From Rhodoferax lacus (lineage in GTDB: Bacteria; Pseudomonadota; Gammaproteobacteria; Burkholderiales; Burkholderiaceae_C): DNA of 64,000 nt. The DNA lies in assembly GCF_003415675.1 (NCBI RefSeq), contig NZ_QFZK01000015.1:1-64000 (forward strand). Reading direction: 5' to 3'. Of the stretch, positions 1 to 64,000 are shown one piece after another. Both the position numbers and the translations under genes were made by a program. The number at the start of each line of letters is the position of its first letter. Position 1 is the first letter of the stretch. The notes beneath the pieces are model-generated. The model saw nothing but the letters and a program-made list of their open reading frames with translations, made no database searches and was not told the DNA's origin.

Positions 1-75
1 ACACGTCTACCAACACAGCGGGCCAGCCAGATCGGGGAATTACTGCCGCACCGCTGGCAAGACATTGCTGTCTAA
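1..75 (+). CDS. IS66-family transposase, C-terminal end only (cut by window edge)
   Basis: The first reading frame is open from base 1 to a TAA at 73-75 and gives 24 residues ending in the sense of RIGELLPHRW-like: the visible core is IGELLPHRWQ. IS66 transposases typically finish with a short C-terminal element containing an (E/D)LLPxxW signature, which this matches. The remaining gene would lie left of the window. The call rests on a very short match recognised by eye and on the inverted-repeat-like end that follows, so it is tentative. Confidence 0.5.
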   Translation, partial: TRLPTQRASQIGELLPHRWQDIAV

Positions 76-127
76 CTGTCAGGCATGACCGAGGTCAGCG
101 GTCAATATGGGATGGCCGGACGCATAC
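1..127 (+). mobile_element. Right end of an IS66-family insertion sequence
   Basis: After the transposase stop codon there are about 50 bases. The segment at 109-127, read inward from the right, begins GTATGCGTCCGGCCATCCC. IS66-family ends usually start GTAAGCG followed by a GC-rich stretch, so this is a near match and places the element boundary at about 127. The left end and the target duplication cannot be seen. Inference from motif and position only. Confidence 0.45.
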
Positions 128-607
128 ACACAAAACCCCAGTTGCGCCTGACATCCTCTTGATGCGCGTCCGAGTGAGAAAGAGCGTTTCCTGATTTGGT
201 GCTGCGCTACTGGCCTCGCGGCTTCCTGCGTTACCCCATGCCAAATCATCTGCCGATAGAACTCTCACTGGTTCTGTGAAGGCAAGAAGCCACATTAACT
301 TCTGCTTTCACACGCGGACTCGTGCTGCCAATGAAGGCTGAAAACAGAAGCTAATGTGGCTTCAAATGCTTTGTCCAACGAGTCCGCGTTTGACTAGTAC
401 AGTTTCGAAGAGGCAAAAAAGTAATCAACCCGAATTGGGCGTCATCGGGTAACTATTTTCAAATTTCTTTCCCCCTCGAAGCGGAAGTCTTAGCAGTTGC
501 TTGGTACGCCTTGGTCGCAGTCATCGGGCGTCACAATTCGATTAATACAACCACGTTGCTTGCTGACCTCAAGCTTTCTACGCCTCCAGACGTGATGGAG
601 GTCGAGC
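128..607. other. Non-coding island DNA between the IS end and the terminase stub
   Basis: No convincing reading frame is present on either strand; the short open frames have no recognisable composition and no ribosome site. The stretch contains the interleaved inverted repeats at 286-393. The last 40 bases before 608 hold a ribosome binding site (GGAGG at about 597-601) for the next gene. In one frame a short peptide ending near 622 (DLKLSTPPDVMEVEHDDSL) could be the tail of a gene that once preceded the terminase, but that is speculative. Confidence 0.4.
286..393. repeat. Two interleaved inverted repeats
   Basis: Pair A: 19 bases at 286-304 and 345-363 are reverse complements with one mismatch. 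Pair B: 16 bases at 308-323 and 378-393 are reverse complements with one mismatch, including a perfect 12-base core at 312-323/378-389. Arms occur in the order A-B-A'-B', so the two hairpins cannot form at once without a pseudoknot. This could be a recombination or replication site of the mobile region, or paired sites for a dimeric protein. Function unknown. Confidence 0.6.
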
Positions 608-866
608 ATGACGACAGCCTCTAATCCGGTGGCAAAACGGGCGTTCGTGATGCCTGAAAAGCAAATGTCACTCGAAACGGTTTCGAGTGACACTAACAAA
701 GCGTTAGCCCAAAATATAGGCATCCTGCCCACGTTTGTGCCCTCTACAGTGGCAGAAATGACAGCGTGCCTTGCCGACCCCCTGTGGAGAATTTGCAGAG
801 GGAAAATCTTCAAGATCATGGTGAAGGCGTCTGATGGCGAGGACAGTGCCAAGAAAAAAGCCATCT
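608..866 (+). pseudogene. Truncated phage terminase large subunit (N-terminal stub)
   Basis: An ATG at 608 follows a good ribosome site (GGAGG, 6-base spacing). The first ~86 residues contain ALAQNIGILPTFVPSTVAEM and LADPLWRICRGKIFKIMVK, which resemble the N-terminus of a group of terminase-like large subunits just ahead of the Walker A region. Similarity is lost after the KKKAI at about 852-866. At 867 the opposite-strand stop codon of the SIR2 gene begins; the open frame runs on to 1045 only as antisense to that gene. The ATPase and nuclease domains are absent, so it cannot package DNA. The terminase call is by motif memory only; the truncation at the SIR2 boundary is direct observation. 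Confidence 0.45.
667..691. repeat. Near-perfect 25-base palindrome inside the terminase stub
   Basis: Bases 667-678 and 680-691 are exact reverse complements around a single central base. Read in either direction the palindrome encodes SLETVSSD, and the surrounding frame stays open. It may be a protein-binding or recombination site, or a chance feature of the phage gene. Confidence 0.7.
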
Positions 867-3800
867 TTAGTCCCCATGCGCTCGGGCGTACTGATCTAGG
901 CGAAGCCATCTTTGGTCTTGCCGCAAGTCAGGTGCTACCTGAACGACATCGTCTAGGCATTTGCGCAGTTCGCGCGGCGCCCAGCGTGGCTGGTCGTGAA
1001 GAATGGCATCGAGAAATTGGAGTGCATCCGGCGGAAACTGCCTAGCCAACCCTGACTCGCTGAGTCGATGAACGACAAAATCGGGATGCTCCACAGTTCG
1101 AAGCCAGTTGCCTATCGAGGCCACAGCAGAAGCAAACTCGGCGCCAGCAGAAATGCACAGGCGCGCAAGTGGTTCGGCGTTGCCGCGCGATACCGCATCG
1201 TTGGAATTGGGCCAGACCTTTTCCCAGAAGGGCTGCACGCGGTTTCTCCAGTATTCTTCGCGCTGTTCGCCTGCTGCTTCCTGAGCGAGAACCAACGCGT
1301 CTGCCGCCTCATGCAGCCCTTGTGCTGGCAAAGTCCTTATCGCATGTGCTAGTTCGGTTCGATTGAAGTTATCTCCTGGATCGAGGGCTGCAAAAGTTAG
1401 GATGGCTGCGTACTGCTTCCCGTGATCGCCAAGCTGGGCGTAGTGATTCGCCGTATCCAAGAATGCCGGCTTGAGCACTTCCATCAACGGGCGGTACAAC
1501 CGCGGGGACCAAAGGAATCCCTCCCACGCCGCGCGTGCCTCCAAATCGGAACGCTGCCAGTCAAAAAGTGGCAGCAAATGCTCCTTAGTCCAATTTCCAT
1601 CGACGCGAAATAGTGTGATGACATTTGCCGCGAGCAAGACGCGGCCATGCCTGAACTTTCTGACCTGCGTATCGCAGAGAGCGGTAAAGATGGGCTTGAG
1701 GTCGTCATTCAACCCCTGCCCATCTTCGAGCGACTGTCGATACCACCAGCTAAGCAGCGCCTCTGTGACGTGGCCGATTGGGTCGTTTATGGCACGAAGG
1801 ACCGGATCATCGACTGCGCCGTCGTCCTCGTCACTCAGTTGTAGGAGCCGGTGAGCGAGCTCTAAGAATAGTTTGTTGTGGCCCTGGAATGTCTTCGCGA
1901 GCTGCCGCAACCACCAACCGATGCCGCGATCAACCACAGCAAACAGTTCAGGGGGGGCCGCGCTTAGGACGGGTGCCATCAAGTGCCATGATCGGTCACG
2001 CAACTTCTCATCCGACCAGACCTGCAGAGCGTCCTTCCAACGACCGGCGGGCCAGACGCCTTGGTGTGCCAGTTGACAAAGGGCGTATGCCGTTGCCTGA
2101 AAGCTGTCCAAGCAGCGCTCCTTCCAGTCGTCCTGCTGGCCGGGTTTAAGGTCTGGGTGCTCGCGCAGGTAGTTCAGGACTCCACTCCGGCTGTGCGGCA
2201 TCGGCGTGAACGACCGCCACGGATCGATGTCGCCACCCCATCCTGCGCCTTCGGACCAGACAGGAAACTCCTCCCTTTCGCTGGTATCGAGCTGCCATGC
2301 CGGATATTGCCCGGAAAGCGCATCCAGCCGTTGCCGTGCCTCATGGCCCAGCTCGACTCCGGTCGCCGCCATCTTCGCCAGGAGCAGCCATACCTCGCGA
2401 GCCAGGAACCGATCCCACTCAGCAGGATCGATATCGTCTCTGACCATTTCGCGCGGTGGTCCAGTGAGAATGGCACGTTCTAGCTCAGCGAGCATCGTCG
2501 CGTCGAGCAGCGGCACCAAGGCGACCAGCAGACGCATCGCCTCTCGTTGCGTCTCAACTGACCACAGCCACCATTTGTCCGCAGACAACAGCCAGTCGAG
2601 GGCCAGCCGCGTCGGTATCCCCCTCGATTGGGCGGCGGCAAAGAACGCGAGCCGGTGAAAGACCGGGTAAGGCTTGGCCATCCAAGCCTCGGCGGCAATT
2701 CTTGCCTGCTCGGGGGAGCGCTCCGCCATAGCCAGCCAAGCATCCCGCGCCAACTCGATCAGTTCGGTCCAGTCGTTGAAGTCGTTATTCTGCCCGTGAT
2801 CGCTGATTGAAGGTCGAAGCACATAGGAATGATCGCTTCGATCCTCAGCGTCCCCAAGTTCGCGCCTCAGGTCCATCGCGTCGCGTAGCAGTGCAGTGAA
2901 GTCTTCCAGCAAACCCGGCAATGCGTCGGCCCACCGCCCGTCATGCGGCAGATCACGGAGCACTGAACGCACGTGATCAGTTGCTAGCTCAAGCTCCCAC
3001 TCCACAAGATCCTTGATGCGCTTGGGCTCGCCAGCTTCGTCGTCATCACTGGCCCAATGGAACGGCTCTCGTATGGAAATGCAAGGCGTCAACGCTTCGC
3101 GCAGCGCCAGCCGAAGGCTGGCCGTCATCCCGTCTCGCGTGAAGTGCTCGCGCCATCGGTACAGGTCGAACGACCCCCGTGCCAACCTCACGCGCCCGGT
3201 CAGCAGCAAACGCCACAGCGTGCGCATCATGGGCCGTGGCACTGCACTCGGCGCGTTGAAACGAATGCGCTGCAGCTTGGTTGTATCGCTATCGCGTTCG
3301 AGTTTGTCCAGTTCCTCCAGCTTTCGCTCAATCAGCCACACGAATTCCTCATGCAGTTGACCACCGCGCTTTGCCATCCAAATTAACAGCGTCGAGTCGT
3401 CGAGGTGGCGAGTCAGCCAGCGCGCCAACTGGTGCATAACTGCGTCCCACTTGGCGCCAGACGCACCCCTGCCGACGAGGCTCATCAATGGAGCCAGAGA
3501 GTACGGTGTTGGTCTCTGAAGCAAACTGAACGCGAGCTTGTCGTCCTTGACCTCAGCAGGAACGACGCCGAAGCGCGCAAGGTCAGCGTGGAGGAAACGC
3601 TCGTTGCTTAACGGCTCCAACCAGTCGAGCGCAGGCACAGGATCCATGTCTGCGAATCGTTGGGCAGGAAGTCCACCCGGATCACTCAGGGCCCACAGAA
3701 CTCTCCCGACGAAGTCATCCTGCTTTGTGCTTGCCAGTGGCCGCCCAATGGCAGACGCGACGACGATGCTCTCCTTGCCGCGAACACCGTCGCGATACGT

Positions 3801-4664
3801 GTCAGCCCAGGCACGCAAGGTCTTGTGAAGGTAGGAGTGACCTTGATGCTCTCGATAGAGGATCGGCGTCACGTTCTTGGCCTTCCACTCGTTCGTGCGC
3901 TCCGACTCCTTTCCTTTTGAGAAGCTACCGAAGGCGAACATCTCGGGAGACGATTCCCCTAGCAGCCGGTCGGCGGCCAGCGCATCCGTCATGTAGCGCA
4001 GGACGGGGTCGTTGATGCTGTAGCCGACGAAGCAAACCGTATAGCTGCGGAACAGCTCACTGACGAAGCGCGCCGCCCAGCGCTCCGTCAGGTACGCGAG
4101 GCCGAAGTCGCCGCTGGAGATGACCAAGCGATCAAGAGTTCCAGGGGTCGGCTTCGCGTCAAGGAGCCCGTGCAGGTAAACCAATCCGTCCCACCGGTTC
4201 TTCGGAACCGGCAGCAGCGGCGCACGGTATTGCTCAATCTGAAGCGCACGCGCTGAGATCACTTCTTCGAACAGCCTATCGAAATTGGTGGTGATGAGTC
4301 GAGTTCTGCCTTCACGGCTCTGGCTCAGGGTGAGTAGTGCGTCGTGTGTTGCCCTAGTACTTGGAGCGCTTGAAGTAGCGGTCAGCACGCTCGCCAAGTG
4401 CCGACGCACGGTCTCACGGCCGTTCACGATGTCCGACTCGAGTAGGCCAATAGCTGTGTCGAACAGGCCGCTCTTGATAGCGGCCTGTTGCACTGCGGTG
4501 GGTGTGGGCGTTAACGCCGAATACAGTCGTTTCACCAACCCGCCGAATCCAGGCAGGCCCGCTGGGTAGGAGATGCCCGCGCCACAAAAGAACACGACGC
4601 GCCCGTCCTCATGGGCTTCCAACAAGCGCTCGGGGATATCTGGGCCGTTTCGGATGAGTTGCAT
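867..4664 (-). CDS. SIR2-domain anti-phage defence protein, Dsr1-like
   Basis: 1265 residues. The N-terminal ~290 residues are a SIR2-like NADase domain: GAGIS at 28-32, TTNFD at 125-129 with the expected Asn127/Asp129, a candidate catalytic His165 in YLHG, and FVGYSINDP at 212-220. The remaining ~970 residues have no catalytic motif I recognise and look mostly helical with many Trp and Leu, as expected of the sensor/oligomerisation part of long defence sirtuins. Known proteins of this build (DSR1/DSR2) deplete NAD+ on phage infection and abort it. Length and single-gene layout fit Dsr1 better than the ~1000-residue Dsr2. It sits alone in an integrase-borne island next to phage debris. The ATG at 4664 has no clear Shine-Dalgarno. 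Family assignment is inference; the SIR2 fold motifs are visible. Confidence 0.8.
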   Translation of the reverse strand: MQLIRNGPDIPERLLEAHEDGRVVFFCGAGISYPAGLPGFGGLVKRLYSALTPTPTAVQQAAIKSGLFDTAIGLLESDIVNGRETVRRHLASVLTATSSAPSTRATHDALLTLSQSREGRTRLITTNFDRLFEEVISARALQIEQYRAPLLPVPKNRWDGLVYLHGLLDAKPTPGTLDRLVISSGDFGLAYLTERWAARFVSELFRSYTVCFVGYSINDPVLRYMTDALAADRLLGESSPEMFAFGSFSKGKESERTNEWKAKNVTPILYREHQGHSYLHKTLRAWADTYRDGVRGKESIVVASAIGRPLASTKQDDFVGRVLWALSDPGGLPAQRFADMDPVPALDWLEPLSNERFLHADLARFGVVPAEVKDDKLAFSLLQRPTPYSLAPLMSLVGRGASGAKWDAVMHQLARWLTRHLDDSTLLIWMAKRGGQLHEEFVWLIERKLEELDKLERDSDTTKLQRIRFNAPSAVPRPMMRTLWRLLLTGRVRLARGSFDLYRWREHFTRDGMTASLRLALREALTPCISIREPFHWASDDDEAGEPKRIKDLVEWELELATDHVRSVLRDLPHDGRWADALPGLLEDFTALLRDAMDLRRELGDAEDRSDHSYVLRPSISDHGQNNDFNDWTELIELARDAWLAMAERSPEQARIAAEAWMAKPYPVFHRLAFFAAAQSRGIPTRLALDWLLSADKWWLWSVETQREAMRLLVALVPLLDATMLAELERAILTGPPREMVRDDIDPAEWDRFLAREVWLLLAKMAATGVELGHEARQRLDALSGQYPAWQLDTSEREEFPVWSEGAGWGGDIDPWRSFTPMPHSRSGVLNYLREHPDLKPGQQDDWKERCLDSFQATAYALCQLAHQGVWPAGRWKDALQVWSDEKLRDRSWHLMAPVLSAAPPELFAVVDRGIGWWLRQLAKTFQGHNKLFLELAHRLLQLSDEDDGAVDDPVLRAINDPIGHVTEALLSWWYRQSLEDGQGLNDDLKPIFTALCDTQVRKFRHGRVLLAANVITLFRVDGNWTKEHLLPLFDWQRSDLEARAAWEGFLWSPRLYRPLMEVLKPAFLDTANHYAQLGDHGKQYAAILTFAALDPGDNFNRTELAHAIRTLPAQGLHEAADALVLAQEAAGEQREEYWRNRVQPFWEKVWPNSNDAVSRGNAEPLARLCISAGAEFASAVASIGNWLRTVEHPDFVVHRLSESGLARQFPPDALQFLDAILHDQPRWAPRELRKCLDDVVQVAPDLRQDQRWLRLDQYARAHGD

Positions 4665-4666
4665 GG

Positions 4667-4733
4667 GCGGGCGTCGTATAGCGTTGTTTCTTAAATTGTT
4701 ACTGACGCCCTATCAGTTTACGACGACGCCCGC
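4667..4733. promoter_or_regulatory. Inverted repeat upstream of the SIR2 gene
   Basis: An exact 11-base inverted repeat lies at 4667-4677 and 4723-4733 (GCGGGCGTCGT and its complement), with a third partial GACGCCC copy at 4714-4720. It spans the 70 bases before the SIR2 start codon, where a promoter would be. A TATACG hexamer on the minus strand ends about 12 bases before the ATG. The arrangement suggests an operator controlling a potentially toxic gene; no regulator is identified. Confidence 0.45.
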
Positions 4734-4810
4734 ATTCGGGTCACCGAATTTCAGTCCCTAATGCTTGGATGCAGACCGCCTGCTGGACATATAGCAGCAT
4801 CGTCCAGCGT

Positions 4811-5143
4811 CTACCCAGCGGCCTGCGCCGCCATCCACGCACGAACACTGCCCACTTTCCAAGCTGTCACGCCTTCGGACAGTTTGACGGGTTTGGGGAA
4901 ATTGCCCGCCTTAACCTTGCGCCATAGAGTTGGCGCACTGAATGGCAATGGCGCAGTTGACTGTGGCCTCTTGGGACTTTGGACCAACTGCGACTCTCTA
5001 ACGTATGCACTGTCAGGAAGTGCATCGAAAACCGATGCGGGTATGGTTACCTCAACCGAGTGGCCGCTTGGCGTGATCATCAGTGGATCTTGTTTGACTG
5101 CGGTACTTGCTTCCTTAGTGACGAGCAAAAAATTCATTCCCAT
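4811..5143 (-). CDS. AlpA-like phage-type DNA-binding regulator
   Basis: About 110 residues from the ATG at 5143, which lies 4 bases after GGAGG; an ATG at 5137, 10 bases from the same site, is an equally good alternative. The open frame extends upstream to 5302 but without a ribosome site. The C-terminal half (around STLWRKVKAGNFPKPVKL-like, with APTLWRKVKAGNFPKPV visible) is the winged helix-turn-helix of AlpA/MerR-type excisionases, and the tail AWKVGSVRAWMAAQ is the usual closing motif. The N-terminal ~50 residues are not typical. AlpA regulators commonly control the integrase of P4-like islands, consistent with its place next to the integrase. Confidence 0.7.
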   Translation of the reverse strand: MGMNFLLVTKEASTAVKQDPLMITPSGHSVEVTIPASVFDALPDSAYVRESQLVQSPKRPQSTAPLPFSAPTLWRKVKAGNFPKPVKLSEGVTAWKVGSVRAWMAAQAAG

Positions 5144-5431
5144 AAATCCTCCGTAGGGCAGGGGAGCAGAGGTGCTCGCCTGATGGATGGATTTCAAAGG
5201 AGTTTTTTTGCGAGTCAACCCGAAACGGGATAGTGGCAAGTGACATTGCCTATTAGTCCCTGAAAAACCACGATTTGCTGGCTTGTAAGGTCGCGCGTTC
5301 AATATTGAAACTGGCGTGCTGCCATGGACAGGTCTTTTTAATCAGCCACCTAGCAAGCGGGTGGTGATGAACCTAATGGCATCTTGCCTCGCAACTACTC
5401 ACATATTCAACGTTGCCAAGGCTCGTGGAGC

Positions 5432-6652
5432 CTAGCTTGCCGCCTTGATAGGGATTACGTCTGCCCCCATACGCAATTTGTCGAGGTAGTCAGCCCAGCG
5501 CTGCATCATTTCCCGACGCGCTGGAAGGTGTGCAGTACGGTTGTAAGCCCGGCCGTTTGGGTCTTTGACGGCGTGGGCCAGTTGATGCTCGATAAGGTCT
5601 ACGCGCTCGCCCAGCACCTCATCCATGATCGTGCGGGCCATTGCCCGAAAACCGTGGGCACTATGCATATCTTGCGCATAGCCCATTCCCCTCAGTGCCG
5701 AATTGATGGTGTTCTCACTCATGGGGCGCTCGCCAGTGCGCACGCTGGGGAACACATATTTGCCATGGCCAGTAATAGCCTTGACTTCACGCAGGATGTC
5801 CACTGCTTGGCAGGACAACGGCACCAGATGGTCAACTTTCATTTTCATTTTGCTGCCGGGTATGCGCCATTCGCCTGCGTCCAGGTCGATTTCTGTCCAC
5901 TCAGCGGTGCGAAGTTCACCAGGACGTACAAATACCATAGGCGACAGCTTCAAGGCCGCCACGGTACACGGATGACCCTCGTATGCAAATATGGAGCGCA
6001 GCAAGTCCCCGGCCTTCTTGGGCTCTGTGATGGCTGCGAAGTGACTGGCCTGGGGCTTTGCCAGTGCGCCTTTAAGGTCCTGGGTGACGTCACGCTCTGC
6101 ATAGCCGCACGCCACGGCGTATCTAAACACTTGTCCGCACACCTGCTTTACCCTGTGGACGCTATCCAGGGCACCACGCGCTTCCATCTTCCGTAGCGCC
6201 GCAAGGACATCGCGGGGACCAATGGCACTGACTTGCAGATTGCCGATGTAGGGAAAAATGTCATGCTCAAGCCAGTTCGTAACCTTGGCGGTGGTGGTAG
6301 CCGCTCGATCGGCATCTGTCTTTTGAAGCCATTCGCGCGCTACGGCCTCAAACTTGTGGGCTGAAGCTGCGAGCTTTACGGCTTTCTCTACCTTCTTGTG
6401 CGCGCTTGGGTCTATTCCCTCAGCCAGTCGCTCGCGGGCTTCGTCTCTGCGTTTACGGGCTTTGGCCAGCGATACCTCGGGATAGGTGTTCAGCGCCAGC
6501 GTCTTGCGTTTTCCTTCAAACCTGTAGTCCATCCGCCAATACTTGCCGGTCGCGTTGACCAGCAGGTACATGCCACCACCGTCGGAATGCTTGTCACCAG
6601 ATGGTTTTCCGCTGTGTTTTGCATTCTTTACGAACGTGTCGGTTAGTGCCAA
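5432..6652 (-). CDS. Tyrosine integrase, P4/prophage type
   Basis: 406 residues from a TTG at 6652, preceded by AGGGGG at 5-base spacing; the family normally begins ALTDTFVKNAKHSGK, which starts right there. An in-frame ATG at 6721 would add 23 atypical residues. It has an N-terminal arm-binding domain (DGGGMYLLV, YRFEGKRKTLALNTYPEVSL), a core-binding middle, and a C-terminal catalytic domain with the Arg in RPGELRTAEW, the HGFRA motif and the LAHAVKDPNGRAYNR tail with its Tyr. It catalyses site-specific recombination between the island and a tRNA 3' end. The tRNA-Leu 3' end lies about 180 bases upstream of the gene start, so this is almost certainly the target. Confidence 0.93.
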   Translation of the reverse strand: MALTDTFVKNAKHSGKPSGDKHSDGGGMYLLVNATGKYWRMDYRFEGKRKTLALNTYPEVSLAKARKRRDEARERLAEGIDPSAHKKVEKAVKLAASAHKFEAVAREWLQKTDADRAATTTAKVTNWLEHDIFPYIGNLQVSAIGPRDVLAALRKMEARGALDSVHRVKQVCGQVFRYAVACGYAERDVTQDLKGALAKPQASHFAAITEPKKAGDLLRSIFAYEGHPCTVAALKLSPMVFVRPGELRTAEWTEIDLDAGEWRIPGSKMKMKVDHLVPLSCQAVDILREVKAITGHGKYVFPSVRTGERPMSENTINSALRGMGYAQDMHSAHGFRAMARTIMDEVLGERVDLIEHQLAHAVKDPNGRAYNRTAHLPARREMMQRWADYLDKLRMGADVIPIKAAS

Positions 6653-6708
6653 TTTCGCCCCCTGGATGGTGACGGTATTTTTCTGGGGTTCTTTTCGAGA
6701 TACCGTCA

Positions 6709-6735
6709 GACATACCGTCAAGTTGTCGGTATGTC
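6709..6735. promoter_or_regulatory. Inverted repeat upstream of the integrase
   Basis: Perfect 9-base inverted repeat (GACATACCG at 6709-6717, complement at 6727-6735) with a further TACCGTC copy at about 6701-6707 and another near 6814-6820. With the TTG start at 6652 these lie in the leader or promoter of the integrase. They may be arm-type integrase sites or AlpA operators. Confidence 0.45.
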
Positions 6736-6764
6736 ATGGTACGGGCTGAAATGGCCTGAGACAA

Positions 6765-6801
6765 CAAAAAACCCGCTATGCCTAGGAGACATGCGGGTTT
6801 T
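6765..6801 (-). terminator. Rho-independent terminator of tRNA-Leu
   Basis: AAAACCCGC at 6768-6776 pairs with GCGGGTTTT at 6793-6801. Read on the minus strand, the second arm runs into TTTTTTGTTG. It lies 33 bases past the tRNA 3' end in the direction of its transcription. It probably isolates the tRNA transcript from the integrase. Confidence 0.75.
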
Positions 6802-6833
6802 GAGACTACTTGATACCGTCTGAAACCATCAGA

Positions 6834-6918
6834 TGGTGCCCGGGGCCGGAATCGAACCGGCACGCCTTGCGGCGGGGGATTTTGAGTCCCCTGCGTCTAC
6901 CAATTTCACCACCCGGGC
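6834..6918 (-). tRNA. tRNA-Leu (anticodon CAA)
   Basis: 85 bases. On the minus strand it begins GCCCGGGTGGTGAAATTGG and ends with the complementary CCCGGGC, discriminator A and an encoded CCA (6834-6836). The anticodon stem GGGGA/TCCCC encloses the 7-base loop CTCAAAA, giving anticodon CAA, which reads UUG. A long variable arm (GCCGCAAGGCG) is present, as in class II tRNAs. Its 3' half doubles as the island attachment site. Confidence 0.97.
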
Positions 6919-6938
6919 AGGGAGAGAGAACGACTCAA

Positions 6939-6944
6939 ATTATG
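6939..6944 (-). promoter_or_regulatory. Candidate -10 box for tRNA-Leu
   Basis: On the minus strand a CATAAT hexamer lies 20 bases before the mature tRNA 5' end. A recognisable -35 box is not obvious. The element overlaps the leader of the divergent cysM gene, so the two promoters are close together. Confidence 0.4.
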
Positions 6945-6958
6945 GCACATTTAAGGCC

Positions 6959-7861
6959 ATGAACTATTCGACTATTGAAGACACCATCGGAAAGACACCG
7001 TTGGTGCGATTGCAGCGCATCGGTGCGCAAACCAATGCCGAAAGTGGCAATGTGGTGTTGGGCAAATTGGAGGGAAATAACCCGGCAGGTTCGGTCAAGG
7101 ACCGCCCCGCACTCAGCATGATTGCGCGCGCCCAGGAGCGCGGCGAAATCAAACCCGGGGATACGCTGATTGAGGCCACGTCCGGCAACACCGGAATCGC
7201 CCTGGCCATGGCTGCGGCGATCAAGGGCTACCGCATGGTGCTGATCATGCCGGAGGACCTGTCCATAGAGCGCGTGCAAACCATGAAGGCTTTTGGTGCC
7301 GAGCTCATACTCACGCCCAAGAGCGGTGGCATGGAGTACGCGCGCGACCTGGCCGACAAGATGGTGCGCGAAGGCCAGGGCACGGTGCTGGACCAGTTTG
7401 CCAATGCCGACAACCCGCGTGCGCATTACGAGACCACCGGCCCTGAAATCTGGGCTGACACACAGGGCAAAGTCACCCACTTCGTCAGTGCCATGGGCAC
7501 CACCGGAACCATCACCGGCGTGTCGCGCTTCCTGAAGGAAAAGAACCCTGCCATTCGCATCATTGGCGCGCAACCCAGCGAGGGTTCGCGCATACCCGGC
7601 ATCCGCAAGTGGCCGCAGGAGTACCTGCCCAAGATTTACGACCCGGCCAATGTGGATGAGCTGGTGTACGTCAGCCAGTCGGACGCGGAGCACATGTGCC
7701 GACGCCTGGCGCGGGAAGAGGGTATTTTTGCCGGCATCTCGGCAGCGGGTGCCTGCTGGGTGGCCCAGCAGATTGCCGAACGCGAAAAGAATGCGACGAT
7801 TGTGTTTGTGGTCTGTGACCGCGGTGACCGCTATCTGTCCACAGGTGTCTTTCCGGCCTGA
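6959..7861 (+). CDS. cysM: Cysteine synthase B (O-acetylserine sulfhydrylase)
   Basis: 300 residues. A PLP enzyme that makes cysteine from O-acetylserine and sulfide or thiosulfate in the cytoplasm. The PLP lysine is Lys47 in NPAGSVKDRP; the phosphate-binding loop is EATSGNTGIALA. The short C-terminal region and the SVKDR context match CysM rather than CysK. The start is the ATG at 6959; the open frame upstream runs through the tRNA and is not coding. A sulfur-carrier gene follows 53 bases downstream, giving a small sulfur-metabolism unit. Confidence 0.95.
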   Translation: MNYSTIEDTIGKTPLVRLQRIGAQTNAESGNVVLGKLEGNNPAGSVKDRPALSMIARAQERGEIKPGDTLIEATSGNTGIALAMAAAIKGYRMVLIMPEDLSIERVQTMKAFGAELILTPKSGGMEYARDLADKMVREGQGTVLDQFANADNPRAHYETTGPEIWADTQGKVTHFVSAMGTTGTITGVSRFLKEKNPAIRIIGAQPSEGSRIPGIRKWPQEYLPKIYDPANVDELVYVSQSDAEHMCRRLAREEGIFAGISAAGACWVAQQIAEREKNATIVFVVCDRGDRYLSTGVFPA

Positions 7862-7914
7862 TGCGCCGCATTGGACCGGCGCAACCCTACAATGCACCAG
7901 ACCTAGGAACAACT

Positions 7915-8142
7915 ATGCAGATCGACAAAGAAATTGACACCCGTGGCCTGAACTGCCCGCTGCCCATCCTGAAGGCCAAGAAGGCGCTGGCAGAACTTCA
8001 CAGCGGCCAGGTGCTCAAGGTGGTGTCCACCGACGCAGGTTCCGTGCGTGATTTCCAGGCCTTTGCCAAGCAAACCGGCAACGAGTTGCTGGACCAGCAC
8101 ACACTGCAAACCGACTTCATCCACATCCTGCGCCGCAGGTAG
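7915..8142 (+). CDS. TusA-family sulfur carrier / sulfurtransferase
   Basis: 75 residues with the family signature: Cys14 within GLNCPLPILK accepts persulfide sulfur. The fold is complete, including the central VLKVVSTDAGSVRDF strand and loop. TusA relatives deliver sulfur for tRNA 2-thiolation and other pathways. Its place after cysM suggests cysteine-linked sulfur trafficking. The start is ATG 7915, since an in-frame ATG at 7861 overlaps the cysM stop and would add non-conserved residues. Whether it is TusA itself or a paralogue cannot be decided here. Confidence 0.88.
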   Translation: MQIDKEIDTRGLNCPLPILKAKKALAELHSGQVLKVVSTDAGSVRDFQAFAKQTGNELLDQHTLQTDFIHILRRR

Positions 8143-8143
8143 C

Positions 8144-8187
8144 CGGGCCGCCCAGGCCGCCACACGCAGTGGGCGACCGTGGGGGCT
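8144..8187. repeat. Partial copy of the GC-rich intergenic repeat
   Basis: Between the converging tusA-like gene and valS lies CCGGGCCGCCC followed by CACACGCAGTGG and GTGGGGGCT. These are the two ends of the repeat seen in full at 56908-56987, in the same orientation, with the middle deleted. It lies at a convergent gene end and may act in transcription termination. Confidence 0.6.
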
Positions 8188-8190
8188 AAA

Positions 8191-11112
<2,922 letters not shown>

Positions 11113-11366
11113 TCTTTAGGAGCGAAGGGCGATTTTACCGGGCCGGAGATTGAGCTTTCGTAGGAAGCAATGGGCATGGCTGCATTCACCTTGCCCAACG
11201 CACGACAAGTGCTCTGCAGGGTGCCGGTCCGACCCTGCTGGTGTCATATCCGTCCACAAGGATTTGCCAGTCAACCGAAGGGGTTTATCATGCGTTGAGC
11301 GAACTGCCATCGGAATCACGCGGTTTTGCTGGTTACCAATAATTCAAACTACAAAGAGTAACTGAC

Positions 11367-11738
11367 GTGCGAAACATCACACGCGTCCGCTTGGCGGCGC
11401 TTGCCATTGGCTTTGCCTTGGCCCTGAATTCCCATTTGAAAACAGCCCATGCGGCCGAGCTGGACACGCAAGCCCTGGCCGGTGGCTGGAGCGCTGCCGG
11501 TTTGCAGGATGAGCAGATTGTCAAAGCGGCCAAGTTCGCGCTCTCTGAACAGACCAGGCAGTCGCAGCAGGGACTCAGACTCCTGGCGATCAAGCACGCA
11601 CGCCAACAGGTGGTGGCGGGCATGAACTACAGCATGAACCTGATGGTGCAAAACGAAGGCAAGCGTCGTTTGGTGATTGCCGTAGTCTGGGTCAAGCCCG
11701 ACGGCACTATGGAACTCACACGCTGGCACTGGGTGTGA
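11367..11738 (+). CDS. Secreted cystatin-like protein (putative cysteine-protease inhibitor)
   Basis: 123 residues from a GTG at 11367. Residues 1-30 form a signal peptide (basic start, Leu/Ala core, AHA-A cleavage region), so the ~93-residue product is exported. The mature part follows the cystatin plan: Gly-Gly at 39-40, a helix at about 48-63 (DEQIVKAAKFALSEQ), the inhibitory-loop signature QVVAG at 81-85, then three strands ending with a Trp (W120) near the second binding hairpin. Canonical cystatins insert these three parts into papain-like active sites. A protective or regulatory role against cysteine proteases in the periplasm or medium is inferred. No partner protease is adjacent. Confidence 0.7.
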   Translation: MRNITRVRLAALAIGFALALNSHLKTAHAAELDTQALAGGWSAAGLQDEQIVKAAKFALSEQTRQSQQGLRLLAIKHARQQVVAGMNYSMNLMVQNEGKRRLVIAVVWVKPDGTMELTRWHWV

Positions 11739-11743
11739 CATAA

Positions 11744-11999
11744 GAGCCCCCACGTTCGCTCACTGCGTGTAGCTCTCTGCCCCCTCAGGGGGCTAACCCG
11801 GCTTGGGGCGGCCCGGCGCCGGGTTGTTGGAGCCCCCACGCTTTTCACTTCGTGTAATGCGCTGCCCCCTCAAGGGGCGAATCCCGCTTGGGGCGGCCCG
11901 GCGCGGGATTGGTGGAGCCCCCACGCTTGCTCACCGCGTGTCACCCTCTGCCCGCCCAAGTGCCAAACCCTACCTGTGGAGGCCCGGCGCCCATTCGGG
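11744..11999. repeat. Three tandem copies of a ~85-bp GC-rich intergenic repeat
   Basis: Units start at about 11744, 11830 and 11915. Each opens with GAGCCCCCACG, has a CACTGCGTGT-like core, then CTGCCCCCTCAGGGGGC and a stretch CTTGGGGCGGCCCGGCG flanked by complementary arms (AACCCGGC with GCCGGGTT in unit 1). The third unit has decayed in its second half. Further copies in opposite orientation lie at 56908-56987 and, partial, at 8144-8187. The dyads predict strong hairpins in RNA. Such elements are common at gene ends in Comamonadaceae and may act as terminators or mRNA stabilisers. Confidence 0.8.
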
Positions 12000-12010
12000 A
12001 TAATGGGCCC

Positions 12011-12781
12011 ATGCTGTTCCTTCTTTCCCCCGCCAAATCCCTGGATTACGACACGCCGCTCACCGGCCAGCCCCACACCGCGCCCTTGTTCGTCAAAGAC
12101 TCCAAGGTGCTGATTGACGTGCTGCGCACCCGCTCGCCGCAGCAAATTGCCGAGCTGATGGACCTGAGCGACAAGCTCAGCACACTCAATGTGGCGCGTT
12201 ACCAGGCTTGGTCCAGCCGTGCCACCGAAAAGAATGCCCGCCAGGCGGCGCTGGCCTTTGATGGCGATGTCTATGGCGGGCTGGATGCGCGCAGCCTGGA
12301 GGCCGTCGATCTGGCCTGGGCACAGGACCATGTGTGCATTCTGAGCGGACTGTACGGCGTGCTGCGCCCGCTGGACCTGATGCAGCCCTACCGCCTGGAA
12401 ATGGGCACGCAACTGGCCAACCCCGGTGGCGCCAACCTGTATGCCTTCTGGGGCAGCCGCATTGCCGAGTACCTGAATACCCGCCTCAAGAGCGACACCA
12501 GCCCGGTGGTCATCAACCTGGCCTCCAACGAATACTTCAAGGCGGTGGACACCAAGGCCCTGAAGGCGCAGGTGGTGGAATGCGTGTTCCAGGAATACAA
12601 GAACGGCCAGTACAAGATCATCAGCTTCTTTGCCAAGCGCGCACGCGGCCTGATGGCGCGCTACGCCACGGTGCACAAGCTCACCCACATCGACCAGCTC
12701 AAGGCCTTTGACAGCGAGGGCTACGCCTATGATGCCAAAGCCTCCACGCCCCTGAAGCTGGTGTTCCGCCGCAAGGCCTGA
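12011..12781 (+). CDS. yaaA: Peroxide stress protein YaaA
   Basis: 256 residues starting [13 protein letters not shown], the family hallmark, with [26 protein letters not shown] in the middle. In E. coli, YaaA lowers intracellular free iron during peroxide stress and binds DNA. ATG 12011 gives the conserved N-terminus; the upstream open frame lies in the repeat array. First gene of a probable three-gene unit with queF and a methyltransferase (25- and 18-base gaps). Confidence 0.94.
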
Positions 12782-12806
12782 AGCCTGCCGCATCCACTCC
12801 CCATCC

Positions 12807-13679
12807 ATGACCGACGCACACAAAACCCCCGAAAACGCGCCTGAACAATCGCAGCTGGGCAAGCCCTCTGCCTATGTGGACCAGTACGACGCCAGTCTGC
12901 TGTTCCCCATCCCCCGCGCCACCAAACGCCTGGAGATTGGTGTGCCCGCGGCCAGCCCGTTTTTTGGCGCCGACATCTGGACTGCCTATGAGCTGAGCTG
13001 GTTGAACCTGCGCGGCAAGCCGCAGGTGGCGCTGGCGCACTTCACCATTCCCTGCGAGTCGGTGAACATTGTGGAGAGCAAGTCCTTCAAGCTCTACCTC
13101 AACAGCTTCAACAACACCCGCTTTGCTGATGCATCCGAGGTGCTGGCGCGCCTGCGCACTGACATCGGTGAGGCGGTATGGCGCGGCGGCGTGGTGCAGT
13201 CTTCCATTGGCGTCAAGCTGATTGCGCCTGAGCTGTTTGATCGCGAGCCCATCTATGAGTTGGATGGCCTGAGCCTGGATCGCCTGGATGTGGAATGCAC
13301 CCGCTACCAGCCCGCACCGGAACTGCTGGTGGCTAATACCGCGGACGAGTCGCCGGTGACCGAGGTGCTGGTGAGCAACCTGCTCAAGAGCAATTGCCTG
13401 GTGACCGGACAGCCCGACTGGGGCAGCGTACAGATCAGCTACACCGGTGCGGCCATTGGGCACGAAGGCCTGCTGCAATACATCGTGAGCTTTCGCAACC
13501 ACAACGAGTTCCATGAGCAGTGCGTGGAGCGCATCTTCATGGACATCTGGAGCCGCTGCAAACCCCTGAAGCTTTCGGTCTACGCGCGCTACACACGGCG
13601 CGGTGGCCTGGACATCAACCCCTTTCGCACCAGCTATCCGCAGGCTCTGCCTGTCAACACGCGCAATGCGCGGCAATAG
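12807..13679 (+). CDS. queF: NADPH-dependent 7-cyano-7-deazaguanine reductase
   Basis: 290 residues, the long two-lobe (type II) QueF. It reduces preQ0 to preQ1 in queuosine biosynthesis. The QueF NADPH motif [11 protein letters not shown] is at 90-100; the catalytic Cys197 and Asp204 lie in [12 protein letters not shown]. No other queuosine genes are in the window. Confidence 0.96.
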
Positions 13680-13697
13680 GCCCCCACCGGCCACACC

Positions 13698-14948
13698 ATG
13701 ACCCTATCTCAAACCCCCACGGCCCATCCAACCATTCAATGGCAAGAGGGCGGCGTGGAATGCAGCGCCCGCTGGCGCTCCGAGCGCGGCGCACTGCCAC
13801 CCAAAAAAGTGGTGCTGGCCGATGACACCTTGAGCGCTGACACCGCCTACCGCATGGCCTGCGAGGGCACGGCGCTGCTGTGGCGCGGCGACTTCCAGAA
13901 TGCGCGCCAAATGCTGCAGGCCCTGGGCCGCCGCATTGACCAGTCCGCCAGCACCGACAAGCGCGGTCGCAAGCCCAAAGCCCCGGCCCTGCAAGCCAAA
14001 GACCCTCAGCAAAGCGCAGAAGAGTCGGCAGCACTTGCGGCCAAAGGCTTTCACCAGCACCGCCAGGCCCAGGCCCAGCGCGCCCGTGTCTTGGGCATGG
14101 TGCTGCTGTCTTTTGATGCGGACTATGGCTTGAGCCTGCGCCGCAGTCCTGACGCCCGCCAAGCCTGCGCCCAGGCCTGGGGTGAGCCTGTGGCAGGCGA
14201 GGGCGCCAGCGTGGCCTCCATGCGCGAGCTGCTGGGCCTGGTGAGCGCTTATGAGTGGCGCAAGAACGGCGTGGAGATTGCGGCCCTGGGCGAGGCGCCC
14301 CACAACCGCATCTACCCGCACTACGGCGTGTACTCACCTCTGCGCGGCGAATACATAGCGCTGGTGGCCGTGGCTCACACCCCTAAGGACACCGCTGCGC
14401 TGACGGCCTTCGACATCGGCACCGGCACCGGTGTGCTCGCTGCGGTGCTGGTGCGCCGCGGTGTGGGCCAGGTGGTGGCCACCGACAACGACGCGCGTGC
14501 CCTGGCATGCGCTGCGGAGAATTTGGCGCAACTGGGTGTGGCTGACAAGGTGCAGTTGCAACAAGCCGATCTGTTCCCGCAAGGACTGGCCGACATCATC
14601 GTCTGCAACCCGCCCTGGTTGCCCGCACGCGCAAGTTCGTCCATCGAACATGCCGTGTACGACGAGGGCAGCGCCATGCTGCTGGGTTTTTTAAAGGGAC
14701 TTGCTGCGCACCTTAGACCGAAGGGCGAGGGTTGGCTGATTCTGTCCGACCTGGCCGAGCACCTGGGGCTGCGCACGCGCGCTGAACTTTTGGCGGCTAT
14801 CGCGTCGGCAGGCCTGCAGGTGAAGGCGCGCATCGACGCCAAGCCGCAACACGCCAAGGCCCGGGATGCCACCGACCCGCTGCACTTGGCGCGGGCGGTG
14901 GAAGTAACGTCCCTGTACCGCCTGGTTGCGGCACCGCTGGTCGCCTAA
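13698..14948 (+). CDS. Class I SAM-dependent methyltransferase, N-methylase type
   Basis: 416 residues. The N-terminal ~190 residues are Ala/Gln-rich and unassigned. The C-terminal half is a Rossmann methyltransferase: the SAM loop FDIGTGTG at 238-245, the acidic end of strand 2 in ATDNDARAL, and the catalytic NPPW at 304-307, as in enzymes that methylate amide or exocyclic amine nitrogens (HemK/RlmG-like). The stretch IYPHYGVYSPLRGEY precedes the SAM site, as in release-factor and rRNA methylases. Its substrate is unknown. The stop overlaps the stop of the convergent HD gene by 4 bases. Confidence 0.82.
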   Translation: MTLSQTPTAHPTIQWQEGGVECSARWRSERGALPPKKVVLADDTLSADTAYRMACEGTALLWRGDFQNARQMLQALGRRIDQSASTDKRGRKPKAPALQAKDPQQSAEESAALAAKGFHQHRQAQAQRARVLGMVLLSFDADYGLSLRRSPDARQACAQAWGEPVAGEGASVASMRELLGLVSAYEWRKNGVEIAALGEAPHNRIYPHYGVYSPLRGEYIALVAVAHTPKDTAALTAFDIGTGTGVLAAVLVRRGVGQVVATDNDARALACAAENLAQLGVADKVQLQQADLFPQGLADIIVCNPPWLPARASSSIEHAVYDEGSAMLLGFLKGLAAHLRPKGEGWLILSDLAEHLGLRTRAELLAAIASAGLQVKARIDAKPQHAKARDATDPLHLARAVEVTSLYRLVAAPLVA

Positions 14949-15508
14949 GCCTGGGACTGCGCGAACGCAGGCCGTGTAAACACTTCCCGCAGCATGGGCT
15001 CAAAGTAGCTCAGGGGACGTGTGGGGTAGGCCGGGTCAAAGGCCGCCTGGTCATACAACTCCACAAAGCGCTGGCAGGAATCAAACCAGGGGTGGTCCTT
15101 GTGGACCAGGTGGCCATCTGCCGGTTTGCCGTAGTGGTGGGCGTAGTACTGCATCTGGAACAGGCCGTGCATCTCCACCACCCAGGTCACCTCGGCCCGC
15201 ACATAGGGTTTGAGGATGTCGGCGGCAAACTGCGAATGGTTTTCCGGGGCCAGCTCATCGCCCAGGTCGTGCACCAGCGCGGCCACAATCATCTCGATGT
15301 CGGCGCCATCGTCCTCAGCGCGCGAGGCACTTTGCAGCGAATGCTCCAGACGCGATAGCTTGTAGCCCTGCAATGAGCCGCCCAGGCGCTCAAGCGCCAC
15401 CAACAGCCGGTCGGGCAGGGCGCGGATGTAGTCATGCTCCAGCTTTTGCAGGAACACATACTCCTCCTGTGTGCCGTTTTTCATCTGGGTAAAGTTTACG
15501 GTTTCCAT
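14945..15508 (-). CDS. HD-domain diiron oxygenase, TmpB/PhnZ-like
   Basis: 187 residues from ATG 15508, chosen because AAGGA lies 7 bases upstream; a GTG at 15514 is too close to that site. The six metal ligands expected of a mixed-valent HD oxygenase are present: His56 (RLEHSLQ), His80-Asp81 (VHDLGD), His91 (ENHSQ), His114 (EMHGLF) and Asp153 (LYDQAAFD). PhnZ and TmpB cleave the C-P bond of alpha-hydroxylated aminophosphonates made by a partner 2-oxoglutarate dioxygenase, and exactly such a dioxygenase gene lies 45 bases upstream. The Tyr/Glu substrate gate of PhnZ is not obvious ahead of His56, so the substrate may differ. Plain phosphohydrolase activity is the alternative. Confidence 0.65.
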   Translation of the reverse strand: METVNFTQMKNGTQEEYVFLQKLEHDYIRALPDRLLVALERLGGSLQGYKLSRLEHSLQSASRAEDDGADIEMIVAALVHDLGDELAPENHSQFAADILKPYVRAEVTWVVEMHGLFQMQYYAHHYGKPADGHLVHKDHPWFDSCQRFVELYDQAAFDPAYPTRPLSYFEPMLREVFTRPAFAQSQA

Positions 15509-15553
15509 GGTCACATCCTTGTCGGTTGGCTTGTCGGTTGGCCTGCGTGGCAG

Positions 15554-16672
15554 TCAGCCGAATTTACGTTGCAATACCAGGTAGTGGCTGCGTGGGCCGT
15601 CGCGGTCCACATAGCAGCCCTGCAACTGGCGATGACCTTCGGCGGGGTTGAAGGAGGTGCGGCCGTGCAGTACACGGTTGTTGTCGAACATCATCATCTC
15701 GCCAGCGTTCAGGCGAAAGCGCAGCTCGTATTGGGGGTCTTCGAACAAGGTGCCCAGGCGCTTGCGCGCGCGGTGGTAGCGCACCGTGTCCTCCTGCGAC
15801 ATCAGGGGGATGTCGTCCAGGCGGGGGCTGTAGTGCACGCCGGTCATGTGACCCTCGCCGTCCAGCTCCACCATGGGTTTGACCGAGACCAGATGGGTGG
15901 TGGCGTCGCGGTACTCAAAGCGCACGGGGATGCGGCTCAGCAAGGCAAAGCCCTCGGGGTCTTCCAAGCGCACCTGCTCGGCCACGGCCAGACTGTCGAC
16001 CAGGGTGGAGAAGCCGCCTGAGGTTTCGTTCTGCAGGCATTGCAGGATCTGGATACCGGGCACCGGTGTGCGGTAGGGGTTGTCGGTGTGCGGCCCCAGG
16101 GCTACCGGGCGGTAGGCCAGATCATTGGATTCGGGGCGCGAATACACCTCGAAGAAGTCGCCAAAATTGGTGGTGCGCACAATGCCAAAACGCTCGGCAA
16201 TGTGCAGGATGGAGTCGGCCTGTGTGGGGGTTTCGTTCACCAGCAGGAAGCCCAGTTCAATGAAGTCCTTCAGGGCCTGGTACAGCACTTCGTCGTTCTG
16301 CAAATCGGCCCAGACATAGAGCGGTTTGCGTTGCAAATCGGAACGCCAGGCGCGGGTTGCTGGCAAACCGGTACTGAGCACGCTGCCCCGCAGAAGTTCT
16401 TGGGGATCAAAGCTGCCGGCAAAGCCATCACTGAAGGCCAGGTGCAGCATGTCTTTTTCAAAGCGCGCACCCAGCAGGTACAGATCGTCCGGCAACAGGT
16501 GCGGGTTCATCAGGCGCTGGCCGGTGACCGCGTCGCGCTGTGAGGGGTCGGGGCTGCGGGCGCGCAGCCACAGGGCAGGCAGTTCGGTTTCATGGGTGCT
16601 GTCGCGCATGAGTACCCGGGCTTTGCCCGGTTCGGTGCGGACAAGAATCTCTGGCATGTCGTGAATTTTCAT
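15554..16672 (-). CDS. 2-oxoglutarate/Fe(II) dioxygenase, gamma-butyrobetaine hydroxylase-like (TmpA-like)
   Basis: 372 residues from ATG 16672; a TTG at 16732 would add 20 residues without a ribosome site. An N-terminal GBBH-like domain (LPALWLRARSPDPSQRD) lacks the usual Cys cluster that binds zinc. The C-terminal TauD/TfdA double-stranded beta-helix carries the iron triad His195-x-Asp197 (GPHTDNP) and His336 (VLHGRTSF), with Arg348 to hold 2-oxoglutarate. Relatives hydroxylate gamma-butyrobetaine or 2-(trimethylammonio)ethylphosphonate. Pairing with the HD oxygenase gene makes the phosphonate role (TmpA) more likely than carnitine synthesis. A divergent LysR gene probably controls the pair. 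Confidence 0.7.
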   Translation of the reverse strand: MKIHDMPEILVRTEPGKARVLMRDSTHETELPALWLRARSPDPSQRDAVTGQRLMNPHLLPDDLYLLGARFEKDMLHLAFSDGFAGSFDPQELLRGSVLSTGLPATRAWRSDLQRKPLYVWADLQNDEVLYQALKDFIELGFLLVNETPTQADSILHIAERFGIVRTTNFGDFFEVYSRPESNDLAYRPVALGPHTDNPYRTPVPGIQILQCLQNETSGGFSTLVDSLAVAEQVRLEDPEGFALLSRIPVRFEYRDATTHLVSVKPMVELDGEGHMTGVHYSPRLDDIPLMSQEDTVRYHRARKRLGTLFEDPQYELRFRLNAGEMMMFDNNRVLHGRTSFNPAEGHRQLQGCYVDRDGPRSHYLVLQRKFG

Positions 16673-16755
16673 GGGGGAAGAAAAGCAGTTGCTGATGCCC
16701 TGCAGTCTGCTTGATATGACTCCATCTTTCAAACGAAAAAAGCATCCGGTGTAAG

Positions 16756-16770
16756 ATTAGTTTAACTAAT
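16756..16770. promoter_or_regulatory. Candidate LysR operator (T-N11-A palindrome)
   Basis: ATTAGTT and AACTAAT flank one central T, a perfect dyad with the T-N11-A spacing typical of LysR-type sites. A half-site-like ACTAAT recurs at about 16776-16781. It lies between the divergent dioxygenase and LysR genes, where such a regulator would control both. Confidence 0.65.
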
Positions 16771-16816
16771 GTCTCACTAATACCTCACCACTTTTTTGGT
16801 GCATGGATGCACACTT

Positions 16817-17695
16817 ATGGCCCGTCTTCCTCCCTTGAACTGGCTGCGCGCCTTTGAGGCCTCGGCCCGGGCCCTGAGCTTTACGTCGGCTGCCGAAGAG
16901 CTGAGCATGACGCAGTCGGCCGTCAGCCAGCAGATCAAGAGTCTGGAGAGCGCCTTGGGCCGCACCCTGTTCCTGCGCCGCGCCCGCGGCCTGGAACTCA
17001 CCGACGAGGGTCGTGGCTACTTGCCCACGGTACAGGCTGCCTTTGCCATGCTGGAAGAAGGCACCACGGTGCTGCAAGCGCGCAATGACCCGGATGTGCT
17101 GGAGCTGCAGGTGAACCTGTCTTTCGCCCTGTTCTGGCTCACGCCCCGCTTGGGACAGTTCATGGAAGAGAACCCCAGCGTGCACCTCAATCTGGCCACC
17201 TCGGTGTGGGCGGAGGAGCGCTCGCACAATGTGGCCTCATTGCAGATTGTGTTTGGGCTGGGCAAGAAGGAGGGCATCAGCGGCAAGCGCCTGACGCGTG
17301 ACACCATTTTTCCGGTCTGCTCCCCCAAGCTGGCCAAGCAGATCCGCACGCTGGATGACCTGCTGGCGCAGCGCCTGTTTGATTTGCCGGGCACGGCGCA
17401 GAGCTGGAGCGCCTGGCTCAAGGCCTGCCCGGAGGGCGGCGGCAGAGCCTTGCCTGCAGTACACCGGACCAGCACCTGGGCGCTCAGCCTGGACTGGGCG
17501 CAGCGCGGCCTGGGCGTGGCCCTGGCGCATGAAACCATTGCCAATGACCTGCTGGCCTCGGGCCAACTGGTGTGTCCTTTTGACTTCGCCATTCCACTCA
17601 AAGAGGCCTATTACCTGATTGCCCCCGAGGGTACGCGCACCCGCCACGCCAGCCGCGTGTTCAAGGACTGGCTGCTGCGCGAGATGGCAGCCTAA
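16817..17695 (+). CDS. LysR-family regulator (GcvA-like)
   Basis: 292 residues from ATG 16817 (MARLPPLNWLRAFEASAR is the usual opening); an in-frame GTG at 16796 adds 7 residues. The winged HTH is at about 5-65 (FTSAAEELSMTQSAVSQQIK), followed by the substrate-binding domain. Divergent from the dioxygenase/HD pair with a palindrome between them, it probably responds to that pathway's substrate. Its stop overlaps the convergent dinB stop by 4 bases. Confidence 0.9.
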   Translation: MARLPPLNWLRAFEASARALSFTSAAEELSMTQSAVSQQIKSLESALGRTLFLRRARGLELTDEGRGYLPTVQAAFAMLEEGTTVLQARNDPDVLELQVNLSFALFWLTPRLGQFMEENPSVHLNLATSVWAEERSHNVASLQIVFGLGKKEGISGKRLTRDTIFPVCSPKLAKQIRTLDDLLAQRLFDLPGTAQSWSAWLKACPEGGGRALPAVHRTSTWALSLDWAQRGLGVALAHETIANDLLASGQLVCPFDFAIPLKEAYYLIAPEGTRTRHASRVFKDWLLREMAA

Positions 17696-18963
17696 AAAAG
17701 CTGGCCCGTGCGTTCGTCGTCCTGCGCACTCTCCTGCGCGCGCGCCAGCACTGCATCACCCGCTTGCGCGTCCTCGGCTTTGAGCAGCGCGCCCACCCGT
17801 ACCCCCAGCAGTCGCAAGCGCTTTTGCAGCGGCGCGCGTTTGAGGCACTGGCCGGCAAACTGGCGTATTTCTTTGGCATCGGCGGTGAAATGGTCAATCG
17901 TCTGGTCGCGCGTGACGATCTGGAAATCATCAAAGCGCAGCTTGATGCCAATGGTCTTGCCCACATAGCCCTTGCGTTGCAGGTCAAGCGCCACCTGTTC
18001 GCACAGGCGGGTGAAGATGGCGCCCAGCTCGGCGCGGTTGCGCACGGCATGCAGATCGGTGTCGAACGTGGTCTCGCGGCTCATGCTCACCGGCTCGCTC
18101 TCGGTCACCACCGGGCGCTCGTCCTGCCCGTGCGATGCCGCATGCAGCCAGACGCCGGTGCGCTCGCCAAAGGTGTCCATCAGCCACTGCAGGTCGCGCG
18201 CAGCCAACTCGCCTATGGTCTCTATGCCGTGGCTCTTGAGCTTGGCATCCGCCTTGGGTCCTATGCCGTTGATCTTGCGGCAGGCCAGTGGCCAGATTTT
18301 GCTTTCCAGATCGTCCGCGTGCACGATGGAAATGCCATTGGGCTTGTTGAACTCACTGGCCATTTTGGCCAGCAGCTTGTTGGGCGCCACACCCACCGAA
18401 CAGGTCAGACCCGTGTCATCAAAAATGGCTTTTTGCATCAGGCGCGCCAGCACCCGCCCTCCCTCGCGCTGGCCGCCTGGCACATCGGTGAAATCGATGT
18501 ACACCTCGTCCACACCCCGGTCTTCCATGAGCGGCGCAATCTCGGTGATCAGGCTCTTGAAGCGGCGTGAATAGTGGCGGTACTGGTCAAAGTCCACGGG
18601 TAGCAAAATCGCCTGCGGGCACAGCTTGGCCGCCTTCATCAGCCCCATGGCCGAGCCGACGCCGAACTGACGCGCGGCATAGGTGGCGGTGGTGATGACG
18701 CCGCGCCCGGTGTAGCCGGACAGGATGGGGAAGAAGCTCAGCGGAATGCGGTGCAAGTGTTCCGCCGACCATTCCTGCTCCGGGTGCGCCGCACGCAACC
18801 TTCCCAGCAAGTCGTCTTCGCGCCGCCGCCCGCCTCCAATCACCACCGGCAGGCCCTTGAGCTGGGGATAGCGCAGCAGCTCCACCGAGGCATAGAAGGC
18901 GTCCATGTCCAGGTGGGCGATGCGGCGCACGGTGGGCTTGGGCTGGCTGGTGGAGGAGGACAC
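17692..18963 (-). CDS. dinB: DNA polymerase IV (Y family)
   Basis: 423 residues from a GTG at 18963. The translesion polymerase motifs are present: IAHLDMDAFYASVE with the first catalytic Asp, GVDEVYIDFTD with the paired acidic residues (SxDE replaced by VDE), and the helix-hairpin-helix KINGIGPKADAKLKSHGI. The little-finger domain follows. Beta-clamp binding is expected at the extreme C-terminus but no clear QLxLF motif is visible (the end reads ERTGQLF). No LexA box was identified upstream by eye. Confidence 0.94.
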   Translation of the reverse strand: MSSSTSQPKPTVRRIAHLDMDAFYASVELLRYPQLKGLPVVIGGGRRREDDLLGRLRAAHPEQEWSAEHLHRIPLSFFPILSGYTGRGVITTATYAARQFGVGSAMGLMKAAKLCPQAILLPVDFDQYRHYSRRFKSLITEIAPLMEDRGVDEVYIDFTDVPGGQREGGRVLARLMQKAIFDDTGLTCSVGVAPNKLLAKMASEFNKPNGISIVHADDLESKIWPLACRKINGIGPKADAKLKSHGIETIGELAARDLQWLMDTFGERTGVWLHAASHGQDERPVVTESEPVSMSRETTFDTDLHAVRNRAELGAIFTRLCEQVALDLQRKGYVGKTIGIKLRFDDFQIVTRDQTIDHFTADAKEIRQFAGQCLKRAPLQKRLRLLGVRVGALLKAEDAQAGDAVLARAQESAQDDERTGQLF

Positions 18964-19056
18964 GGAACAGAGTTCTTGAAGGGATTGAGAATACGCAAAT
19001 CACAGTATAGGGAGCGCCCCCATGGTCCTGTACTGCGCAACAACAGGAGAGCAAAA

Positions 19057-19665
19057 ATGGAGAAGAAAGATTTTAAAAAAGAGCTGAAGCACCTGTACGC
19101 AGCCTCTGCCAAAGAAGTGGTGCAGGTGGATGTGCCTGCCATGCACTTCCTGATGGTGGACGGGCAGGGTGACCCCAACACCGCGCCGTCCTTTGCGCAG
19201 GCGGTGGAGGCCCTGTTTTCGGTGTCCTACACCCTCAAGTTCCTTGTGAAGAAGGGCCCGCTGGCCCTGGACTATGGCGTGATGCCGCTGGAAGGCCTGT
19301 GGTGGGCCGATGACATGAAGGACTTTGGCCTGCGCGACAAATCCAACTGGAAGTGGACGGCGATGGTCATGCAGCCGGCCTGCATCACCCAAGCCTTGGT
19401 GGACCAGGCGGTGGCCGAGGTGCGCAAAAAGAAGGATCTGCCCGCTCTGGACAAGCTGCGCTTTGAAGCCTTCACCGAGGGCCCGTGCGCGCAAACCCTG
19501 CACATAGGACCCTTCTCCGCAGAGGGGCCGACGATTGAAAAAGTGCACCAGTTCATTGCCGCCAGGGGCCGGCTGCGTGGCAAGCACCATGAGATTTATT
19601 TGAGCGATACCCGCCGGGCAGCACCCGAGAAGTGGAAGACCATCGTCCGCCAGCCCATGCAATGA
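19057..19665 (+). CDS. GyrI-like small-molecule-binding protein
   Basis: 202 residues from ATG 19057 with AGGAGA 7 bases upstream; the open frame further up is antisense to dinB. The sequence (PAMHFLMVDGQGDPN, then LKFLVKKGPLALDYGVMPLEGLWWA and TLHIGPFSAEGPTIEKVH) matches the GyrI-like/SOUL-related domain common in stand-alone Burkholderiales proteins. Relatives bind cationic hydrophobic ligands, and some hydrolyse cyclopropanoid genotoxins. No fused HTH domain. Its function here is not known. Confidence 0.85.
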   Translation: MEKKDFKKELKHLYAASAKEVVQVDVPAMHFLMVDGQGDPNTAPSFAQAVEALFSVSYTLKFLVKKGPLALDYGVMPLEGLWWADDMKDFGLRDKSNWKWTAMVMQPACITQALVDQAVAEVRKKKDLPALDKLRFEAFTEGPCAQTLHIGPFSAEGPTIEKVHQFIAARGRLRGKHHEIYLSDTRRAAPEKWKTIVRQPMQ

Positions 19666-19775
19666 TGGAGACGGACCCTGTGTGATGCAAACGCGCCGAT
19701 TTGCCACTTGGGCAGTGCGGCAGCAAGCGCGTCATGCTTGTGCCTTCAGGGGGGCTTGCAAAGGGCCTTGTTGAG

Positions 19776-20114
19776 CTAGACCAGCGCGGCTTCCTGCAAG
19801 ACTTTGGCAGCCCATTGGTTCAGGCTAACGCCGTGGGCTTGGGCTGCGATAAGCGCAGCACTGTGAACTTCGGGGCCTACACGCAGCATCAGTTTTCCGC
19901 TGGCAGGTTTGAGCGGTTCCTTGCCAGATTGGGCGCAGTCTGTGATGTAAAAGTCCACCGCGTTATGGAAATCGCGCGTCAACTTCGCAACGGTGTCGCC
20001 TTCAAAACTGATGCTGGTGGTGGCGGGCAAACCCAGCACTTTGCCCCAAAAAATACCGTCTCCCTCGTCAAACTCGATTCGTGCGGTGTAGCCTTTGTAA
20101 TTCATGCTGCTCAT
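19776..20114 (-). CDS. hicB: HicB-family antitoxin
   Basis: 112 residues from the ATG at 20114. The N-terminal HicB fold (MNYKGYTARIEFDEGDGIF, FHNAVDFYITDCAQSGK) is followed by a ribbon-helix-helix segment (KLMLRV...SLNQWAAKVL) for DNA binding. It normally neutralises the HicA mRNA interferase and represses the operon. Its start codon overlaps the stop codon of an upstream hicA remnant (ATGA), the usual hicAB coupling. Because that hicA is broken, this antitoxin is probably a solitary relic or acts on a HicA elsewhere. Confidence 0.9.
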   Translation of the reverse strand: MSSMNYKGYTARIEFDEGDGIFWGKVLGLPATTSISFEGDTVAKLTRDFHNAVDFYITDCAQSGKEPLKPASGKLMLRVGPEVHSAALIAAQAHGVSLNQWAAKVLQEAALV

Positions 20115-20197
20115 ATCGTTACTCCTGTGGCCGTAAGCCACTCCTTGATTTCCCGGACTTGATACTGTTTGGCCTCTTTGCCCGGGTGTGGTCGGTG
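20111..20197 (-). pseudogene. hicA: hicA toxin remnant, 3' end only
   Basis: The last 28 codons before the TGA at 20111-20113 read HRPHPGKEAKQYQVREIK and on to EWLTATGVTI, the characteristic C-terminus of HicA toxins paired with this type of HicB. Upstream of about 20197 the similarity stops and the sequence becomes the leader of ridA on the other strand. The N-terminal part carrying the catalytic His is missing, so no active toxin can be made. An open frame continues upstream to 21157 only as antisense of neighbouring genes. Confidence 0.7.
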
Positions 20198-20260
20198 GGC
20201 ACAAGTGTATTCTTGGGTGTCACTTGCAATACCAGGACATCCCTTTGGAGATAATTTCAT

Positions 20261-20647
20261 ATGCCCCGACAACTGATCAGCTCCGGCTCCCGCTTTGAGG
20301 CCGACATTGGCTATTCCCGCGCTGTGGTGGCGGGCGACTGGGTGTTCGTCTCTGGTACCACCGGCTTTGACTACACCACCATGACCATCTCGGACAGCCT
20401 GCTGGAGCAAACCGAGCAGTGCCTCAAGAACATCCAGGCGGCGCTCGTTCAGGCGGGCTCCAGCCTGAAAGACGTGGTGCGTGTGACCTATGTGCTGCCC
20501 CGGGGCGAAGACTTTGAGCAATGCTGGCCGGTGCTGCGCCGCTACTTTGGTGAGGTGCGGCCCGCGGCCATGATGATCTCGGCCGGTCTGGCTGACCCGC
20601 GCATGCAGATCGAGATTGAGGTCACGGCGCTCAAGCAGGGCGCCTGA
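20261..20647 (+). CDS. RidA/YjgF family protein
   Basis: 128 residues with a GGAGA ribosome site 10 bases before the ATG. Motifs: GDWVFVSGTTGFD, TEQCLKNIQAAL, VVRVTYVLP and the closing MQIEIEVTAL. RidA enzymes deaminate reactive 2-aminoacrylate-type enamines; this divergent subfamily lacks the exact RidA signature and its substrate may differ. It replaces the 5' part of the former hicA region. Confidence 0.88.
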   Translation: MPRQLISSGSRFEADIGYSRAVVAGDWVFVSGTTGFDYTTMTISDSLLEQTEQCLKNIQAALVQAGSSLKDVVRVTYVLPRGEDFEQCWPVLRRYFGEVRPAAMMISAGLADPRMQIEIEVTALKQGA

Positions 20648-20715
20648 GCGGACGCCTGCTGCTCCCGTGCTCCCGGGCCCTGAACAAGCGCGGAAGTTGG
20701 TGGGTGTGGCCCGGT

Positions 20716-21873
20716 TTACGGCTTGAAGTCGTAGGTGCCTGGCAGCAGGATGTTGGTGCCCACGGTCTGGATGTTGGTGTGGCCGCAAAAGGCCATGGTG
20801 ATGTCCAGCTCCTTGTGGATGATTTGCAGGGCCTTGGTGACACCGGCCTCGCCCATGGCGCCCAGGCCGTAGACAAAGGCGCGGCCAATCATGGTGCCGC
20901 GGGCACCCAGGGCCCAGGCCTTGAGCACGTCCTGGCCGCTGCGGATGCCGCCGTCCATCCACACCTCGATCTTGTCGCCAACGGCCTGTGCAATTTCCGG
21001 CAGGGCCGAGATGCTGCTGGGCGCGCCATCCAACTGGCGCCCGCCATGGTTGCTCACCACAATGGCATCCGCCCCGCTGGCCACGGCCAGGTGTGCGTCT
21101 TCCAGGTCCTGTATGCCCTTGAGGATGAGCTTGCCGCCCCACTGCTCCTTGACCCACTGCACATCGGCCCAGGACAGGGTGGGGTCAAACTGCTCGTTGG
21201 TCCAGGAGGCCAGCGAATTCATGTTGGTGACCGCCTTCACATGGCCCACCAGGTTGCCAAAGGTGTGGCGGCGTGTGCCGGCCATCCCTAAGCACCAGCG
21301 CGGTTTCATCATCAGGTTGATGATGTTGGCTATTGTTGGCTTGGGTGGTGCAGTCAGGCCGTTTTTCAGGTCTTTGTGGCGCTGGCCGATCACCTGCAGG
21401 TCGAGGGTGAGCACCAGGGCGCTGCAGCGCGCGGCGCGAGCGCGCTCGATCATCTTCTTCATGGCATCGCGGTCGCGCATCATGTAGAGCTGGAACCAGA
21501 AGGGCGCGCTGGTGTTCTGGGCGATGTCTTCGATGGAGCAAATGCTCATGGTGGACAGCGTAAATGGGATGCCGAATTTCTCAGCCGCCTTGGCCGCCTT
21601 GATTTCGCCGTCGGCACTCTGCATGCCGCACAGGCCCACGGGCGCAATGCTGACCGGCATCTTGGCGTCCTGCCCGACCATCTTGGTGGCGGTGGTGCGG
21701 TTTTCCATGTTCACCGCCACACGCTGGCGCAGCTTGATCTTCTGGAAGTCCGATTCGTTGGCCTTGTAGGTGGATTCGGTCCACGAGCCCGAGTCGGCGT
21801 AGTCATAGAACATGCGCGGCACGCGCTTTTCTGCCAGAACGCGCAGGTCTTCGATGGTGGTGATAACGGTCAT
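20716..21873 (-). CDS. FMN-dependent alpha-hydroxyacid dehydrogenase (L-lactate dehydrogenase-like)
   Basis: 385 residues, the full length of the LldD/glycolate-oxidase TIM-barrel family. The FMN and substrate motif IVVSNHGGRQLDG holds the catalytic His and Arg; the phosphate-binding region is DGGIRSGQDVLKAWALGA. The N-terminus (ADSGSWTESTYKAN) is typical. It oxidises a 2-hydroxyacid, most often L-lactate, feeding electrons to quinone or oxygen. It is transcribed in the same direction as pbpC, 127 bases downstream, probably independently. The exact substrate cannot be read from the sequence. Confidence 0.9.
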   Translation of the reverse strand: MTVITTIEDLRVLAEKRVPRMFYDYADSGSWTESTYKANESDFQKIKLRQRVAVNMENRTTATKMVGQDAKMPVSIAPVGLCGMQSADGEIKAAKAAEKFGIPFTLSTMSICSIEDIAQNTSAPFWFQLYMMRDRDAMKKMIERARAARCSALVLTLDLQVIGQRHKDLKNGLTAPPKPTIANIINLMMKPRWCLGMAGTRRHTFGNLVGHVKAVTNMNSLASWTNEQFDPTLSWADVQWVKEQWGGKLILKGIQDLEDAHLAVASGADAIVVSNHGGRQLDGAPSSISALPEIAQAVGDKIEVWMDGGIRSGQDVLKAWALGARGTMIGRAFVYGLGAMGEAGVTKALQIIHKELDITMAFCGHTNIQTVGTNILLPGTYDFKP

Positions 21874-21999
21874 GGGAGCCTTGTAATTTTGGAACTGGTG
21901 CGATGGTACGGGTAGAGGCCTGGGCGGGCGATTGAAATCAGGGGGTGGCGGCTTGAATTAATTTTGTCACGGCGAGGAACTCCCTGCGATTGACCTGCC

Positions 22000-24384
22000 T
22001 TAACGCTTGCCAATCACCCCCGCGCCACGCACCTCCAGCCGGATTTCGTCCAGCGTCTCGCCCCGGGCGTTGACCAGCTTCACCACATGCCGCCCGGGCC
22101 AGGGCAGCCACTGGGCGCTGGCGCCTTGGGCGAAGATTTTGCCATCCATCTGCCAGCGCAGGTCACGGCCGTCGGCCGCGAAGCTCAGGCGCTGGTGCGC
22201 AGGGGGTATGTCCGGGTCCAGGGCGATGATGGTGCCGTTGGCGGGGGCGGTGATGCGGGCAGCACGGGTGGCTGAGGCGGTCGTGGGCCGTGTGCTGTCC
22301 GGGTTGGTGCCCAGACCAAACAGGCTTTGCTGGGTGCCTTCGACAAACCATTCCTTGCGCGGGGCTTCGCCTGCAACATCCACCGCCATCTGCACCACGC
22401 CCGCTGGTGGTTTGGGTGGATGGCTGGGCTGGCTCTTGTGCAGGTAGTTCATCACCGCGGCCCAGACGGGGGCTGCGCCCGTGGTGCCGCTCACATCCCA
22501 CATGGGCGCGCCGCTGGCGTTGCCCACCCACACGCCCACGGTGTAGCGCTCTGAGTAGCCCACGGCCCAGTTGTCACGCATGTCCTTGGTGGTGCCCGTC
22601 TTCACCGCCGTCCAGAAACGCGTGGCCAGCAGGCTGTCGGTGCCGAAGGTGCGGGCGCGGGCGTTGCTGTCGGACAGGATGTCGCCCACGATGAAGGCGG
22701 CGCGGGCATCGAGCACGGGGCGCGTCTGTGCTGTGGTGGCACGGTTGGTGGCGCCTGCAGAGGCGGCCAGAGTTGTGGCTGTGGGTGAGACGGCCCGCGT
22801 GGCACCGAACCGACCGCCATTGGCCAGTGTGCGGTACGCATTGGTGAGCTGCAGCAGCGACACCTCGGCGCTGCCCAGTGCCAGGCTGTAGCCATAGTAG
22901 TCGCCGGTCTCCTTGAGCGGGAATCCGAGAGCTGTCAGCTGCTTGTGGAAGGCATCCGGTGACACCATCACCAGCGTGCGCACTGCGGGCACGTTCAGCG
23001 ATGCCCCCAGAGCCGTGCGCGCCGACACCCAGCCCTTGAAATGGTGGTCGTAGTTCTGCGGAATGTAGAGCCCGCCCGAGGTCTGGATTTGTGTGCCCGC
23101 ATCATCCAGCAAGGAGGCGGCGGTGAGGCGCCGTTCGGCAATCGCCTGGGCATACAAAAACGGTTTGAGCGTGGAGCCGGGCTGGCGCAGCGCCGTGACG
23201 CCATCCACCTCGGCGGCGCGGCTGAGTTCACCCGAAGAACCTACCCAAGCCAGCACCTCGCCGCTGGCGTTGTCCAGCACCAGCACCGCGCCGTCCTCCA
23301 CATGGCGGGCCTGCAGTTCGCGCAGTTGCTGCTGCAGGGTTTGCGAGGCGAAGCGCTGCAAGGGGGCGCTGAGCGTGGTGCGCAGGCTGCCACGCGGGAT
23401 GTTGCTGGCGCTGCCAACGCCAACACCCATTCCTGCAAAATTTTTGTCGGTCTTGGTTGTCGCTTGCATCTGCTCACGTTGCGCCGCCAGCACGCGCTGC
23501 GCCAGGTGCGGAGCGAAGCCCACGCTGGCGGCATAGTCGCGCCGTTGCAGGGCGGCTTGTGCAAACAGGTCCAGTCCTTCGCAGTCGCTTGCGGGGCCCA
23601 CTCCCTGCAAAGCCTGAAGCACGCTGCAAGCCCGCTGCGCTACCTGCTGCGGCCGGGCGTTGGGTGCGCGCACCAGAGCGGCGGCAACGGCCGCCTCGCG
23701 GTTGTCCAGGCCTTGTGCGGCCTTGCCAAACAGGGTCTGGCTCAGCGCATCGATGCCCACCAGTTCGCCGCGAAATGGCACAAGGTTCAGATAAGCCTCC
23801 AGCACCTGGTCCTTGCGCCAAGTGGTCTCCAGCAACTGGGCGGACACGGTCTGCCCGATTTTTTGCACCACGCTGCGCCCACCGGCACCGCGCTTCAGGT
23901 CCTCATCCAGCAAACCCGCCAGCTGCATGGTGATGGTGGAGGCGCCGCGCGTCTTGCTGTTCCACAGGTTGCCCCAGGCCGCCGCCGACACCGCGCGCCA
24001 GTCCACGCCGCTGTGTTCATAAAAGCGTTTGTCTTCGCTCAACACCAGGGCCGTGCGCAGGGCAGGGGACACGTCCTGCAGAGCCATCCACTGCCCGCGG
24101 CGCACCGTGTTGTCGGTGCGCACGCGCTGCAGCACTTCGCCATGGCGGTCCAGGATGAGGGTGTCGGAGGGCTGGTAGCTGGCTTGGACTTCGTTGAAGC
24201 TGGGCGCTGCCACTGCCGCCGCGTGGATCGTTGTGAGAACGAGTGCCAGCAATATTCCTTCGCAGCGGGGCGGCAGGGGGGTGCGGCCGATTTGTGCGCG
24301 TTTGGCACCATGAGGCCGCAGCCCCCTGTCGCCCCGCTGCCAGCCAACACTGCTGAACAAAAGGCCAGCCCAGTTGTAAGCCAC
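22000..24384 (-). CDS. pbpC: Penicillin-binding protein 1C
   Basis: 794 residues from a GTG that overlaps the stop of the preceding macroglobulin gene by one base (TAGTG). The glycosyltransferase domain has SEDKRFYEHSGVDW and GASTITMQLAGLL; the transpeptidase domain has the active-site Ser in PGSTLKPFLYA and KTGTTKDMRDNWAVGY. A C-terminal BiPBP-like domain follows. The first ~60 residues are less conserved and end in a single membrane/signal segment (ILLALVLTTIHAAAVAA). Bifunctional peptidoglycan synthase acting in the periplasm; PbpC is the classic partner of bacterial alpha-2-macroglobulin. Confidence 0.95.
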   Translation of the reverse strand: MAYNWAGLLFSSVGWQRGDRGLRPHGAKRAQIGRTPLPPRCEGILLALVLTTIHAAAVAAPSFNEVQASYQPSDTLILDRHGEVLQRVRTDNTVRRGQWMALQDVSPALRTALVLSEDKRFYEHSGVDWRAVSAAAWGNLWNSKTRGASTITMQLAGLLDEDLKRGAGGRSVVQKIGQTVSAQLLETTWRKDQVLEAYLNLVPFRGELVGIDALSQTLFGKAAQGLDNREAAVAAALVRAPNARPQQVAQRACSVLQALQGVGPASDCEGLDLFAQAALQRRDYAASVGFAPHLAQRVLAAQREQMQATTKTDKNFAGMGVGVGSASNIPRGSLRTTLSAPLQRFASQTLQQQLRELQARHVEDGAVLVLDNASGEVLAWVGSSGELSRAAEVDGVTALRQPGSTLKPFLYAQAIAERRLTAASLLDDAGTQIQTSGGLYIPQNYDHHFKGWVSARTALGASLNVPAVRTLVMVSPDAFHKQLTALGFPLKETGDYYGYSLALGSAEVSLLQLTNAYRTLANGGRFGATRAVSPTATTLAASAGATNRATTAQTRPVLDARAAFIVGDILSDSNARARTFGTDSLLATRFWTAVKTGTTKDMRDNWAVGYSERYTVGVWVGNASGAPMWDVSGTTGAAPVWAAVMNYLHKSQPSHPPKPPAGVVQMAVDVAGEAPRKEWFVEGTQQSLFGLGTNPDSTRPTTASATRAARITAPANGTIIALDPDIPPAHQRLSFAADGRDLRWQMDGKIFAQGASAQWLPWPGRHVVKLVNARGETLDEIRLEVRGAGVIGKR

Positions 24385-27300
24385 TACTTCACCGCCTCCA
24401 CCCGCACCTTCGCATTGGGAAACTCGCCAAACATCTCCGGCGCATACATGGCCTCCACCCTTGAGGGCGGCAGCGAGAAGCTGCCCACGTTGTTGAGGCG
24501 CACCGTGTACTCCATCTTCACCCCCCCCTTGGGCAGGTACTGGTAGTAGCTGCGGAAGGACTCGAAGCTGCGCTCTTCAAACGCTGCCCAGCCAGCTCCT
24601 TGCGCCTTCTCGCCCTGGGTGGCGATTTCGGAGTCGCGCCCCAGGCCGCTGCCCAGAATGGTGGCGCCTGCGGGCACCGGGTCGGTGATGACCACCCAGG
24701 TCATGTCGCTTGAGGCATTCACCTCCAGCGTGATGCGCAGCACATCGCCGCGACTAAAACTGCCTGCGGGCAGGCCCTTGTTGGCCTGCTCCACCGGCGT
24801 GATGGTCTTCCTGATCTGGTAGCCCGCGTTGAACGGAGCCTTGAGCTCGATGGCAGCCAGGGACTGCAGCGTGAGCCAGGGCTTGCCCGTACCCTGGTGC
24901 GTCACACTCAAAGTGTCCTTGCCACCGTCTTTGCCAACCTCTTTGCCGCTTGCCTTGCCCCAGGGCAGGAACATGCTGTTGTTGCGCAGGTTGCCCGGTG
25001 CGGCGGGTGCGCCAAACCAGGTGCTCTGGTTGGCAGCTCCAGAAGCGTCGGTGGGCAGGACGCGCAGCACTTTGCTCCAGTCCACCGCCGCAGTGGCCGT
25101 GCCCAGGCTGGCCTTGGTGCTGCCTGCCACTGGCGTGGCTTCAAACTTGGCCGAGAATTTTTCCAGCGCCATGCCACCCCACAGGTTGGCCGTGGTGGTG
25201 TGCCAGGCGCCGCCCTGCTGGCGGCTGATAAAGCCGTTGGCCAGGCGACCCATGTCGTCCTTCCAGGCCGGGTCGTCCATCACAGCCAGGATCAGGCGGG
25301 CGCTGTTGACGTCGCCGTTTTGCATCAACCACCACCAGTAGTCATCGCGCTCGGAGCTGAAGACCATTTTGGTGCCCTGGTAGCTGATGCGGCTGCGCAG
25401 GATTTGCGTGGCCTCAAGCAGGCGCTTGTCATGCTCGGGCACATCGGCCACGCGCTTCAAGATATTGAGCCAGTCAATCACCGCATGCGTGGGCCACTGG
25501 TTGGGCGCGATGGTGATGCTGTTCAGCATTTTTCCGGTGGCCCGGCCGTAGCGCGACAGGGCTTCGATGGCGGCGAGTTTGCGCACATCCAGGTCTTTGC
25601 GCGGGCTCCAAAAGTCGCGCTGGATGCGGCCCTCCACAAAGGCGATCAGGCCGCGCTCCATGGGTGCGCGCACTTCGTCGCTGAGTGCAAACGCCGGGTT
25701 GATGCTGGCGGCCTCGTGGGTTGCGGCCAGCACATAGGCGGTGAGCGTGTCACTGCCGTGGTTGGACTCACCGTCGCGCGGCGGGAAGTAGCTGGCCAGG
25801 CCGTCGCTGTCCAGGTAGCTGGGAATTTGTGCGGCAACGCCCTGCCACAGCTTGGCATCGCGCAGGCCCACGGCCTTGCTGGTCTTTTGTTCCAGGCAGG
25901 CAAAAGGGTAGTTGGCAAACCAGTCGCGCACGCCCGGCAGGCCCTCGGCCAGCTTGGGCTGCAAGGCCAGCTTCAGGCCACCACGCACCGTGCCGTTGCT
26001 GGCAATGGCGTCGGCCGGTGGGTTCACCTCCAGACTGAAGGGCCCGTCGATCTGCACCAACGTGGCCTGCTGCACGGTCAGCGGCACGGCAGGGATGATG
26101 CGTTGGCGTGCCTTCAAGGCATCGCGTGCACCGCTGACGGTGTCCTTGGCCTCGATCTCCCACAGGATCGCTTCATTCCGGGTGAGCGCCAGTTGCGCCG
26201 GTGCAGTGACGTTCCAGGCTACCTCGCGCGCCTCGTCTGCGGGAATGTCAACGGTCTGGGGCGGCAAATCGAGCAGGGTGGCACGCGGACTCACCAGCAC
26301 CTTCATTGCCTGCTTCGTCGTGTTGCGCAGCGTCAGCTGGGCGCGGAACTGGTCGTCCTCGCGCACCAGCGGCGGCAGGCCGCTGATGATCTGCAAATCC
26401 TGCGTGGCGCGGATGGACGTGGAGCCGGTGCCAAACAGGCCCACACCCGAATCGGCCACGGCCACGATCTTGAAAGTGGTCAGCGCGTCATTCAGCGGCA
26501 CGGTCACATTAGCGCGGCCATTGGCGTCGAGTTGCACGCGCGGGTTCCACAGCAGCAGGGTTTCCAGCAGTTCACGCGCACCGCTGTGCCCGCCGCCGCC
26601 GCCCGCGGGCACGGCCTTGCGGCCATAGTGCCTGCGGCCAATGATCTCCATTTGCGCAGTCGAGGTCTCCACGCCCCAGGAGCGGCGCTGCAGCATGGCT
26701 TCCAGCAGGTTCCAGCTGTCGTTGGGGCTCAACTCCAGCAGGGCCTGGTCCACGGCGGCCAGGGCCACCTCAGCGTTCGCGGCGGGTTGGCCATTGGGCA
26801 GCTTCACCTGGATCTGCACCTGCGCCTTGCCGCGCACGGGGTAGCTGTCCTTGTCGGCCTTCACACTCACATCCAGCTGGTGTGCTTTGCTGCCCACCCG
26901 GATCTCGGCCACGCCCAAACGGAAGGCCGGCTTGCTCAGGTCCACCAGGGCCGTAGGCGCAACAAACTCACGCCCCTCGTACCAGAAGCTGGTCCACCAC
27001 TCGCGCGGCGCCTTGTAGCCCCAGGTGAAGAAGCTGTACCAGGGCACCTCGCGCAGGCGGCCGCGCAAGGCCAGCACGCTCACATAGACATTCGGGCCCC
27101 AGCCCTCTTGCACCTTCACCTGCACGGTCGGGTCCTGGCCATTGAGCTGCACCACACGCGTGTCCAGAATGCCTTCACGCTCAACGGTCAGCAGGGCGGT
27201 GGCAAAGCGGAAGGGCATGCGCACCTGGAAGGTGGCGGTCTCGCCCGGCTGGTAGCTTTTCTTCTCGGGCAGCAGGTCGATGCGGTCGTGGTTCTCGCCA

Positions 27301-30300
27301 CCAAACCACAGCTCGCCCTGCTTGGTCACGTACACGGAACTCGCGGCCTGTATGCTGTTGCCCGCACTGTCCTTGGCCGTGACCACCAGTTCCACCTCGC
27401 CGGGCTCGGACAGCGTGGTGTCACACAGCAGCAGGCCTCTGGAGTCGCTCTTGCCCGAGCACACACTTCCCAGGTCTTTCACCGTGGTCTTGTTGTCATA
27501 GGTATAAAAGCCGCCAACCATGCGCTTGCGCGTGGTGGTGACGATGCGCGCGGTGGCCTTCACCTCCAGCGCCACGCCTTCCTTTGCCCGGCCAGCCAGG
27601 TCCAGCGCCAGGGCCTGGAACTTGATCTGCTTGCCACTCGACACCCAGCCCTCGGTCTTGATGCCCGCCACCACGGCTGCCGGCCAGAGCGTGCGCGTGC
27701 TGCGGAGGGTCTGTACCTCGCCATTCGGGTCGGAGTAAGTGGCTTCCAGCAGCAGGTCCTGCGGCTGCTTGCCCAGCGGCAGGTCGGCCACCGTGGTCTT
27801 GCCCGCGCCGTTCTTGTCCAGGGTGAGGGGCAGCTTGTCGGCAACCACGCGGCTGTCGGTGTCGCTGACCTCGGTCTCTTCATCTCCGGCGGACACCGTG
27901 TCCTTCTTGCCGCGAGGAGGGGCAAAGCTGAAGGCTTCGAAGTCAGGAAAGCTCAGGTATTTGGTGCGCACCAGGGCCGACACGCGCACTGGCAGATTGG
28001 CAGCCGGACCACCCGACACATAGTTCACCTGCACATCCACCGGCACGGTTTTGACAGCTACCAGTTGTTCCTTGCCAGAAGGGCTCACACGGCCTTCGAA
28101 CACCGGCAGGCGGAACTCTTCCACGCGGAACTGGCCGGTACTGTATTGCCGCCCGTCGCCCCCTTTGCTGGCACCGCGCAGCGTGATGCCGTACACGCCG
28201 AGCTTGGCCGCCTGCGGTATGGCAAAGCTGCTTTCGGCACTCTGGCCGCCCGTGGCGGTCTTGCGCCAGGCCAGCGGCTGGCTGTATTGCTGGCCGCTGC
28301 CCTCGTGGGTGATGACCAGGGTGTCGGGGTAGCTGTCCGGCAGGCCAAAGCCCTGGCTGGTCTCGGTGCGCAGCAGGTGCTTCATGGACACCGTCTCGCC
28401 CGCGCGCAACAGGCTGCGGTCCAGGATGGTGTGGGCGCGCTCGTCGGGCTGTGGCGCTGTGCTGGCCGGCAGGTTGAAGCGCCAGGACTCAATCCCCTTG
28501 TTCCAGTCGCTCCAGGTGAAGGCCAGGTCCTGCACCACGCCTTTGCCGTCGCTTGCGGGCTGCGGGGCGCGGGCGCTGACAAAGTAGGCCTGGCTGTAGA
28601 CGCCGTCGTACTCGCTGTTGCCACCCTCTGGGCCAGTGTTGCAGGCAGGCGCCATGGGTGAGATGCCGCTGAGTTTGGCCACCCCTTGCGCGTCTGTCGT
28701 GGCGCTGGCCACTTCGCGCCCACGGCAGTCGGACACGCGCACGGCCGCACCCGCCACCGGCGCCCCCTTGTCCAGCGTGGTCACCCAGGCCAGGGCGTTC
28801 TCGCGCCCGAGCTTGAAGTGCACGCCCAGGTTGGTCACCAGCGCCGAGGTGCGAACGTACATGGTGCGGGCATTGCCATAACGCTCATCCAGCAACGAGG
28901 CACCCAGTTTTTGCGAGGCAATCTCCACCACATGAAAGCCCGCATCCAGTGGAATGCCCACCACCTCGAAGGGGCGCGGGTCATTGCCCACAGGCTTGGG
29001 CAGGTCCAGGGTGGTGACCTTGGGCTGGCCTTGCAAGAGCGAGACCATGCGCGTCTGCACCCAGTCGCTGCCAGCCTTTTCCAGCGGCTTGGGCAGGGGC
29101 GTGCGGCTGTCCTTGGCGGCCTGGCTGCGTGAAATGCTGCTGGCCTCATAGCGCTGGACCTTGTGGAACCAGGCGATGATTTCTGCATCGGTGCCGGGCT
29201 TGAAGTCGCTGACCTTGCCCTTGGGCGCGTCGGCCACAGGCTTCGGAGCCAGGGTGGCCGCGTTCAGGCCTTTGATGTTCAAGGCAGCCTCCACATTGCG
29301 CAGCGTCACCGGCAGCAGGGCCACGCCATTCGGTTCGGCAAAGCGCTCCACGATGCCAAAGGGCGAGGCGGCAAATTTGGCCAGCGGCGGCATGGCACCG
29401 GTGGCCACCTTGAGCGGAAAGTTGGCCGCGTTGCGCAGCGTGCGGCTGCTGGCGTCCGCAAAGCCCTTGGGCAGTTCGATACTGAACTGCGTCTGCTCGG
29501 GCAGCACGGCTGCAAAGCGGATGCTGTTCAGCACATTGTCCGCAGCTTCCTCACCCTGGTCGCCGGCATCGAAAACCGGCTTGAAGCTCTCCTTGGGGCC
29601 CACCAGGCGTATGCCCTCCAGCAGCTTGCGCGGCACGGGCGCGTTGAAGGACAGCGTCAGCGGGCGTATGGGCAGGCAGGCACTTTGCGCGTTCTCGCGC
29701 TCGCAGGCAAAGCTGGCCTCAAAGGGCTCGCGCACCTGGTAGGCAAAGCGCTTCTCCACGCTGTTGGCAATACCGCCGGGTGTGGCCACGCCGCGCTCAA
29801 ACACCAGTTGCACCTTGGCGGACGGCGTGAGGCGGCGCTTGCAGGCCAGGGTGACATAGGCCAGCGGACGGGCCGTAGCCTCCTTGTCCCAGCCTTGGGC
29901 CTTGAGCAGGGCAGCGCGCTCGCTGCCTTCTAGCAGGCGTACGGCAATGCGCTCACCCAGGCCCTCCATGGTGCAGTACGTATGCGCCTGCACGCTGCTC
30001 AATGACGCCTCACCCGATAGGCGCAGGGCAAAGAACTGTTCCTCGTCGATGCTGCTGCCCTCATACGGCCGCAGGGTCTGCACAAAAGGCCCGCCGGTGG
30101 TGAAGCGGTAGCTGGTGGGGCCACTCAGCGCAACTCCCTTGGCCGACTGCAGCCCCGCTTTTACTTGCAAGGTGCAGCGCACACCGGGCGGCAGGTCGCG
30201 CTCGAACTCATAGGCCCAAGCGCGGTCGTTGACCCAGCGGCCCGAGCCCTTGCTGGCCTGTGCGTCGTTGCAACTGATGGCCAGGGGCGCCTCGGCCTTG

Positions 30301-30461
30301 GGGTCGCCAAAGGCGATGGCGCTGTCGTCAAACTTGGCCAGCACCTGGCGCACCCGCGCTACCTCGCCTTGCGGTGAGAGGCTGGTGATTTGAAAGGCCT
30401 GGGCGCTGAGGGCGCTGAGTGCCAGAAGGCAGCCGATGATTTTTGTTTTTGTTGTTGTCAT
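24384..30461 (-). CDS. Bacterial alpha-2-macroglobulin family protease trap (YfhM-like)
   Basis: 2025 residues, longer than E. coli YfhM (~1650). Signal peptide at 1-22 without a clear lipobox. Macroglobulin beta-domains fill most of the protein, with bait region and MG core ahead of a thioester domain whose CLEQ motif is intact (Cys1522 in YPFACLEQKTSK). The family traps invading proteases in the periplasm and attaches them through the thioester. Coupled by a one-base overlap to PBP1C, which repairs peptidoglycan, so the pair looks like a damage-response unit. Confidence 0.94.
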   Translation of the reverse strand: MTTTKTKIIGCLLALSALSAQAFQITSLSPQGEVARVRQVLAKFDDSAIAFGDPKAEAPLAISCNDAQASKGSGRWVNDRAWAYEFERDLPPGVRCTLQVKAGLQSAKGVALSGPTSYRFTTGGPFVQTLRPYEGSSIDEEQFFALRLSGEASLSSVQAHTYCTMEGLGERIAVRLLEGSERAALLKAQGWDKEATARPLAYVTLACKRRLTPSAKVQLVFERGVATPGGIANSVEKRFAYQVREPFEASFACERENAQSACLPIRPLTLSFNAPVPRKLLEGIRLVGPKESFKPVFDAGDQGEEAADNVLNSIRFAAVLPEQTQFSIELPKGFADASSRTLRNAANFPLKVATGAMPPLAKFAASPFGIVERFAEPNGVALLPVTLRNVEAALNIKGLNAATLAPKPVADAPKGKVSDFKPGTDAEIIAWFHKVQRYEASSISRSQAAKDSRTPLPKPLEKAGSDWVQTRMVSLLQGQPKVTTLDLPKPVGNDPRPFEVVGIPLDAGFHVVEIASQKLGASLLDERYGNARTMYVRTSALVTNLGVHFKLGRENALAWVTTLDKGAPVAGAAVRVSDCRGREVASATTDAQGVAKLSGISPMAPACNTGPEGGNSEYDGVYSQAYFVSARAPQPASDGKGVVQDLAFTWSDWNKGIESWRFNLPASTAPQPDERAHTILDRSLLRAGETVSMKHLLRTETSQGFGLPDSYPDTLVITHEGSGQQYSQPLAWRKTATGGQSAESSFAIPQAAKLGVYGITLRGASKGGDGRQYSTGQFRVEEFRLPVFEGRVSPSGKEQLVAVKTVPVDVQVNYVSGGPAANLPVRVSALVRTKYLSFPDFEAFSFAPPRGKKDTVSAGDEETEVSDTDSRVVADKLPLTLDKNGAGKTTVADLPLGKQPQDLLLEATYSDPNGEVQTLRSTRTLWPAAVVAGIKTEGWVSSGKQIKFQALALDLAGRAKEGVALEVKATARIVTTTRKRMVGGFYTYDNKTTVKDLGSVCSGKSDSRGLLLCDTTLSEPGEVELVVTAKDSAGNSIQAASSVYVTKQGELWFGGENHDRIDLLPEKKSYQPGETATFQVRMPFRFATALLTVEREGILDTRVVQLNGQDPTVQVKVQEGWGPNVYVSVLALRGRLREVPWYSFFTWGYKAPREWWTSFWYEGREFVAPTALVDLSKPAFRLGVAEIRVGSKAHQLDVSVKADKDSYPVRGKAQVQIQVKLPNGQPAANAEVALAAVDQALLELSPNDSWNLLEAMLQRRSWGVETSTAQMEIIGRRHYGRKAVPAGGGGGHSGARELLETLLLWNPRVQLDANGRANVTVPLNDALTTFKIVAVADSGVGLFGTGSTSIRATQDLQIISGLPPLVREDDQFRAQLTLRNTTKQAMKVLVSPRATLLDLPPQTVDIPADEAREVAWNVTAPAQLALTRNEAILWEIEAKDTVSGARDALKARQRIIPAVPLTVQQATLVQIDGPFSLEVNPPADAIASNGTVRGGLKLALQPKLAEGLPGVRDWFANYPFACLEQKTSKAVGLRDAKLWQGVAAQIPSYLDSDGLASYFPPRDGESNHGSDTLTAYVLAATHEAASINPAFALSDEVRAPMERGLIAFVEGRIQRDFWSPRKDLDVRKLAAIEALSRYGRATGKMLNSITIAPNQWPTHAVIDWLNILKRVADVPEHDKRLLEATQILRSRISYQGTKMVFSSERDDYWWWLMQNGDVNSARLILAVMDDPAWKDDMGRLANGFISRQQGGAWHTTTANLWGGMALEKFSAKFEATPVAGSTKASLGTATAAVDWSKVLRVLPTDASGAANQSTWFGAPAAPGNLRNNSMFLPWGKASGKEVGKDGGKDTLSVTHQGTGKPWLTLQSLAAIELKAPFNAGYQIRKTITPVEQANKGLPAGSFSRGDVLRITLEVNASSDMTWVVITDPVPAGATILGSGLGRDSEIATQGEKAQGAGWAAFEERSFESFRSYYQYLPKGGVKMEYTVRLNNVGSFSLPPSRVEAMYAPEMFGEFPNAKVRVEAVK

Positions 30462-30482
30462 GGCGAAGGAGTAGGGGTCAGG

Positions 30483-33400
30483 CTAACTGGAAGTACGGGA
30501 GGCAAGCATATTGGATGCGTCGGAGTGACATTGCCACTGCTTGACCCACGCCGGAAAGTCCTTGGCTGGCATGGGCCTGGCGATGCCGAAGCCCTGTGCC
30601 ACATCGCAGCCAATGGAGACAAGCAAGTCGCGGTGCGCGGTGGTTTCCACCCCTTCGGCCACGACCTGCCGGCCAAACGCCCGGGCCAGACCGATGATGC
30701 CATTCACGATGGCCAGGTCATTGGCATCAATGAGCATGTCACGCACAAAGCTTTGGTCTATCTTGAGGGTTTCCACGGGCAGATGTTTGAGGTAGGTGAG
30801 CGACGAATACCCGGTGCCAAAGTCATCCAGCGCAAATCTTATGCCCATGTCCTGGCACTTGGCAATGATGGCGCTGACCCGTGACAGATCTTCAAAGGCG
30901 CTGGTCTCCAGCACCTCCAGCTCCAGCAGACCGGGCCACAGGCCAGGGAAGTCTGCCAGCAGACTGCGCAGCCGATCGGGGAAATCCTGCTGCTGCAACT
31001 GCAGCGCACTGATGTTGACGCTGACCGGCAGCGATTGACCCTGCGCATCCCAGAGGCTGACCTGCGCAAGCGCTGAGTGCACGACCCACTCTCCGAGCTT
31101 GATGCTGACCGGATGGTTCTCTATTACCGGCAGGAAGGCGGCCGGGTACAGCAGGCCACGCTCCGGGTGGTGCCAGCGGATCAACGCCTCGGCACCCACC
31201 ACCGTGCCGGTGCGCAGATTCACCTTGGGCTGGTAGAACAGGACAAACTGGCCCAGTGCCAGGCCTTGTTCAATGCGCTCCAGGCTGTTGCGTTGCTGGC
31301 GTATGGCGGCGTCCTGCGTCACGTCGAAAAGGTGGTAGCGGTTCTTGCCTGCCTGCTTGGCTGCGTACATGGCCTGGTCAGCCTGGCGCATCAGCAGGTC
31401 CACCTCGGCGCCGTCCTGCGGGTACAGCGTAACCCCCATGCTGGCCGATACGCGCAGGTCCAACTGGCCCAGGTGAACCGGCTCGCAGGCGGTCTGCAAC
31501 AGCCGCACCAGAATGGGCTCGCAGTCATGCGCATGCTCCAGGTCAGTCAGGATGGCAACAAACTCGTCACCGCCTATGCGCGCCAGCGTGTCGCCCTCGC
31601 GCAGGGCGGACTGCATGTGCTGTGCCAGCGCAATCAGCAACTCGTCACCGGCGGCATGGCCATGGGTATCGTTGACTGCCTTGAAACCGTCCAGATCCAG
31701 AAATACCACGGCCAGGCAGAGCTTGCGGCGCTGGCTTTGAATCAGGGCCTGGTGCAACCGGTCAGCCAGCAGGACCCGGTTGGGCAGGCCGGTCAATGCG
31801 TCGTAATGGGCAATGTGTTCGAGTTGCTGCTGGTGTTCCTTGAACGGCGTGATGTCGCTGAACAGGGCCACATAGTTTTGAATCGCACCCGCTGCGTCAT
31901 GCACACTGCTGATGGTGAGCATTTCGGCATACACATCGCCACTCTTGCGGCGGTTCCAGACTTCGCCATACCAATGGCCTTTTTCGTGCAGGCTGCTCCA
32001 CAGCTGGGCATAAAACTCGGGTGGCTGGCGGCCCGAGTTGAGCATGCGCGGGTTCTGGCCCAGTGCTTCCTCATGGCTGAAGCCTGTAATGAGGCAGAAG
32101 GTCTCGTTCACATCCACGATGGTGCCTGCCGCGTCGGTGATCAGAATCCCCTCCTTGGCCGAGGTAAACACGCTGGCCGCCAGCGTGAGCCTGGCCTCCA
32201 GACGCTTGCGTTCGGTGACGTCCTTGATAAAGCCGTGCCAGAGTGTGCTGCCATCGTCCAGCCGCATAGGGTTGGCCAGCCCGGACAGCCAGCGTATGGC
32301 GCCCGAGCGGTCGTTGATGCGGAACTCATGCTGCCAGGTGGACAGTGAACGCGTCGACTCCTGCGACGAGGCTGTGAGTGCGGCGCTGTCATCGGCATAG
32401 ACGCGCTCAAAAATGGGGGTGCCATCGCGCATGAAGTTGGCGGGTGCCACACCAAACATTTCCTCCAGACCCTGGCTGGCATAGGGAAATGCCGAGCTTC
32501 CATCCGCACGCTCAAGGTACTGGTAGATGACCCCGGGCACGTGCTGTGACAGGCGGTCCAGCAAGTCGTGGCTGGCCTGCATGTGGGCCTGCATCTGCAG
32601 CAGTGCCTGCTCGGCCCGCGTGCGGATGTGCAGCGCATGGTGGTAGTAGCGCATGAATACAAATGCAGCCAGCGCTACCAGCAGCATGGCTGCCAGGCTG
32701 TAGCGTGCGCCGTCTTTCCATTTGTCCAGGGCCAGGTCGCCTGAGGCAATCTGCACCACCCTCAGGGGGTGGTTCCTGAGTTGCTGCACTACCATGAAGC
32801 TGCCGTCCACCTCCTGCACGCTGGAGCCATAGCCACCGATTTTTTCGCTCAGTTGCTTGATCAGTTGCGCATTGCGTCCCAGTCGGCAGGACGTGCCTGG
32901 CTCACCCAGGTCCAGCAGGATGTCGCCGCCTGGGCCCACCAGACAGCCAGTGCTGGCCTGGGCGACCAGGTTCTGGGACGACACCGTCTGGAAGTAGTCG
33001 TCAGCGAGGGTGGCGTACACCGTACCCAGCACACGGCCATCGGGGGCGCGCGACATGCGGTAGAAAGCGAAGTCGTCGCCGTCCCTGCCATAGCCGGTCA
33101 GGCGGCCTTGGCTGGTTTGCTGTTGTACCCACAGGGGCAGGGTGTCAGCAGCCAGCGGAGTCAGGCTGGCACGTTCAACCAGGTGGCTGTCCGAGCGGTA
33201 GAAGCGCAAATCACTCAAGGAGGGCGAGCGCAACATGCGCCTGCGCAAATCCAGCGCGACGGCGGGCCTGCCCTGGTTGTATTCCAGCCGGTAGGCCACG
33301 CCATTCAGGGTTTGCTCGGCCGATTCAAACGCGGTTTCAAACACCGAGCTCAGCGACAGGCTTTGCAACTGCAATTCACTGCGCACAGCGTGCTGGGCGC

Positions 33401-33539
33401 TGTGCCAGCTGTCGATTTCCTTCCAGGCCAGTGCGCCAATGGTGGTGATTGCCAGGCCCAGCACGAACACCATCACACTGCGCGCGGGTGTTGCTGAAGG
33501 GCGCAGGTCTGCGTGGACTGCCAGGTGGGTATGGCTCAT
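30483..33539 (-). CDS. Membrane PAS-GGDEF-EAL cyclic-di-GMP protein
   Basis: 1018 residues. TM helix at about 22-42, periplasmic sensor to about 275, second TM at about 278-298 (LAAMLLVALAAFVFM), two PAS domains at roughly 325-570, GGDEF at about 575-745 with an intact RIGGDEF, then EAL at about 755-1010 with intact AEALIRWHHP and DDFGTGYSSL. Both synthesis and degradation of c-di-GMP look possible. The start codon overlaps the stop of an upstream TRAP-type binding protein (ATGA), suggesting that the binding protein presents a ligand to the periplasmic sensor domain. Confidence 0.93.
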   Translation of the reverse strand: MSHTHLAVHADLRPSATPARSVMVFVLGLAITTIGALAWKEIDSWHSAQHAVRSELQLQSLSLSSVFETAFESAEQTLNGVAYRLEYNQGRPAVALDLRRRMLRSPSLSDLRFYRSDSHLVERASLTPLAADTLPLWVQQQTSQGRLTGYGRDGDDFAFYRMSRAPDGRVLGTVYATLADDYFQTVSSQNLVAQASTGCLVGPGGDILLDLGEPGTSCRLGRNAQLIKQLSEKIGGYGSSVQEVDGSFMVVQQLRNHPLRVVQIASGDLALDKWKDGARYSLAAMLLVALAAFVFMRYYHHALHIRTRAEQALLQMQAHMQASHDLLDRLSQHVPGVIYQYLERADGSSAFPYASQGLEEMFGVAPANFMRDGTPIFERVYADDSAALTASSQESTRSLSTWQHEFRINDRSGAIRWLSGLANPMRLDDGSTLWHGFIKDVTERKRLEARLTLAASVFTSAKEGILITDAAGTIVDVNETFCLITGFSHEEALGQNPRMLNSGRQPPEFYAQLWSSLHEKGHWYGEVWNRRKSGDVYAEMLTISSVHDAAGAIQNYVALFSDITPFKEHQQQLEHIAHYDALTGLPNRVLLADRLHQALIQSQRRKLCLAVVFLDLDGFKAVNDTHGHAAGDELLIALAQHMQSALREGDTLARIGGDEFVAILTDLEHAHDCEPILVRLLQTACEPVHLGQLDLRVSASMGVTLYPQDGAEVDLLMRQADQAMYAAKQAGKNRYHLFDVTQDAAIRQQRNSLERIEQGLALGQFVLFYQPKVNLRTGTVVGAEALIRWHHPERGLLYPAAFLPVIENHPVSIKLGEWVVHSALAQVSLWDAQGQSLPVSVNISALQLQQQDFPDRLRSLLADFPGLWPGLLELEVLETSAFEDLSRVSAIIAKCQDMGIRFALDDFGTGYSSLTYLKHLPVETLKIDQSFVRDMLIDANDLAIVNGIIGLARAFGRQVVAEGVETTAHRDLLVSIGCDVAQGFGIARPMPAKDFPAWVKQWQCHSDASNMLASRTSS

Positions 33540-34597
33540 GGAGCCCGTCCAAATTGCCGCTCGGCCTCAGCCAGCAAGGTGTCCGGAATGCCCAAAGACC
33601 TGGCCAGGGCCGCTTGCCCTTTCATGAGTTCCTGGCGCCAGGCTTGCAGGGCTTGCGGGCTCAGATCCATCACGCGCACACCATGGGCTTGCAGGGTGCG
33701 CCTGGCTTCCTGCTGGGCGCTGCTGGACTGGGCACGGGCATCGTCCACCACCGACTCCCAACTCTGCTGCACCGCCAGGCGCAGGTCCGGGCTGAGCCGC
33801 TCCCAGCAGCTGCGCGACACCACCGGGATGTACTGCGCAAAGTAGGACATGTTTTCCGTGGCATGTTGCACGCCCATGTCCCACAGCCTGGCGCTGGCAA
33901 CGGTTTCATGGGTGGTCAGCAGGCCATCTATGCGGCCCTGCTGCAACACATTGGGCAGGTCGGGCCAGGGCACAACCGTCGGTACGGCGCCTACGGCAGA
34001 GACCTGGGCGGCAATCGCCGCACCGCCTGCGATGCGGGTGCGCATGCCTGCCATGTCCTGGTAGCCAGCAATGGCCTTGCCGGTGGTGAACACATGGGCA
34101 AAGCCGAGGTCGATCCAGCGGCCCGGCACCACCACGTTGATCGATTCAGCCAGATGCTGCGAGATCAGTTGGCCAGCCCGGCCATCGCGAAAGCGGTGGT
34201 GTTCGGCCGCACTGCGCCCCATCAGCACGGGCAGCATGAGGGCGCTGACATACGGGTCATAGCGGTCCAATTGCCAGTTGCCGGGCACTGCCATGTCCAC
34301 CTTGCCGTCGCTGAGTGCCCGGATCACATCCTGGTCACGAAACAGCTGTGCGCTGTGGTGAAACTCCACCGCCAGCTTGCCCCGGGTTTTGCCGGCCAGT
34401 GTGTCGGCAAAACGCTGCACCACCAGGGTCTGGAAGTGGGTGGGCGTGTTTTCAGTGGATATGCGAAAGACCAGAGGCTGCGCCGCCACCGGATGCGCGT
34501 CGCCCAGGCACAGCAGACTGGCCACGCCAAACAGCCATGCCCGCCGCCCAAGCCGCGGGGTTGTGATGGTGTGGGCTGTTGCGCCTGTGCGGGTCAT
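33536..34597 (-). CDS. Orphan TRAP-type (DctP) periplasmic binding protein
   Basis: 353 residues from ATG 34597; an ATG at 34642 would add 15 atypical residues. An N-terminal twin-Arg-containing signal (LGRRAWLFGVASLLC) leads to the DctP fold: FRISTENTPTHFQTLVVQRFADTL at the mature start and the ligand-gating Arg region MRTRIAGG. No TRAP membrane subunits (DctQ/DctM) are adjacent. Instead it is translationally coupled to a GGDEF-EAL receptor. A sensory rather than transport role is inferred. Ligand unknown; organic acids are usual for the family. Confidence 0.85.
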   Translation of the reverse strand: MTRTGATAHTITTPRLGRRAWLFGVASLLCLGDAHPVAAQPLVFRISTENTPTHFQTLVVQRFADTLAGKTRGKLAVEFHHSAQLFRDQDVIRALSDGKVDMAVPGNWQLDRYDPYVSALMLPVLMGRSAAEHHRFRDGRAGQLISQHLAESINVVVPGRWIDLGFAHVFTTGKAIAGYQDMAGMRTRIAGGAAIAAQVSAVGAVPTVVPWPDLPNVLQQGRIDGLLTTHETVASARLWDMGVQHATENMSYFAQYIPVVSRSCWERLSPDLRLAVQQSWESVVDDARAQSSSAQQEARRTLQAHGVRVMDLSPQALQAWRQELMKGQAALARSLGIPDTLLAEAERQFGRAP

Positions 34598-34817
34598 GGA
34601 TGCCTGGTTGAAACCTTTTGGGTGCCCACATCCATGATGCAAGCCCGCCGACTATGGCCCATCGCGGCCGTCCGTCCATTGACTGCCATCAACCTGCAGT
34701 GCCATGACCGGGTCGATTCGCAGCAGCACAAACGGACTGCGCTGCCAAATGCATGTTTGAGTGTTCACTAAAGACGCCAAAAGCGTTAGAACCCGTCAGG
34801 CACTACAGGGAGGAGTC

Positions 34818-36404
34818 ATGGTTTCATTCTTCGACGGGCTGGGCATTCGCAAGCGTTTTGTCATTTTGCTGGGCATCTTTGTGGCCGGTTTTGCCACCTT
34901 CGGGCTCTGGTCCTTCAAGACCTTGAACGAGCTCCAGGTCAACGGTCCGCTGTTCCAGCGCATCGTCAAAAACAAGGATCTGGTGGCCGACATCCTGCCG
35001 CCGCCGGCCTACATCATCGAGTCGTATGTGACGGTTCTGCAGATCGGCAACGCCACCGACCCCCAAAGCCGCGAGGCCCTCACCCAGACCCTGCTGCGCC
35101 TGCGCCAGGAGTACAACGCCGCGCATGCCAAATGGCAGGCCAGCAACATTGGCGCCGCACTGGAAGACAAACTGCTCAGGCAGGCGGATGCGCCGGCACA
35201 AAGGTTTTACACGCTGGTGTTTGAGGTGCTGATCCCGGCCCTGCAAAAGCAGGACCGCACCGCGGCGGCCCGGGCGCTGCAGGATGCAGAAAAAGCCTAT
35301 GACCAACACCGCCTGGCCATAGACGGAGCGGTGGCCCTGGCCAATGGGCAGATTGAGCAGGACCAAGGCGATGCCGAACACCGCATCCAGGTGGCCAGCG
35401 CCCTGTTGGCGGCCATTTTGCTGGGTTCTATGGCAGCCAGTCTGGGGGTGGCGTTGGTGGTCGTGGGCAGCATCGTGCGGCCCTTGCACCAGGCGGTGCA
35501 TGCTGCGCAAACCTTTGCCTCGGGGGACCTGACCGCGCACATTCATATACGGGGCGAGCATGAGTTGGCCCAACTGCTGAGGGCCCTGCGCGACTTGCAG
35601 TCCCGCCTGTCCGAACTGGTGGCCCAGGTGCGCACGGGCTCGGAGCGCGTGGACGCGGCTGCCGGTGAAATTGCCCATGGCAATGGCGACCTGAGCCTGC
35701 GCAACGAAAACCAGGCCAGCGCCCTGCAGACCACGGCCGCTTCCATGGAGCAACTCAGCACACGGGTGCGGCAGAACGCCGACAACGCGCAGGCCGCCAA
35801 TTTGCTGGCCACACAAGCCTCCACCGTGGCGGTGCAGGGAGGGGGTGTGGTTAACCAGGTGGTGCAGACCATGAAAGATATCCAGCAGCAGTCGCAAAAA
35901 ATTGCCGAGATCATCGGGGTGATTGACGGTATTGCCTTTCAAACCAATATCCTGGCCCTGAATGCCGCCGTGGAAGCGGCCCGTGCGGGCGAGCAGGGCA
36001 AGGGCTTTGCCGTGGTGGCCAGCGAGGTGCGGGCGCTGGCAGGCCGCAGTGCGGCTGCGGCACGGGAAATCAAGACCCTCATCACCGCCAGCGTGGACCG
36101 CGTGCAGCGCGGCACCGTTCTGGTGGATCAGGCTGGCTCCACCATGCAGGAGGTGGTGCACTCGGTCCAGCAGGTGTCGGCCATCGTGAAAGACATCACG
36201 CTGGCCAGCGGGGAGCAGTCCAGCGGTGTCCAGCAGGTGGGCCAGGCCGTGGCTGAAATGGACCAGGCCACGCACCAGAACGCCGTCCTGGTGGATGAAA
36301 TGGCTGCTGCTGCCCAGAGCCTCTCTCGCCAGGCACAAGAGTTGGTGGCCTCGGTGGCGGTGTTCCGCTTGCCCGCAACCCTGTCTCTGGAGCAGGGCGC
36401 TTGA
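34818..36404 (+). CDS. Methyl-accepting chemotaxis protein
   Basis: 528 residues from ATG 34818 with GGAGG 5 bases upstream. TM1 at about 13-33, a ~155-residue four-helix-type periplasmic domain, TM2 at about 195-220, HAMP, then the signalling domain with the conserved hairpin [20 protein letters not shown]. No C-terminal CheR-tethering pentapeptide is evident; the end reads LSLEQGA. Divergent from the binding-protein/GGDEF-EAL unit, so it could share its ligand theme. Confidence 0.94.
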
Positions 36405-36411
36405 GTGGAGG

Positions 36412-37833
36412 CTAAGCCAGCCGCGCGGTGTGGCGCGCAATCTGCAAGCGCACCTGTGCGGGGGCCGTGCCACCCAGAATATTGCGGGCATTGAGCGAGC
36501 CGCGCAGGCTCAAGACCTCAAACACATCGGCCTCGATCTGGGGGTTGAAGGCCTGCAGTTCGGCCAGCGACAGCTCGGACAGGTCAACACCCTTGGCAAT
36601 CGCCGTCTTCACCGCATGGGCCACCACCTCGTGGGCGTCGCGGAAGGCCAGGCCTTTTTTGACCATGTAGTCGGCCAGATCGGTGGCCGTGGCGTAGCCG
36701 CGGCGTGCCGCGCGCTCCATCGCCTCTGGCTTGACGGTGATGCCGCCCACCATCTCGGCAAAGATGCGCAGCGTGTCTTTGAGCGTGTCCACGGTGTCGA
36801 ACAGCGGCTCTTTGTCTTCCTGGTTGTCCTTGTTGTAGGCCAGGGGCTGGCCCTTCATCAGGGTGATCAGCCCCATCAAATGGCCTACCACGCGGCCCGT
36901 CTTGCCGCGTGCCAGCTCTGGTACGTCGGGGTTTTTCTTCTGCGGCATGATGGAGCTGCCAGTGCAAAAACGGTCGGCAATGTCGATGAAGCCAAAGCTC
37001 TGGCTCATCCACAAAATCAGCTCTTCCGACAGGCGGCTGATGTGCACCATGGCCAGGGACGCGGCGGCGGTGAATTCAATGGCGAAGTCGCGGTCACTCA
37101 CAGCGTCCAGGCTGTTCTGGCACACACCTTCCATACCCAGTGTTTGGGCAACCCGTTCGCGGTCCAGCGGGTAGCTCGTTCCCGCCAGGGCGGCAGCGCC
37201 CAGTGGCAGGCGATTGACGCGCCGGCGCACGTCCTGCATGCGCTCGGCATCGCGGCTGAACATTTCCACATAGGCCAGCATGTGGTGGCCAAAGCTCACG
37301 GGTTGGGCCACCTGCAGGTGGGTGAAACCTGGCAGGATCACGTCCACGTTTTTGTCGGCCAGGGCCAGCAAGGCCTTTTGCAGGTCGGTCAGCAGGCCGC
37401 CAATCAGGTCAATCTCGCCTCGCAACCACAGGCGCACATCAGTGGCCACCTGGTCGTTGCGGCTGCGCCCGGTGTGCAGGCGCTTGCCGGCATCGCCCAC
37501 GAGTTGCGTGAGGCGCGCCTCGATGTTCAGGTGCACGTCCTCCAGATCCAGCTTCCATTCAAAGTGGCCTGCTTCGATTTCGCTGCGGATGGTGGCCATG
37601 CCGCTTTGGATAGACGCGTGGTCGGCGGCGTTGATGATGCCCTGGTGGCAAAGCATGTCGGCATGCGCCAGGCTGCCGGTGATGTCGGCCAGCCACAGGC
37701 GCTTGTCGAAGAACACGCTGGAGGTGTAACGCTTGACCAGATCACTCATGGGTTCGGAAAACAGCGCGGACCAGGCTTGGGATTTGTTGTCGAGTTGGTT
37801 GTCAGACGGGGCAGAGGTGGGCTTGGAGGACAT
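36412..37833 (-). CDS. argH: Argininosuccinate lyase
   Basis: 473 residues from ATG 37833. It splits argininosuccinate to arginine and fumarate, the last step of arginine synthesis. The superfamily signature [15 protein letters not shown] with its catalytic Ser is intact, as is [13 protein letters not shown]. An upstream in-frame ATG at 37902 would overlap the divergent algZ gene. It is followed head-to-head by an algZ/algR-type pair, the same arrangement as in Pseudomonas. Confidence 0.96.
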
Positions 37834-37887
37834 GGGCAGGGCAAGAATGGGACCAGCGCCACAAAAGGCGTCAGAATCCGGTGAAAC

Positions 37888-38925
37888 ATGGAAGAGACCC
37901 AAATATTATCGACGTTCCAGGAGACGGCCCCTCCTGCCGCACCGGTGCCGCCGGCCACCGCCCTGGTTTTTGATGCCTGCCAGTTCGGTGTGGTGCTGCG
38001 CGCCGTGCTGTTTGTGGAGGTGTCCATTGCGGCTGCGGTGATGTTTGACAGCCACGCTGTGCTCGACTGGCTGGGCCGCCTGTCCATGGCCACGGGTGCG
38101 GCATTGCCTGCCGTGCTGGTGTGGTTGATGCTGGCCTGCCTGGGCAAGCGCTGGCTGGCGCGCCTGCAGCCCGGTTGGCAATACCTGCTGGCCGTCATCC
38201 TGGGTGCGCTGGCCGCACTCTATGGTTGTGGTTTGCTGGCCATGACGGGGCTGGTACCCAAGCCGCCCTGGCTTGCCAGCGCCTTCAGTGGCATGGTGCT
38301 ATCTTCGGCACTGGTTGGCGGCCTGGTATTGCGGGCCAAGGGCCGCACGCCGGCCCAGACGGCTGCGCGCCTGAATGACCTGCAAAGCCGCATACGGCCG
38401 CACTTTCTGTTCAACACCCTCAACAGTGCCATTGCCCTGGTGCGGGCCGAGCCGGCCAAGGCGGAAAGCTTGCTGGAAGACCTGAGCGACCTGTTTCGCC
38501 ATGCCCTGGTAGACCACGGGGAGTCGGTCACCCTGGCCGAAGAAATCACCCTGGCGCGCCGTTACCTGGCCATTGAGCAGATTCGCTTTGGCGAACGCCT
38601 GCACGTGGAATGGCATCTGGACCCCTCTGCCGACGGTGCTCGCCTGCCACCCCTCTTGCTGCAGCCGCTGGTGGAAAACGCGGTGCGCCACGGCGTGGAG
38701 CCCAGCCCCAGCGGGGCCGAGTTGGTCATCTCCACGCGGCGGCGTGGCGGGGTGGTGGTCATCAAGGTCAGCAACACGGTGCCTGCTGGCCCCGGCCCGG
38801 CCGGGATGGGCGAGGCCTTGCGCAATGTGCGGGAGCGCCTGTCGTTGTTGCACGACGTGCAGGGCCAGTTCAGCTGCGGAACCCACGGTGGCGTTTTTCA
38901 GGTGCGCATGGAGGTGCCGGTATGA
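37888..38925 (+). CDS. LytS/AlgZ-type sensor histidine kinase
   Basis: 345 residues. Four predicted TM helices in the first ~150 residues, no large extracytoplasmic domain, then the His_kinase domain with the phospho-acceptor His in [13 protein letters not shown] and the N-box [17 protein letters not shown]. Overlaps the next gene by 4 bases (ATGA). The position next to argH with a LytTR regulator and the hem genes downstream mirrors Pseudomonas algZ (fimS)/algR, so an AlgZ-like role in surface behaviour is possible but not shown. Confidence 0.9.
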
Positions 38926-39680
38926 GCGCTGTCTTGCGGGTGCTGGTGGTGGACGACGAGGAACTGGCGCGCACACGCCTGACCACGCTGTTGGCGGATG
39001 GTGTGGCACCCCGCGCGCAAGCCGTTGCGCTGGCCGCGAATGCCGTTGAGGCCATGCATGCTTTGCAGCACCAACACTTTGACGTGGTGCTGTTGGACAT
39101 CCACATGCCCGGCATCGACGGCTTGGCGCTGGCGCAGACCATGCAATCGCTCAGCGACGCGCCGGCCGTGATTTTTGTGACGGCGCACGCCGAGCACGCG
39201 CTGCAAGCCTTTGAGCTGGACGCCACCGACTACCTGACCAAACCGGTGCGGCTGGACCGTCTGCAAGCTGCATTGCTGAAGGCCCAGCGCTATGTGCAGG
39301 CACGCAGCGCCCAGGCCACGGTGGAGGCGGTACAGCCCGAAGAAGTGCTTCTGATACAGGACCGCAACCGCACTGAACGCCTGCCGCTGGACGAGGTGGT
39401 GTACTTCAAGGCCGAGCTCAAATACATCACCGTGCGCACTGCCTTGCGCAGCTTTATTCTGGACACCTCGCTCAACGAGCTGGAAGAAAAATACGGCGCG
39501 CGCTTCATGCGCATCCACCGCAACGCCCTGATTGCAAGGCACGCGGCGCGCGCCCTGCAAAAGCACCATGACCCGGAAGAAGGCGAGGGCTGGGCCCTGC
39601 GCCTCGATGGGGTGAGCGAGCTGCTGTTTGTGTCGCGCCGGCAACTGGCGGCGGTGCGGGAGATGCTGGGGCGGGGATAG
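38922..39680 (+). CDS. LytTR-family response regulator (AlgR-like)
   Basis: 252 residues. The receiver domain has the acidic pair in VVDDEELARTRL, the phospho-acceptor Asp in VVLLDIHMPGIDG, and the conserved Lys in YLTKPVRLDRL. The C-terminal LytTR DNA-binding domain runs from about 150 (VYFKAELKYITVRT, FMRIHRNALI). It is translationally coupled to the kinase gene and is therefore its cognate regulator. AlgR-like by architecture and gene order. Confidence 0.92.
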   Translation: MSAVLRVLVVDDEELARTRLTTLLADGVAPRAQAVALAANAVEAMHALQHQHFDVVLLDIHMPGIDGLALAQTMQSLSDAPAVIFVTAHAEHALQAFELDATDYLTKPVRLDRLQAALLKAQRYVQARSAQATVEAVQPEEVLLIQDRNRTERLPLDEVVYFKAELKYITVRTALRSFILDTSLNELEEKYGARFMRIHRNALIARHAARALQKHHDPEEGEGWALRLDGVSELLFVSRRQLAAVREMLGRG

Positions 39681-40059
39681 GGATGTTGGCTTGGTTGTGC
39701 CTGTGGAGGTGTGGACGCCTGCGTGTGGCTGTAGCTGGCGAACCGGGTATCCTTGCTTCGGCCCTGCTCGCGGGCGGCTGCTCCTGATCCGTTAAGGTTG
39801 CTGCGTTAAGTACGCGCTTGCATTTCCTTCTTTGCGGCAACAGCGAATGGGGGCCTGCGCCAGGGCACCCGGTTCGCCGGGATGCGGGTGCTGTGTCCGG
39901 ACGCTGGGACGCAGCATTGGCCCTCTTCCGAAAATTTCACAGCTCTTTGCCGCTTCACTGAGCTTTATTGAATGGTCACAATGCCGCGACAGCAGTCATT
40001 CAAAGGTTTGGACAAACTCGTTACAGTTGGCTCGATAAGCTCAACTCTTGGAGGCACCC
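39681..40059. other. Intergenic region with a widely spaced inverted repeat
   Basis: No gene seen. A perfect 12-base inverted repeat, GGCGAACCGGGT at 39737-39748 and its complement at 39867-39878, encloses 118 bases. GC content falls towards the methyltransferase gene that follows. The last bases hold its ribosome site (GGAGG at 40050-40054). The arms could be remnants of an insertion that delivered the methyltransferase, or regulatory sites. Confidence 0.5.
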
Positions 40060-40878
40060 ATGGTCGTTACTAATGAAGACAGGCTCTTCACTGGCTCAAT
40101 TCCGCAGCTGTACGACGACTACATGGTTCCGTTGATATTTGAGCCCTATGCTGCTGACATTGCCCCCCGCGTCGCGATGCTCCAGCCGGGGAGCGTGCTG
40201 GAAATTGCAGCTGGTACTGGTGTAGTGACTAGGCACCTCGCAAATGCCTTGGCGCCTGAAGTTCGCATCGTTGCGACTGACCTGAATCAAGCGATGATCG
40301 ACCGAGCCGTCACAGTCGGTACGAGCCGCGAAGTTGAGTGGCGCCAAGCAGATGCGATGCAACTGCCGTTCCCGGACGAAAGCTTTGATGTGGTTGTCTG
40401 CCAGTTCGGTGCGATGTTCTTTCCTGACAAACCAAAGGCGTTCGCCGAAGCTAGGCGCGTACTTCGATCTGGAGGTTCCTTTGTCTTCAATGTTTGGGAC
40501 ACAATCGATCAGAACGAGTTTGCAGCGGTTATTACGTTTGCTCTGGAGCAGATGTTCCCGGACGATCCACCCCGTTTCATGGTTCGCACTCCTCATGGAT
40601 ACAGCGACGCCGCCGTAATTGCACAGCATTTAGTCGAAGGTGGCTTTGATCAAAGGCCCGTAATCACAACTGTGACGGCAAAGAGCAGTGCGACGTCAGC
40701 CAACATCCCAGCGATCGCTTACTGCCAGGGCACGGTGCTCAGAAGCGAAATTGAGACGAGAGATCCTTCGAGGCTGGTCGAGGCAACAAACGCAGCTGTA
40801 GCTGAAATCAGCAAGAGATTTGGCAATGGCGCTGTCGAGGGCAAGATACAAGCCCACATCATCGTCGCCAACAGATAG
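40060..40878 (+). CDS. UbiE/Methyltransf_11-type SAM methyltransferase, probably acquired
   Basis: 272 residues from ATG 40060, with GGAGG 5 bases upstream; a TTG at 40048 is part of the same ribosome site. Motif I is VLEIAAGTGVVTRHLA, followed by VATDLNQAMIDRA and the post-motif FDVVVCQFGAMFFPDKPKAF. It looks like a small-molecule methyltransferase; substrate unknown. Base composition is visibly lower in GC and codon use more relaxed than in flanking genes. It splits the otherwise conserved algR-hem neighbourhood, which suggests horizontal transfer. Confidence 0.85.
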   Translation: MVVTNEDRLFTGSIPQLYDDYMVPLIFEPYAADIAPRVAMLQPGSVLEIAAGTGVVTRHLANALAPEVRIVATDLNQAMIDRAVTVGTSREVEWRQADAMQLPFPDESFDVVVCQFGAMFFPDKPKAFAEARRVLRSGGSFVFNVWDTIDQNEFAAVITFALEQMFPDDPPRFMVRTPHGYSDAAVIAQHLVEGGFDQRPVITTVTAKSSATSANIPAIAYCQGTVLRSEIETRDPSRLVEATNAAVAEISKRFGNGAVEGKIQAHIIVANR

Positions 40879-40941
40879 CTATCCTTTTGAAAATGACGGA
40901 AGACTGGTTCCAGCCCGTCTAGGTCATTCAACAGATAGCTA
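40869..40941. repeat. 13-base direct repeat at the methyltransferase 3' end
   Basis: CAACAGATAGCTA occurs at 40869-40881, covering the stop codon, and again at 40929-40941, 47 bases further on. It may be a recombination or insertion scar. No inverted termini or transposase are nearby. Confidence 0.55.
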
Positions 40942-41035
40942 GCTGCAGCGACCAAAGTGGCTCTGCAGCCAACTCAACCCCACGCACCTTGCGCGAGGTC
41001 TGCGGTCACCATGCCCAGGAAGCAGGCGCCCTACC

Positions 41036-43912
41036 TCAACCCGTGTTGCGCAGCCCCGCCGCAATCCCGTTGATCGAGATGTGAATGCCGCGCTGCACCC
41101 GCTCGTCGGCAATGCCGGCGCGGTAGCGGCGCACCAGTTCCACCTGCAGGTGGTGCAGGGGGTCGATGTAGGGGAAGCGGTGCTTGATGGAGCGCTGCAG
41201 CGAGGCGTTGCTGGCCAGGCGCTGCTTCTCGCCGGTGATCAGCACCAGCGCATGGGCGGTGGCGTGCCATTCGGCTTCAATCGCGCTGAAGATCTTCTTG
41301 CGCAGCTTGGTATCGCTGACCAGTTCGGCATAGCGCGAGGCCAGGGCCAGATCGCTCTTGGCCATGACCATGTCCATGTTGGAGAGCAGGGTCTTGAAGA
41401 AGGGCCACTGCTTGTACATCTTCTGCAGCACGGCCAGGCGCTCTTTGGATTGCGCGGGGGTGGCGCCTTCAATAAAGCTGTTCACCGCCGAGCCAAAGCC
41501 AAACCAGCCCGGCAATGTCAGGCGGCACTGGCCCCAGCTGAAGCCCCAGGGAATGGCGCGCAGGTCTTCAATGGCCTGCGTGGCTTTGCGCGAGGCCGGG
41601 CGCGAGCCGATGTTGAGCTCGGCAATTTCGCGCAGCGGCGTGGAGCTGAAGAAGTACTCGGTAAAGCCGGGGGTCTCATACACCAGCGCGCGGTAGGCCG
41701 CCATGCTGAGCTGCGAGAGTTCGGCCGCCGTATCCAGAAAGGCCTTGGTGGCGGACTTGGTGGGCTGTAAGAGCGTGGCTTCCAGCGTGGCTGCCACCAG
41801 GGTTTCGAGGTTGCGCCGGCCGATCTCGGGGTTGGCGTATTTGGACCCAATCACTTCGCCCTGTTCGGTCAGGCGGATCTGTCCGCGCACCGTGCCGGGG
41901 GGCTGGGCCAGGATGGCCTGGTAGCTGGGGCCGCCGCCGCGTCCCACCGTGCCGCCTCGGCCATGGAACATGCGCAGCTTGATCTTGTGGTCCTTGGCCA
42001 GTTCGTCAAACAGTTCCACCAGGGCAATCTCGGCGCGGTACAGCTCCCAGTTGCTGGTGAAGATGCCGCCGTCCTTGTTACTGTCGGAGTAGCCCAGCAT
42101 GATGTCCTGCTCACAGCCGCTGCGCTTGACCAGTTCGGCCACACCGGGCAACTGGTAGAACTCGCGCATGATGGGCGCGGCATTGCGCAGGTCTTCGATG
42201 GTTTCGAACAGCGGCACCACGATCAGGTCGCTGTGGCCTTTGTCATCCAGCGTGCCCTGCATCAGGCCCACTTCTTTTTGCAGCAACAACACTTCCAGCA
42301 AATCGCTCACGGTCTCGGTGTGGCTGATGATGTAGTGGCGTATGGCCTCGTGGCCAAAGCGCGAGCGCATCTCCTTGGCCATGGCAAATATCGCCAGCTC
42401 GGCCACCGCGTGTGCCGAGTAGTTGGCGCCGTGCACGCGCAAGGGGCGTGCGTCGTTGAGCAGGCGCAGCAGCAGCGTGCGCTTGGCCGCCTCATCCAAT
42501 GACTGGTAAGACGACTCGACGCGGGCGGTGGCCAGCAGCTCGGCCACCACTTCCTCGTGCTTGTCGGAGCTTTGGCGCAGGTCCACCGTGGCCAGGTGGA
42601 AGCCGAACACTTCCACGGCGCGTATCAGGGGGTGCAGGCGCTGGGCCGTGAGGGCAGCACCGTGGTGGGCCTGCAGCGAGGCTTCAATCACGCGCAGGTC
42701 GGCAACAAATTCTTCGGCAGTCTTGTAAGCGTTTTGCGGGGCCACGGCGTGGCGCGCGGCGGTGGTGCCGGTCAGGTCCTGCAGGGTGGCCGCCAGGCGT
42801 GCATAAACGCCGGTGAGGGCGCGGCGGTAGGGCTCGTCCTTGCGGTGTTCATTGGTGTCGGGCGAGCTTTCGGCCAGCGCCTCCATCTCAGGCGTGCAGC
42901 GGTTGAGCAGGGCGGAAATCGAGAGCTCACCACCCAGGAAGTGCACTTCTGTCAGGTAGTGGCGCAGCGCCACTTCGCTCTGGCGGCGCAGGGCGTATTC
43001 CAGGGTCTGGGCGCTGACGTTGGGGTTGCCGTCGCGGTCGCCGCCAATCCACTGGCCCATGCGCAGGAAGGTGTGCACCGGCTGGCTGCCCAACAGCTCT
43101 TCCATCTCGGCGTAGAGCTTGGGGATCTCGCGCAGGAAGGTGGATTCGTAATAGCTCAGGGCGTTTTCGATCTCGTCGGACACGGTGAGCTTGCTGTAGC
43201 GCAACAGGCGGGTCTGCCACAGCTGCATCACACGGGCACGCATCTGGGCCTCGTTGGCGGCCAGCTCTTTCGGGGTCAGTGCGTCCTTCTTGCCCTCAAA
43301 GGGGAAGGCGCGTTGCTTGATGTCGTCGCGTGCGGTCAGCAACTGGGCGATGTCGCGCTCGGCATCCAGAATGCTTTTGCGCTGCACCTCGGTGGGGTGG
43401 GCGGTGAGCACCGGGGCCACATAGCTTTGCGCCAGCGTCTGCGAAATCACACGTGGCGAAATGCCGGCCCAACGCAGGCGCGACATGGCCACTTCGATGC
43501 TGCCTTCCTGCGTGTCACCGGCGCGCTCATGCACGGCGCGGCGGCGGATGTGGTGGCGGTCTTCGGCCAGGTTGGCCAGGTGCGAAAAATAGGTGAAGGC
43601 GCGGATCACGCTCACCGTCTGGTCACCGCTCAAGCCCTTGAGCAGGCGCTTGAGGGCCTTGTCGGCTTCATGATCGGCGTCGCGCCGGAAGGCCACCGAG
43701 AGCTTGCGGATCTGCTCGATCAGCTCATAGGCCTCCACACCCTCCTGCTCGCGTATCACGTCACCCAGGATCCGGCCCAAAAACCGGATGTCCTCCACCA
43801 GGGGGCGTTCGTTGTCTTTATTACGTTTGTTTGCCAGAGCGGTGGAGGTGGCAGCAGACGTGGCGGCGGGGGCTGGAGGGGGGGTGGTCTTCATGGGAGA
43901 CCATGCTAGCAT
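41036..43912 (-). CDS. ppc: Phosphoenolpyruvate carboxylase
   Basis: 958 residues, near the usual length (~900-950). It fixes bicarbonate onto PEP to give oxaloacetate, replenishing the TCA cycle. The catalytic His region [12 protein letters not shown] and the second active-site loop [16 protein letters not shown] are intact, and the C-terminal RNTG carboxy-terminus needed for activity is present. ATG 43912 is taken; ATG 43894 (MKTTPPPAP) is equally possible, and neither has a strong ribosome site. Divergent from hemC, with only 36 bases between the starts. Confidence 0.97.
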
Positions 43913-43948
43913 TCAGAAAGAACGTCCCGTTACAGATAGGTTACCGCA

Positions 43949-44878
43949 GTGCAACATTTCACCATCGCCACCCGTGAAAGCCGCCTGGCTTTGTGGCAAG
44001 CAAACCACGTTAAGGCTCTTTTGGAGCAACAAGGCCATCAGGTCACCCTTTTGGGTATGACCACCTTGGGCGACCAGATCCTGGACCGGTCCTTGAGCAA
44101 GGTTGGCGGCAAAGGCCTGTTTGTGAAGGAGCTGGAGACCGCACTGCAGGACGGCAAAGCCGACCTGGCCGTGCACTCGCTCAAGGACGTGCCCATGGAA
44201 TTGCCGCCCGGCTTTGAGCTGGCCTGCGTGATGGAACGCGAAGACCCGCGCGATGCCTGGGTGTCCCCCAAGTACGCCCGCCTGCAGGACCTGCCGCAGG
44301 GCGCCGTGGTGGGGACTTCGAGCCTGCGCCGCATGGCCCTGGTGCGTGCGCTGCGCCCGGACCTGAAGATCGAGCCCCTGCGCGGCAACCTGGACACGCG
44401 CCTGCGCAAGCTCGATGAAGGCTTGTACGACGGCATTGTGCTGGCCGCTGCCGGCCTGATGCGCCTGGGCTTGGCCGAGCGCATACGCACTGTGTTTGAA
44501 ACCACCGAGATGCTGCCGGCGGCTGGCCAGGGCGCCCTGGGCATTGAAATCTGCAGCGGGCGCGATGACGTCACGCAGGCCCTGTCGCACCTGATGGATA
44601 CCAAGACCTGGCTGGTGGTCAGCGCCGAGCGCGCCGTCAGCCGCGTGATGGGTGGCAGCTGCTCCATGCCGCTGGCAGCCCATGCCGTGTTCAACGGTAC
44701 GGTGCTGGAGATGCGCGCCGCCTGGGGTGACCCGGAGGGCGTGCAGCCACTGGTGCATGCAAGCGACAAAGCCACTGTCACTGACACCGCCAGCGCCGTG
44801 CGTTTGGGTGAAGAGGTAGCGCGCCAACTCCAGGCCCGGGTGCAGGCAGCTGTGCGGGCCGCAAAGACGGGCGACTGA
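43949..44878 (+). CDS. hemC: Hydroxymethylbilane synthase (porphobilinogen deaminase)
   Basis: 309 residues from GTG 43949. It polymerises four porphobilinogens into hydroxymethylbilane using a dipyrromethane cofactor attached to Cys238 (GGSCSMPLA). Other signatures: [11 protein letters not shown] and [14 protein letters not shown]. Start of a tight operon: hemD begins inside its stop codon (TGATG). Confidence 0.97.
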
Positions 44879-45684
44879 TGCGCGTCATCGTCACCCGGCC
44901 CGCGCCCCAGGCTGGCAAGTGGGTGAACGCGTTGCGCGCTGCAGGCCTGGATGCCGTCTCCCTGCCGCTGATAGAAATTACCGGACCACCCGAACCGCAG
45001 GCCGTGCTGGCAGTCTGGCAGCGCGTCCAGGCGTTTGATGCCCTGATGTTTGTCAGCGCCAACGCGGTGGAGCAGTTCTTTGCCCTGCAGCCTGCTGGCC
45101 TGGACCTGCTGCAGGCGCCGACGCTCACCTCACCCCGCTGCTTTGCCACCGGCCCCGGTACCGTGGCCGCCTTGCTGCAGGCCGGTGTGCCAGGCAGCCG
45201 CATTGATGCACCCGACCACACCGCGCACCAGTTTGATTCCGAAGCCTTGTGGGCCGTGGTGCATGCCCAGGTGCAGCCTGGCTGGCGCGTGCTGATTGTG
45301 CGCGGCAACTCCGATGCCGAGAACGGCGACGAGGCCGAACCCGCCCAGGGTCTGGGGCGCGATTGGCTGGCCGCACGGCTGGCGGAAAAGGGCGCTGTGG
45401 TGGAGTTCCTGGTGGCCTATGCGCGCCGTGCGCCGCTGGTTCAGGCCAGTGCCCGGGCCCTGCTGCAAGTGGCCTCCAGCGACGGCAGCCTCTGGTTGTT
45501 CAGCAGTTCCGAGGCAGTAAACAATTTGCGCAGCATGGCCCCGGGGCTGTGCTGGCATCAGGCCCGCGCCGTTGCCACGCACCCGCGCATTGCAGAGGCG
45601 GCGCGCGCTGCCGGTTTTGCTGTGGTGTGTGAGTCACGCCCGGCCATGGCTGATCTGATCGCGTCGATAGAATCGCTGGCATGA
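44878..45684 (+). CDS. hemD: Uroporphyrinogen-III synthase
   Basis: 268 residues. It cyclises hydroxymethylbilane with inversion of ring D. The family is poorly conserved; visible features are VIVTRPAPQAGKWVNAL at the start, LMFVSANAVEQFF in the first lobe and SLWLFSSSEAVNNL in the second. Placement directly between hemC and hemX supports the call. A 4-base overlap joins it to hemX. Confidence 0.93.
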   Translation: MRVIVTRPAPQAGKWVNALRAAGLDAVSLPLIEITGPPEPQAVLAVWQRVQAFDALMFVSANAVEQFFALQPAGLDLLQAPTLTSPRCFATGPGTVAALLQAGVPGSRIDAPDHTAHQFDSEALWAVVHAQVQPGWRVLIVRGNSDAENGDEAEPAQGLGRDWLAARLAEKGAVVEFLVAYARRAPLVQASARALLQVASSDGSLWLFSSSEAVNNLRSMAPGLCWHQARAVATHPRIAEAARAAGFAVVCESRPAMADLIASIESLA

Positions 45685-46787
45685 GTACCGAACCGGCCAT
45701 CCCCCCCAATATCGACAACGCCGAGCCTGCGCAGGCTGCACCCGCAACGGCCGGCAACGCGCCAGTGGCCGAGCGCTACGCCGCCCAGCGCTGGCTGCTG
45801 GCAGTGGCTTTGCTGGCCCTGGCCGGCTTGGTGGGCAGTGTGCTGGTGTGGCAGAAGGTAAGTGGCATGCAACAGCAACTGGCGCGGCAAAGCTCCGATA
45901 CCAGCGTGCAAGCGGGTGAAGCCCGCGCCATGGCCAAGCAGTCGCAGGAGTTGGCCATGGAGACCGCAGCCAAGCTGGCCGTGACAGATGCCAAGCTGGC
46001 CGAAGTGGCCTTGCAGCGCGCCCAACTGGAAGAGCTGATGCAAAGCCTGTCACGCTCGCGCGATGAAAACCTGGTGGTGGACATTGACTCGGCATTGCGC
46101 CTGGCGCAGCAGCAGTCACAGCTTACCGGCAGCGTGGAGCCTTTGCTGGCCGCTCTCAAGAGTGCGGACCTGCGGGTGATGCGAGCCGCCCAGCCCCGCC
46201 TGACCCAGCTGCAACGCGCCATCGCCCGCGATGTGGCCCGCATCAAGGCCACGGCCCTGTCGGATACGCCTTCGTTGCTGGTCAAGCTCGATGAGCTGGT
46301 GACGCTGGCTGACGAAATGCCGATTGCCAATGCGGTGGGCAATTCCGCTGCGGGCACCGCCGCCAATGCCGCGCGCCCCAAGGCCGCCGAGAGCAGCAAG
46401 CGCGCAGCCGATGAATCACTGCTGTCCTGGTGGGCCCGCCTGGGCCTGCAGGTGCAAAGCGAGCTGCGCAGCCTGGTGCGCGTGAGCAAAATTGAAGACC
46501 CGGATGCTGCGCTGCTCAGCCCGGAGCAGTCGTTCTTCCTGCGTGAAAACCTCAAGCTGCGCCTGCTCAATGCGCGCCTGGGCTTGCTGTCGCGCCAGAT
46601 CGAGTCTGCCCGCGGAGACCTGGGTACTGCGGCCCTGTCCATGGGGCGTTACTTTGATGCCGGCTCGCGCAAGACGCAGACGGCAGCGGCCCTGCTGCAA
46701 CAGGTGCAGTCGCAGATGCGCACGCTGGACATCCCGCGTATCGACGACACCCTGGCCGCGTTGTCCACCGCAGCGGCGGGGCGCTGA
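45681..46787 (+). CDS. hemX: HemX-like membrane protein
   Basis: 368 residues. A ~35-residue cytoplasmic start rich in Ala/Pro, one TM helix at about 35-55 (WLLAVALLALAGLVGSVLV), then a long helical, coiled-coil-prone periplasmic part. It is often labelled uroporphyrinogen-III C-methyltransferase from old annotation, but no methylase motif is present here. It may organise haem-synthesis enzymes at the membrane. An Ala-rich stretch near residue 220-235 is low complexity. Confidence 0.88.
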   Translation: MSTEPAIPPNIDNAEPAQAAPATAGNAPVAERYAAQRWLLAVALLALAGLVGSVLVWQKVSGMQQQLARQSSDTSVQAGEARAMAKQSQELAMETAAKLAVTDAKLAEVALQRAQLEELMQSLSRSRDENLVVDIDSALRLAQQQSQLTGSVEPLLAALKSADLRVMRAAQPRLTQLQRAIARDVARIKATALSDTPSLLVKLDELVTLADEMPIANAVGNSAAGTAANAARPKAAESSKRAADESLLSWWARLGLQVQSELRSLVRVSKIEDPDAALLSPEQSFFLRENLKLRLLNARLGLLSRQIESARGDLGTAALSMGRYFDAGSRKTQTAAALLQQVQSQMRTLDIPRIDDTLAALSTAAAGR

Positions 46788-46788
46788 G

Positions 46789-48078
46789 ATGCGTGCCGCA
46801 CTGTGGTTGATGGGCTTGTTTGCGGTGGCGGTTACCGCCGCGCTGTTTGCCGGCAATGACCCCGGCACCGTAACGCTTTTCTGGCCTCCGCACAGGGTGG
46901 ATGTGTCCCTGAACCTGTTCCTGCTGGCGCTGGCGCTGGTGTTTGTAACGCTGCACCTGGCGCTGCGCACGCTATCTGCTTTTTTCGGCATTCCCAAGCA
47001 GGCCCGGCGCTGGCGTTTGCAGCAACGCGAACGCGCCATCCAGTCCGCCTTGCTGGATACGTTCTCGCATCTCATGGGTGGGCGCTACATCCGTGCACGC
47101 AAGTCGGCTGAACTGGTGGTTTCACTCGAAGAGTCGGTGGCGGCCAGCGGCGAGGCGCTCGCCTATGCCGGGCGGCTGCGTACCCTGGCCCACCTGCTGG
47201 CCGCCGAAAGCGCGCATTCCCTGCAGGACCGTAGCCTGCGCGAAAGGCATTTCCGTTTGGCGCTGGACCATGCGCAGGCGCGCGAGGCCCAAGAGATGCG
47301 CGACGGCGTTCAGTTGCGTGCCGCGCGCTGGGCGCTCGACGACCGTGATGCCGCCAAGTCCATGGAGTGGCTGGACCTGATGCCCCAGGGCGCCTCGCGC
47401 CGCACCGTGGCCCTGCGCCTGCGCTTCAAGGCGGCGCGCATGGCCTCCCGGCCCCTGCAGGCACTGGAGATGGCGCGCCTGCTGACCAAGCACCGTGCGT
47501 TTTCCGAAGTGGCGGGCAAGAGCATTGCGCGCGGCCTGGCCATAGAACATCTCAACAGCGCCCATGACCCCGTGCAGCTGCAACGCGCGTGGGATGACCT
47601 CGAGCACGCTGAGCGCGAGATGCCGGATGTGGCCATGCAGGCGGCCCAGCGTTTGTTGGACCAGGAGGGCGATGCGGCCACTTCGCGCCAGTGGCTGCTT
47701 CCCGTGTGGAACATGCTGCAGCAGCAACCGGACGCACTGAACCTGGCGCAGAAGGTGCGACTGGTGCGCACCCTGGAGTCCGGCTTTGGCTCTGCGGGAC
47801 AGGCGCCTGAGGCCCAGTGGCTGGCGCGCATTGAGTCGGCACAAATGGGCAATCCTCGTGACGCAGCCTTGCAGTACCTGGCAGGTGTGGTGTGCATGCG
47901 TCTGGGCCTGTGGGGCAAGGCCCAGCAAATGCTCAAGCAGTCGTTGGCCCTGCTGCAGGATGCCGGTCTCAAGCGGGATGCCTGGCGCGCACTGGCCGTG
48001 ATGGCCGAGCAGCGGCAGGATGCAGCGGGTGCAACCGAAGCCTATCGGCAGGCGCTGGCTGAAGCTGCCAAGCGCTGA
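46789..48078 (+). CDS. hemY: HemY-like haem biosynthesis membrane protein with TPR-type repeats
   Basis: 429 residues from ATG 46789, one base after the hemX stop codon. Two TM helices in the first ~65 residues (LWLMGLFAVAVTAALFAG, LFLLALALVFVTLHLAL), then the HemY_N domain and helical TPR-like repeats to the end. This is the proteobacterial HemY of the hemCDXY operon, not the protoporphyrinogen oxidase of the same name in Gram-positives. It completes the operon. Confidence 0.92.
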   Translation: MRAALWLMGLFAVAVTAALFAGNDPGTVTLFWPPHRVDVSLNLFLLALALVFVTLHLALRTLSAFFGIPKQARRWRLQQRERAIQSALLDTFSHLMGGRYIRARKSAELVVSLEESVAASGEALAYAGRLRTLAHLLAAESAHSLQDRSLRERHFRLALDHAQAREAQEMRDGVQLRAARWALDDRDAAKSMEWLDLMPQGASRRTVALRLRFKAARMASRPLQALEMARLLTKHRAFSEVAGKSIARGLAIEHLNSAHDPVQLQRAWDDLEHAEREMPDVAMQAAQRLLDQEGDAATSRQWLLPVWNMLQQQPDALNLAQKVRLVRTLESGFGSAGQAPEAQWLARIESAQMGNPRDAALQYLAGVVCMRLGLWGKAQQMLKQSLALLQDAGLKRDAWRALAVMAEQRQDAAGATEAYRQALAEAAKR

Positions 48079-48167
48079 AGCAGCGGGCCTTGCCCGGCGT
48101 CAACATGCGGTGAAATCTAGGTGTCTGTCCGGGTGACGGGCCACCGCTTCGGGGCTATTATTCGGTG

Positions 48168-49247
48168 ATGGGAACCTTGATTCAACACCTGATAAAACTC
48201 ACCGACCACCGCGAGCGGGACCTTCTGGAACTCACCATGTCCAAAGCCCTGATCGACCTGCTGCCCTTGCAGCGTGTGGTTATTGCAAGGGTCGTAAGCG
48301 AGGAGGGCAGCAACCGCTGGTTGCAGGTGGCCCGGCTCGATGCCAAAGGGGGTGGCATGGTGGCAGACCCGCTGCATGTGGACTTTTCCAGCCTGCCCAA
48401 ACTCGAAGACGAAAAAGACCGGCTGCGCTGCATTCAGACACGCAGCCGTGTGGAAGTGGCGCTGCAAGGTGATGCCGGCCCGCGCATCAGCTACGCCCCC
48501 CTGTTCGAGAGCTCTCGTACCGATGATGATGGCGTACTGGAAATCCATGCCCCCAAGGGACTGACCGAGGCTGAGCAGGGTACCGTCGATGTGCTGCTGC
48601 ATGTCTACCGCAATATGTACCACCTGCTGGCCTACAGCGACCGTGACGGCCTGACGGGCCTGTTCAACCGCAAGTCACTGGATGACACGTTTTACAGCGC
48701 CGTGCTGGAAGAGCTGGATGAGGGCGCAGGCTCCTCGGCCTATGCCCCATTGGACTCCAAACCGGTAGTGGGTCAGGAGCGGCGCCACCGCGTGCCACCC
48801 AACTACTGGCTGGGTACGGTCAGCGTGGACCACTTCAACGCCATTGGCGAGAAAAGCGGCCACCTGATTGCCGAAGAAGTGCTGCTGCTGGTGGCACGCA
48901 TCCTGAACAACACTTTCCGCACCTATGACCGCATTTACCGGCTGGGTGGCGAACAGTTTGCGGTGCTGATGCATTGCCCTGATGAGGGGCTGGTGCTGGC
49001 GGCCTTTGAGCGCTTTCGCACCAACATGGACAAGTTCAACTTCCCGCAGGCGGGGCACATCACCGCCTGTGGTGGCTTTACCCGCATCACGGCCGATGAC
49101 TCGCCCAGTACCGCACTGGAGCGCGCCGAGCGCGCGGTGGACTATGGTCAGCACCAGGGTGGCAACCAGGTTGCCAGCTATGGCGAACTGGTGCGCAAAG
49201 GCCTGCTGGGTGATCTGGTCAACGTGGGCGACGTGGACCTGTTTTAA
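48168..49247 (+). CDS. GAF-like plus degenerate GGDEF-domain protein
   Basis: 359 residues from ATG 48168 (a GTG precedes it). Residues 1-150 look like a GAF-type sensor. The GGDEF domain starts at DRDGLTGLFNRK but has an extra ~35 residues (about 178-212) before the next strand. The signature is GGEQF at 260-264, and the usual Lys/Asn-Asp of the nucleotide-binding strand is replaced (SVDHFNAIGEKSGH). Glu262, a metal-site position, is kept. Diguanylate cyclase activity is therefore doubtful; a receptor or scaffold role is possible. No TM segment. Confidence 0.85.
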   Translation: MGTLIQHLIKLTDHRERDLLELTMSKALIDLLPLQRVVIARVVSEEGSNRWLQVARLDAKGGGMVADPLHVDFSSLPKLEDEKDRLRCIQTRSRVEVALQGDAGPRISYAPLFESSRTDDDGVLEIHAPKGLTEAEQGTVDVLLHVYRNMYHLLAYSDRDGLTGLFNRKSLDDTFYSAVLEELDEGAGSSAYAPLDSKPVVGQERRHRVPPNYWLGTVSVDHFNAIGEKSGHLIAEEVLLLVARILNNTFRTYDRIYRLGGEQFAVLMHCPDEGLVLAAFERFRTNMDKFNFPQAGHITACGGFTRITADDSPSTALERAERAVDYGQHQGGNQVASYGELVRKGLLGDLVNVGDVDLF

Positions 49248-49272
49248 GGCGCCCGCGCACTGCCTCTGGTTC

Positions 49273-49950
49273 TCAGCCAATCGCCCTGAAGCACTCTGGC
49301 AGGCCAGCGCTGGCTTCGCTCCAGTGCAGCGCGCCGCTCTGAAAATCGTATTCGGCCAGCGTCTGCAACGGCCCGCCAATGTCCTTGGCGACGTAGGACA
49401 GAAGGCAAAGCCGGCTCACTGTCAGACGCAAGTGCCCGCTGTGCGCAAAGCTGTCCAACTGCGTTTGCACAGTTGCCATAGGCCAGGCGTCCGCATACAG
49501 GCCCACGGTGACGTGGGGAATGTAGTCTTCCGCGGCTGAGTGCAAGCCACTGCCAGCCAGGCTGGAGCGCAACTGGCCAAGGTGACCTGCGTCCTCCTGC
49601 ACACTCAGGTAGGGCACCGAGCTGAAGCTGGCCAAGCCACCGATTCCGATTTCAAAAGAAGATCTGCCTGCCTGGCGCAAGGCTGCCAGCTGCCGTCCCA
49701 GGGCTTGGGCACCAAAGTCATCGGCATGCTGTGGCGCGGCGCTGGGAAAGCCGCACAGCGCCACCGTGACATGCGCCTGGCGGCAGTAGCCGTCCAGCAA
49801 ACGGTCAGCCAGGTGCGTTTGCGCGGCTTGCACGCGCTGGCGCACTGCTTCGGTATCCACCAGCAGCGCCCACAGCGCATAGTGCGGCCGCCCCAGATGC
49901 CACTCGGGAAAATCACGGCGTTGGTTGCGAAGGGTGTACTCGGTGTTCAT
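49273..49950 (-). CDS. 2H phosphoesterase (LigT / 2'-5' RNA ligase-like)
   Basis: 225 residues with two HxT motifs, AHVTVALCGF and PHVTVGLY, the catalytic His pairs of the 2H superfamily. Members hydrolyse cyclic 2',3'-phosphates or join RNA 2'-5'. It lies on the same strand as rne, 63 bases past its end and after a strong terminator, so it is likely transcribed separately. Physiological substrate unknown. Confidence 0.85.
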   Translation of the reverse strand: MNTEYTLRNQRRDFPEWHLGRPHYALWALLVDTEAVRQRVQAAQTHLADRLLDGYCRQAHVTVALCGFPSAAPQHADDFGAQALGRQLAALRQAGRSSFEIGIGGLASFSSVPYLSVQEDAGHLGQLRSSLAGSGLHSAAEDYIPHVTVGLYADAWPMATVQTQLDSFAHSGHLRLTVSRLCLLSYVAKDIGGPLQTLAEYDFQSGALHWSEASAGLPECFRAIG

Positions 49951-49952
49951 AC

Positions 49953-49983
49953 AAAAAAGGGCACCTCGCGGTGCCCTTTTTTT
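49953..49983 (-). terminator. Rho-independent terminator of rne
   Basis: GGGCACC (49959-49965) and GGTGCCC (49970-49976) form a 7-bp stem with a TCGC loop, flanked by A6 on one side and T7 on the other, so it works in both directions. In the minus direction it ends the rne transcript 31 bases past the stop codon. Confidence 0.92.
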
Positions 49984-50013
49984 ACCTCAGCGTGTTGACG
50001 CTGTGGATGGCGC

Positions 50014-53000
50014 TCAGGACGGGTTGGTCTCTTCGAACGGCAGCGTCATGTTGCGCAGGTCACGCTTGGTTTCCACCAGCACCAGAGGGCCGGCTTCCAC
50101 GTTCACGGCAGCGGGGCGCTCGCGTGGCACGTGTACCACCTGGGCTTCGGCAGCGATGGCCGCCTGCACTTTGGCTACGCTGTCGGCGTTGGTGTTGACC
50201 CATTGCAGGCCGGAGCCCTGTGCCACTTGCACCAGGTCGTCCTGGGGCAGGGCATAGCTGGTCACCTTGGGCATGCTGGCCGAGGCCGCTGCTGCAGGCG
50301 CCGGGGCTTCTGTACGTGCCGGGGCACGCACAGGCTCTGCACGCACGGGTGCTGCCACGGGTTCCACGGCAGGTGCGGGGGCTGCGACTGCAGCCACCAC
50401 AGCGGCAGAAACCGGAGCGCTTGCAGGCGCTTCAGTGGCCACTACCGGAGCAGCAACAGCGACTTCCTGGCGAATCTGAACAGGAGCTTCTGCGGCAAAA
50501 GGCGCTGCATCGACGGGCGGCAGTTCCGCTACACCGTTTTCGGTGAACTCATGGCGCTGGGGGCGGTCACCACGCGGGCCACGGTCACGGCCATAGCGGT
50601 CACGCGAGCGCTTTTCGCGCGGCTCGCCATTGTTGCCATTGCCATTGCCATTGCCGTTGCGGGGCTCATTGCCTTCGGCACCAGGTGCTGCAGTTGCCTG
50701 TGCATCTTCGGGCACAAACATGGGCTGCTGCGACTGGCCTTCGCCTTGGGCGTTTACGCCTTCAGGACGCGGACCACGGTCACCGCCGCGGCCACGGCCA
50801 CCACGGCCACGGCCACCACGGCCTTCGCCGCGCTGGCCTTCCTGGCCTTCGGCACCGGCATCCGTACGGTTCTCGTCGCGCTCGGTGGGGCGGGCTTCGC
50901 CCTCAGCACCTTCTACGCGCTCGGCGCGGGGAGGGCGGTTGCCGCGCTCACCACGCTCGCCGCCACGGTCACCACGCTCGGTGCGGGGTGCGCGCTCGGG
51001 GCGGGCTTCGCGGTTGCCGTTTTCAGGGTTCAGGTTTGCGTTGCCGGCATCGATGCCAACGGCTTCAGGGGCCATGGGCTTGCCTTCGGCATCAAAGCGC
51101 TCGCGCTGCTGGCCGTTACCACGCTCGCCGCGCTCACCGCGTTCCGTGCGCTCGCCGCCACGGCCACCGCGTCCACCACGGCCGCCACGCTCACCGCGCT
51201 CGGTACGCTCGCCTTCAGGGCGCGCGTCGGGGCGTTGGCCTTCGGTGCGCTGGCCTTCGGGACGATCGCCACGGCCTTCACCGCGCGGACCGCGGTTGCC
51301 ATCACGGCCACCATCGCGTCCGCCACGGCCACCACGTCCGCCTTCACGTCCACCTTCGCGGGGTGGGCGTGCATCGCGCTTTTCTTCGGTCTTGGCAGCG
51401 GGTGCGGCCACTACCGGCTTGGCAACCACGGGTGCGGGCGCTTCGCCACCCAGCAGGTTTTTGATCCAGCCAAAGAAGCCGGTGCTGGCCGGTGCCACGG
51501 GGGCAGGCGCCACCACGGGCTTGGGTGCAACAGCAGCGACCGGTGCCACCTTGGCCACTTCGGGCTTAGGCACTGCCACGGGGGCGGGCGCATCCGGCAG
51601 CACGCCCTTGATGATGGGCACTTGCTTGTTGGTGGGCTCTTGCGAGCGGCGGGTCACGCTGGTGGCGTCTTCCATCTCGTCAGCCATCTTGTAGCTGGCT
51701 TCGATGTTGTCCAGACGCGGGTCGTCGTGCTTCAGACGCTCGAGCTTGTAGTTGGGCGTTTCCAGGTTCTTGTTGGGAACCATGAGCACGTTGATGCGCT
51801 GCTTGAGTTCGATCTTGGCGATCTCGGTGCGCTTCTCGTTGAGCAGAAAGGAGGCCACGTCCACCGGCACCTGGCACAAGACGGAGGCTGTGTTGTCCTT
51901 GAGGGACTCTTCCTGGATGATGCGCAGAATTTGCAGGGCCGAGCTCTCGGTGTCACGGATGTGGCCGGAGCCGCCGCAACGTGGGCAGGGGATGGATGCA
52001 CCTTCGCTGAGCGCGGGGCGCAGACGCTGGCGGCTCATTTCCATCAGGCCGAATTTGCTGATGGTGCCGAACTGCACACGGGCACGGTCCTGGCGCAGGG
52101 CGTCGCGCAAGCGGTTTTCCACTTCGCGGCGGTTGCGGGACTCTTCCATGTCGATAAAGTCGATCACGATCAGGCCACCCAAGTCGCGCAGACGCATCTG
52201 GCGGGCCACTTCGTCAGCGGCTTCCAGGTTGGTGCGGGTGGCGGTTTCTTCGATGTCGCCGCCCTTGATGGCGCGGGCCGAGTTCACGTCCACGCTCACC
52301 AATGCTTCGGTGTGGTCGATCACGATGGCGCCACCCGAAGGCAGTTGCACGGTGCGGGCATAGGCCGATTCGATCTGGTGTTCGATCTGGAAGCGGCTGA
52401 ACAGGGGCGCGTCATCGCGGTAGCGCTTCACGCGGGCGGCATGCTCGGGCATGACGTGTGCCATGAACTGCTGGGCCTGCTCGTACACGTCGTCGGTGTC
52501 GATCAGGATGTCGCCGATGTCGTGGTTGAAGTAGTCGCGGATGGCGCGGATCACCAGGCTGGATTCCTGGTAAATCAGGTAGGCGCCCTTGCCACCCTTG
52601 GCGGCGCCGTCGATGGCGCTCCAGAGTTTGAGCAGGTAGTTCAGGTCCCACTGCAGTTCGGGCGCGCTGCGGCCAATGCCGGCGGTGCGGGCAATGATGC
52701 TCATGCCATTGGGGTACTCGAGCTGGTCGAGGGCTTCCTTCAGGTCGGCACGGTCTTCGCCTTCGATGCGGCGGCTCACACCACCGCCGCGCGGGTTGTT
52801 AGGCATCAAGACCACATAGCGGCCGGCCAGCGAGACGAAGGTGGTGAGGGCCGCGCCCTTGTTTCCACGCTCTTCTTTTTCCACCTGCACCAGCAGTTCC
52901 TGGCCTTCGCGGATGGCGTCCTGTATGCGGGCATTGCCGGCGGAGACGCCTTGCTGGAAGAACTGTTTGGAGATTTCCTTGAAGGGCAGAAAGCCGTGGC

Positions 53001-53190
53001 GGTCTTCACCGTAGTCCACAAAGCAGGCTTCCAACGAAGGCTCGACGCGGGTAACCACGGCCTTGTAGATATTGCCCTTGCGCTGTTCGCGCCCTTCGAT
53101 TTCGATTTCGTAGTCGAGGAGTTTTTGTCCGTCGACAATGGCCAGGCGGCGTTCTTCAGCCTGCGTAGCGTTGATCAGCATCCGTTTCAT
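50014..53190 (-). CDS. rne: Ribonuclease E
   Basis: 1058 residues. The endonuclease that starts mRNA decay and matures rRNA and tRNA. Catalytic half about 1-510: an S1 domain from about residue 35 ([25 protein letters not shown]), the DNase-I-like region with the metal-binding Asp residues in [11 protein letters not shown] and [10 protein letters not shown], and the Zn-link [12 protein letters not shown]. The C-terminal half is disordered: Pro/Ala blocks around 545-610, an Arg-Gly/Glu-Arg-rich region about 625-900 for RNA and degradosome contacts, then Ala/Val/Pro-rich sequence. Divergent from rluC across a 494-base gap. Confidence 0.97.
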
Positions 53191-53684
53191 GGAGTGCGTC
53201 CTTCTTCAGTTTGTACATGCCCAGGATGGGCTAACGGTGCCTTGCTGACGAACTGAAGTGAGGAGGAATTGCCGGAGAACTTCGAACTACACGAGGTGTC
53301 GAAGCGTAGGCACGTGGATGGGAACGAGGGGGGAAGTTTGTGCATGTGCTCTCTGTTCAGAGGCACACGGCACCGAATCAAGGCGGGCTGCGGGTGGACG
53401 CACGGCCATGGACAGGGCGCTAACGCTCTGTAGGCACATGTTGAATAGTCTCCACAACACAAACATCTCGTTTTTATCCGTTTGCCAACCGTGGGTTGGC
53501 AAACTTGGGGTATTCCGTATCAGGGTTTCAATTCGTCGGCTTGGCCGCTTTGCAGACTGCCATCACACGCAGGTGGCGGGTGATTTACAGGCTGACCAAG
53601 GCGGTGGCATCGACCTTCCAGCGCAGCGGAAAATGGGGTGTGGACTAAACTCCAGCTAAATCAACCACTTACAGCGCGTCGCTA
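53191..53684. promoter_or_regulatory. Long rne leader and rne/rluC divergent promoter region
   Basis: No gene seen in 494 bases. Nearly all of it on the minus strand could be the 5' untranslated region of rne, which in enterobacteria is long and allows RNase E to control its own mRNA. A perfect 10-bp hairpin (GTTTGCCAAC at 53480-53489, complement at 53495-53504, 5-base loop) lies about 290 bases upstream of the rne start. The rluC side has an AT-richer stretch near 53640-53690. Promoters were not pinned down. Confidence 0.55.
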
Positions 53685-54788
53685 GTGAAACACATTATAG
53701 GGGCCAATCTGACTTCCACCGTTCCCCAATCACAAACACTTACTGTGGACGAAGATTCTGCAGGCCAGCGTCTGGACAACTTCCTGATGCGCCAGCTCAA
53801 GGGTGTGCCCAAGACCCATGTCTACCGCATCATCCGCAGCGGCGAAGTGCGCATCAACAAGGGCCGCGTGTCGGCCGACACCCGCATTGCCGCCGGTGAC
53901 TTGGTGCGCCTGCCGCCGGTGCGCGTGTCCGAGCGTGCGGATGAAAAGGCACAGGCCATGGCAGCGCTGGCTGAAAAGGCGGCCAGCAGCGGGCAGGGCG
54001 GCAGTGCCGCCAGCTCCACAGGCGGCTTTGCGCCGGCCAAGGACTTCCCCATTTTGTTTGAGGACGATTTCTTCCTGGCCATCAACAAACCCGCTGGTGT
54101 GGCCGTGCATGGCGGCTCGGGCGTGAGTTTTGGCGTGATCGAGCAGCTGCGCATGGCCAGGCCGCGCGCCCCGTATCTGGAGCTGGCGCACCGCCTGGAC
54201 CGCGAGACCTCGGGCATCCTGATCGTGGCCAAACGGCGCAGCGCCCTCAAGAAACTGCAGGACCAGTTCCGAGAGCGCGAAACCGGCAAGATCTATCTGG
54301 CCATGGTGCTGGGCCTGTGGCCCGAGAGCCTCAAGGTCTTGAGCAAACCGCTCCATAAATATGTGCTGCCGGGCAAGGACGGTCAGGCCGAAGGTGGCGA
54401 GCGGCGCGTCAAGGTGGTGGCCCGGGACGATCCGGACGGCATGCCCTCGCTCACCATGGTCAAGCTGCGCGGCACCTCGGCGCCGGATGCCGTGCCGCCG
54501 GTTTCGCTGTTGGAGGTCACACTCAAAACCGGGCGCACCCACCAGATCCGCGTGCACCTGGCCTCTGAAGGCATGCCCATCGTGGGGGATGACAAGTACG
54601 GCAATTTCGATGTCAACAAGGAGCTGGCCCGGGTGGCGGGTGCAGGCGGCCTCAAGCGCATGTTTTTGCATGCCTGGCGCTTCCAGTGCAATCACCCCGG
54701 CACCGGCAAGCGCATGGAATTGCAGGCAGAATTGCCGGCCGAACTTGCTGCCTTTTTGCAGCATGCCTTGCCCCCCACCGCCGAGTAG
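53685..54788 (+). CDS. rluC: 23S rRNA pseudouridine synthase, RluC/RluD family
   Basis: 367 residues from GTG 53685. An N-terminal S4 RNA-binding domain (about 24-85), then a ~35-residue Ala/Gly/Ser-rich linker (about 88-120), then the catalytic domain with the Asp in AHRLDRETSGI. The closing HQIRVHLASEGMPIVGDDKYG is intact. It isomerises uridines in 23S rRNA; the place next to rne is typical of rluC in proteobacteria. Start of an rluC-HAD-Rieske-sppA unit. Confidence 0.93.
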   Translation: MKHIIGANLTSTVPQSQTLTVDEDSAGQRLDNFLMRQLKGVPKTHVYRIIRSGEVRINKGRVSADTRIAAGDLVRLPPVRVSERADEKAQAMAALAEKAASSGQGGSAASSTGGFAPAKDFPILFEDDFFLAINKPAGVAVHGGSGVSFGVIEQLRMARPRAPYLELAHRLDRETSGILIVAKRRSALKKLQDQFRERETGKIYLAMVLGLWPESLKVLSKPLHKYVLPGKDGQAEGGERRVKVVARDDPDGMPSLTMVKLRGTSAPDAVPPVSLLEVTLKTGRTHQIRVHLASEGMPIVGDDKYGNFDVNKELARVAGAGGLKRMFLHAWRFQCNHPGTGKRMELQAELPAELAAFLQHALPPTAE

Positions 54789-54797
54789 CCCCACCCC

Positions 54798-55475
54798 ATG
54801 TCCAGACTGACGGCCGCGCCCACGCGCCAATTCGACCTGATTGCCTTCGACTGGGACGGCACGCTGTTCGACTCCACCGCCATCATCACCCGCTGCATCC
54901 AGGAGGCGGTGCGCGATGTGGGCGGCACCGTGCCCAATGACACCGATGCGTCCTATGTCATCGGCATGGGCCTGATGGCAGCCCTGGCCCATGCGGCGCC
55001 CGATGTGCCCAAAGACAAATACCCGCTGCTGGGCGAGCGCTACAAGCACCACTACACCCTGCACCAGCACGACATCAGCCTGTTTGAAGGCGTGCTGCCC
55101 CTGCTGCATGCGCTCAAGAGCCGCCAGCACTTTCTGGCCGTGGCCACAGGCAAAAGCCGCCGCGGTCTGGACGAAACTCTGGCCCGCGAGGAACTGCAGG
55201 GCCTCTTCAACGCCTCCCGCACCGCGGATGAGACGGCCGGCAAACCCCACCCGCTGATGCTGCAGGAGCTGATGGCCGAATTCGGTGTGGCACCCGAGCG
55301 CCTGCTGATGATTGGCGACACCACCCACGATTTGCAGATGGCCCTGAACGCCGGTTGCCCCAGTGTGGGCGTGAGCTACGGCGCGCATGACCACGCGGCG
55401 TTTGTGGCACTGCAGCCGCGGTTTGTGGCCCATTCGGTGGCAGAACTGCAGCAATGGCTGCTGACCCATGGCTGA
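54798..55475 (+). CDS. HAD-IA hydrolase, phosphoglycolate phosphatase-like
   Basis: 225 residues. HAD motif I is DWDGTLFDST, motif II is in VATGKSRRGLDETL, and the motif III/IV region is LMIGDTTHDLQMALNAG. An alpha-helical cap domain lies after motif I. It dephosphorylates a small phosphorylated metabolite; Gph-like. Overlaps the Rieske gene by 8 bases, indicating cotranscription. Confidence 0.9.
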   Translation: MSRLTAAPTRQFDLIAFDWDGTLFDSTAIITRCIQEAVRDVGGTVPNDTDASYVIGMGLMAALAHAAPDVPKDKYPLLGERYKHHYTLHQHDISLFEGVLPLLHALKSRQHFLAVATGKSRRGLDETLAREELQGLFNASRTADETAGKPHPLMLQELMAEFGVAPERLLMIGDTTHDLQMALNAGCPSVGVSYGAHDHAAFVALQPRFVAHSVAELQQWLLTHG

Positions 55476-55869
55476 ACTTTGGGTTCCGCCGAAAGACGGG
55501 TTTGAGCCGCAGGCCATTGCCCTGTGCAATTCGGATGTGCTGGTCAACAGCGGCGAGGCCGCACCCTTTGATGTGGTGTATTGTGGCAAGACCTGCATGG
55601 CCTTTGCCATCCGTTATGACAACACGGTGTACGCCTATCTGAACCGCTGCTCCCATGTGCCCATGGAAATGGACTACCAGCCCAACCGCTTTTTTGATCT
55701 GACCGGCCACTGGCTGATCTGTGCCACCCACGGCGCCACCTACAGCCCCAGGACGGGCGCCTGCAGGGGTGGCCCCTGCCGCGGCGGACTCATCAAGATT
55801 GAGACTTCCGAGTTTGACGGTGTAGTGCACTGGCATACTGCCCATCAAATGCAACCCGTGAACTTCTGA
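55468..55869 (+). CDS. Rieske [2Fe-2S] protein
   Basis: 133 residues. Cluster ligands Cys61-x-His63 (CSHVPM) and Cys85-x-x-His88 (CATHGA). No TM or signal, so a soluble ferredoxin-like electron carrier. No oxygenase subunit is nearby; the conserved link with the HAD and sppA genes is common in betaproteobacteria but unexplained. Confidence 0.9.
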   Translation: MAELWVPPKDGFEPQAIALCNSDVLVNSGEAAPFDVVYCGKTCMAFAIRYDNTVYAYLNRCSHVPMEMDYQPNRFFDLTGHWLICATHGATYSPRTGACRGGPCRGGLIKIETSEFDGVVHWHTAHQMQPVNF

Positions 55870-55870
55870 C

Positions 55871-56893
55871 ATGACTGATCCCCAACTGCCCTCTGACACC
55901 CCACAAGATCCTTTTGAAAAGCCGTCTTCGCAAGCCGGGCAAAAGGAGGGCCCCATGCCCAACACGGCGGCCAGCTGGGAGCGCGCCACCCTGGAGCGCC
56001 TGGCCATGGCCACCCTGATCGAGCAGCGCCAGGCGCGCCGTTGGCGCAATGGCATCCGCATTGCCTGGCTGGTCTTCATCATGGCCATGGTCTTGTTTGG
56101 CTGGGAGCGCGGCGGCGCGCCGGCCGATGTGTCCAAGCCGCACACCGCAGTCATTGAAATCAAGGGCGAGATCGCAGCCGGTGGCGAAGCCAGTGCCGAG
56201 CTGGTGGTGTCCTCCATGCGCAGCGCCTTTGAAGACGAAGGCACCAAAGGCGTGGTCCTGCTGATTAACTCGCCTGGCGGCAGCCCGGTGCAGGCCGGCA
56301 TCATCAACGATGAAATCCACCGCCTCAAAGCCAAGCACAACAAGCCGGTGTATGCCGTGGTGGAAGAGACTTGCGCCTCCGCTGCCTACTACATTGCCGT
56401 GGCCGCCGACAAGATTTATGTGGACAAGGCCAGCATCGTGGGCAGTATTGGCGTGCTGATGGACGGCTTTGGCTTTACCGGCCTGATGGACAAGCTCGGC
56501 GTGGAGCGGCGTTTGATGACGGCCGGAGAAAACAAAGGCTTTCTGGACCCATTCAGCCCGCAAACCGAGCAGCAGCGCGCATTTGCCCAAACCATGCTGG
56601 ACCAGATTCACCAGCAGTTCATTGGTGCGGTGAAGACCGGACGCGGTGCGCGCCTGAAGGAAACCCCCGAGACCTTCAGCGGCCTGTTCTGGACCGGCCA
56701 GCAGGCGGTCGAGATGGGCCTGGCCGACCAGCTTGCCAGCCTGGACTATGTGGCGCGCGAAGTCATCAAGGCCGAAGAGTTGGTGGACTACACCCACCGC
56801 GAGAACGTGGCCGAGCGCCTGGTCAAGCGCTTTGGCGCGTCCATGGGCGAAGCCTCGGTGCGGGCTTTGAAGACGGCTCCAAGCCTACGCTGA
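55871..56893 (+). CDS. sppA: S49 signal peptide peptidase
   Basis: 340 residues, one base after the Rieske stop codon. One TM helix at about 57-77 (IRIAWLVFIMAMVLFGW), then a periplasmic ClpP-like fold. The catalytic Ser is in ETCASAAYYIA and the Lys in MTAGENKGF, the Ser/Lys dyad of SppA. It digests cleaved signal peptides in the membrane. This is the short single-domain form. Confidence 0.94.
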   Translation: MTDPQLPSDTPQDPFEKPSSQAGQKEGPMPNTAASWERATLERLAMATLIEQRQARRWRNGIRIAWLVFIMAMVLFGWERGGAPADVSKPHTAVIEIKGEIAAGGEASAELVVSSMRSAFEDEGTKGVVLLINSPGGSPVQAGIINDEIHRLKAKHNKPVYAVVEETCASAAYYIAVAADKIYVDKASIVGSIGVLMDGFGFTGLMDKLGVERRLMTAGENKGFLDPFSPQTEQQRAFAQTMLDQIHQQFIGAVKTGRGARLKETPETFSGLFWTGQQAVEMGLADQLASLDYVAREVIKAEELVDYTHRENVAERLVKRFGASMGEASVRALKTAPSLR

Positions 56894-56901
56894 GCGTAGG
56901 C
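56883..56901. terminator. Hairpin across the sppA stop codon
   Basis: GCCTACGC (56883-56890) pairs perfectly with GCGTAGGC (56894-56901); the 3-base loop is the TGA stop itself. No T-run follows, so it is more likely a 3' stabiliser or pause site than a classical terminator. A GC-rich repeat follows at once. Confidence 0.6.
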
Positions 56902-56907
56902 GCCGTC

Positions 56908-56987
56908 AACCCGCCGCCGGGCCGCCCCAAGGCGGGTTAGCCCCCGCGGGGGGCAGCGCAGCACACGCAGTGGCAAGCGTGGGGGCT
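56908..56987. repeat. GC-rich intergenic repeat, full copy in reverse orientation
   Basis: Starts AACCCGCCGCCGGGCCGCCCC, holds TTAGCCCCCGCGGGGGGC and CACACGCAGTGG, and ends GTGGGGGCT. Its reverse complement matches the units at 11744-11999. It lies between the convergent sppA and rsmI-like genes, as at the tusA/valS junction. Confidence 0.8.
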
Positions 56988-56992
56988 ATGCC

Positions 56993-57787
56993 CTAGCGTC
57001 CTATAGAAAAGACCGTGGGCGTGCTGTTGTCCAGCGCCCAGGGTTTGTGCTTCCAGTTTTTCACCACGTCGCTGTGGCACTGTGCGTTGCTGAGCGTGAG
57101 CCCGCTGGCCGTGGCCAGGCGCGTGTTGTGCTGCAGGCTTTGCAGCAGGGTTTGCAGGAGCGCCGTGTTGCGGTAGGGTGTCTCAATAAAGATTTGCGTC
57201 TGCCCGGTTTTGAGCGCCAGCGACTCCAGTTCCCGGATCTTTTGTGCCCGTTCTGCCGGTGCGGCTGGCACATAGCCGACGAAGGCAAAGCTTTGCCCAT
57301 TCAGGCCGCTGGCCGCCAACGCCAGCAGCAGCGACACCGGACCTACCAGCGGCACAACGGCAATGCCCAGATCATGGGCGGCGCGTACCACCGATGAGCC
57401 AGGGTCCGCCACTGCTGGCATGCCCGCCTCGCTGATGAGGCCCATGGCGTGACCCTGAAGTGCCGGTTGCAACAGGTAGCGCGCATCAAAGCCGCCCGTG
57501 TGGTCACCTTTTTTGTGCACCTCACGCGGGAGTTCCTGCAATTGCTGTGACTGTATGGGCAGGCTCAAGGGAAAAGTCTCGCCAATGCGCTTGAGGTAGG
57601 CGCGGGTGGACTTGGCGTTCTCACACACCCAGTGGCTGATGCCTGCGGCAATCTCCAGCGTGGCGCGCGGCATGGAGGCGTCCAGTGGCATGACCTCGGC
57701 GCAGCCAAAGTCCAGCGGGGCGGGGACCAGGTGCAGGGTGCCGGTGGCTGCGGATGCGGTTGCGGGCTTGGTGTCAGGGGTGCTCAT
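56993..57787 (-). CDS. RsmI-like SAM-dependent methyltransferase (tetrapyrrole methylase fold)
   Basis: 264 residues from ATG 57787. Features of the RsmI/YraL group: GLISEAGMPAVADPGSSVVRAAH, VPLVGPVSLLLALAASGLNGQSFAFVGYVP and FIETPYRNTALL. True RsmI methylates the 2'-OH of C1402 in 16S rRNA; this form has a shifted N-terminus (LHLVPAPLDFG) and is usually a second paralogue in betaproteobacteria, so the exact target is uncertain. Confidence 0.85.
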   Translation of the reverse strand: MSTPDTKPATASAATGTLHLVPAPLDFGCAEVMPLDASMPRATLEIAAGISHWVCENAKSTRAYLKRIGETFPLSLPIQSQQLQELPREVHKKGDHTGGFDARYLLQPALQGHAMGLISEAGMPAVADPGSSVVRAAHDLGIAVVPLVGPVSLLLALAASGLNGQSFAFVGYVPAAPAERAQKIRELESLALKTGQTQIFIETPYRNTALLQTLLQSLQHNTRLATASGLTLSNAQCHSDVVKNWKHKPWALDNSTPTVFSIGR

Positions 57788-57801
57788 GAAAGTGCTTGGC
57801 C

Positions 57802-58407
57802 TTATCGTGGGGATGCCAGCAAATCCAGGCCCGCCGCGCGCAACAAGGCGGCAGTGCGGATCAGAGGCAGGCCTATCAGGGCCGTGGGGTCGTCGTTGTC
57901 TATGCGTTCCAGCAGGGCTATGCCCAGGCCTTCGCTTTTGGCGCTGCCCGCGCAATCGTAGGGCTGCTCGGCCCGCAGGTAGTTTTCAATTTCAGTCGCA
58001 GATAGTGTGCGGAACGTGACTTTGACCGGGGCCAGGGCCTGCTGGCTGAAGCTGGTTGCGCGGCAGACCACGGCAATGGCGGTTTGAAACACCACCACCC
58101 GGCCCGCCATCTGCTGCAACTGCTGCACGGCACGCGCATGGTTGCCGGGTTTGCCCAGGGCCAATCCATCCAGATCGGCCACTTGGTCGGAGCCGATCAC
58201 CACCGCTTCGGGAAAGCGCGCAGCCACGGCTTCGGCCTTGGCCAGCGCCAGGCGGCAGGCCAGGGCGGCGGGTAGTTCCCCGGGTTGCGGCGTTTCATCC
58301 ACATGGGGCGATTCCACGGAAAAGGGCAGGCGCAGACGCTCCAGCAGTTCGCGGCGGTAGACCGAGGTGGAGCCCAGTATGAGTTTTCTGTTGGCTAGGG
58401 AGTGCAT
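57802..58407 (-). CDS. Maf family nucleotide pyrophosphatase (YceF type)
   Basis: 201 residues. Begins LILGSTSVYRRELLERL and has ESPHVDE and the catalytic SDQVADLDG, the pattern of the 7-methyl-GTP pyrophosphatase (YceF) branch. It removes modified nucleotides from the pool. Divergent from yceD with 25 bases between them, the conserved order in proteobacteria. Confidence 0.92.
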   Translation of the reverse strand: MHSLANRKLILGSTSVYRRELLERLRLPFSVESPHVDETPQPGELPAALACRLALAKAEAVAARFPEAVVIGSDQVADLDGLALGKPGNHARAVQQLQQMAGRVVVFQTAIAVVCRATSFSQQALAPVKVTFRTLSATEIENYLRAEQPYDCAGSAKSEGLGIALLERIDNDDPTALIGLPLIRTAALLRAAGLDLLASPR

Positions 58408-58432
58408 GGTCCGATTCTCTTACACTGCCCGC

Positions 58433-58981
58433 ATGAAACACGCATTCGACGCACGCCACCTGCACATCGCAGCCTTTGCCAAAAGCGAGGGCACCCACGC
58501 AGGCGAAGAGCGCCTGTCCCACTTTGAGCGCCTGATGGAGCAAAGCCAGGGTCTGGGCGGTGAAACCCTCGTGACCTATTCGGTGCAGGGCAGCATGCAG
58601 CTCGATGCTGCCGGTGCCGAAGAACCCTGGCTGCACCTGCAGGCGCAGGCCACGCTGAGCCTGGTCTGCCAGCGCTGCCTGGGCCCGGTGGACGAAGTGG
58701 TGGGCTTTGAGCGCGACTTCCGCTTTGTAGCCTCTGAGGCGCTGGCCGAGGTGGAAGACGAAGAGTCCGACGAAGACGTGCTGGTTCTCAGCAAATCCTT
58801 TGACCTGTTGGAACTGATTGAAGACGAGTTGCTGATGGCCACGCCGCTGGTATCCAAGCACGAGGTCTGCCCCACGCCGGTGAAGCTGCAGGCTGCCGAC
58901 CCGGAATTTGCAGAGCTGCCCCAGGAAAAACCCAACCCCTTTGCCGTGCTGCAGCAGCTCAAGAAGAAAGACGCTGGTTGA
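58433..58981 (+). CDS. yceD: YceD family (DUF177) protein
   Basis: 182 residues from ATG 58433. The paired Cys motif LVCQRCLGPVDE and an acidic loop (EVEDEESDEDV) identify DUF177. It is almost always found upstream of rpmF and in plants is linked to 23S rRNA/ribosome assembly. An ordinary start for this cluster. Confidence 0.92.
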   Translation: MKHAFDARHLHIAAFAKSEGTHAGEERLSHFERLMEQSQGLGGETLVTYSVQGSMQLDAAGAEEPWLHLQAQATLSLVCQRCLGPVDEVVGFERDFRFVASEALAEVEDEESDEDVLVLSKSFDLLELIEDELLMATPLVSKHEVCPTPVKLQAADPEFAELPQEKPNPFAVLQQLKKKDAG

Positions 58982-58997
58982 GGCCCCCGGAGTAGGC

Positions 58998-59003
58998 TAT
59001 AAT
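58998..59003 (+). promoter_or_regulatory. Promoter (-10 box) for rpmF
   Basis: A perfect TATAAT lies 100 bases before rpmF and 17 bases after the yceD stop codon. A TTGAGG lies only 14 bases upstream, so the -35 match is imperfect. This would let rpmF be expressed independently of yceD. Confidence 0.6.
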
Positions 59004-59102
59004 CTGAGGCTTCGCTGGCCAAGTCAGACGCTTAGTCGCTTGCCCTATACCAACCCATAACGTGTTGCCACCTGTGCAGCACCCATTGCCCAGGAGCCTG
59101 AC

Positions 59103-59285
59103 ATGGCCGTTCAACAAAACAAGAAATCTCCTTCCAAGCGCGGTATGCACCGTTCGCACAATGCTCTGGTCGTGCCAGGCATTGCAGTGGAACCCACCAC
59201 TGGCGAAATCCACCTGCGCCACCACATCAGCCCCACCGGTTTTTACCGTGGCCGCAAGGTGTTGAAGACCAAATCCGAAGCCTGA
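59103..59285 (+). CDS. rpmF: Ribosomal protein L32
   Basis: 60 residues. Starts [20 protein letters not shown], the bacterial L32 signature, and lacks the four Cys of zinc-binding forms. 50S subunit component. Its own terminator follows 17 bases after the stop codon. Confidence 0.97.
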
Positions 59286-59301
59286 TCCCAGCGCTTCACG
59301 C

Positions 59302-59341
59302 AAAGCCCGAAGCTACACAGCCTGTAGCGACGGGCTTTTTT
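59302..59341 (+). terminator. Rho-independent terminator after rpmF
   Basis: AAAGCCCG (59302-59309) pairs with CGGGCTTT (59331-59338), and inside it GCTACA pairs with TGTAGC. The run of T continues to about 59341. It separates rpmF from plsX and probably limits readthrough into the lipid genes. Confidence 0.9.
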
Positions 59342-59393
59342 ATTGCCCGGACTTTTACTGTCTGCCCATTGATTCAACCCAAGCGACTTCCTC

Positions 59394-60422
59394 GTGATCA
59401 CCATAGCTGTTGACTGCATGGGTGGCGACCATGGCCCCAAAGTAACCCTGCCCGCCTGCACCGAATTTCTGGATGCACACCCCGAGGCACGTCTGATTCT
59501 GGTCGGCCTGCCCGATGCGCTGCAAGGCTTTGTCCATGCGCGGGCTACCCTCGTGCTGGCCAGCGAGGTGGTCACCATGGACGACCCGCTGGAGGTGGCC
59601 CTGCGCCGCAAGAAAGATTCCAGCATGCGCGTGGCGGTGCAGCAGGTCAAGGACGGTGCGGCCCAGGCGGCCGTGTCTGCCGGCAACACCGGCGCATTGA
59701 TGGCGATTTCGCGCTACGTGCTCAAGACCATCGACGGCATTGAGCGCCCGGCCATTGCCGGCCAGATCCCCAACACCACGGGTGGCGCCACCACGGTGCT
59801 GGACCTGGGGGCCAATGTGGACTGCACGGCCGAACACCTGCTGCAATTTGCCATGATGGGCTCGGCCCTGGTGTCGGTGCTGCAGGACAAGGACGCACCC
59901 AGCGTGGGACTGCTCAATATCGGTGAGGAAGCCATCAAGGGCAACGAAGTCATCAAGCGCGCGGGCGAATTGCTGCGTGCCGCGGGCTCGGCCGGGGATC
60001 TGAACTTCTACGGCAACGTCGAAGGCAATGACATTTTCAAGGGCGTGGTGGACATCGTGGTCTGCGACGGCTTTGTCGGCAATGTGGCGCTCAAGACCAG
60101 CGAAGGTCTGGCCTCCATGATTGGTGGCTTCCTGAAGGCCGAGTTCTCAAAGAACGTGTTCACCAAGCTGTCTGCGCTGATTGCATATCCGGTGCTCAGC
60201 GCCCTGAAGAAGCGCTTTGACCACCGCCGCTACAACGGTGCAGCCTTGCTGGGACTGCGCGGATTGGTGTTCAAAAGCCACGGTTCGGCCGACGTGCTGG
60301 CCTTCGGCAACGCCCTGAACCGCGCGTATGATGCAGCCCGAAACAACTTGTTGGACCGCGTGCAGGTTCGTATTGCCAAGGCGTCGCCATTGCTGGCCTC
60401 ACCAGCAGATGCGATGGCCTGA
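59394..60422 (+). CDS. plsX: Phosphate acyltransferase PlsX
   Basis: 342 residues from GTG 59394. It makes acyl-phosphate from acyl-ACP for phospholipid synthesis. Signatures: [26 protein letters not shown] and [14 protein letters not shown]. First of a run plsX-fabH-fabD-fabG. Confidence 0.96.
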
Positions 60423-60445
60423 ACCGGCGACCCACTGAAAATACC

Positions 60446-61423
60446 ATGAGCCGATATTCCCGCATCACAGGCACTGGCAGCTACCTGCCCCCCCGCAGAC
60501 TGACCAACGCCGACCTGGTAGCCCAACTGGCGGCCACCGGTATTGAGTCCTCAGACGAATGGATTGTGGAGCGCACCGGCATACGCGCGCGCCACTTTGC
60601 CGGCGACGGTGTTTACAGCAGTGACCTGGCTCTGGAAGCGGCAAAGAGCGCGCTGACAGCCGCCGGCATCACGGCACAGGACATTGACCTGATCATCGTG
60701 GCCACCAGCACGCCGGACATGGTGTTTCCATCCACCGCCTGCATCCTGCAGGCCAAGCTGGGTGCCAGCGGCGGCGCGGCCTTCGATTTGCAGGCGGTCT
60801 GCTGCGGTTTTGTCTATGCGCTGTCGGTAGCAGACTCGATGATCAAGACCGGCGCGGCCAACAAGGCACTGGTAATTGGCGCCGAGGTGTTCTCCCGCAT
60901 TCTGGACTTCACCGACCGCACCACCTGCGTGCTGTTTGGCGATGGTGCCGGTGCCGTGGTGCTGGAGGCGTCCGAGGCGCCCGGCATCCTGGCCAGCGAC
61001 CTGCATGCCGATGGCAAACATGCTGGCATTCTCTGCGTGCCAGGCCATGTGTCGGGCGGCAAGATTCTGGGCGACCCGCTCCTGAAGATGGATGGCCAGG
61101 CCGTGTTCAAGCTCGCCGTGGGCGTGCTGGAAGACGCTGCCCGTGCCGCATTGGCCAAGGCCGATCTGCAAGCCTCCGATATCGACTGGCTGATCCCCCA
61201 CCAGGCCAACATCCGCATCATGCAAAGCACGGCGCGCAAGCTCAAGCTGCCCATGGACAAGGTGGTGGTCACGGTGGACCAGCACGGCAACACGTCCGCT
61301 GCCTCCATCCCCCTGGCCTTGGATACGGCGGTGCGCGCCGGCCAGGTCAAGCCTGGTCAGACCCTGATGCTAGAAGGCGTGGGCGGCGGGTTTACCTGGG
61401 GCGCGGTGGTCCTGAAGTTCTAG
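60446..61423 (+). CDS. fabH: Beta-ketoacyl-ACP synthase III
   Basis: 325 residues. It condenses acetyl-CoA with malonyl-ACP to start fatty acid synthesis. The active-site Cys is in [12 protein letters not shown], the His in [12 protein letters not shown] and the Asn in [14 protein letters not shown]. Twenty-three bases after plsX. Confidence 0.97.
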
Positions 61424-61478
61424 TTAATCCGGCGAACGCCCGGCTGCGGCCAGGTATTGCCTATTGCATTGAATTGCC

Positions 61479-62429
61479 ATGAAAAAATTTGCATTTGTTT
61501 TTCCGGGACAAGGCTCCCAGTCTGTCGGCATGCTCTCCGGTTGGGGCGCGCATCCCGTAGTCGCTGAGACCCTCAAAGAGGCCTCTGACGCCCTGGGCGA
61601 AGACCTGGCCACCCTCATCCAGGACGGCCCCAAGGAAGCCCTGGCGCTGACCACCAACACCCAGCCGGTGATGCTGGTGGCCGGTGTGGCAGCCTACCGC
61701 GTGTGGATGGCCGAAGTGGGCGTCAAGCCCGATGCCGTGGCCGGCCACTCCCTGGGTGAGTATTCCGCCCTGGTGGCAGCTGGTGTGCTGACCCTCACGC
61801 AGGCCGCACCGCTGGTGCGCCTGCGCGCCCAGGCCATGCAGGACGCCGTGCCCGTGGGTACCGGCGCCATGGCTGCCGTGCTGGGCATGGACGCCGCACG
61901 TGTCGCAGAGGGCTGTCTGGAGGTCACAGCGTCCTTTGGTGTGGGCTCTGTTGAGGTGGTGCAAGCCGTGAACTTCAACGACCCCGGCCAGACCGTGATT
62001 GCCGGCAGCAAGGCTGCGGTCGAAAAGGCCTGCGAATGGGTGAAAGCCAACGGCGCCAAGCGCGCCTTGCCGCTGCCAGTGTCGGCCCCGTTCCACTCCA
62101 GCCTGATGAAGCCTGCGGCCGAAAAGCTGCGAGAGCGCCTGGCCGGGCTGGAGTTGGCTGCCCCGCAGATTGCGCTGATCAACAACATCGACGTGGCGGT
62201 GCAGACCGATGCCGATGCCATCCGCGACGCCCTCTACCGCCAGGCCTTTGGCCCGGTGCGCTGGGTGGAGTGCGTGCAGGCCCTCAAGGCCCGCGGCATC
62301 CTGAACGTGGTCGAGTGTGGCCCCGGCAAGGTGCTGGCTGGCCTGGTGAAGCGTATTGATGCAGAGATGGTGGGCTCGCCGCTGTTCGACCCCGCCACAT
62401 TGGAAGAAGTCAAAGGAGTGCTGGCATGA
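61479..62429 (+). CDS. fabD: Malonyl-CoA:ACP transacylase
   Basis: 316 residues. The nucleophilic Ser is in GHSLGEYSALVAAG; VFPGQGSQSVGM opens the fold; the catalytic His is in PVSAPFHSSLM. Its stop codon overlaps the fabG start (ATGA). Confidence 0.97.
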   Translation: MKKFAFVFPGQGSQSVGMLSGWGAHPVVAETLKEASDALGEDLATLIQDGPKEALALTTNTQPVMLVAGVAAYRVWMAEVGVKPDAVAGHSLGEYSALVAAGVLTLTQAAPLVRLRAQAMQDAVPVGTGAMAAVLGMDAARVAEGCLEVTASFGVGSVEVVQAVNFNDPGQTVIAGSKAAVEKACEWVKANGAKRALPLPVSAPFHSSLMKPAAEKLRERLAGLELAAPQIALINNIDVAVQTDADAIRDALYRQAFGPVRWVECVQALKARGILNVVECGPGKVLAGLVKRIDAEMVGSPLFDPATLEEVKGVLA

Positions 62430-63172
62430 GCGAAGTGATGTTTGAAGGACAGGTTGCGCTGGTCACCGGTGCCTCGCGCGGTATTGGCGCCGCCATTGCC
62501 ACCGAGCTGGCACGCAAGGGCCTGAAGGTCGTTGGCACGGCCACGACCGACGCCGGAGCAGCCAAGATCCGCGATGCCCTGTCTGCATTTCCCGGTTGCG
62601 ATGGCCGTACCCTGGATGTGACCGACGGCGCTGCCGCGGAGGCCCTGGTGGATGCGGTGGCCAAGGAGTTTGGTGGCCTGCAGGTGCTGGTCAACAACGC
62701 CGGCATCACCCGCGACACCCTGGCCATGCGCATGAAGGACGAGGACTGGGACGCCGTGCTGGACACCAACCTCAAGGGTGTATTCCGCATGAGCCGTGCC
62801 GTGATGCGCACCATGATGAAACAACGCTATGGCCGCATCATCAGCATCACCTCGGTGGTGGGTGCATCCGGCAACCCCGGCCAGGCCAACTACGCCGCAG
62901 CCAAGGCCGGTGTGGCGGGCATGACGCGGGCGCTGGCCCGCGAGCTGGGCTCGCGCAACATCACGGTCAACTGCGTGGCCCCCGGTTTTATCGACACCGA
63001 CATGACCGCTGGCTTGGGCGAAGACCAGCACAAGGCCTTGTTGGGCCAGATTCCGCTGGGCCACCTGGGTAAACCCTCCGACATTGCGCATGCGGTGTGT
63101 TACCTTGCTTCCCCCCAGGCTGCGTATGTGACGGGGCAGGAACTGCACGTCAACGGCGGCATGTACATGTAA
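62426..63172 (+). CDS. fabG: 3-oxoacyl-ACP reductase
   Basis: 248 residues, a short-chain dehydrogenase. NADPH loop TGASRGIGAAIA, the NNAG motif, the catalytic Ser in SITSVVGASG and YAAAKAG with the Tyr/Lys pair. Coupled to fabD. Confidence 0.97.
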   Translation: MSEVMFEGQVALVTGASRGIGAAIATELARKGLKVVGTATTDAGAAKIRDALSAFPGCDGRTLDVTDGAAAEALVDAVAKEFGGLQVLVNNAGITRDTLAMRMKDEDWDAVLDTNLKGVFRMSRAVMRTMMKQRYGRIISITSVVGASGNPGQANYAAAKAGVAGMTRALARELGSRNITVNCVAPGFIDTDMTAGLGEDQHKALLGQIPLGHLGKPSDIAHAVCYLASPQAAYVTGQELHVNGGMYM

Positions 63173-63207
63173 TTTTTCAACGCCGATTGGTCCGTTCGGC
63201 GGCCTTA

Positions 63208-63509
<302 letters not shown>

Positions 63510-63539
63510 TAGGCTTTTTTGCAGCCGGCGTTGCCGCAA

Positions 63540-63583
63540 ATGGGCCTGCAGGTCTGATGGTTTCATCAGGCATACAGGCCCAT
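63540..63583 (+). promoter_or_regulatory. Long hairpin between acpP and fabF
   Basis: ATGGGCCTG at 63540-63548 pairs with CAGGCCCAT at 63575-63583, and inside it CTGATG (63554-63559) pairs with CATCAG (63564-63569). It is followed by AT-rich sequence but not a clean T-run. It probably protects the acpP mRNA 3' end or attenuates transcription into fabF. Confidence 0.6.
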
Positions 63584-63604
63584 ATTGTTTGCACCGATCC
63601 CCTT

Positions 63605-63626
63605 GCCGACAAGTCGGCGTTTTTTT
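63605..63626 (+). terminator. Terminator-like hairpin ahead of fabF
   Basis: GCCGA/TCGGC with a CAAG loop at 63605-63618, then G and T7 (63620-63626). The stem is short (5 bp), so readthrough is likely. It lies 20 bases before the fabF start codon and would lower fabF relative to acpP. Confidence 0.6.
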
Positions 63627-63645
63627 GACGAACTGCTAAAAACCT

Positions 63646-64000
63646 ATGTCCCGTCGTCGCGTTGTTGTTACTGGTTTGGGATGCGTCAGCCCCGTGGGCA
63701 ATACGGTTCCAGATACCTGGGCCAATCTGCTGGCCGGCAAGTCCGGCATCGGCCTGATTACCCATTTTGATGCGTCTGCTTTTGCCTGCAAGATTGCCGG
63801 TGAAGTGCGTGATTTCAATTTGGAGTCGTACATGACGACCAAAGAAGCCCGCACCATGGACACCTTCATCCACTACGGCATTGCGGCTGCCATGCAGGCC
63901 GTGGCCGACGCTGGTCTGCCCACGGGCGACGCGCTGGGTGAAGAAGAGGCCACGCGCATTGGCTGCGTCATCGGCTCCGGCATTGGCGGCCTGCCGCTGA
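63646..64000 (+). CDS. fabF: Beta-ketoacyl-ACP synthase II (cut by window end)
   Basis: First 118 residues visible. [19 protein letters not shown] and the segment ending [14 protein letters not shown] are the start of FabF/KAS II. The catalytic Cys-His-His residues lie beyond the window. It elongates acyl-ACP chains. Confidence 0.95.

Follow-up and report, generated by a model that had tools for sequence, protein, structure and literature searches.

A dioxygenase and HD-domain diiron protein pair of Rhodoferax lacus that is unlikely to cleave C-P bonds, and the proposed ties of its HD branch to quaternary-amine catabolism in several lineages

The window analysed here is a stretch of 64,000 nucleotides of Rhodoferax lacus DNA, and it carries a unit of genes for an Fe(II)/2-oxoglutarate (2OG) dioxygenase (DX), an HD-domain diiron protein (HD) that is a probable oxygenase, and a divergent LysR-type regulator, flanked by ORFs for a methyltransferase (13698-14948) and DNA polymerase IV (17692-18963). 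DX is placed at 15554..16657 on the (-) strand; its ORF spans 15554-16732 (-), i.e., 392 aa open from a TTG at 16732, with the ATG at 16657 as the probable start. The HD gene lies downstream at 14945..15508 (-) and encodes 187 aa from its ATG. The ORF as listed, 14945-15514 (-), gives 189 aa counted from a GTG at 15514, and the ATG at 15508 is the codon where the aligned relatives begin; assuming that HD begins there, 45 bases separate it from DX. The regulator gene (16796..17695, (+), probable start ATG 16817) encodes a product that Pfam assigns to LysR; its closest models are those of GcvA and of choline-sulfate regulators, with scores below both cut-offs. A perfect 15-nt palindrome, ATTAGTTTAACTAAT (16756..16770, no strand), is a candidate LysR site. 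By itself it is unremarkable, since nine perfect 15-mers of this kind occur in the 64 kb; its core, ATTAG-N5-CTAAT, recurs exactly in six of 11 LysR-DX intergenic regions (the window's included), while the other five have an imperfect copy or one displaced by 1-3 letters.

A preliminary description of this DNA had reported the divergent LysR gene with its T-N11-A palindrome, the gene order of TmpA/TmpB and the lack of an adjacent transporter, and these observations hold: the order agrees, and no transporter adjoins the unit among the next ORFs checked. There is also no carnitine gene adjacent to the unit in the window. The description had gone on to read the unit as cleaving the C-P bond of a phosphonate; such a pair would act on TMAEP or on a new phosphonate through rebuilt recognition residues. 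The gene order favors such a reading, as does the divergent LysR gene found in seven of 11 TmpA/TmpB loci; against it, no phosphonate gene adjoins the unit, and the only Pho-box match in the window (three mismatches, at 2281, with 4.3 expected by chance) is far from it.

The dioxygenase of the unit matches Pfam TauD with 137.5 bits, and its residues H215, D217, H356 and R368 are kept in at least 95% of DX and TmpA proteins and in at least 85% of seven BBOX-like rows, so that the intact iron triad (H215, D217, H356) of the preliminary description is borne out. Among PDB entries, DX matches TmpA (phmmer E 1e-64, homologous over nearly the full length) better than BBOX (3e-31), and it scores 418.1 bits on the TmpA model NF049936, above the cut-off of 400, as compared to 245.2 bits on the BBOX model TIGR02409, below the cut-off of 414.75. 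The first of these scores favors a phosphonate pair, but the same model gives 422.5 to a dioxygenase in a carnitine cluster (L169 of genome G283) and 398 to one in a carnitine operon (L186 of G290), and its cut-off therefore cannot separate phosphonate from carnitine loci. TmpA/TmpB of Leisingera caerulea (PDB 6npb, 6npa) convert 2-trimethylaminoethylphosphonate (TMAEP) to glycine betaine. The TmpA chain (6npb) has no N-terminal Cys cluster; its absence from DX had been correctly noticed, but it is not the deviation that it was taken for, and it is BBOX that has one.

A tree of 42 rows (57 before those more than 85% identical were collapsed) places 25 DX rows in a clade of their own (99/94), apart from nine TmpA rows that form a clade without DX (100/100) and apart from BBOX as well. 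Asp204 and Ser302 occur in 38/38 DX proteins where 10/10 TmpA proteins have Asn at both positions, and they mark a pocket different from that of TmpA. The seven BBOX-like rows, two of which are the same gene, vary there too (Asn in 1/7 and 4/7), so that little about substrate charge can be read from the loss of Asn. Aromatic residues of DX (F190 in 38/38, F194 and Y207 in 14/14, and Y374) stand at what are presumably the cage-forming positions of BBOX, with which DX also shares the TauD family and a link to carnitine. The counts out of 38, 10 and seven leave aside the G283 and G008 dioxygenases that are paired with HD genes, and L186 and L190 are absent from the alignment behind them. By homology, DX would hydroxylate a substrate with a trimethylammonium end. 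A structure model of DX was left out of the argument; its mean pLDDT is 80.6, but residues 179-200, which include some of the active site, fall below 50.

The HD protein matches Pfam HD with 23.9 bits (cut-off 22), and its six diiron ligands (H58, H82, D83, H93, H116 and D155 in ORF numbering), which had been recognized earlier, are identical in 118 of 118 proteins of its own type (hereafter window-type, the window's own counted). Sequence matches to PhnZ and TmpB are limited to about 37 residues, and the protein falls well short of two family models, NF049941 (28.1 bits, cut-off 300) and TIGR03276 (36.8 bits, cut-off 214.6). Its predicted fold is closest to those of PhnZ, TmpB and MIOX, with hydrolases well below and oxygenases in all seven top places; absence of a fold from the VIA list was not counted as exclusion. 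By fold, then, it belongs to the HD-domain diiron oxygenases in the wide sense (PhnZ, TmpB, MIOX), and it is probably an oxygenase. MIOX itself is a distant likeness, being larger, only 15% identical over the aligned part and in need of no partner hydroxylase. A closer parallel is the pairing of a 2OG dioxygenase with a diiron HD oxygenase in PhnY/PhnZ, where PhnY is a PhyH-type dioxygenase, a type that some relatives of the window's HD adjoin. The predicted nearness to PhnZ and TmpB could be held to favor a phosphonate substrate; the residues that surround the metal site point elsewhere.

The 118 window-type proteins were compared with 23 of the TmpB/Phn-HD type, of which 11 belong to TmpA/TmpB loci and the remaining 12 do not. 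Invariant in 23/23 TmpB/Phn-HD proteins are 28 columns, six of them metal ligands. Of the other 22, 12 are matched in 0/118 window-type proteins; these include a Lys, the His that follows HDxG and the Glu of the YxxE gate, and six of the 12 belong to a TmpB/Phn-HD insert that window-type proteins lack. Two further columns, the gate Tyr and an Arg, are kept in 6/118 and 11/118, and the remaining eight in 34 to 118 window-type proteins. At the gate Glu position the window-type proteins have Tyr (102) or Phe (16), and at that of the gate Tyr, invariant in 23/23, the window's HD has Leu. The YxxE gate loop is described, in parts of a 2020 review, as a feature of TmpB-type phosphonate HD oxygenases (PMC8177086), and the claim that the window's HD lacks a Tyr/Glu gate was right as far as it went, with other TmpB/Phn-HD residues missing as well. 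In HD the TmpB/Phn-HD His is replaced by Asp and the invariant Lys by Gln (Gln in 118/118 window-type proteins), and these replacements argue against a phosphonate end on the substrate. After rows more than 85% identical were collapsed (141 to 92), the HD tree splits window-type (72 rows) from TmpB/Phn-HD (20 rows) at 100/100. Window-type HD also occurs in eight of the 12 genomes that have a TmpB over the cut-off, which means that the two are not orthologues and further weakens the case for a phosphonate pair. Among the matches listed (50 genomes), the PhnD-like genes nearest to a window-type HD gene are about 13-14 kb away (G008, G354), with none closer than 10 kb; in G000, G233 and G239 one lies about 1 kb from a Phn-HD gene.

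Further evidence comes from the surroundings of the relatives. Window-type HD was found in 62 of the 397 Pseudomonadota genomes surveyed; the set of 118 loci includes 69 from one scan of genome contigs, and of the 64 places that this survey gave outside the window, 49 had their neighborhoods examined. Genes for carnitine dehydrogenase (CDH) and BKACE both lie near HD in 26/118 loci, from three lineages, as compared to CDH or BKACE in 0/23 TmpB/Phn-HD loci (Fisher p 0.008, for loci that are not independent); a weak CDH match (L171, 26% identity) was left out of the 26. DX accompanies HD in 39/118 loci and a PhyH-type dioxygenase in 10/118, two loci having both, and 50/118 have none of CDH, BKACE, DX or PhyH within the stretch covered. 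Since many loci are short, all of these counts are lower bounds. A CDH-like gene (E 1e-60) is present in 31 of 62 HD genomes (20 of 44 HD genera) versus 41 of 335 others, an association that owes part of its strength to shared ancestry, by which it is inflated.

The first lineage comprises 19 betaproteobacterial loci, mostly from Comamonadaceae MAGs, in which MFS-[DX]-HD is divergent from aldolase-BKACE-CDH-4HBT and DX is present in 8/19. The second consists of six loci of an alphaproteobacterial family (f55) with the order BKACE-HD-CDH in 6/6, followed by acyl-CoA dehydrogenase. Divergent from these genes is one for an AraC protein of a family with a DJ-1/PfpI domain. Simple gene calling resolved both HD and CDH in two of the six loci, where they overlap by 7 and 1 bases; the CDH scores (362-367 bits) are below the family cut-off of 414. 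The third is G283, where HD-DX lies beside AraC-BKACE-CDH-4HBT and a second dioxygenase, closest to the BBOX model and below its cut-off, adjoins the carnitine genes. Clusters of the CdhABC type (carnitine dehydrogenase, BKACE, thioesterase and an AraC-type regulator) house some HD and DX relatives. A DX or PhyH match is missing from 17 of the 26 carnitine-linked loci (11/19 of the betaproteobacterial and 6/6 of the f55 loci), so a two-step scheme is not general: in these either another source can supply the hydroxyl or HD acts alone. Among open papers, the literature search found none that links an HD protein to carnitine dehydrogenase and none recognized as treating the window-type HD family.

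Other neighborhoods are more varied. In several loci (L119, L116, L068 and others) the called HD gene abuts or overlaps that of a PhyH-type dioxygenase, in some with LysR divergent from them, so that HD is paired in parallel with a second family of hydroxylases. Near DX-HD of a Thiothrix locus (L035) and of L034 and L122 are a BADH-like aldehyde dehydrogenase and a HIBADH-like dehydrogenase, with an MDR-type reductase in two; these accessory genes hint at an aldehyde or hydroxyacid and single out no substrate. Upstream of HD, one locus (L054:3283-6639) has a class III aminotransferase gene and three tandem paralogues related to each other, one of which Pfam places in the enolase superfamily. 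No common theme was seen among the other HD neighbors (kinase, arginase, RtcB, AraC, peptide-type binding proteins and others).

The genome of R. lacus itself has a separate phosphonate locus (C51:1-12000, L163) with PhnD, PhnE, a TIGR03364 FAD oxidoreductase and a Phn-HD-type protein of the TIGR03276 kind (198 bits, slightly under the cut-off of 214.6), and this too counts against a phosphonate role for the window's pair. On a contig other than the window's, a carnitine cluster (C30:353500-373000, L174) has the order aldolase-BKACE-CDH-4HBT-4HBT-acyl-CoA dehydrogenase, its CDH scoring 605 bits against the cut-off of 414; unlike in several relatives, no DX, HD or MFS match lies beside it. A second dioxygenase gene (C67, L164 / L002) is closest to the BBOX model, though below its cut-off (336.6 versus 414.75), and has a divergent LysR gene.

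Because key phosphonate-group residues are missing from HD and some of its relatives lie within carnitine-breakdown clusters, the pair probably acts on a bond of another kind than C-P. Our best reading is that HD represents an uncharacterized branch of the HD diiron oxygenases, often with a 2OG hydroxylase acting before it. To the fuller statement, that the unit is a pair of oxygenases accompanied by their own LysR gene, that its substrate is a trimethylammonium compound related to carnitine and no phosphonate, and that HD cuts a C-C bond, we would give slightly less than an even chance. In its favor count the CDH and BKACE linkage in three lineages, the co-occurrence of HD with CDH-like genes, the carnitine cluster of R. 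lacus on C30, the two dioxygenase types in HD loci, the fold of HD and the aromatic positions of DX. Against it count the 50/118 loci with none of the four partners, the lack of a carnitine gene beside the unit, the placement of the C30 cluster on another contig, the carnitine-linked loci without a dioxygenase, the low f55 CDH scores and the TmpA score of DX. DX, with its aromatic cage, would hydroxylate the carbon adjoining the bond to be cut, and HD, as a mixed-valent diiron oxygenase, would bind the hydroxylated product and break the adjacent C-C bond with O2 to give a carboxylate, most likely glycine betaine. Precedents for O2-dependent cleavage, in parts of the 2020 review, are PhnZ and TmpB at C-P and MIOX at C-C bonds (PMC8177086). 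Homology, ligands, fold branch, the missing TmpB/Phn-HD residues and the linkage of some relatives to CDH and BKACE come from the computation itself; we infer the oxygenase activity, the C-C cleavage, the order of the two steps and the regulation by LysR. As for the substrate, trimethylaminoacetone and beta-methylcholine, as derivatives of (dehydro)carnitine, would be examples, offered as a guess. A more specific proposal, which we consider speculative and rather doubtful, is that of a new HD diiron class following a 2OG hydroxylase of either superfamily, two unrelated types (DX and PhyH) being found in HD loci, and turning a non-acidic leak product of carnitine, of the trimethylaminoacetone type, into glycine betaine by oxidative C-C cleavage. 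A conversion of this kind has reportedly been seen in extracts of Pseudomonas AK1, and the class would supply an enzyme for it; the work cited in connection with the substrate is Lindstedt 1970.

It is also possible, if unlikely, that HD serves the carnitine route as a hydrolase, e.g., for betainyl-CoA, and that DX works separately, for instance by hydroxylating gamma-butyrobetaine or a homologue. The BKACE-HD-CDH order without an adjacent dioxygenase would suit such an enzyme, as would the lack of a 4HBT match at E 1e-12 in the six f55 loci, and most known HD proteins are phosphohydrolases according to parts of the 2020 review (PMC8177086). The six retained diiron ligands, the oxygenases that fill the top of the predicted fold comparison, the 2OG dioxygenases of two families in HD loci and the 4HBT thioesterases of other HD-carrying clusters all argue against a hydrolase. 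Decidedly unlikely is an alpha-oxidation of a longer betaine (e.g., delta-valerobetaine or beta-alanine betaine), in which DX would hydroxylate C2 and HD would remove C1 as CO2, with products that would feed gamma-butyrobetaine or glycine betaine. Such chemistry would parallel the cleavage of alpha-hydroxyphosphonates, and the second, BBOX-nearest dioxygenase of G283 would fit it; an anionic substrate end is disfavored by the lost Lys and His of HD, with Asp for the His, and, weakly, by Asp204 and Ser302 of DX. C-P cleavage, about as unlikely by our estimate, was given up as the leading explanation because of the residues, the tree and the gene surroundings; it is retained as a rival, as is the hydrolase.

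The preliminary description is thus partly supported, its observations being right and its C-P interpretation unlikely, and the more interesting reading is that of an HD branch with links, in a number of lineages, to the breakdown of quaternary amines. As far as parts of two reviews go, three HD proteins, MIOX, PhnZ and TmpB, were named as oxygenases in 2020 (PMC8177086), and in 2023 only phosphonate variants were added (PMC10574752). Automatic annotation by the TmpA model can mislabel carnitine-linked loci as phosphonate degradation. The HD family, which sits in carnitine operons in some lineages and, across 62 of 397 Pseudomonadota genomes, keeps the diiron site with other residues around it, could bring new chemistry to quaternary-amine catabolism.
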